This document shows, in pieces, positions 1 through 24,080 of a stretch of DNA of 24,080 nucleotides. Under the pieces are notes generated by a model. The model was not told the origin of the DNA and did not search any database. It saw only the letters and a program-made list of their open reading frames with translations. Position 1 is the stretch's first letter; each line of letters opens with the position of its first letter. Location: positions 1 to 24,080 of the IMG/VR virus record IMGVR_UViG_3300035698_019481, one strand, 5' to 3'. The position numbers and the translations under genes were made by a program. The stretch comes from a virus.

Positions 1-7
1 AATCCTG

Positions 8-1330
8 ATGATTAAAACCATGCCCCATAATACCGATGCTGAAATGGCTGTACTTGGATCGTGTTTATTGTCTGAAAATTCGATTGATGAGGCTATGGGG
101 CATTTATTGCCGGAGGATTTTTACCATGAAAAGCATGGATATTTATTTAAACAAATAATTGAACTGAATGGTAAGCGTAAATCTGTTGATATTCTGACCA
201 TTTCACCTTTTATCGAAAAATACGAAAACATTACGCAGTACTATTTAACCGAACTGGTTGAGCGAATACCTTCTACTGAAAACGTGGGTGATTATATCAG
301 GATAGTTAAAAACAATTCCAATTTAAGGCGCTTAATAACTGTGTTTCATAAAACAACGGAAGAGGCGTTTAGTGGTACGGGCGATTCAGAGCAGGTAGTT
401 GAGACGATTGAAAATGAATTATTTCACATGCAAAAAAACGAATCAGAAATAGAGGATTTGAGCCAACTGACATATAGCGCCATTGAGCAAATGGAAATTA
501 TTCATCAAACAGAATCAGGCATAATTGGTGTGCCAACAGGGTATAGTCTTTTGGATGCCTTACTTTCAGGATTAAACAGAACTGATTTAATTATTTTGGC
601 AGCACCGCCTAGTCATGGAAAAACAGCCTTTGCGCTGAATATTGCTAAAAATGCTGCGCTAAGTGGCTTTCCGGTTGGTGTGTTTTCTTATGAAATGGGA
701 TCTATGCAATTAGTAAATCGGATTTTATGCAGCCATGCGAAAGTTGATGCACACAAGGCCAGAATTGGAAAATTAAAAGACGAGGATTTTACTCGATTGA
801 TCCACGTGTCGAGTGAGGTTGCAGGATTGCCAATTTACATCGAGGACACAGCAGGAAAAACAATTGAGGCGTTGCGTAGCAGTGCTCGTAAGATGATTAG
901 AAAACAAGGCGTTAAGTTAATTGTTGTGGATTATTTGCAGCTTGTTAGGACAAATCACAGGCATGAGAGTAAAAATATTCAGGTGGCCGAAATATCAGGT
1001 ATGTTAAAAACAATTGCAAAAGATTTTGATGTTTCTGTGTTGTGCTTATCTCAATTAAGTCGTGAGGTTTACAGAACAGGGCGCAGACCAACTATGGCTG
1101 ATTTGCGGGATAGTGGTATGATTGAGGCTGATGCAGATGTGATAATGTTTATTTACAGGCCAAGCAAAAACGGTGATAAAGTCAATCCAGGCGATGAAAA
1201 TTTGGCTGAAATTATAATCGAAAAGCATCGAAAAGGGCCAACAGGTACAGTAAATTTAAGGTTTGATGAGGCAACGCTTAATTTTCAAAATTTAGATACT
1301 GTCCACGATCCTCGTGGGCGAATGTTTTGA
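8..1330 (+). CDS. dnaB: Replicative DNA helicase, DnaB family
   Basis: A hexameric ATP-driven helicase that unwinds the fork for phage DNA replication in the cytoplasm. The 440-residue length fits the family (about 450). An N-terminal DnaB domain (residues about 5-105) begins with HNTDAEMAVLG, the usual opening. The RecA-like motor follows from about residue 172: Walker A APPSHGKT (199-206), Walker B LIVVDYLQL with D308, a downstream LSQLSREV stretch, and DLRDSGMIEADAD, the family's conserved motif before the arginine-finger region. The usual Walker A is RPSMGKT-like; here the variable residue before GKT is His. The start at 8 has no visible upstream context because the window begins there; ATG at 20 (MPHNTDAE) is a fair alternative. 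It heads a run of small early genes. Family assignment is near certain. Confidence 0.95.
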   Translation: MIKTMPHNTDAEMAVLGSCLLSENSIDEAMGHLLPEDFYHEKHGYLFKQIIELNGKRKSVDILTISPFIEKYENITQYYLTELVERIPSTENVGDYIRIVKNNSNLRRLITVFHKTTEEAFSGTGDSEQVVETIENELFHMQKNESEIEDLSQLTYSAIEQMEIIHQTESGIIGVPTGYSLLDALLSGLNRTDLIILAAPPSHGKTAFALNIAKNAALSGFPVGVFSYEMGSMQLVNRILCSHAKVDAHKARIGKLKDEDFTRLIHVSSEVAGLPIYIEDTAGKTIEALRSSARKMIRKQGVKLIVVDYLQLVRTNHRHESKNIQVAEISGMLKTIAKDFDVSVLCLSQLSREVYRTGRRPTMADLRDSGMIEADADVIMFIYRPSKNGDKVNPGDENLAEIIIEKHRKGPTGTVNLRFDEATLNFQNLDTVHDPRGRMF

Positions 1331-1354
1331 ACCAGTAAACGGAGGTAACAAAAA

Positions 1355-1615
1355 ATGACTGGACAAGCAGCAGTAGCAGGAAAAAATTTAATCGGTGGAC
1401 CATTCATGGAACCACAAACGACAGATGCGGAAATTATAGATTATTTCCCAAAATGTCCTTATTGCCGGGTTATGCAGCCAATGGGTGACGAGAACATTCA
1501 GAAGGCGCAGAGCAATCCGGATGAAGAAATTAGTCATACGTGTTGTGGATGCTTTCAGAAATTAACAGTCGAATTCGACAGCATTGACGATATATTTACC
1601 ACGAGAGGGCGGTGA
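1355..1615 (+). CDS. Small zinc-ribbon protein, function unknown
   Basis: An 86-residue protein starting at an ATG with a strong ribosome binding site, GGAGGT at 1341-1346, nine bases upstream. The middle and end carry a CPYC knuckle (about residues 34-37) and a CCGC knuckle (about 63-66), spaced as in a treble-clef or zinc-ribbon fold. The rest is acidic. It lies 24 bases after the helicase and runs almost directly into the next small gene, so it is probably co-transcribed with replication genes. Such ribbons often bind nucleic acid or act as adaptors in phage early regions, but nothing in the sequence fixes a partner. An ATG at 1406 (MEPQTTDAE) is a shorter alternative start. Confidence 0.8.
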   Translation: MTGQAAVAGKNLIGGPFMEPQTTDAEIIDYFPKCPYCRVMQPMGDENIQKAQSNPDEEISHTCCGCFQKLTVEFDSIDDIFTTRGR

Positions 1616-1618
1616 AAA

Positions 1619-1786
1619 GTGAAAAGATTGTTTTTTATTTTTCCCTTGTTTCTGAATTGCATGGGAAGTGACGCATTTAGTTGGGGCGATGGATTGCATG
1701 AGCAAATAGCTTTCGGTATGTTTTTGCTTGTCATTGGAGTAATGTCCATTCCCAAAAGAGGAAAAACTGTAAAATGGATGGCATAA
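1619..1786 (+). CDS. Small single-pass membrane protein
   Basis: A 55-residue reading frame starting with GTG at 1619, three bases after the stop of the zinc-ribbon gene. A purine-rich GAGAGGGCGGTG stretch just upstream can serve as ribosome binding site. The protein opens with MKRLFFIFPLFLNC, a basic residue pair followed by a hydrophobic run, and has a second hydrophobic stretch IAFGMFLLVIGVMSI (about residues 31-45), then a basic tail PKRGKTVKW. It could be a one- or two-pass inner-membrane peptide, or have a cleaved leader; a Cys at residue 14 is not in a convincing lipobox. No function is recognised. The close spacing suggests translational coupling. Confidence 0.6.
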   Translation: MKRLFFIFPLFLNCMGSDAFSWGDGLHEQIAFGMFLLVIGVMSIPKRGKTVKWMA

Positions 1787-1793
1787 ATAAGCT

Positions 1794-1884
1794 AACAAAG
1801 GGCAAACCAAAAAACTAAAAAGGTTGGCAGGCTCAAGAATCCTGCGCTCTTAGGCTACGGGCCGAAACCTGCCTGCCCTTTGTT
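1794..1884 (+). ncRNA. Candidate structured RNA element (nested stems)
   Basis: A perfect 11-bp inverted repeat, AACAAAGGGCA (1794-1804) and TGCCCTTTGTT (1874-1884), encloses an A-rich single strand (1805-1820), a second stem AGGTT/AACCT (1821-1825 with 1866-1870) and an inner hairpin GCAGG/CCTGC (1827-1831 with 1841-1845, loop of nine). A weak GGC/GCC hairpin may sit at 1853-1863. There is no open frame of merit across it. It lacks an immediate U-tract, although TTTTTTT occurs about 25 bases downstream, so it is not a classical terminator. No clear promoter is seen. It resembles no riboswitch or ribozyme consensus I know; it could be a regulatory RNA, an mRNA processing site or a leader for the next gene. 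Confidence 0.4.
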
Positions 1885-1966
1885 CAGTTTAATTTGTTGG
1901 TTAAAATTTTTTTGGCGGTGAATAATGAAAGAATTTGGAGTAACAGGACATTAAAAAGTTGGTGAT

Positions 1967-2161
1967 ATGATTCACGTTGGCAACCCACTATTGAAAGAAG
2001 AATTCTCTAATTATCCAGTTTTGGAAATTAAAGGCAATATAGCCATTACAAAATTTAGAGACTTTAATGCAAAAATATACCACGATAGATATGTTTACGA
2101 ACACGGAAAGCGATTAAGCGGTATTTATAATAATACATATACGGTAGTTAGCCAAAAATAA
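1967..2161 (+). CDS. Hypothetical small protein
   Basis: A 64-residue protein of ordinary composition (rich in Asn, Tyr, Lys and Ile) with no recognised domain. The ATG is preceded by GTTGGTGAT, a weak ribosome binding site. Alternating hydrophobic residues in LEIKGNIAITKF and YVYEHGKRLSGIYNNTYTVV look like a small antiparallel beta fold. It follows the structured element at 1794-1884, which may lie in its leader. It is separated from the next gene by about 80 bases that contain a CTTGCAAG palindrome (2188-2195) and no obvious promoter. Coding status is supported mainly by position and density of genes around it. Confidence 0.6.
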   Translation: MIHVGNPLLKEEFSNYPVLEIKGNIAITKFRDFNAKIYHDRYVYEHGKRLSGIYNNTYTVVSQK

Positions 2162-2240
2162 TTTTAACAACAGTTTAACCCGCACGTCTTGCAAGCAACT
2201 GACACTTAACATGCTGTAAATAATAGCTTGGAGTGAAACA

Positions 2241-2408
2241 ATGGATGCACTTGAAAGAGAAGAGGATGATTTGCAAGAAAGACTTGCAAGTGGTGAAATT
2301 TCAGTTAAAGAATATAATAGCGAATTTACCGAATTACAAAGAAGTTATCGTGCAGAGGCAGAAGAGAGCGCCCGTGATGCCTACGAAGAAGAAATGGATA
2401 GATGGTAA
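2241..2408 (+). CDS. Small acidic helical protein
   Basis: A 55-residue protein, extremely charged, beginning MDALEREEDDLQERLASGE and ending EEEMDRW. The pattern of Glu/Leu/Arg heptads predicts one or two long helices, probably a coiled-coil hairpin with a turn at SGEIS. The ATG at 2241 has a good ribosome binding site (GGAGTG at 2230-2235). Small phage proteins of this composition are common near replication genes, but their function is generally unknown. Another frame overlapping it (2233-2436) gives a Lys-rich low-complexity product without a ribosome binding site and is judged a shadow. The gene is followed 35 bases later by another small helical gene. Confidence 0.72.
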   Translation: MDALEREEDDLQERLASGEISVKEYNSEFTELQRSYRAEAEESARDAYEEEMDRW

Positions 2409-2443
2409 ATTTAACCAAACGGCGGTAAAGGAGTGAAAATTCA

Positions 2444-2701
2444 ATGACAAGAAAAGAAAAACAGGAAATAACGACGTCCAGGGTGGAACAATTAAGTGAC
2501 TATCTGGCTTTTGAAATGGAAAATCTTTACAAAGAGAATCATAACGTGGCTCAAGCACTTGGACATGCCGAAATGCGGGTAAGGGAAGCGAGCGAGAAAA
2601 ACCCATCCAGTAAATCAGTGTACGATCAGGCGAAAGACGGAGCAATTAAATTGTTCAACAAACACGTTGAATCCCAACACAGGGAGCTTACTCATGCCTA
2701 A
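2444..2701 (+). CDS. Hypothetical helical protein
   Basis: An 85-residue protein preceded by AAAGGAGTG, a strong ribosome binding site about eight bases before the ATG. It is polar and predicted helical throughout, with segments such as VEQLSDYLAFEMENLYKE and QALGHAEMRVREASEK. No domain is recognised. Its last 8 bases overlap the start of the HTH gene at 2694, so the two are likely translationally coupled. That coupling to a putative regulator raises the possibility of a partner or antitoxin-like role, but no toxin motif is visible. Treat as an early-region phage protein of unknown function. Confidence 0.78.
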   Translation: MTRKEKQEITTSRVEQLSDYLAFEMENLYKENHNVAQALGHAEMRVREASEKNPSSKSVYDQAKDGAIKLFNKHVESQHRELTHA

Positions 2702-3119
2702 ATCTAAAGATCGGTATTGGGACCAGCAGCGAGAGAAAGCAGACCGATTGTACAATAAACGTAAACCCGTGAAAGATGTATGCCCTCTTTGTGGCCATAC
2801 GATGCAGGAGCCAATAAACGGGAAATCCACGGTTAAGATTGAATTCCCTAATAATTCCCGGATCGTATTTGGAGATTTGAACGATATAGTGAAGTATAAA
2901 CAGCTCCGTCAATCGCTCGGACTTTCGCAAGTCGAGTTTGGGCGATTACTCGGATTCGGAAGTCCACGGGTTCGAGTGAGTGAACTGGAAAATGGCAAGC
3001 AGAAAGGATCGCCGCAATTACAACGGTTCGTGGCGTTCCTGAATTATCTAGTCGAGAACGGCGAAAAAGATCGGGTTCTTGACTGGTGGAATTTAAAAAA
3101 GGAGAAATACCATGTATAG
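2694..3119 (+). CDS. XRE-type helix-turn-helix regulator with CxxC knuckle
   Basis: A 141-residue protein. The N-terminal part is very basic (KSKDRYWDQQREKADRLYNK) and contains one CPLCG knuckle at about residues 31-35; a second CxxC is missing, so any zinc site would be incomplete or shared between subunits. Residues about 70-125 form a Cro/C1-type HTH: KQLRQSLGLSQVEFGRLLG, then a recognition-helix region PRVRVSELENGK. This layout resembles MqsA/HigA-like regulators. The ATG at 2694 is chosen over an upstream ATG at 2667 because GGGAG sits 8 bases before it and the upstream extension lies inside the preceding gene. It lies 600 bases upstream of a promoter carrying repeated boxes (3675-3735) and is the natural candidate repressor; that link is inference. 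Confidence 0.85.
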   Translation: MPKSKDRYWDQQREKADRLYNKRKPVKDVCPLCGHTMQEPINGKSTVKIEFPNNSRIVFGDLNDIVKYKQLRQSLGLSQVEFGRLLGFGSPRVRVSELENGKQKGSPQLQRFVAFLNYLVENGEKDRVLDWWNLKKEKYHV

Positions 3120-3336
3120 TGAAAATGTAATCTTCATGGACGGTGAGTTCATAGAACTTTCCGCAAAAGGGACATCATTCATTTCAATCGCCTTAGTAAA
3201 GGCGAATGGCGAATCATATTCAGCAATTAATGCTGATTATGATTCGAAAAAATGCACTGAATGGGTACGTGAAAACGTTCTCGTTCCGTTATATGTTGTA
3301 ACGGTTCACGGGGATGCAAGTAAATCATTTTACTGA
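3112..3336 (+). CDS. DEDDh exonuclease, N-terminal part (split gene)
   Basis: A 74-residue frame overlapping the HTH gene by 8 bases, with AAAGGAG at 3099-3105 upstream of the ATG. It starts with FMDGEFIELS, which matches exonuclease motif I (Asp-x-Glu) of RNase-T-like DEDDh 3'-5' exonucleases, and continues with SIALVKANGESYSAI and WVRENVLVPL, typical of the Rv2179c-like exoribonuclease group (PF16473). The frame stops at 3334, and the remaining motifs continue in the +1 frame from about 3313. Taken alone this part cannot be catalytic. Either the gene is frameshifted (a GGGG run at 3310-3313 is a likely spot), or a programmed +1 slip makes the full enzyme, or two subunits assemble. See the following entry. 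Confidence 0.7.
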   Translation: MYSENVIFMDGEFIELSAKGTSFISIALVKANGESYSAINADYDSKKCTEWVRENVLVPLYVVTVHGDASKSFY

Positions 3337-3673
3337 AATGACTTTCCATGAAACTTATGGTAAGTCCGAAAAACAAATTGCAAAAGAAATTATAGGGTTC
3401 ATTGGCGACAATAAACCCTATTTAATTGCAGATGTCAACCAGTTTGATTGGATGGGTATATGTGGATTATTTGGCGTTTGGAATGTTCCGTTCTTTTATA
3501 TCCCCATTGATTTTGCTTCAATTTTGTGGAGTAATGGGATTGATCCAGACGCCAACAGGGAAGAGTTGGCAAAATCAATGGGGATTGATATTTCTAATTT
3601 TAAAAAACACAATGCTCTTGATGATACAAGAGTTCTCAAGGCGTTATATGAAAAAATGGAGGAAAAGAACTAA
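3314..3673 (+). CDS. DEDDh exonuclease, C-terminal part (split gene)
   Basis: A 119-residue frame that completes the nuclease begun at 3112. It carries YLIADVNQFDWMG, consistent with exonuclease motif II with its catalytic Asp, and KKHNALDDTRVLKALY, the H-x4-D motif III that defines the DEDDh group. The two frames together give the normal order of motifs and a total length of about 185 residues, as expected for Rv2179c-like exoribonucleases. The ATG at 3314 lacks a ribosome binding site and lies inside the preceding frame, so it is probably not a true independent start. Removing one G from 3310-3313 fuses the two parts. The likely role is RNA or single-stranded DNA 3'-end trimming in the early region. 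Confidence 0.72.
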   Translation: MQVNHFTEMTFHETYGKSEKQIAKEIIGFIGDNKPYLIADVNQFDWMGICGLFGVWNVPFFYIPIDFASILWSNGIDPDANREELAKSMGIDISNFKKHNALDDTRVLKALYEKMEEKN

Positions 3674-3674
3674 A

Positions 3675-3735
3675 ATGATAAATATGATATGAAATGATAA
3701 TAACTGTTGACATTAAACTAATTATTTCATATCAT
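3675..3735 (+). promoter_or_regulatory. Operator-like cluster of ATGATA boxes around a promoter
   Basis: Three direct copies of ATGATA begin at 3675, 3684 and 3694, spaced 9 and 10 bases apart, close to one helical turn. A fourth copy in reverse (TATCAT) at 3730-3735 coincides with the -10 box. A perfect 12-bp inverted repeat, ATGATATGAAAT (3684-3695) and ATTTCATATCAT (3724-3735), flanks the -35 box. This arrangement suggests a repressor or activator that binds as multimers and could cover or loop the promoter. The nearby XRE protein (2694-3119) is a candidate ligand; there is no direct evidence for that. Confidence 0.55.
3707..3735 (+). promoter_or_regulatory. Strong sigma70-type promoter
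   Basis: TTGACA at 3707-3712 is a perfect -35 hexamer. It is followed by exactly 17 bases and TATCAT at 3730-3735, a good -10 hexamer (five of six to TATAAT). The predicted start is near 3742. No protein start follows for almost 200 bases; instead the sequence folds into strong stems and ends in a terminator (3872-3915), so the primary product is probably a small RNA, possibly with read-through into the gene at 3938. Confidence 0.75.
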
Positions 3736-3741
3736 TAACCA

Positions 3742-3917
3742 GACCTAATGAGGTGGTTATGGACAAAACAAGAACAATAATCTAAATGGTTCAAAGGTTT
3801 CGTCTCCTGGCAGACTGCGAAACCAAACAGCACCCATAATCACCTCTACTTTTAAACGACAATACACAAAACGGCCTGAAACCGGAGTTCAAATGAACTT
3901 GGGCAGGCCGCTTTTTG
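3742..3917 (+). ncRNA. Candidate phage small RNA, about 175 nt
   Basis: The stretch between a strong promoter (3707-3735) and a Rho-independent terminator (3872-3915) has no gene. Just after the predicted start, GAGGTGGTTATGG (3750-3762) pairs with CCATAATCACCTC (3834-3846), 13 bp with one G-U pair. It encloses an A-rich single strand (3763-3795) and an inner hairpin GGTTTCG/CGAAACC (3796-3802 with 3818-3824), extended by TCT/AGA. A single-stranded linker (3847-3871) leads to the terminator. Own promoter, compact fold and own terminator are the three hallmarks of an independent sRNA. Size and the closed stem with open interior recall 6S RNA, but no conserved 6S sequence is recognised. A leader/attenuator for the downstream genes is the main alternative. 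Confidence 0.6.
3872..3915 (+). terminator. Rho-independent terminator
   Basis: CGGCCTG (3872-3878) pairs with CAGGCCG (3904-3910), followed by CTTTTT. Inside, CC/GG (3882-3883 with 3901-3902) and AGTTC/GAACT (3886-3890 with 3895-3899) extend the hairpin. An apparent ATG at 3893 lies within this hairpin and is therefore not taken as a gene start. Confidence 0.75.
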
Positions 3918-3937
3918 CGTTTATAGGAATATATGAA

Positions 3938-4345
3938 ATGAATTGGCGAATAAGACATAAAAAACAAACCTCCTACGATCCTCGGCTGGATGATGTGCAG
4001 GAGAAAAAAGATGAACTTCTTGATCCTAAGGATGGAAAGTTTGATCCGGAGTTAAACGAGCAGGAAAGAAAAGAACCTGAAATATCTATCCCGCAAATAC
4101 CATTTTACCGACAACCTGGTTTTAAACGTAGCATTGGTTTTTTGTTCCTTGGTGCTGGTCAATTGGCTGGTGGGGCTATTGGAATAACGTTACAAGGCAT
4201 CGGTGGGCTTATTGGCGTTATTGGCCTCGGTGGGGCAATGAAAAAAAGCACACCAAATACAGACGGTCAAAAAGGATTGTATTATCACATCACTGAATTT
4301 TTAAAAATATTATTTACCTACCTAACAAAAAGGAGAAACAAGTAA
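3938..4345 (+). CDS. Membrane-associated protein with Gly-rich hydrophobic hairpin
   Basis: A 135-residue protein. ATG 3938 has AGGAA (3924-3928) upstream; an earlier ATG at 3893 would place the start inside a terminator hairpin and is rejected. Residues about 1-65 are charged and probably cytoplasmic (DPRLDDVQEKKDELLDP). Residues about 75-110 are hydrophobic and very Gly-rich (GFLFLGAGQLAGGAIGI, then GIGGLIGVIGLGGA), long enough for a helical hairpin or one long membrane segment. The tail is basic (TKRRNK). Glycine-zipper segments occur in holin-like and membrane-lesion proteins, but no family is recognised. Its stop overlaps the next start (TAATG), so it heads an operon that runs to 5943. 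Confidence 0.7.
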   Translation: MNWRIRHKKQTSYDPRLDDVQEKKDELLDPKDGKFDPELNEQERKEPEISIPQIPFYRQPGFKRSIGFLFLGAGQLAGGAIGITLQGIGGLIGVIGLGGAMKKSTPNTDGQKGLYYHITEFLKILFTYLTKRRNK

Positions 4346-4524
4346 TGGCACTAGAAAACCACGAGACACTAAAGAATGCTGGTAATCTATTACAGAAAAT
4401 CAGCGAAGCAATTAAACCTGGATCAGACGGTGGCGCAAAAATTAGTTTGAGCGAAATCGTTAGTATCGTTTCGAGCTTTGCCGCTGAACTTGGTGCAGAT
4501 GTAATTGACGACGACGAGGAATAG
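4345..4524 (+). CDS. Small acidic helical protein
   Basis: A 59-residue protein whose ATG overlaps the preceding stop codon (TAATG) and has AAAGGAG at 4328-4334 in front. The sequence begins MALENHETLKNAGNLLQKI and ends in the acidic run DDDEE. Two predicted amphipathic helices (about 5-22 and 35-50) are joined by the turn PGSDGG. It is short, so easily missed by length filters, but the strong ribosome binding site and coupled start support it. Function unknown; an interaction with the membrane proteins on either side is possible. Confidence 0.7.
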   Translation: MALENHETLKNAGNLLQKISEAIKPGSDGGAKISLSEIVSIVSSFAAELGADVIDDDEE

Positions 4525-4533
4525 TCCAACTCA

Positions 4534-4734
4534 ATGTCACCTGACACCATAATGCTATTTGCGGTGGGACTAATCCTCTTACTCGTGACGACCTCGCTGT
4601 CTCACCGCATTCTATTACTGATAGCAGAAACAAAAACACTGATAATCGAACTTCGGAAATCACGCCAGGCACTAAAAAAAGTTTGGCTTGAATTTGAACT
4701 GCCGGAAGCATTCACACACATAAGAAAGAGTTGA
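4534..4734 (+). CDS. Single-pass membrane protein, spanin/holin-like layout
   Basis: A 66-residue protein with a short N-terminus (MSPDT), one strong membrane helix IMLFAVGLILLLVTTSL (about residues 6-22) and a charged helical remainder (ETKTLIIELRKSRQALKKV) of coiled-coil character. This N-in or N-out single TM plus coiled coil is the shape of inner-membrane spanins and small accessory membrane proteins, but no lytic enzyme lies nearby, so the role is open. Its ribosome binding site is weak (GAGGAA 13 bases upstream, at the end of the preceding gene), consistent with coupling. Confidence 0.65.
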   Translation: MSPDTIMLFAVGLILLLVTTSLSHRILLLIAETKTLIIELRKSRQALKKVWLEFELPEAFTHIRKS

Positions 4735-4736
4735 CA

Positions 4737-5213
4737 ATGAGCTATTACCAATTTGCATTTTACCTAACAATAAATACAATTTGCGGAATTGGATTCGCTT
4801 ATTATCTCATGGTTATTTATCCCAACGTAAAGAAAAGCTCTTGGACAAATCATCTATGGCAATGGCTACCAATTTTGGGAGGCTTCCTATCTGCTCATTT
4901 TTCAGGAATGCAAATGCGTGAAGATACTCTCTTTGCTTTCTACGGTGTATCGGGTGCATTGCTGGCTCTTTGTGGTGCTGGTTATGTTTTTGGCCGGAAG
5001 TTATTTAAGAACGTTGTTTATGTTGTTCCACAGGTCACAGACAAAAAGAAAACCTTCCTCGAAAAGATAAAAGAAAAAAAAGCAGCAAAAGCAAAAGAAC
5101 CACCGACTATCGACGACATTCCAATTCGACATAATCCAATCACAACCACAAATGTTTTTCCTCAAATCAACGTGAAAGAGGAAAAAGAACATAGAGAGTT
5201 TTTAAAGAGCTGA
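4737..5213 (+). CDS. Multi-pass membrane protein
   Basis: A 158-residue protein with three likely membrane segments: residues about 5-26 (FAFYLTINTICGIGFAYYLMV), about 42-58 (WLPILGGFLSAHF) and about 70-92 (FAFYGVSGALLALCGAGYVF). A long cytoplasmic tail follows, highly basic at first (LEKIKEKKAAKAKEPP) and then polar. ATG 4737 is chosen; a TTG two codons earlier overlaps the previous gene. It ends in TGATG overlap with the next gene. Three-TM phage proteins include class I holins, but the long basic tail is not typical. No family is recognised. Confidence 0.72.
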   Translation: MSYYQFAFYLTINTICGIGFAYYLMVIYPNVKKSSWTNHLWQWLPILGGFLSAHFSGMQMREDTLFAFYGVSGALLALCGAGYVFGRKLFKNVVYVVPQVTDKKKTFLEKIKEKKAAKAKEPPTIDDIPIRHNPITTTNVFPQINVKEEKEHREFLKS

Positions 5214-5470
5214 TGAAAGTTAAACTCTTAAAAAAGATCAGAAAAGCGGGTAGAAACCAGGTACAGATTCACTCAGTAACTAGACAGGATGGTACTGTAA
5301 TGGGAATGGTTTATGGCTATAGTGAGGCTGAATACGAAGACCTTTTTGATTTCGGAGATACAAAAGCGGATGTCTTAAATAAGGCACAAAGAATTTACAT
5401 CAAACAGAACATTGCCTTTTTCAGAAAGAAATACAGAAAACATTCACGGCTGGCGAAAGAGAGTTCTTAA
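5213..5470 (+). CDS. Small basic protein
   Basis: An 85-residue, strongly basic protein starting at an ATG overlapping the preceding stop (TGATG). N-terminus MKVKLLKKIRKAGRNQVQI and C-terminus FFRKKYRKHSRLAKESS are Lys/Arg-rich, with a more acidic middle (YSEAEYEDLFDFGDTKADV). This suggests nucleic-acid contact, but no fold is recognised. The next start also overlaps its stop (TAATG), so it sits inside a tightly coupled operon. Confidence 0.72.
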   Translation: MKVKLLKKIRKAGRNQVQIHSVTRQDGTVMGMVYGYSEAEYEDLFDFGDTKADVLNKAQRIYIKQNIAFFRKKYRKHSRLAKESS

Positions 5471-5703
5471 TGACTGATAAAATAATTAACAAGGGAATAC
5501 TAAATACTTCTATTTTATGCTTAGAATGTTTTTCTGAAATGGCGATTGTGGACAGGAACAGGTTGACAATAGGTTCAGAAGAAGTAAGACCTTCTTTGGA
5601 ATGTCTTAACATTAATTGTAAAAATCAAAACATTTACGATGTTCCAAGAAATTTGTTTATGGATTTAACTATCCAGGTTGAAAAGGAGAAAGAAAATGTT
5701 TGA
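5470..5703 (+). CDS. Small zinc-binding protein
   Basis: A 77-residue protein with CLEC (about residues 17-20) and C-x4-C within LECLNINCKN (about 44-51), the four cysteines of a zinc-ribbon-like site. The start overlaps the previous stop. The end carries the strong ribosome binding site AAAAGGAGAAAG that serves a tiny frame at 5696 and possibly the 5749 gene. Function unknown; one of three Cys-rich small proteins in this window. Confidence 0.72.
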   Translation: MTDKIINKGILNTSILCLECFSEMAIVDRNRLTIGSEEVRPSLECLNINCKNQNIYDVPRNLFMDLTIQVEKEKENV

Positions 5704-5746
5704 TTTTTTACGTGGATTAAAACGGAAAGAAAGAAAGCGAGAATAA
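5696..5746 (+). CDS. Very small basic peptide (16 aa)
   Basis: Reading MFDFLRGLKRKERKRE, 16 residues: an amphipathic start followed by a poly-basic tail. The ATG overlaps the end of the preceding gene and sits seven bases after AGGAGA (5682-5687), one of the best ribosome binding sites in the window, which otherwise would serve nothing. It stops three bases before the next ATG at 5749, so it may be a real micropeptide or a leader that couples translation to the next gene. Confidence 0.45.
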   Translation: MFDFLRGLKRKERKRE

Positions 5747-5748
5747 AG

Positions 5749-5943
5749 ATGCCTAACAAAATTTGCAAAAACTGTAGATATTTCAATTCACAATTAAAAT
5801 ATCGCCTTGATGGGCAATGTGCCCTTTCAACTAACAATGGCGAAGTGATGTTCGCAACTGATTTACATGCAGAGGAACCGAGCCTTGAGGTAAGTGAGAA
5901 TTTTGGATGTAATCAGTTTATGGAGCGTGGGAAAGATGCCTAA
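5749..5943 (+). CDS. Cys-rich (zinc-ribbon-like) phage protein
   Basis: A 64-residue protein: CKNCRYF (residues 6-12), GQCAL (about 24-28) and FGCNQF (about 53-58). The pattern C-x2-C-R-Y-F ... C ... F-G-C-x2-F is common in small uncharacterised phage and bacterial proteins and probably forms a zinc- or disulfide-stabilised fold. The start follows a weak purine-rich stretch and is likely coupled to the tiny frame upstream. It is the last small gene before the packaging genes. Confidence 0.75.
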   Translation: MPNKICKNCRYFNSQLKYRLDGQCALSTNNGEVMFATDLHAEEPSLEVSENFGCNQFMERGKDA

Positions 5944-5988
5944 AGGTCTGACCTCAAAAATGTTGAACTTACTAATTAATAATGACTT

Positions 5989-6375
5989 ATGAGACAGAGC
6001 AGATTAACAGATAACATGATTTGGGAAGCGTATGAAAACCAAAAAGATACCCATACGCAAGAGGACATTGCGAGGCAATTAGGTATTAGTCAGTCAGCGT
6101 TATCGCAACGATTGAAAAATATGCAGCGCAAGTCTGGTTTTGATCTTAAAATAAAAGAATACGCCAGAAAGAAAGCAATATCTGTTATGGAGGATTTAAG
6201 AAAGCAATCTTCCTCTGGAAAAACCGAAGCATCTAAATTGATTTTGGAATTGGCAGACATTTATACTCAAAAGAAACAGGTTGACGTAAACGCTGAAATC
6301 AAGAACAAAATTGATTCAATGAAAAAAGACGCAGAAGAAATTGTCGAGAGAATCCAAAGTGAAGAAATTAGTTGA
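5989..6375 (+). CDS. terS: Terminase small subunit (probable)
   Basis: A 128-residue protein directly upstream of, and overlapping, the large terminase gene. It has an N-terminal helix-turn-helix (residues about 20-45: TQEDIARQLGISQSALSQ), the DNA-recognition element of small terminases, followed by long charged helices that would form the oligomerisation core (residues about 50-125). Length fits the family (about 130-180). Role: binds pac/cos DNA and loads the packaging motor. The ribosome binding site is weak. The short intergenic gap upstream contains an AGGTC-T-GACCT palindrome (5944-5954) and A/T-rich sequence. Assignment rests on HTH plus gene order. Confidence 0.8.
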   Translation: MRQSRLTDNMIWEAYENQKDTHTQEDIARQLGISQSALSQRLKNMQRKSGFDLKIKEYARKKAISVMEDLRKQSSSGKTEASKLILELADIYTQKKQVDVNAEIKNKIDSMKKDAEEIVERIQSEEIS

Positions 6376-6388
6376 GATTATAATTATC

Positions 6389-7996
6389 ATGTCGATGTTC
6401 AGGTTAATGATACAGCCGGAAATTGCTGTTGCTAAAATGGAAAAAGCGGAAGCGGTTAGGTTCTTACAGGCTGTTCAGCTTGATCCGTTGCGGTTTTGTT
6501 GTCCGAATGGTGCACAGGAAAGGTACATAAAGACTGTTGCTTTGTCCACAGAGAATACAAATGTCCCCGTGACCCTTTGTACTTTTGGGAATGGTGTTGG
6601 CAAAACTACTGCAACAATACATATATTACTAAATCTTATCTATGGCCCACAAAATGGCTGGTTTGATTATCCTATCTTTAACTCTTTTCCATACCCTAAA
6701 AATATCTGGTACTGTTCTACCGCATCGGCGCTAAAAGAAACAATACATCCAATGTTTGAGGCTTTAATTAAAAAAGAGTTTAATGTTGGCCGTGAATATG
6801 GACAAAGCAAGGATGGAAAATCGATCATTTCCACCATGAGATTCCCTGATAATTGGAATTTGTTGTTTAAAACTTTCGACCAGGACGCAGGAACTTATGA
6901 GTCTGCAAATGTTGGAGTTATGGTTTATGATGAACCAGCACCAGGGGACAAGTGGGATGCTGGAAAATCACGTCGTAGGATGGGTTGTGTCACGTTATTA
7001 CCGATGACTCCACTTGATTGTCCTCCATACATTATCGATGAAGTTAAAAATATGGTCAATAAAGGTCGTTCCGGTTACAGTCATGTAAAGGCGAGCGTTT
7101 ACGAAGCCTGTCAAGAGCGTGGGGTACGGGGCCACCTTCCGGCTGATGTTATTGATGATATGGTTGCAGATTACGACGATGAACAGAGAGCAGCAAGAAT
7201 ATTTGGTGAGTTTATGTATTTCTCCCGGATGATATACCCATCACTGGATGCTGAAACACATTTCGTAGAACCTTCTGATTATCCTATCCCGTTACATTCT
7301 AAAATCATTCAAATAGTTGATCCTCACGATTCCCGACCATCCGCTTCAATTTGGATAGCAAAAGCGCCAAATGGCCGGAGAATTATATTTGATGAATCTC
7401 CCGTGAATAAAAGCACAGACTATTGGAACATGAAATCAGGTCTTGATAATGACGATGAGATCAAGGGATGGAGTGAGGTGGAAGAGAAACAAGTAGCTGA
7501 TGAACTATACCCAGCACATTCAAAGCCGATGCGTATTTTAGATAAATATTTTGGATGGCAAACACGGGGTGGTAAGACATTCGCTCAGTCATATATTGAG
7601 GCCGGAATACGGATTAAAAAGGATTTTGTGTTTATCAGCTCATACGATGCGCCCGGCAAAGAGGCAGAGATTGAGTTTGGACACAAAGAAGTGCGTCGGT
7701 TATTAAAACCGATGGAAGATGGAAAGCCAGGTTTGGTAATTTGGAAGAATTGTACGCATACATGGAGTGGGTTAACTCATTATATCAGGCGTAAACTAAC
7801 CGGAAAAACCGCCGACGATAAAGCTGCATCTGATGGTGTGATCGTTGAGAAGTTCAAAGATTACCCAGATGTGGTTAGATATGGTGTGTGTGACGACATA
7901 GCGGTAAATGTACCCAAAGAAGAGACAACCAGAGAACAAAAAATGTGGGCTAACATCAGAAGTGAAAAACGAAAAACGGGACCATTATCATCATGA
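6389..7996 (+). CDS. terL: Terminase large subunit (packaging ATPase/nuclease)
   Basis: The motor that pumps DNA into the procapsid and cuts the concatemer. With the ATG at 6389 it has 535 residues. Walker A GNGVGKT lies at residues 67-73 and Walker B VMVYDEP at 177-183, with the expected Asp-Glu pair. A C-terminal RNase-H-like nuclease begins with IQIVDPHD (about 308-314), whose Asp is the usual first metal ligand; a later acidic site lies in GVCDDIAV near the end. The start is uncertain: the frame stays open upstream to TTG 6341 and GTG 6359, and no good ribosome binding site precedes any choice, so coupling to terS translation is likely. It overlaps the portal gene by ATGA. Confidence 0.93.
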   Translation: MSMFRLMIQPEIAVAKMEKAEAVRFLQAVQLDPLRFCCPNGAQERYIKTVALSTENTNVPVTLCTFGNGVGKTTATIHILLNLIYGPQNGWFDYPIFNSFPYPKNIWYCSTASALKETIHPMFEALIKKEFNVGREYGQSKDGKSIISTMRFPDNWNLLFKTFDQDAGTYESANVGVMVYDEPAPGDKWDAGKSRRRMGCVTLLPMTPLDCPPYIIDEVKNMVNKGRSGYSHVKASVYEACQERGVRGHLPADVIDDMVADYDDEQRAARIFGEFMYFSRMIYPSLDAETHFVEPSDYPIPLHSKIIQIVDPHDSRPSASIWIAKAPNGRRIIFDESPVNKSTDYWNMKSGLDNDDEIKGWSEVEEKQVADELYPAHSKPMRILDKYFGWQTRGGKTFAQSYIEAGIRIKKDFVFISSYDAPGKEAEIEFGHKEVRRLLKPMEDGKPGLVIWKNCTHTWSGLTHYIRRKLTGKTADDKAASDGVIVEKFKDYPDVVRYGVCDDIAVNVPKEETTREQKMWANIRSEKRKTGPLSS

Positions 7997-9993
7997 GTAC
8001 AGATCAGACCAAATCAGGCGAAGCGACTACAGAAGAAGGTGTAACAGAGGACGAACAAAAACTCTGGAACCAGGTACTGAATAAATTCAAATTCGGCGCA
8101 AAGAATATCGAAATTAGAAAACTTCCGCAGATGTGGGAGAAGTTCGAACGATATTACGGTAATGATTATTGGTATGGATCATCTAGGCCGGTCCATCTTA
8201 ACCGGTCAAGCTCGAACGATCTATTTGAGTTTGTAGAGGTCACGGGCCCGATGGTAACTGCTCGGCCACCAATGCCGGATGTTATCGCTGTTCCTCCAAT
8301 AGAGCGTGTTCTTGGATTAGAGGATGCACTACAAAGTGAGGATCTCGTTGAGGCAGAAAAAGCCAAACAAGCAAAGGATGATTATTACCGAAGGCTGTCT
8401 GAATGGTCTAACCAACTGCAAAAAGAGTTGGTGAACACCTTTGAAGATACGAACATGGGTGAGAAATCGGAGATACTCAACAGGGAATTTTCAGTCAAAG
8501 GAACTGGAATTATAAACTCTGAATTCAATAAAAACTCGAAAACAAAAATAGTTAACTCTTTGGTTGATAACCTAGTGGTTATTCCAGACCCAACAAAGGC
8601 AAGTATAGCAGATTGCCGGGATAGTTGGTTTATCATTGCAAGTTACATACTTGCGTCAGAGATTAAAAAGACATTAGGTGTTTCTGTTGATCCAGAAGGT
8701 GATTTTAATGCAGATGGATCGTTTACAAAGCGTTCTACTCTACAAGAGGGAATACAAAAAGCACTGTCAGGAGAGGATTCAAAGGATGGATATTGCTTTG
8801 TTATTAAAATGTATATGGCAAGCGGTGAAGAGGTAGAGTATGATTTAAGTGTGGCAGATGAAACGGGACAATACAAGAAAGACGAAGAGGGGAAAGTAAT
8901 AACAGAAAAGGCGAACAAGGCCAAATATCCAAATGGCCGAATAGTTACCATCATCAAAAACTACAAGGATCGTATTGTTAAAGACGAACCTTGTCAATAC
9001 GAAGACTACTGGCCCTATTTTGAAGTTGCTAATATGCGAAGGGCTAAAGATTTTTGGGGAACGTCTGACGGTAAGAACATGGAGCAAACCACGCTTGACA
9101 GGCTGCAAATTCTGGCGAATGTTACAGATGCCTGTAAGTTGATGGGTAATCCTCAATGGGTTAAAACGCCAGGATTTGAGGAAGAGATAAGGAACGAGGG
9201 GGGCGCTGTATATACAGCTCCAACGACAGAAAGCATTAAAGCGTTAGTTGGACCGCCAATTCCAGCATATATTCAACAGCACCTACAATACCTCGATGAT
9301 GATCGGGATAAAAAGTCTGGTGTTAATGATGCCTTACGAGCGCAAAGCAATGCCGGTGACTCTGGCGTAAAGACTCAAGCACTAATGGCCCAGGCAACAG
9401 GTCGATTGAATCCAAGAGTAAGGGCGTTTGTTGACCTTTACCGCAGATTGTACGAACATTGGGCCTACATCATCCGGAAATTTTATGACGACCCTATCCT
9501 TCAAAAGGAGGAAGATGAGGAAGGCAAAGCAGTATATACGGTATTCAACCCGAAAGAATTTGAGGATGTTAAAATCCGAATTAAGATTAATTCTTTGTCA
9601 ATTATGCCGTTCGATGTATTTCAGGAGTTTGAGGAAGCAACTATACTGTTTGATAAAGGACTCCTTTCTCCCGAACAATACATCGAGTCTGCCCCGACAT
9701 TAAGACACAAACAACGTGCAAAAGATTTCGTTGCTGAACGACAGGAGGCACAAGATCGAGAGCAAATGGAAGCGGAAGCACTGGAACAGTTCAGGCAATT
9801 AGGAGAACAGATGTCGGAGGTTGTAGAGGTACAGGACGGTAAAGGATCAGAGGACGAGGACCAAATATTTGAAATAATGCTGCAGCTCGTCCAGCAAGTC
9901 CCAGCACTGATACAAACGCCTGAATTTCAGGGACTTAACGAAAGAACTAAAAAGGCGCTGGTTTCTGGCCTTGCGCTTGGACTAGGTGTTTAG
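7993..9993 (+). CDS. Portal protein
   Basis: A 666-residue protein that by position and length is the dodecameric portal through which DNA enters the head. The N-terminal part (WEKFERYYGNDYW, then SSNDLFEFVEVTGPMVTARPP) and the central region AMARQA-like stretch GVKTQALMAQATGRLNPRVR, followed by a long helical stem, are typical of podovirus/siphovirus portals. The C-terminal 100 residues are Glu/Gln-rich and predicted coiled-coil (EQMEAEALEQFRQLGEQM), as in portals with a barrel or crown extension. Start ATGA overlaps the terminase stop. Length is somewhat above the usual 450-600, consistent with an extended crown. Confidence 0.9.
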   Translation: MSTDQTKSGEATTEEGVTEDEQKLWNQVLNKFKFGAKNIEIRKLPQMWEKFERYYGNDYWYGSSRPVHLNRSSSNDLFEFVEVTGPMVTARPPMPDVIAVPPIERVLGLEDALQSEDLVEAEKAKQAKDDYYRRLSEWSNQLQKELVNTFEDTNMGEKSEILNREFSVKGTGIINSEFNKNSKTKIVNSLVDNLVVIPDPTKASIADCRDSWFIIASYILASEIKKTLGVSVDPEGDFNADGSFTKRSTLQEGIQKALSGEDSKDGYCFVIKMYMASGEEVEYDLSVADETGQYKKDEEGKVITEKANKAKYPNGRIVTIIKNYKDRIVKDEPCQYEDYWPYFEVANMRRAKDFWGTSDGKNMEQTTLDRLQILANVTDACKLMGNPQWVKTPGFEEEIRNEGGAVYTAPTTESIKALVGPPIPAYIQQHLQYLDDDRDKKSGVNDALRAQSNAGDSGVKTQALMAQATGRLNPRVRAFVDLYRRLYEHWAYIIRKFYDDPILQKEEDEEGKAVYTVFNPKEFEDVKIRIKINSLSIMPFDVFQEFEEATILFDKGLLSPEQYIESAPTLRHKQRAKDFVAERQEAQDREQMEAEALEQFRQLGEQMSEVVEVQDGKGSEDEDQIFEIMLQLVQQVPALIQTPEFQGLNERTKKALVSGLALGLGV

Positions 9994-10051
9994 ATTGCAC
10001 GTCAAAGCCGAGGTGATAGCCGGAGTGCGGCGTGTGGTTTATAAATATAAT

Positions 10052-10124
10052 GCGCCTGTCGTCTAGCGGTTAGGACATCGGGTTTTCATCCCGGAAATCG
10101 TGGGTTCAAATCAAACCGGGCGTT
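10052..10124 (+). tRNA. tRNA-Glu (TTC), T-arm degenerate
   Basis: Acceptor GCGCCTG (10052-10058) pairs with CGGGCGT (10117-10123) through G-C pairs plus wobbles. The D-arm GTCT...GGAC (10061-10076) keeps the GG of the loop. The anticodon stem TCGGG/CCCGG (10078-10082 with 10090-10094) presents loop TTTTCAT with anticodon TTC at 10085-10087. The variable loop is normal. The T-loop TTCAAAT (10105-10111) is canonical, but the T-stem GTGGG/CAAAC has two central G-A oppositions instead of pairs. No CCA is encoded. The gene probably serves to supply Glu-UUC, or is decaying. Confidence 0.75.
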
Positions 10125-10153
10125 CAGGTCTTTTATTAAACGAAGGAGAAGAA

Positions 10154-10624
10154 ATGCAAGAGAATAGCGACAATGAAATAAAAACAAACAACAGATTCGA
10201 CACGCTTACTAATTTGGACATTAAAACTCATTATCGAGACAAAACGTTTTGGTTATCGAAAAGTGGTTTCATGGGAGCATTTGCTTATTGGGTTGTGTCT
10301 CAGAGTCCGTATGATGTGCCAGTTATGAAGTTAATGCCTGCGTTAATAAGGTTTAGTGATTACGTTTCTATTTCTGTGTTTAATAGTTCTAAAGATATGC
10401 CCAAAGAGTTCACCTTTGACGAATTGAGCAAATTGATCAATGAAAAAGCTTTTGAATCAATTCCAGAGATAGAAAAATTAAACCATGCGGTCATTGAACA
10501 GCCTGAATTTATAGCATCAAGTAGCTGCTACCACAAAACAAAACCTGATTATGATTATATTGATTTAGGCGCCCTGGCAAGGAATGTGTTTTATATGTTA
10601 TTGCGTGAAAGTATTACACAATAA
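10154..10624 (+). CDS. Hypothetical protein
   Basis: A 156-residue protein. ATG 10154 has GAAGGAGAAGA just upstream; an upstream ATG at 10100 lies inside the tRNA and is rejected. The polar N-terminus (about 25 residues, MQENSDNEIKTNNRFDT) is followed by a mixed domain with the motifs WLSKSGFMGAFAYWVV and DYVSISVFNSSKDMPKEF, and a C-terminal helix ALARNVFYMLLRES. One moderately hydrophobic stretch (FMGAFAYWVVSQ) is too short for a confident membrane span. No family is recognised. It begins the accessory block between portal and scaffold. Confidence 0.75.
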   Translation: MQENSDNEIKTNNRFDTLTNLDIKTHYRDKTFWLSKSGFMGAFAYWVVSQSPYDVPVMKLMPALIRFSDYVSISVFNSSKDMPKEFTFDELSKLINEKAFESIPEIEKLNHAVIEQPEFIASSSCYHKTKPDYDYIDLGALARNVFYMLLRESITQ

Positions 10625-10627
10625 CGG

Positions 10628-10900
10628 ATGAAAATCGTCCAGGTAAAATGGCTTGACAGCTCTCGCCCGTCAGGTGGATGGCAGAATCAACAGCAATACA
10701 AGGATTTCAAAAAAGATGATTTGGAATGTTTGAGTACTGGAATCTTACTTTTCAAAAACAAGAAACGAATTATACTTGCCAGCTCTATGACTGAATCCCA
10801 GGTCGGAGAGATGATTTCTATTCCCTGGGCTATTATTCAGGAAATGAAAGTAATCGGCAAAGTGGATTTTAAGGGCTGGAAAGAGAAATATTTTAAATAA
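10628..10900 (+). CDS. Hypothetical small beta-rich protein
   Basis: A 90-residue protein starting three bases after the previous stop. It begins MKIVQVKWLDSSRPSGGWQ; the alternation of hydrophobic residues (ILLFKNKKRIILASSM, then GEMISIPWAIIQEMKVIG) predicts a small beta-barrel or SH3-like fold. Similar short proteins with a VxWxDS...GGW opening occur in many phages and bacteria without known function. The coupled position and A/G-rich upstream sequence (ACGGATG) support translation. Confidence 0.7.
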   Translation: MKIVQVKWLDSSRPSGGWQNQQQYKDFKKDDLECLSTGILLFKNKKRIILASSMTESQVGEMISIPWAIIQEMKVIGKVDFKGWKEKYFK

Positions 10901-10901
10901 C

Positions 10902-10960
10902 TGACGTGTAGCTCAACTGGCAGGAGCAGTGATTACCCTCTCTTGATTGGGAGGGCGTTA
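10902..10960 (+). other. tRNA-like 5' half plus hairpin
   Basis: Bases 10902-10928 read like the 5' half of a tRNA: a seven-base acceptor-like stretch, TA at positions 8-9, then D-stem GCTC/GAGC (10911-10914 with 10923-10926) around a loop with GG. After it the expected anticodon arm is replaced by a 7-bp hairpin CCCTCTC/GGGAGGG (10936-10942 with 10949-10955, loop TTGATT). No matching 3' acceptor or T-arm follows. It is most simply a tRNA remnant or tRNA-like decoy. The 3' arm GGGAGGG could act as a ribosome binding site for the frame that follows and would be hidden in the hairpin. Confidence 0.4.
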
Positions 10961-10964
10961 AAAG

Positions 10965-11078
10965 TATGATATAGATTTAGGGATCAGCCCAAACTACAAA
11001 GGTACTATACAGATATGGGCACACAAAGATGTTACATTTCCAGAGTTCATTGAATTTATCAGAAAGAAAACAAAATAA
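10965..11078 (+). pseudogene. Short reading frame without a normal start
   Basis: Thirty-seven codons, reading DIDLGISPNYKGTIQIWAHK near the start and FPEFIEFIRKKTK at the end, look like real coding sequence, yet the frame is closed upstream by TAA (10959-10961) and contains no ATG, GTG or TTG. A GGGAGGG ribosome binding site (10949-10955) precedes an ATG at 10966, but that ATG is one base out of frame and reads only ATG ATA TAG. A small indel near 10966-10975 would restore a normal start. Its stop overlaps the next ATG (TAATG). Probably a damaged small gene, or one with a non-standard start. Confidence 0.35.
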
Positions 11079-11143
11079 TGTACAGACAATTCTATGCTCG
11101 ATGGGTTGTACAAAAGCCCCTAGTGCTTGAGATGTTAAAATGA
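11078..11143 (+). CDS. Very small protein (21 aa)
   Basis: A 21-residue frame, MYRQFYARWVVQKPLVLEML plus one Lys, whose ATG overlaps the preceding stop (TAATG) and whose stop overlaps the start of the glycosyltransferase gene (ATGA at 11140-11143). The double overlap is the only evidence; it may act as a coupling leader for the membrane enzyme. No ribosome binding site is obvious. Confidence 0.35.
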   Translation: MYRQFYARWVVQKPLVLEMLK

Positions 11144-12453
11144 AGATAGCAATTATAATAATCCTGCTTTTGCTCGCAGGAGTTTATATTTATAGCTCGT
11201 CTGGATTTTATGATCACGATGAGTTTAGTCACTACGTATTTTTAAACAATATGCAGCCTGATTTCTATTTCAGCCCTTGGCACCGTGGCGGGTTTAAGCT
11301 GTTATATTTTCCGTTTAAAGATTTTAGCCTTGATGGGATACGGTTATTAAATGTCCTGCTAATAGGTGGCGCTTGCTTTCTATTATTCAAGATGGGTGAT
11401 AAGTATTTACCTATAATATTTTTAACGTTCCCACTTTTACAGGGAGTTGGTGGTAGATTCTATTCTGAGATCCCCGTAATGCTGCTAATGATTTTAGCAG
11501 TATTTATGTTATACAGGAATAAGCTGTTTTGGTTTGCTATAATCCTGGGATTTTTGCCAATGATTCGAAATGAAATGGTATTATTTTGGATTCCGGCAGC
11601 TTGGGTAATGCGTAAGGACTGGCAGTACATTCCAGCGATGTTTTTATTTCCGTTTATCTATTTCGTAAGTGCTTGGCTGTTTTACGGAGATCCCATGCAC
11701 TTGATTGATAATTATAGAATATTCTCTGAACGAAATCCACTGGTACATCCAAAGGGTCCAATGCTGCATTATCTCAAACACCTTATCTCCCTTGGCGGGA
11801 TTTGTGCTTTCTTTGTTGTTCCTGGTATGTTAAAAGCAAAGGGAAAAACTGAATGGTTCATGGCTATATGTATGGGCATGATCGTATTGCTGTTAAGCTT
11901 TGCGTATTGGGATAAGACCGGCTTTGGGCGAATAAGCGGCCCATCGAGGCACTTGTTAACTGTAGCCCCGTTTATGGCTTATTTTGCCTGGAAAAATATA
12001 ATAGAATATGACAAGACAACTAAAAATATAATTATAGGTATTGCTATATTAATGGTAATGGGTGTTCCGAAGTTCTCAATATCGGCAGAGCTTAATGGGA
12101 TAGGGTTGGCAAGTGAATGGATACAAAGACATGTTACAGAAGAATATTATGATAATTATTATTCTACACATAAAATAGGCTCACATCCAAAAGCACCGAG
12201 GTTTAGGAGTTGTAGTGTTTACACTTATCATACTTTTGTTAATTTAGTTCTTGATTCCCCGATTAAACGGGGAATAGAGAATATGAAGTCAGGCGAAATC
12301 CTGCTCTGGGAAAGTCACTATACCCGACGATACTTTCCGCTTGAGAGGTTCGCAAGCATTGAGAATGGGAAGTTAAAAGTTAAGGCTGGATGGGAACTGT
12401 TAAATGTTCAGCAGAATAGGGAAATATTAATCATCGTGGCAAAGAAGTTATGA
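11140..12453 (+). CDS. GT-C family membrane glycosyltransferase
   Basis: A 437-residue polytopic membrane protein with about 9-10 hydrophobic helices in residues 1-325 and a soluble C-terminal part. After the first helix (IAIIIILLLLAGVYIYS) comes YDHDEFSHY (about residues 24-32), an acidic motif in the first external loop that is the hallmark of GT-C enzymes, which transfer sugars from polyprenyl-phosphate donors on the outer face of the membrane. The long loop IRNEMVLFW and later GRISGPSRHLL are typical of ArnT/mannosyltransferase-like members. Its stop overlaps the next gene's ATG. Acceptor unknown: host envelope glycan or a phage protein. Complete; multi-pass glycosyltransferases are rare inside a virion gene cluster. 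Confidence 0.75.
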   Translation: MKIAIIIILLLLAGVYIYSSSGFYDHDEFSHYVFLNNMQPDFYFSPWHRGGFKLLYFPFKDFSLDGIRLLNVLLIGGACFLLFKMGDKYLPIIFLTFPLLQGVGGRFYSEIPVMLLMILAVFMLYRNKLFWFAIILGFLPMIRNEMVLFWIPAAWVMRKDWQYIPAMFLFPFIYFVSAWLFYGDPMHLIDNYRIFSERNPLVHPKGPMLHYLKHLISLGGICAFFVVPGMLKAKGKTEWFMAICMGMIVLLLSFAYWDKTGFGRISGPSRHLLTVAPFMAYFAWKNIIEYDKTTKNIIIGIAILMVMGVPKFSISAELNGIGLASEWIQRHVTEEYYDNYYSTHKIGSHPKAPRFRSCSVYTYHTFVNLVLDSPIKRGIENMKSGEILLWESHYTRRYFPLERFASIENGKLKVKAGWELLNVQQNREILIIVAKKL

Positions 12454-13709
12454 AATATTTAATACTTACATATATTGTGTTAATAGCAATAGCCGTTCCA
12501 TTTTGGACGGTTGACGATGCGTATATAAGCTGGTCTTATGCTCAAAACTTAGTCGATGGAAATGGTTTAGTGTTTAATGTAGGCGAACGAGTCGAAGGAT
12601 ATACTGGAATACTTTGGGTGTTCATAGCTGCTGGAATGCTTGCGTTAAAGTTGAATGTTCTAATCATTTCAAAGGCGTTAAGCTTGATTCTGTTAGGTAT
12701 TGGTGCCTGGCTATTGTACAGAATGATAGATAAAGAAATAAAATGGTATGCGGTATTATTATACTTGATGCCAATCCAATTTATACACGCTTATTCTGGA
12801 ATGGAAACAATACTGTTTGGTACGTTAATTATTTGGGCCTTTCACGATTATCACTTCAAGAAGTCTGGATATGTACCGTTAATCCTGTTATGCCTTGTCC
12901 GACCGGAAGGTATTGTGATTGCCGGTGCAATGGCTTTATTTTATGCAAAGCGTAAAGAATACAGTCAGTTACTTGTTGTATTTGTCACTACAATTATTTA
13001 CCTGGCTTTTAAGTATGCCTATTATGGCGCAATCCTCCCACAAAGCTACGCAATAAAAGAGAATGGAATCACAGCAATTGAGCTAATAGTACTTGGTGTT
13101 GTCTGGATTTATACAGCATGGAAACATAAAGATATTACAATTTATATATCGTTGATACTTGCTTTATTTTATGTGGGATATTACAAGGCAAATCTATTAA
13201 TGGGATATGCAGACAGGTTTTATGTTCCATTGTTAGGAATTGCTATATTTGCTGTATTTGAACTTACAAAAAAATACAGCAAGAGATTAAAGCCGTACTA
13301 CCTGGTCCTGGCTATACTATTCACAGGGACCCAGTTAAGAGTGAACATCGATTGGATGAAAGAATACAAGGTAACGATATCCAACCTGGAAGAGATTGGC
13401 AAGAGTTTAAAGGAATATAACAACGTAGTGGCCTGGGACATAGGAGCCACAAAGTTCTATTCTAAAGCGAATGTAATCGATATGGTAGGTTTGACAGACA
13501 AACAAATAGGCTCCGGAAAAGATGTCGTTAATTATGTTTACTCTAAAAAACCAGATGCGTTCGCACTGCCGAGTAAAAAGTCAGATGGAATTATGTATCA
13601 TAAGTACTGGTTGCCTGAACTGTTAAACGATCCCCGGTTTAAAGAGTACAAGCATATAAACACATTCAAAGGAATCAATAGGCACTATCATGTTTTTGGT
13701 AAAAATTAA
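12450..13709 (+). CDS. GT-C family membrane glycosyltransferase, AftB-like
   Basis: A 419-residue polytopic protein. After an N-terminal helix it has VDDAYISWSYAQNLVDG and then GLVFNVGERVEGYTGILW (about residues 21-60). The DDAYI...N...G.GL.FN.GE.VEGYT..LW signature is that of GT-C glycosyltransferases related to actinobacterial AftB and many uncharacterised bacterial enzymes. About nine further membrane helices follow, then a soluble C-terminal domain (about 320-419) with AWDIGATKFYS and IDMVGLTD, a segment also conserved in these enzymes. It is translated with the preceding gene (ATGA). The pair probably act sequentially on the same lipid-linked sugar pathway at the cytoplasmic membrane; substrate cannot be deduced. 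Confidence 0.8.
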   Translation: MKYLILTYIVLIAIAVPFWTVDDAYISWSYAQNLVDGNGLVFNVGERVEGYTGILWVFIAAGMLALKLNVLIISKALSLILLGIGAWLLYRMIDKEIKWYAVLLYLMPIQFIHAYSGMETILFGTLIIWAFHDYHFKKSGYVPLILLCLVRPEGIVIAGAMALFYAKRKEYSQLLVVFVTTIIYLAFKYAYYGAILPQSYAIKENGITAIELIVLGVVWIYTAWKHKDITIYISLILALFYVGYYKANLLMGYADRFYVPLLGIAIFAVFELTKKYSKRLKPYYLVLAILFTGTQLRVNIDWMKEYKVTISNLEEIGKSLKEYNNVVAWDIGATKFYSKANVIDMVGLTDKQIGSGKDVVNYVYSKKPDAFALPSKKSDGIMYHKYWLPELLNDPRFKEYKHINTFKGINRHYHVFGKN

Positions 13710-13729
13710 AGACGTTTGGAGTGACCAAT

Positions 13730-13990
13730 GTGGGAAAAGTTGATGATATTATTAAAGTTTTTTCCGGTGGATTGGATGATCGAGAGAAGAAGCGACTCCG
13801 TGCTGAATATAAGGCCGTATGCAAACTACTCGATGATTATGGTTGCTACCCTGATCTTTCTCCTGATTTTGAGCGGGACGAGTTGGAGTCAGGCTGTGTA
13901 CACGGACACGGTAACAGTAAGACCAGACACAACACTCGCAATAAGGTGGTTGAAGCTGAGTCCATCTACGCCTATAGTGAGGTCGTATAA
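13730..13990 (+). CDS. Small hypothetical protein overlapping the next gene
   Basis: An 86-residue frame starting with GTG 13730, nine bases after GGAG (13717-13720). Its first half is a plausible helical, charged protein (VDDIIKVFSGGLDDREKKRL, then EYKAVCKLLDDYGCYPD). Its second half, from about 13895, is low in hydrophobics and looks like the shadow of the gene in the +1 frame (from 13833). Either the two genes truly overlap by about 160 bases, or the first was truncated by fusion with the second. An alternative start in another frame, ATG 13728, would give a product without sensible N-terminal features. Confidence 0.5.
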   Translation: MGKVDDIIKVFSGGLDDREKKRLRAEYKAVCKLLDDYGCYPDLSPDFERDELESGCVHGHGNSKTRHNTRNKVVEAESIYAYSEVV

Positions 13991-14258
13991 ACTCTATTTT
14001 GTTGAACTTCCATTGATGGATGCAACAACGGTTCCAATGACTGAATGGCACTCGTGGCCGTATGATGTTAATTATGTTTATGTAGAATATACGGTTTCTC
14101 TTTCGAACTACGGTGATTATGAGGTTTATTTGACTGCATTAAATCAGGCTGGCGAAAGCGGTGGAAGTAATAAGATTCTATTACATTTTATTGAGGGAGA
14201 AAAGCCGGACGATCCGAGAGAATTTTCATTTATAGTCATTAAGAAAGCTCAACCGTGA
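13833..14258 (+). CDS. Secreted beta-sandwich (FnIII-like) protein
   Basis: A 141-residue protein with a clear Sec signal peptide: hydrophobic core ATLIFLLILSGTSW followed by a likely cleavage after WSQA (about residue 21). The mature part is beta-rich: IRWLKLSPSTPIVRSYKLYF, then VNYVYVEYTVSLSNYGDYEV and YLTALNQAGESG, the pattern of a fibronectin type III or similar Ig-like domain (the G/A-x-N-x-A-G-E-S strand end is typical). It should act outside the cytoplasm. The start lies inside the preceding frame without a clear ribosome binding site; ATG 13839 is an alternative. The stop overlaps the next GTG start. Confidence 0.65.
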   Translation: MIMVATLIFLLILSGTSWSQAVYTDTVTVRPDTTLAIRWLKLSPSTPIVRSYKLYFVELPLMDATTVPMTEWHSWPYDVNYVYVEYTVSLSNYGDYEVYLTALNQAGESGGSNKILLHFIEGEKPDDPREFSFIVIKKAQP

Positions 14259-14440
14259 GCCCAAAACCAGTAGTCCGAGACGATTCAGGAAATATACAGA
14301 TAAATTTATCACAGGAAGATCATATAACATTGAAACAGATATTGAAATTTAACGCACTGGCCAACAGCCAGGACACACAGCTACACAGGCATTGCGTTTA
14401 TCTTCTGGACCGGTTGACCCCAAAAGGAGATGTTTTTTAA
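14255..14440 (+). CDS. Small hypothetical protein
   Basis: A 61-residue protein starting at GTG 14255, which overlaps the preceding stop (GTGA). It contains SGNIQINLSQEDHITLKQIL and QDTQLHRHCVYLLDRLTP, probably two helices after a short strand. It ends in TAATG overlap with the next gene and carries AAAAGGAG near its end, which would drive that next gene. Function unknown. Confidence 0.65.
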   Translation: MSPKPVVRDDSGNIQINLSQEDHITLKQILKFNALANSQDTQLHRHCVYLLDRLTPKGDVF

Positions 14441-14802
14441 TGATTAAACCATCCAATAACGTTCTCAAAATAGACGAAAAGTCTTTTGAGATACAGAAGC
14501 ATCATAAAGGTGATGATAAAACAGTTAGAAGGAATGCTCGAAAGCTATATGAGGAACATCAAATTCGGATTGAGTCGCTTGTCGTCCAGGCGCTAACCGA
14601 TCATAATGTTGTTATTACCGAAGAAGAGGAATTTACAGATCGATGTAGGTATGAGGTGGAAACGAACGGGATTAAATGTTTTGTGTGCGATGAAGTTAAA
14701 CTGTTAATGTTCTGGCCGATTGAGTTCGAGGCTGTTCGCAGTGATTCTGTTGGAGAGAATTTAGTTTATAAAATAACCCAAAAGTGGCAAAAGCTTTATT
14801 AA
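14440..14802 (+). CDS. Hypothetical alpha/beta protein
   Basis: A 120-residue protein starting at ATG 14440, within a TAATG overlap and about ten bases after AAAGGAG; an upstream start at 14392 lies inside the preceding gene and is rejected. The N-terminal half is helical and basic (DDKTVRRNARKLYEEHQ, then IESLVVQALTDHNVV); the C-terminal half has strands with a Cys pair spacing (DRCRYEVETNGIKCFVC). Three cysteines in 25 residues could bind metal, but this is not a known motif. No family is recognised. Confidence 0.72.
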   Translation: MIKPSNNVLKIDEKSFEIQKHHKGDDKTVRRNARKLYEEHQIRIESLVVQALTDHNVVITEEEEFTDRCRYEVETNGIKCFVCDEVKLLMFWPIEFEAVRSDSVGENLVYKITQKWQKLY

Positions 14803-14816
14803 CAAGGATTAAGGTT

Positions 14817-14951
14817 ATGAAGTTGTTAATTACAATTTTACCCTTAGTTTTTCAGTCCAGCCCTGGGTATGCGTTTAAATGGTATCTCTGTTTTTTCCTA
14901 TTTATTATTTGTGTGTATGGACTTATTACATGGCTCGGAAAGGAGCAATAG
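14817..14951 (+). CDS. Small membrane protein (44 aa)
   Basis: A 44-residue frame with TAAGGTT just upstream of the ATG. It starts MKLLITILPLVFQSSPGYAF, which looks like a signal peptide ending near GYA, and continues with one strong hydrophobic helix WYLCFFLFIICVYGLITWL and a charged end GKEQ. It is too short for many gene finders. It is followed three bases later by another small membrane protein, suggesting a pair. Function unknown. Confidence 0.55.
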   Translation: MKLLITILPLVFQSSPGYAFKWYLCFFLFIICVYGLITWLGKEQ

Positions 14952-14953
14952 CA

Positions 14954-15220
14954 ATGTTTATCAAACCAATTAGAAGTAACTTTGATCACATGTCTTGGAT
15001 GGCGTTCTTTGTGCCGTATTTCCTGACTGATTTTGTCCATTGGTCGGTTGCTGTTATTTTTGTGATTTTAAAAGAGCTGTTTGATTTTGCGTTCGGGAAA
15101 GGCGATTCTAAGTCTGTATATTTAAACGCTTTCTTCGACCGGCGTGGCGTATCATGGGGCGACTTGCTTTTAGGTGCATTGGGAATTTTAGCTGCAATGA
15201 AACAGGGTGGAATTATTTAA
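14954..15220 (+). CDS. Small membrane protein, VanZ/YfiM-like pattern
   Basis: An 88-residue protein. ATG 14954 is chosen because AAAGGAG (14939-14945) lies nine bases upstream; a longer start at 14879 overlaps the preceding gene. Two membrane helices are likely, MAFFVPYFLTDFVHWSVAV (about residues 16-40) and LLLGALGILAA (about 71-81). The order D-H ... KELFD ... FDRRGVSWGDLLLGALG recalls VanZ/YfiM (DUF2279)-like membrane proteins, which share a K-E-x2-D and a D-x3-G motif; similarity is by eye only. Role unknown. Confidence 0.65.
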   Translation: MFIKPIRSNFDHMSWMAFFVPYFLTDFVHWSVAVIFVILKELFDFAFGKGDSKSVYLNAFFDRRGVSWGDLLLGALGILAAMKQGGII

Positions 15221-15248
15221 CTGAACCATAAAGAAGGAAAGAATCGTT

Positions 15249-15722
15249 ATGTCACATGAAAATCCATTTATTGTTAATGGCGAATTGGTTGATTTGAAAA
15301 GTATTGCATTTGTTTCAAAATTAAACAAAGCTGCCAAAGGCAAAAGAAGCTTTTATTTTGTCGTTGGTAAAGAAAAGATAGTTTTGTGTGAGAATAAATT
15401 ACTTTTGGAAGATGGAATTGAAAAGGAACGGCAAAATCTAATAGATGCCTGGAGTCCGATAATTAAACGACAGAACGATCAATATGGTATTGGTGCGGAA
15501 GTTACCTTGTCCAATAAATTATTAACAAAACAGGTAATTGGTCTGTCTAAAAACATTGATGGTCTAACAAAAAACGATTACGTTCTATCTGAAAGAATAG
15601 GCAAAATAGCGAAAAGGGTTATAGCGCCAAGCTATCCACAACTCGTCATTCAGGCAATTATGTATTTAACAATCACTTGTCTAATAGGAGTGACTTGTTT
15701 AAGAGTCTTTGGGGTGATATAA
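15249..15722 (+). CDS. Tail-anchored protein with N-terminal beta domain
   Basis: A 157-residue protein with AGAAGGAAAG upstream. Residues about 1-65 form a small beta domain followed by a helix (VNGELVDLKSIAFVSKLNKA, then SFYFVVGKEKIVLCENK and EKERQNLIDAWSP), a pattern seen in many short bacterial proteins where strands end in an 'ERQxLIxAW' helix. The middle is polar. The C-terminus has one membrane helix LVIQAIMYLTITCLIGVTCL (about residues 131-150) with almost no tail, so it is probably tail-anchored with the domain in the cytoplasm. No function known. Confidence 0.72.
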   Translation: MSHENPFIVNGELVDLKSIAFVSKLNKAAKGKRSFYFVVGKEKIVLCENKLLLEDGIEKERQNLIDAWSPIIKRQNDQYGIGAEVTLSNKLLTKQVIGLSKNIDGLTKNDYVLSERIGKIAKRVIAPSYPQLVIQAIMYLTITCLIGVTCLRVFGVI

Positions 15723-15893
15723 TTGAGCAAAGCTACCGAAAGAGTCCATGAAATCGGAGATCGTGTTCAACAAGAAATCATTCCGTATGTCGAAAAAGGC
15801 TTTACCGGAAAGGTAAAGATAGAATTGGAACTGAATTTATTTAATGGGGGTATTACGGATGTTTATAAGATTATTGAGAAGGAGAAGGTATGA
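15723..15893 (+). CDS. Small hypothetical protein (TTG start)
   Basis: A 56-residue frame starting with TTG 15723 immediately after the preceding stop (TAATTG), with GGGGTGAT six bases upstream. It reads SKATERVHEIGDRVQQEIIP and later VKIELELNLFNGGITDVYKI: a helix followed by a beta hairpin and a helix. It ends in ATGA overlap with the next gene and supplies its ribosome binding site (GAAGGAGAAGG). Function unknown. Confidence 0.6.
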   Translation: MSKATERVHEIGDRVQQEIIPYVEKGFTGKVKIELELNLFNGGITDVYKIIEKEKV

Positions 15894-16075
15894 ATCAGTT
15901 TACATGCAAAGAACAAGGAACTGTGCGTTTGAATAATGGTACTATTGAGATAAAAAACTGGAGGTTTGGAGTAGTAGAGACAGAATTGAGAGATGTGCCG
16001 GAATTAACTCCGTATATTATGGTTGGCGCTGGTATGTATGCAAATTCCGTTTTGTCTGTTAACCATGATGCTTAA
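15890..16075 (+). CDS. Small hypothetical protein
   Basis: A 61-residue protein with the excellent ribosome binding site GAAGGAGAAGG directly upstream and an ATGA overlap with the preceding gene. It is beta-rich (GTVRLNNGTIEIKNWRFGVV, then LTPYIMVGAGMY). It ends by overlapping the start of the next frame (16065). No family is recognised. Confidence 0.68.
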   Translation: MNQFTCKEQGTVRLNNGTIEIKNWRFGVVETELRDVPELTPYIMVGAGMYANSVLSVNHDA

Positions 16076-16328
16076 AAAACATAACGGGGAAAAGATAGAG
16101 TTTTTGTATTCAGAGACGGGGTGGGAGGAAATGCCAAGAGAAAACGCTAAAAGGAAGTATTTTGTTTGTGAGAATCCAGGTAGTTTAATTTGTGCTCAAG
16201 TAATAACCATTACTGATACGTGTATTAAATCGTTAGAACTATCTTTATTGAAGTCGATTCTTGCTATTCGAAAAAGGTATGCGTTGATGGATATTGAGAG
16301 AATAATATTAACCGCAAACAAGAGGTGA
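16065..16328 (+). CDS. Small hypothetical protein
   Basis: An 87-residue protein whose start (ATG 16065 or 16068) overlaps the end of the preceding gene; a frame extension to 16023 lies inside that gene and is rejected. It reads LKKHNGEKIEFLYSETGWEE, KRKYFVCENPGSLICAQVI and ends in basic helices (LAIRKRYALMDIERIILTAN). Translation is probably by coupling, because no ribosome binding site is visible. Function unknown. Confidence 0.6.
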   Translation: MMLKKHNGEKIEFLYSETGWEEMPRENAKRKYFVCENPGSLICAQVITITDTCIKSLELSLLKSILAIRKRYALMDIERIILTANKR

Positions 16329-16332
16329 CAAA

Positions 16333-16449
16333 ATGGCTGCAAAGAAAGGTACTCCGAAAAAAGATGGTTCTGGTGGTGGCACAAGAAAAAATCAAGGTCG
16401 TGGTGGTTGTTCTCCATCGAAACGGCCTAAAAAGGGAAAGGGTAAATAA
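16333..16449 (+). CDS. Tiny Lys/Gly-rich basic protein
   Basis: A 38-residue protein starting MAAKKGTPKKDGSGGGTRKN and ending SKRPKKGKGK, with AGAGGTGAC upstream. It is about one-third Lys/Arg and one-quarter Gly and has no acidic cluster, so it is intrinsically disordered and likely to bind nucleic acid or acidic surfaces. It lies between genes of unknown function and the Tat-signal pair. Such short basic proteins can be packaged DNA-condensing proteins in some phages, but that is inference. Confidence 0.6.
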   Translation: MAAKKGTPKKDGSGGGTRKNQGRGGCSPSKRPKKGKGK

Positions 16450-16689
16450 ATGAACAGGCGAAACTTTCTTAAATCAGTAATTGCAGTTTCTGTTGTTCCG
16501 GTGGCATTCGTTAACAATAAGACATCATTAAGAGAAGTCACAATAAGCAAAGAATTTGCCGGGGATTCTTTTTGTGCTGGAAATATTATTTACATACAAG
16601 GATCAATTGGCGGCAAAAATAATGGCCGATACCAGATTTCTTCAATTGTTGATTCTAATATAGAATGTACAGGAGATTTTATAATATGA
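16450..16689 (+). CDS. Tat-signal protein with small beta domain
   Basis: A 79-residue protein starting directly after the previous stop, with GGGAAAGGG upstream. The first 22 residues, MNRRNFLKSVIAVSVVPVAF, match a twin-arginine leader (R-R-x-F-L-K followed by a mild hydrophobic core), so it should be exported folded. Residues about 31-77 (FCAGNIIYIQGSIGGKNNGR and YQISSIVDSNIECTGD) resemble a segment of the decoration-like protein at 19993 (residues about 148-188), implying a shared small beta domain. Stop overlaps the start of the next Tat-signal gene (ATGA). Confidence 0.65.
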   Translation: MNRRNFLKSVIAVSVVPVAFVNNKTSLREVTISKEFAGDSFCAGNIIYIQGSIGGKNNGRYQISSIVDSNIECTGDFII

Positions 16690-17168
16690 AACGTAGGGAT
16701 TTTTTAAAATCGGCGATTGCAGCTATGGCCGTTCCGACTGCGCTGGTGGCAGCTAAAAGCAATCAAGTTCATTACGATATAATGTCACATTTAAGTGCGG
16801 AGTTTGAAAAATACAGGACTAACAACGGAACTTCCCCCTCTTTAATTTTAATCGATAACAATTTTAGGGATGAATATATAAAAGCATGTGGCGGGAAGGG
16901 AGAGAGTGAGGATTTTGTAGGGAGTTGGTTTACTCATCATCACTTTCGTTCGTCTTGGGTTGAATTTGTTGACTCGAAAGATATGTATGGATGGATTTCC
17001 AGGATGCTCAATGAAAAAGAAAAAGATGAATACTGTCAATTGCAGTTAATTAAAGTAATGAAAAAATGCTGTGCGAATATGGAGAAAAATTCCAAGGAAA
17101 ACTTTAATAAAGAATTTTTCATAGTTTCACCAAAAATGTTAGATATTTATCAAACGCTATTGGCATAA
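16686..17168 (+). CDS. Tat-signal protein, function unknown
   Basis: A 160-residue protein. ATG 16686 overlaps the preceding stop; an upstream frame extension to 16665 is not needed. The leader MKRRDFLKSAIAAMAVPTAL is a good twin-arginine signal and is nearly the same as that of the upstream gene (shared M-x-RR-x-FLKS-x-IA...VP-x-A). The mature region begins AAKSNQVHYDIMSHLSAEFE and contains THHHFRSSWVEFVDSKDMYG and a Cys-rich helix VMKKCCANMEK. His and Cys content could allow metal binding. No family is recognised. It is the last gene before a strong terminator. Confidence 0.68.
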   Translation: MKRRDFLKSAIAAMAVPTALVAAKSNQVHYDIMSHLSAEFEKYRTNNGTSPSLILIDNNFRDEYIKACGGKGESEDFVGSWFTHHHFRSSWVEFVDSKDMYGWISRMLNEKEKDEYCQLQLIKVMKKCCANMEKNSKENFNKEFFIVSPKMLDIYQTLLA

Positions 17169-17171
17169 TAG

Positions 17172-17189
17172 TTGCACTAACCAGTGTAA
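17172..17189 (+). promoter_or_regulatory. Dyad symmetry, operator-like
   Basis: TTGCACT (17172-17178) and AGTGTAA (17183-17189) form a 7-base inverted repeat with one mismatch around AACC. It starts four bases after the end of the Tat-signal gene and lies about 90 bases before the compound terminator. It might be an operator; no well-formed promoter is evident with it (TATAAA at 17192 is too close to TTGCAC). Confidence 0.25.
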
Positions 17190-17277
17190 CGTATAAATAA
17201 AACACGTTCTTGTAATAGACATAAGTTATTAAGGCAATTTGATTTAAGTCGGGTGTAAAAGCCCGGATTCTAAATTT

Positions 17278-17337
17278 AAAGCCCGGTTAACCAGAAAGTA
17301 CTTCATGTACCCTCCTGGTTGATCGGGCTTTTTTTAT
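17278..17337 (+). terminator. Strong compound Rho-independent terminator
   Basis: AAAGCCCG (17278-17285) pairs with CGGGCTTT (17324-17331); AACCAG/CTGGTT (17289-17294 with 17315-17320) and GTAC/GTAC (17298-17301 with 17307-17310) extend the stem, and a T-run follows. A duplicate of the left arm, AAAGCCCGG at 17258-17266, lies 12 bases upstream and can pair with an earlier CGGG (17250-17253) or replace the true left arm, so an attenuator is possible. It separates the accessory block from the capsid genes. Confidence 0.8.
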
Positions 17338-17412
17338 TTGTACCGACGAAAATAACAGAGAAAGACTCTAAACCAGCGTCGAGGCTACAGACCAACTGAA
17401 GGAGTTAGTAAA

Positions 17413-17748
17413 ATGGCTGAAACAAAAACTGCTCAAAATGAGCAAAAACAAGAAGTAAAGATTAAAACCGTTTCCGAAAAGCAAGCAGTTATTCCACCCG
17501 TAAATGAAAAGATATTCGAACTGATTGCCAGGAAAACAGAAAATGGCGTGACAACGATAATCGAGGCAATGCCAGTAACGGATGTTGGTTGCCATGTTAT
17601 GATGACAATCATTGCCGGTGATACTGCGACTGCAAACATAAGCTTTACAAAAGGTATTCGGATTATCAAACATCCCAAGACCGGCAAATGTACCCTTTGG
17701 GACTTGACTGGCGGCTACATGAGTGAATTAGGTGTGGAGGTGAGATAG
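17413..17748 (+). CDS. Hypothetical protein preceding the scaffold
   Basis: A 111-residue protein with GAAGGAG (17398-17404) upstream. The first 25 residues are polar and Lys/Gln-rich (KTAQNEQKQEVKIKTVSEKQ); the remainder is mixed alpha/beta with IIEAMPVTDVGCHVMMTIIA and a conserved-looking GKCTLWDLTGGYMSELG ending. The gene directly precedes the scaffold start (stop at 17746-17748, next ATG at 17749), so it belongs to the head operon and may be a small head-assembly or decoration protein. Its 75-base leader can fold into CGACG/CGTCG (17344-17348 with 17377-17381) around AGAG/CTCT. Confidence 0.72.
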   Translation: MAETKTAQNEQKQEVKIKTVSEKQAVIPPVNEKIFELIARKTENGVTTIIEAMPVTDVGCHVMMTIIAGDTATANISFTKGIRIIKHPKTGKCTLWDLTGGYMSELGVEVR

Positions 17749-18918
17749 ATGAAACCGAACGAAATCGACACATCGGTAAGAGTTGAAGATCCTCTTAAAA
17801 TACCTCAAGAGGTATATGATAAATACGATAATGATTTCAATATAGTGGATGGTAGCGATAAGGGCGGCGAGTCTGACAAGACTAATGACGTTCTTGCTCC
17901 CGATGCCACTGATAAAGATAAAAAACCTAAACCTGACGAATCCCAAGACGACCCGCCTCCCACAAAGGAGCAACAGGACAAAGAGGAAAAGCCAGAAACA
18001 AAAGACAAGGCCGACGATGATTCGGACGAACCGGACGACAAAACTCTCGATGAGAGTAATCCCGACGACGATTTAGACGATGAAATAGACCTTGACGAAA
18101 CGATCCAAGAACATTTGAAATTGTATGACACCGACGAGAAGAAAAAGCAATTGATTGCTGATCTTCCCAATTATGACAAGTTCTTTGCCAAGGCAACTCA
18201 AAAGACACAGGACGTTGCTAAACTTGAAAAAGAGATCGAGGCTCAACAGGAAAAGAACGCTGTGTTGTCTGAACGCCTAAACTCTGATACCCTAGAAGGC
18301 TTGGATGGGATTCTTGAAAAGCTAACCGGAGAGAAGAAAGAGGTCTTAGAAGGCATTCTCGAAGCGGCGGACGAAGAAGATTGGTTCGGCTCTAAGGAAA
18401 ACAATCTTTTACGGCAAGTCTTTTCAGCCCTTGGTGGTTTTTCCGAAGCTAAAACATCGGCTGCAAACCACAAAGAGGAAGTTGACCTACTCGCACAAGA
18501 GAAAGCTAACGTTGCCATTGAAAAAGAGGTTGTCCAGGCAGAACGGCTTGACGCTCGATACAAAGACCCTGTTGAATTGAAAGCGTTGAGTAAGATAGCA
18601 GACGAAGCTAACAGTGAAGCGGAAAATGTCGGTCGAATTGGTGTTACGCTCAAAACTGCCCATGAAATTAAAGTTGGTAGAGAAGCACAAGCAAAATTCA
18701 AAGAGTTCGAGGATCAGGTAGCCAAACTTCAAGCCTCCTTGAAGGATAGAAACCAAGAAATACGAAAATTAAAAAAGGCTCCCGGTTATGTTTCTCCTTC
18801 TCCTTCTGTTGACGGAAAAGGAACCTCGAAAAAGGTTTACGAAGAAGCACCAGAAGACGACAAAGAGTTGGATAGACGTATGGCCGAAACCTATGATAGT
18901 TTAATGGGACAACAATAA
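17749..18918 (+). CDS. Scaffolding protein (probable)
   Basis: A 389-residue, very acidic protein immediately upstream of the major capsid gene. Residues about 1-125 are a disordered Asp/Glu/Lys/Pro tract (DSDEPDDKTLDESNPDDDL), residues about 140-180 and 230-330 are predicted coiled coil (KLEKEIEAQQEKNAVLSERL; FKEFEDQVAKLQASLKDRNQ), and the end is helical and charged (EAPEDDKELDRRMAETYDSL). This order and composition are typical of phage scaffolds, which direct capsid assembly and leave or are cleaved before packaging. GAGGTGAGATAG precedes the ATG. Function is inferred from composition and position, not from a conserved motif. Confidence 0.8.
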   Translation: MKPNEIDTSVRVEDPLKIPQEVYDKYDNDFNIVDGSDKGGESDKTNDVLAPDATDKDKKPKPDESQDDPPPTKEQQDKEEKPETKDKADDDSDEPDDKTLDESNPDDDLDDEIDLDETIQEHLKLYDTDEKKKQLIADLPNYDKFFAKATQKTQDVAKLEKEIEAQQEKNAVLSERLNSDTLEGLDGILEKLTGEKKEVLEGILEAADEEDWFGSKENNLLRQVFSALGGFSEAKTSAANHKEEVDLLAQEKANVAIEKEVVQAERLDARYKDPVELKALSKIADEANSEAENVGRIGVTLKTAHEIKVGREAQAKFKEFEDQVAKLQASLKDRNQEIRKLKKAPGYVSPSPSVDGKGTSKKVYEEAPEDDKELDRRMAETYDSLMGQQ

Positions 18919-18932
18919 AAAGGAATTATGAA

Positions 18933-19943
18933 ATGGCTGATCCAACATTAACTAAAATTTTAAATGTCATGAATGTGGTCACTCGTGACCATCTTTTGCC
19001 TGGCATGAAAGATCAAATCAAAAACAACAGCTCGTACCTTGCTACGAGATTGCTCAAGAAAGCGGAACAGGTATCTGGTGGAAATCAGATCGAGCAGTTA
19101 CTTGAGTACGGTAATGATAGACCGAACTGGATGGGGGAATGGGACAAAGTTGAGTATAAGGTCAAAGACCTTGCGACTGCTGCGATGTTTCCTTGGGCAG
19201 TCCTGAACGATACCATTACTTTTTCCGAAATGGACTTAAAAATCAAGAATGTTGGGAAAGAACGGATTTTTTCTTTGGGTAAAATTGGCTCGAAAAACCT
19301 GGTTAAAACATTTAAACGAGGTTATGGCGATATGCTGTTTAAAAACGCTGCCAAGGCAACGAACGAACCTTTCAACCTGTACGACATCGTAGTGAATTAC
19401 AATGCTTCACTAGCTGGTATTGATCCATCTGACTCTAAATATTCGTGGTGGGCCGCTCGAAAATTGGTACTGTCCGGCGTTACTTATTCACAGCTAAAAG
19501 ACCCTGACGATGCAAGTGGTTACTACCTTGAAAACATCATGGCACAGATGTACGATTCTCTCTGCTCTGACAATGAACATCCCACCATTATTGTAACAAC
19601 GAAAAAAACATGGCGACTGTACGAACAGTTGTTGCGAAATCAGAACCGTTATACCAATAACTTTAAGGTTAATGGTTCTTATGAAATCCTGATGTTCGGT
19701 CAAGCCGAAGTTGTTGCAGATGATAAGTGTCCAACCGGCCACATGTATTTTCTGAATGACAATTACCTGTATTTTCGCTATCACCCAGATTATAATTTTG
19801 TATTGAGTGATTTTGAAAAAGTTACCACAGGTGAAAAAGCCTACGCCGCTGAATTGAATTGGGTTGGAGCATTGACTTGCTCGAACCGTGGATACCAAGG
19901 CGTTGTAACTGGACTCACAGAAAATCCATTGACAATTCTTTAA
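18933..19943 (+). CDS. Major capsid protein
   Basis: A 336-residue protein with AAAAGGAATT upstream, 14 bases after the scaffold gene. Length, position and composition fit an HK97-fold major head protein: a helical N-arm (MADPTLTKILNVMNVVTRDH), a domain with FSEMDLKIKNVGKERIFSLG, a spine-like region with DPDDASGYYLENIMAQMYD, and a C-terminal A-domain with TTKKTWRLYEQLLRNQNRY and VNGSYEILMFGQAEVV, followed by DDKCPTGHMYFLNDNYLYFR, a strand pair seen in this fold. The 'IVTTKKTWRLYEQLLRNQ...Y.ILMFG.AEVVADDKCP...YFLN' layout is shared by many podovirus/siphovirus capsid families. No delta-domain is obvious, consistent with a separate scaffold. Confidence 0.88.
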   Translation: MADPTLTKILNVMNVVTRDHLLPGMKDQIKNNSSYLATRLLKKAEQVSGGNQIEQLLEYGNDRPNWMGEWDKVEYKVKDLATAAMFPWAVLNDTITFSEMDLKIKNVGKERIFSLGKIGSKNLVKTFKRGYGDMLFKNAAKATNEPFNLYDIVVNYNASLAGIDPSDSKYSWWAARKLVLSGVTYSQLKDPDDASGYYLENIMAQMYDSLCSDNEHPTIIVTTKKTWRLYEQLLRNQNRYTNNFKVNGSYEILMFGQAEVVADDKCPTGHMYFLNDNYLYFRYHPDYNFVLSDFEKVTTGEKAYAAELNWVGALTCSNRGYQGVVTGLTENPLTIL

Positions 19944-19992
19944 TTGTCGGTAATTAGTTAATTAAACTGAATTTAACATAAAGGACATAGAT

Positions 19993-20757
19993 ATGTTAGG
20001 CGTACAATTAAACAATGCAAACGCAGGACATCGGTTTAATCTTGCTCACGGTGTAGGCATGATGCTGTATAACAACAATGGCGCAGACCTGAAAGAGGGT
20101 GATGTTGTGGTTGTTGGAGCAGACACAACGTACAGATGGATTGCGGTGCTACCATGCGATGCTGCTGCAAGTGTGTACCATGATCTTGCTGTAGTTTTGG
20201 AAACAATTTCAACTGGGAAAATTGGCAAAGTTGCCCTATTTGGCGACAATGTTAATGACGGACTGAAAGTTTACGTTAACAGTGATTCAACGAATGGTGC
20301 TGGTGCTATTGCTGCTGGTGATTATCTTGAATGTTGCCCAGCAAGTTTTGATGGCACAGAAACAAATACTGCTTTTGTCGCTGGTTCCGGATCAACAAGA
20401 GACACCATAACTGATAGTGATTCTGGCCTGGTTGATGATGATTTTACTGCTGGTCAATTTATTATCATACAAGGTGCGACAACCACTGCTAATAATACAC
20501 GACATCAGATTTATTCTGTTGCTGCTGGAACAATTACATTGACAAGTATTGGCGACGTGACTGCCGAAGCCGGAATAGCTAATATGACAATCAAAGCAGT
20601 TGGTCAATTAGAACAAGACGGCACGGCCAGAACTGTAGTTAGTGCTGCAAGAATTACAGCTCTCCAAGCTGCTGTAGTAGAAACTGGCGATGCGGCTGTT
20701 TTAGCAACGACTGTAATTAAGCTTCCAAACACAAATACGGTTGCTGCACGAGGATAG
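19993..20757 (+). CDS. Head decoration/capsid-associated protein (probable)
   Basis: A 254-residue, Ala/Gly/Thr-rich, low-Lys protein, typical of small beta-barrel capsid cement proteins, encoded 50 bases after the capsid gene with AAAGGACATAG upstream. Residues 1-120 include LKEGDVVVVGADTTYRW and GKVALFGDNVNDGLKVYV, matching the 'G-D-V-V-V' strands of decoration proteins. Residues about 131-203 look like an inserted beta domain (FTAGQFIIIQGATTTANNTR, QIYSVAAGTITLTSIGD), related to the protein at 16450. The remainder (GQLEQDGTARTVVSAARI) resumes the core. A strong hairpin terminator follows the gene. Confidence 0.7.
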   Translation: MLGVQLNNANAGHRFNLAHGVGMMLYNNNGADLKEGDVVVVGADTTYRWIAVLPCDAAASVYHDLAVVLETISTGKIGKVALFGDNVNDGLKVYVNSDSTNGAGAIAAGDYLECCPASFDGTETNTAFVAGSGSTRDTITDSDSGLVDDDFTAGQFIIIQGATTTANNTRHQIYSVAAGTITLTSIGDVTAEAGIANMTIKAVGQLEQDGTARTVVSAARITALQAAVVETGDAAVLATTVIKLPNTNTVAARG

Positions 20758-20766
20758 TTCTTTAAA

Positions 20767-20813
20767 TGACCAGGTGTGGAGAAAATATCTTCACATTTGG
20801 TCAAGTTTTATTT
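20767..20813 (+). terminator. Hairpin terminator after the decoration gene
   Basis: TGACCAGGTGTGGAGA (20767-20782) pairs with TCTTCACATTTGGTCA (20788-20803) as 16 continuous base pairs including three G-U, loop AAATA, followed by AGTTTTATTT. The tail is moderate, so partial read-through into the beta-helix gene is likely. Confidence 0.7.
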
Positions 20814-20840
20814 AACAATAAAAAGTAAGGAATTAATGAA

Positions 20841-21737
20841 ATGAGTTTATCCCCAAGACAAATAGACATCCAGGTCTCTACAATGAGACGATCGGGTGTC
20901 AAAGAAGGCGATTTGGCTGTGCTTGCAGGATTTGGAAACCGATGGTTTGTCAATGCCTCCGTATCTGCATCTGGTGATGGAAAAACGTGGGATGCTGCGT
21001 TTAAAACTGTCTTAGAAGCCATCAATTCCGCTGGTACTAATGATTTTATTTATATTGCGCCCGGATCGTATTCAATTACCGCTACGCTTTCACTCGTAAC
21101 CGCTGGTGTAAAAATGATTGGTTCTGGTGGAATGTTTAGTGAGACCACATTGATAACTGGCGCTGTTGATCTGTTAGATATTGACGCATCTAACGTTGAG
21201 GTAGCCGGAATCGCTTTTGAAGGCACGACGAATGCAAAAAATTGCATTAATTTAGCAGATACTGTGCTCGCCAAAAATTGCCATATCCATGATTGTATGT
21301 TAATTGGCGGTGGCAGCGGTAAAGCCGAGTACGGCATTTGGCAAGACGCAACACAAGATTCTGAAAACCTTATCGTTGAGAATTGTTCTTTTAAGGGTTT
21401 TGATACCACGGCATTACAAGTAAATGCAACCAACGCTACTATTCAGAACAATCATATTACGACTATTGCCGGTGCCATTGGAATTGAGCATGTACCAACA
21501 ACTGGTGCTCGACCTGGCGCAAAATATATTGATAACGTTATTATGGGCGTTGCCTCCACTGATACCGGAATCAAGATTACTGGTACCCCAACTGCGGGAA
21601 CGTATTCAATGATTAGAAACATGGTTCTTAATTGCAATACACCAGTTACAAGTAAAGCTGGTAATGACGCTATTTCAGCACTTTGTTACGTTGGAGATGC
21701 TTCCGGCGGCGCATTAATGAACCCTTCTTCCGCATAA
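20841..21737 (+). CDS. Parallel beta-helix virion protein
   Basis: A 298-residue protein with AAGGAATT upstream. An N-terminal adaptor (MSLSPRQIDIQVSTMRRSGV, then GNRWFVNASVSASGDGKTWD) is followed by the classic opening of pectate-lyase-like right-handed beta-helices: AAFKTVLEAINSAG ... IYIAPGSYSIT ... VKMIGSGG. Rungs continue with VEVAGIAFEG, LIVENCSFKG, ATIQNNHITT and YIDNVIMGV. No lyase catalytic residues can be assigned. Because it is encoded between the capsid decoration and head-tail genes rather than with tail fibres, it may be a head fibre or capsid-surface spike that binds glycans. The C-terminus (GDASGGALMNPSSA) is short. Confidence 0.75.
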   Translation: MSLSPRQIDIQVSTMRRSGVKEGDLAVLAGFGNRWFVNASVSASGDGKTWDAAFKTVLEAINSAGTNDFIYIAPGSYSITATLSLVTAGVKMIGSGGMFSETTLITGAVDLLDIDASNVEVAGIAFEGTTNAKNCINLADTVLAKNCHIHDCMLIGGGSGKAEYGIWQDATQDSENLIVENCSFKGFDTTALQVNATNATIQNNHITTIAGAIGIEHVPTTGARPGAKYIDNVIMGVASTDTGIKITGTPTAGTYSMIRNMVLNCNTPVTSKAGNDAISALCYVGDASGGALMNPSSA

Positions 21738-21750
21738 TAGATGATGAACC

Positions 21751-21780
21751 AGGGGAGGGGCTTGACCTCTCCCTTTTTAT
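21751..21780 (+). terminator. Rho-independent terminator
   Basis: AGGG-GAGG (21751-21758) pairs with CCTC-t-CCCT (21666-like order at 21766-21774) across loop GGCTTGA with a single bulged T, followed directly by TTTTATT. It lies 14 bases after the beta-helix gene and ends 16 bases before the next ATG. Confidence 0.7.
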
Positions 21781-21795
21781 TGAAATCGAGTCGTT

Positions 21796-22218
21796 ATGAA
21801 GTTTTATTTTGACAACACAAAGGCAATATTCAAAGGTACACAGGACGAAGTATTGAAGATTTCCGGGCAAGACCACTCTTTTAATCTATTTGAGAATAAA
21901 GAGTATTTAGTTCGGATTCGATGTGAGTCAAAAAGAAATTTTCATTATTTAAGTTTTTCTTTTGAATGGAACGATGAGAATGTTATTCCGAATTTTAATG
22001 GTGAAGCTCTTGATTTTGAGATTGGAAACAAGCTTGAAAGTCAGAACTATACCGTTATTGCTGAAAAAGTTGCAGACGAGAGTGAAATTGTCGTATCGAT
22101 TGATACCTTAAGTGAGGTGAATATAACTGGCACTTTTGACGTGCTGGTGTTCAAGTTTACTGTAAAGACTAAAGGCGTTGATGTTTTTCTCTTTATTGAG
22201 GTACAAGAAATTTTATGA
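21796..22218 (+). CDS. Beta-sandwich virion protein (cohesin-like pattern)
   Basis: A 140-residue protein of alternating hydrophobic strands: FYFDNTKAIFKGTQDEVLKI, EYLVRIRCESKRNFHYLSFS, and near the end EIVVSIDTLSEVNITGTFDV then LVFKFTVKTKGVDVFLFI. The 'DV LVFKFTVKTKG' strand pair recalls the last strands of cohesin-like and other Ig-type domains. It overlaps the next gene by ATGA and thus belongs to the connector operon, so a tail or head-surface protein is likely. The match to cohesin is by eye and weak. ATG 21796 has only a weak upstream site (ATCGAG). Confidence 0.6.
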   Translation: MKFYFDNTKAIFKGTQDEVLKISGQDHSFNLFENKEYLVRIRCESKRNFHYLSFSFEWNDENVIPNFNGEALDFEIGNKLESQNYTVIAEKVADESEIVVSIDTLSEVNITGTFDVLVFKFTVKTKGVDVFLFIEVQEIL

Positions 22219-22895
22219 CATACGCAGACATTGAAAATGAAGTGACGTTGATTACTGGACCTGTTTCTGTCGATGTGACTGAATTAATTCGCAAAGTTGA
22301 GAATGATTACATAGAGCAAACCAATTGTACGGAAAAAGTCACAGAATACGCAGTAATAACCGCAAGTTTATCCGCAACATTTTCACTTACCACAATATTA
22401 ACATCAAGTTATCCATTTGTAAAAGAACATAGGGTTGAGTGGGACGGTTGTCCACTTGAAGACATTCACAAGAGATCAAATTTTCAGTTATACGATTCAG
22501 ACGATGACGCTGTTACTGGAACCCCTGCAGTTTATATGATTGAGGGCGATACTTTACGCTTGATTCCAGAACCAAGCAGCGCTGGAACTATTCGTATGTG
22601 GTTTACTTATCGCAATGCAGCAACAGACGGAACAAGTCCTATAATTCCAACGGTTGATCAAAAGAATTTACCAGATGGTGTTCTTGGTAAGGTTTTGAAG
22701 GTGCCGGAATATAGGGATTTGAATCTTGCCATGTATTACGATGGCTTATTTGCTGTAAATGCGGAATCTTCTCGATTGAAGTATGTCGGTCGAAGATCAA
22801 AACAAACACGGGTTTCAGATGTAACAGGAAGTCCCGGAAATAATGATTTAATGAGTTTAAATTCAGAAGGAGCCGACGGATGGGCACCAAGTTAA
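22215..22895 (+). CDS. Head-tail adaptor (connector) protein, probable
   Basis: A 226-residue protein starting in an ATGA overlap. The opening MTYADIENEVTLITG with a later VDVTELIRKVENDYIEQTN is the helical start seen in phage adaptor proteins (gp4/gp6-like). The middle (VEWDGCPLEDIHKRSNFQLY, TPAVYMIEGDTLRLIPEPSS, AGTIRMWFTYRNAATD) is the beta-rich module with 'Y-x-I-x-G-x-x-L-x-L-x-P-x-P' shared by head-tail adaptors of podoviruses and siphoviruses, and LNLAMYYDGLFAVN is its closing helix. Role: ring below the portal that receives the tail. It overlaps the following gene by 16 bases. Confidence 0.78.
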   Translation: MTYADIENEVTLITGPVSVDVTELIRKVENDYIEQTNCTEKVTEYAVITASLSATFSLTTILTSSYPFVKEHRVEWDGCPLEDIHKRSNFQLYDSDDDAVTGTPAVYMIEGDTLRLIPEPSSAGTIRMWFTYRNAATDGTSPIIPTVDQKNLPDGVLGKVLKVPEYRDLNLAMYYDGLFAVNAESSRLKYVGRRSKQTRVSDVTGSPGNNDLMSLNSEGADGWAPS

Positions 22896-23419
22896 GATAT
22901 TTAATTATAGGCGTGACAATGATTATGCTTTTACTGTCATTGGCTTTTGACGCCTACACGCAAAAAAATGTATTTGTTGATTATGACAATGAAATGAAAA
23001 GAGATAGTTTATTGGCAACAGGGAGCGACGTACAGCAAGTTATTGTTGATACATGGTTTAATGCTGCTGATATAACAGAGTATGGCGTATTAAATACTGG
23101 GAATGTTCAATTGGGCGTTTATACAGAGATGAAATCATCTGTTGCAGGTAGTGACTCTCTCGTTCTTAGAGGTTGTAGTTTAACACGGAAGCTTATTAAG
23201 AAAAGTGCTGATGGTGCCAGAAGTTGGCAGACGTTTGTTGGCGATACGGTAACAATTGCTACTATCCCTGTAGATACTGCCTTGAATATTTATTCCCTGG
23301 AATCGCTCTATACCAATTTTCCAATGATGGATGGCTATAGGTTGATTGCTGGCGAAAATGGATCGGATGCTGATAGTTTGATCTTTTGGCATAATTACCG
23401 TCACTATAAACGACCATAA
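22880..23419 (+). CDS. Signal-peptide protein in the tail gene cluster
   Basis: A 179-residue protein with AGAAGGAGCCGACGG upstream, overlapping the adaptor gene. The N-terminus (MGTKLRYLIIGVTMIMLLLS then LAFDAYTQ) is a basic residue pair plus hydrophobic core and a plausible cleavage near AYTQ, a typical Sec leader. The mature part is beta-rich and acidic: DSLLATGSDVQQVIVDTWFN, YGVLNTGNVQLGVYTEM, GDSLVLRGCSLTRKLI and SWQTFVGDTVTIATIPVDT. No family is recognised. A signal sequence on a gene between the head-tail adaptor and the fibre is unusual; it may be an exported host-surface protein rather than a virion part. Confidence 0.65.
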   Translation: MGTKLRYLIIGVTMIMLLLSLAFDAYTQKNVFVDYDNEMKRDSLLATGSDVQQVIVDTWFNAADITEYGVLNTGNVQLGVYTEMKSSVAGSDSLVLRGCSLTRKLIKKSADGARSWQTFVGDTVTIATIPVDTALNIYSLESLYTNFPMMDGYRLIAGENGSDADSLIFWHNYRHYKRP

Positions 23420-23431
23420 GGAGATAATATA

Positions 23432-24080
23432 ATGAAAAGAAATAGACTTGCTCCTTTGGCTTTGGTGCTGATTATTCTTGTTTCAATGTTTTCTTTTGCT
23501 TCAGGGGGCGACTATCAAATAAACATCCCTGGTATTACCGTAACGCCAACCGACATTGATCTTGACAGGGATATGGATGTTACTGGCGGCATAACTGCTA
23601 GTGATTCATCGAACTTCAGCGGCGGGCTTGGGACGACTAATTTGGGAGTAAGTGGTAAAATTCGTATCAATATTGTCGATCCAAGCGCCGATCAATTATT
23701 AATAGATTTTGGCAAAACAGTTACAAGTTCAAGAACTGATTTGATGACACTTGATGAAGATGGTGATGTGTATATAGCTGGCAACGTCGGCATCGGGACG
23801 ACGACCCCAGCGGGACTCTTGGACGTAGACGGAAGACTGGTTGTCCTAAACAGCGGCAACGTCGGCATTGGTACGACGGCGCCAAAAGCGAAGTTGCAAA
23901 TTTCTGGTATTAGTCCAACATTAAGTTCTAATGGATATGGTAATATAGATTTATTTAGTAATGAAGCTCAAGCTTCAGGAAAAGGTTCAGCAATAACATT
24001 TTCAGGATATCATGATACAGCAAAAACAAATAGATATGCTTGGGGTGGAATTGGAGCATTTAAGGAAAATTCTACGGATG
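23432..24080 (+). CDS. Tail-fibre-like protein, 5' part, with signal peptide
   Basis: An open frame of 216 codons that runs off the right edge. The ATG has TAAGGAGATAATATA just upstream. It begins with a Sec signal peptide, KRNRLAPLALVLIILVSMFS followed by FASG. The mature start is beta-rich (YQINIPGITVTPTDIDLDRD, VTGGITASDSSNFSGGLGTT). Two copies of the fibre motif GNVGIGTTxP lie at about residues 117-126 and 142-151, each followed by LLDVDG- or LQISG-like strands, as in long tail fibres and bacterial adhesins. The motif repeats and later SKGSAITFSGY-type sequence suggest a trimeric fibre with a chaperone tail beyond the edge. Start, signal and motif are directly visible. Confidence 0.75.
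   Translation, partial: MKRNRLAPLALVLIILVSMFSFASGGDYQINIPGITVTPTDIDLDRDMDVTGGITASDSSNFSGGLGTTNLGVSGKIRINIVDPSADQLLIDFGKTVTSSRTDLMTLDEDGDVYIAGNVGIGTTTPAGLLDVDGRLVVLNSGNVGIGTTAPKAKLQISGISPTLSSNGYGNIDLFSNEAQASGKGSAITFSGYHDTAKTNRYAWGGIGAFKENSTD
23780..23878 (+). repeat. Direct repeat of the fibre motif, GC-rich patch
   Basis: GGCAACGTCGGCATCGGGAC with following GACG (23780-23803) recurs with two silent-type changes at 23855-23878, 75 bases (25 codons) later. The patch from 23780 to about 23890 is clearly richer in G and C than its neighbours and uses codons such as ACG, GTC and GCG that are rare around it. This suggests recombination between fibre genes or recent import of the motif segment. Confidence 0.5.

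Follow-up and report, generated by a model that had tools for sequence, protein, structure and literature searches.

A promoter- and terminator-bounded RNA unit ahead of the packaging genes of a phage fragment: a possible terminated operon leader

At the point where replication-type genes give way to packaging and structural genes in a 24,080-base virus fragment from IMG/VR, a sigma-70-type promoter is followed by a folded RNA body and an intrinsic terminator. We propose, with a probability of a little under one half, that a phage middle or late operon takes its promoter and 5′ leader from this unit, and that transcription of the unit is terminated and also yields a small RNA. Support for the leader comes from the promoter and terminator matches, the significant fold, the gene order, the inverted repeat that overlaps the promoter, and the lack of another near-consensus plus-strand promoter before position 14414. 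The window analysed is the entire record, and its relevant features are collected in Table 1.

In the proposed mechanism, RNA polymerase would initiate near position 3742, transcribe a folded leader of approximately 175 nt and mostly halt at the terminator, which would release a small stable RNA. In the right phage state, when an antiterminator has been loaded near the start site or read-through is partial, transcription would continue into the membrane-protein, terminase, portal and capsid genes. From the sequence we infer transcription of the unit, its read-through and a controlling factor, together with whatever part the inverted repeat or the regulator gene at 2697–3119 may play.

Table 1. 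Features of the RNA unit and of the genes around it (positions in the window)
Feature	Position	Strand	Basis
DnaB helicase	8–1330	+	gene calls and family searches
XRE-type (HTH) regulator, MqsA-like resemblance	2697–3119	+	gene calls and family searches
Phage RNase H/RNase AS-type exoribonuclease (phrog_2259), two frames	3112–3336, 3314–3673	+	gene calls and family searches
Inverted repeat, 15-nt arms 3684–3698/3721–3735, 14/15 matched, 12 perfect	3684–3735	none	sequence
Sigma-70-type promoter, TTGACA-17-TATCAT, 11/12	3707–3735	+	consensus match
Predicted terminated transcript, start inferred about 7 bases 3′ of the −10 element	3742–3918	+	fold z −5.9
Closing stem 3750–3762/3834–3846, 13 pairs including one G-U	3750–3846	+	folding
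Putative 8-codon frame MDKTRTII after Shine-Dalgarno GAGGTGG, both within the closing stem	3759–3785	+	read from sequence
Inner hairpin 3796–3803/3817–3824, 8 pairs, loop with UCUCCUGGCAG	3796–3824	+	folding
Intrinsic terminator, hairpin 3872–3910 (−22.9 kcal/mol) and T-tract CTTTTTGC	3872–3918	+	folding, terminator scan
First gene 3′ of the terminator, glycine-rich membrane-type protein	3938–4345	+	gene calls
Packaging genes: terminase small subunit, large subunit, portal	5989–6375, from about 6386, 7993–9993	+	family searches
Major capsid	18933–19943	+	gene calls and family searches

Gene order around the unit

The clearest indication of what the unit is comes from its place among the genes. 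Gene content changes at this point from the DnaB helicase, the HTH regulator and the exoribonuclease to membrane, terminase, portal and capsid proteins, all encoded on the plus strand, with the genes for small membrane-type proteins occupying the interval between the exoribonuclease gene and the terminase genes. The unit had originally been assigned to a phage early region; its location is more precisely the boundary between replication-type and packaging or structural genes, and not simply early. The gene at 3938 begins approximately 20 bases 3′ of the T-tract, where there is no space for a promoter, and no promoter of its own was seen; the encoded protein has no match in the family searches. 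Farther downstream, a sigma-70 scan, to which phage-specific promoters are invisible, gave no site of at least 10/12 on the plus strand between 3735 and 14414.

Because of this gene order we read the unit as a late-operon leader that is terminated and also releases an RNA of approximately 175 nt, and the order favours such a leader over a free-standing sRNA gene. The discrete promoter-to-terminator RNA of the original prediction stands as a natural reading of the sequence, whereas its interpretation as an independent sRNA gene is the less favoured part. Several points speak against a leader. No alternative antiterminator fold is predicted, a transcript arriving from upstream could also feed the operon, and no gene for a Q-family antiterminator was matched (PF06530, PF03589) in this record, which is a fragment. 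PF06323, also of the Q family, likewise had no match in the fragment, in a search run without a positive control.

Several other features were observed among the downstream genes. The portal gene is followed by a tRNA-Glu (TTC) gene at 10052–10125, and a tRNA-like sequence at 10901–10960 (GTAGCTCAACTGGCAGGAGCAG...CCCTCTCTTGATTGGGAGGG), which ARAGORN does not call, has a D-arm and an anticodon arm and lacks a T-arm. Two adjoining genes at 11140–13709 encode multi-pass membrane proteins that are glycosyltransferase-like in appearance, the first without a Pfam match. Another adjoining pair, at 16450–17168, starts with Tat-type signals (RRNFLK and RRDFLK), which is unusual for a phage.

Promoter, folded body and terminator

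The hexamers TTGACA (3707–3712) and TATCAT (3730–3735) are separated by 17 bases, as first described, and this is the sole site of 11/12 quality that a sigma-70 scan identifies in the record. By itself such a promoter is not rare in 24 kb, as approximately 1.0 is expected by chance per 24 kb on both strands; when the 262-nt intergenic region is considered on this single strand, the expectation falls to 0.01 (about 1%). Use of sigma-70 at this promoter by the host is assumed. An inverted repeat that was absent from the original prediction flanks the −35 element and overlaps the −10 element. To judge from its sequence, it is likely to be a protein site, or else part of a palindrome-rich stretch, and an operator or an antiterminator-loading site are possible functions.

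The RNA spanning 3742–3922 (approximately 181 nt) has a predicted folding energy of −59 kcal/mol, compared with −35.6 ± 4.0 kcal/mol for dinucleotide shuffles (z −5.9). The body without its terminator (z −4.2) and the terminator alone (z −4.4) are each significant, and in both cases none of 1000 dinucleotide shuffles was equally good. On the minus strand the body reaches z −1.5, which is not significant, and this difference between strands speaks for an RNA made from the plus strand. In absolute terms the energy of the body is ordinary for the record, falling in the top 6–9% of 123-nt windows. The body folds as a three-way junction, one strand of which is A-rich and 29 nt long. Its 13-bp closing stem was recovered as proposed; the inner hairpin is also present, with 8 pairs and not the 7 given before, and taken alone it is not significant (z −1.6). 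A comparable long stem, closed around inner hairpins and an A-rich strand, lies between small genes at 1793–1885 (z −2.7); that site has no promoter of quality, and its minus strand is also terminator-like.

A closing stem with an open interior, bounded by its own promoter and terminator, recalls the bacterial 6S RNA (RF00013), with which the unit shares its size class, and the original prediction had considered an RNA of this kind, which would mimic an open promoter and sequester host RNA polymerase. The Rfam covariance model for 6S RNA is nevertheless silent in the record even at an E value of 10, although it finds matches in eight control genomes, and the three-way junction, with its very unequal strands, is unlike an extended rod that opens into a symmetric central bubble. 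Rfam gave no relevant match in the record, not even at a loose threshold. In view of the silent model and the different shape, a 6S-like polymerase mimic is extremely improbable.

The 5′ arm of the closing stem (GAGGTGGTTATGG) carries a good ribosome site and the start codon of an 8-codon frame, whose TAA is directly followed, in frame, by the ATG of a 17-codon frame (3786–3839). The earlier view that the unit holds no open reading frame of merit is true as regards size, but a good Shine-Dalgarno sequence and an ATG are hidden in the stem. Such an arrangement would suit a translation-coupled, attenuation-like leader, in which ribosome entry or stalling decides the fate of the transcript: GAGGTGG and the ATG at 3759 fall exactly within the 5′ arm, and the second in-frame ATG comes directly after the stop codon. 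However, folding predicts no competing pairing of the leader with the terminator, any stem containing GAGGTG would look alike, and the frames are too short for a coding test. We consider this form of control quite improbable. Alternative antiterminator or riboswitch-like folds are likewise not predicted, and the body and the terminator fold independently.

The Rho-independent terminator proposed at the end of the unit was borne out by folding. It is the second strongest on the plus strand of the record, after that at 17278–17331, and it is also terminator-like when read on the minus strand. The very strong terminator elsewhere (17278–17335, −31 kcal/mol) precedes the capsid-region genes and is itself preceded by a second small hairpin.

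These same features could describe a free-standing gene for a trans-acting sRNA, whose product of approximately 175 nt would have as its target a protein or mRNAs of the host or the phage, while the operon is fed from elsewhere. The unit has a promoter and a strong terminator of its own and a compact, significant fold that is better on the plus than on the minus strand, and the exposed C-rich loop UCUCCU is complementary to AGGAGA Shine-Dalgarno sites. RNAs of this type are known from phages (PMC12197685). OOP and PreS of lambda, VpdS of VP882 and sar of P22 (PMC12197685) are also short and phage-encoded, and an intergenic promoter and terminator unit would fit among them; many of them are antisense or Hfq-bound, whereas the present unit has no known target, Hfq-type site or homology. 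At the start sites of the phage itself, pairing by the loops is no better than that of shuffled loops, and these sites lend no support to a role in mRNA pairing. There is also no other promoter in sight for the downstream gene and no homologue that would indicate conservation. On balance we regard a free-standing sRNA gene as unlikely, although it deserves serious consideration.

Palindrome-rich DNA and the search for relatives

The unit adjoins DNA of unusual structure. Positions 3001–3921 form the most structured stretch of the record (mean z −2.5 versus −0.35), and 3105–3930 folds at z −8.4. Compared with synonymous shuffles, the coding part of the exoribonuclease gene folds at z −5.0 on the plus strand and −5.8 on the minus strand, whereas six relatives from other phages range from −1.8 to +0.7. 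Short perfect hairpins number 8 in the gene (3112–3673), compared with an expectation of 1.4. Its coding sequence includes a perfect 17-nt inverted repeat (3500–3516/3569–3585), of which the first arm encodes the conserved IPxD motif and the second a variable part. Since the excess is equal on both strands, palindromes arising at the DNA level, for example by template switching, are suggested more strongly than is selection acting on an RNA. A frame change at approximately 3325–3330, within or close to a T run, also interrupts the gene; it may reflect an error in sequencing, and decay or a programmed shift would be indistinguishable from it here.

It follows from this neighbourhood that the stems might be by-products of palindrome-rich DNA (3112–3735), with no dedicated RNA and with a promoter and terminator that serve or end ordinary mRNAs. 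The strong excess of perfect hairpins in the adjoining gene, equal on both strands, and the placement of the promoter itself within an inverted repeat argue for such an origin. Against it, the body is structured mainly on the plus strand (z −4.2 versus −1.5), and it is bounded by a promoter and a terminator in the right order; we judge this explanation rather unlikely. Still less probable is that the unit forms the 3′ end of a structured region of approximately 800 nt (3112–3918) that takes in the hairpin-rich, frame-broken exoribonuclease gene, and whose transcript would be stable or would resist or control its own RNase, and of which the 175-nt RNA would be a separately made part.

The element is an orphan in the collections searched (phages, IMG/VR and GTDB genomes). 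By blastn it has no homologue among 50,697 phages, and no relatives of the locus were found through the terminase, the capsid, the first downstream protein or the exoribonuclease in phage, viral and genome collections. DNA patterns for the stems and the terminator gave chance matches only in IMG/VR and GTDB genomes. Individual candidates were rejected as homologues or matches. One (L010) is where a coding gene ends, with an ordinary terminator after it; those numbered L017–L024 do not match the element; others (L026–L028) lie inside a sugar-transferase-like gene, despite a spacing equal to that of the element; and one (L025) is a long perfect MITE-like palindrome (6792–6901) at the contig end of a Bacteroidales MAG.

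Comparison with phage lambda

The preferred reading, a terminated operon leader, finds its nearest likeness in the PR′-6S-tR′ region of phage lambda. Examined with the same tools, lambda has TTGACT-17-TAAATT after gene Q, a leader RNA named ‘6S’ (z −3.15 over its generally accepted extent of 194 nt) that ends in a terminator, and then the lysis and late genes. In both systems a sigma-70 promoter with a 17-bp spacer precedes a folded leader; the two leaders are similar in length and close with an intrinsic terminator, and each unit is placed between regulatory or replication genes and the late genes, which lie on the same strand. The lambda-type layout, in which a promoter, a leader of approximately 150–200 nt and an intrinsic terminator stand directly upstream of a late operon, is present here. 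The two differ in that no sequence similarity was seen, no Q homologue was recognised in this phage, and it has no known QBE or pause element. Moreover, the first gene in this phage follows within approximately 20 bases, and read-through is predicted.

The lambda Q protein loads at a DNA site, at a promoter-proximal pause, and the polymerase can then ignore terminators (PMC7171158). Our comparison is that the present unit may work like the lambda leader; we do not assign it to the Q-dependent kind, since the searches for Q families matched nothing in the record. Should the unit prove to be a free sRNA gene instead, it would add one more orphan phage RNA. If the leader assignment is correct, it would represent a lambda-like late switch in a phage lineage without close relatives or a recognisable Q protein, and would suggest that an unknown antitermination factor, or else a device made of RNA only, is at work.
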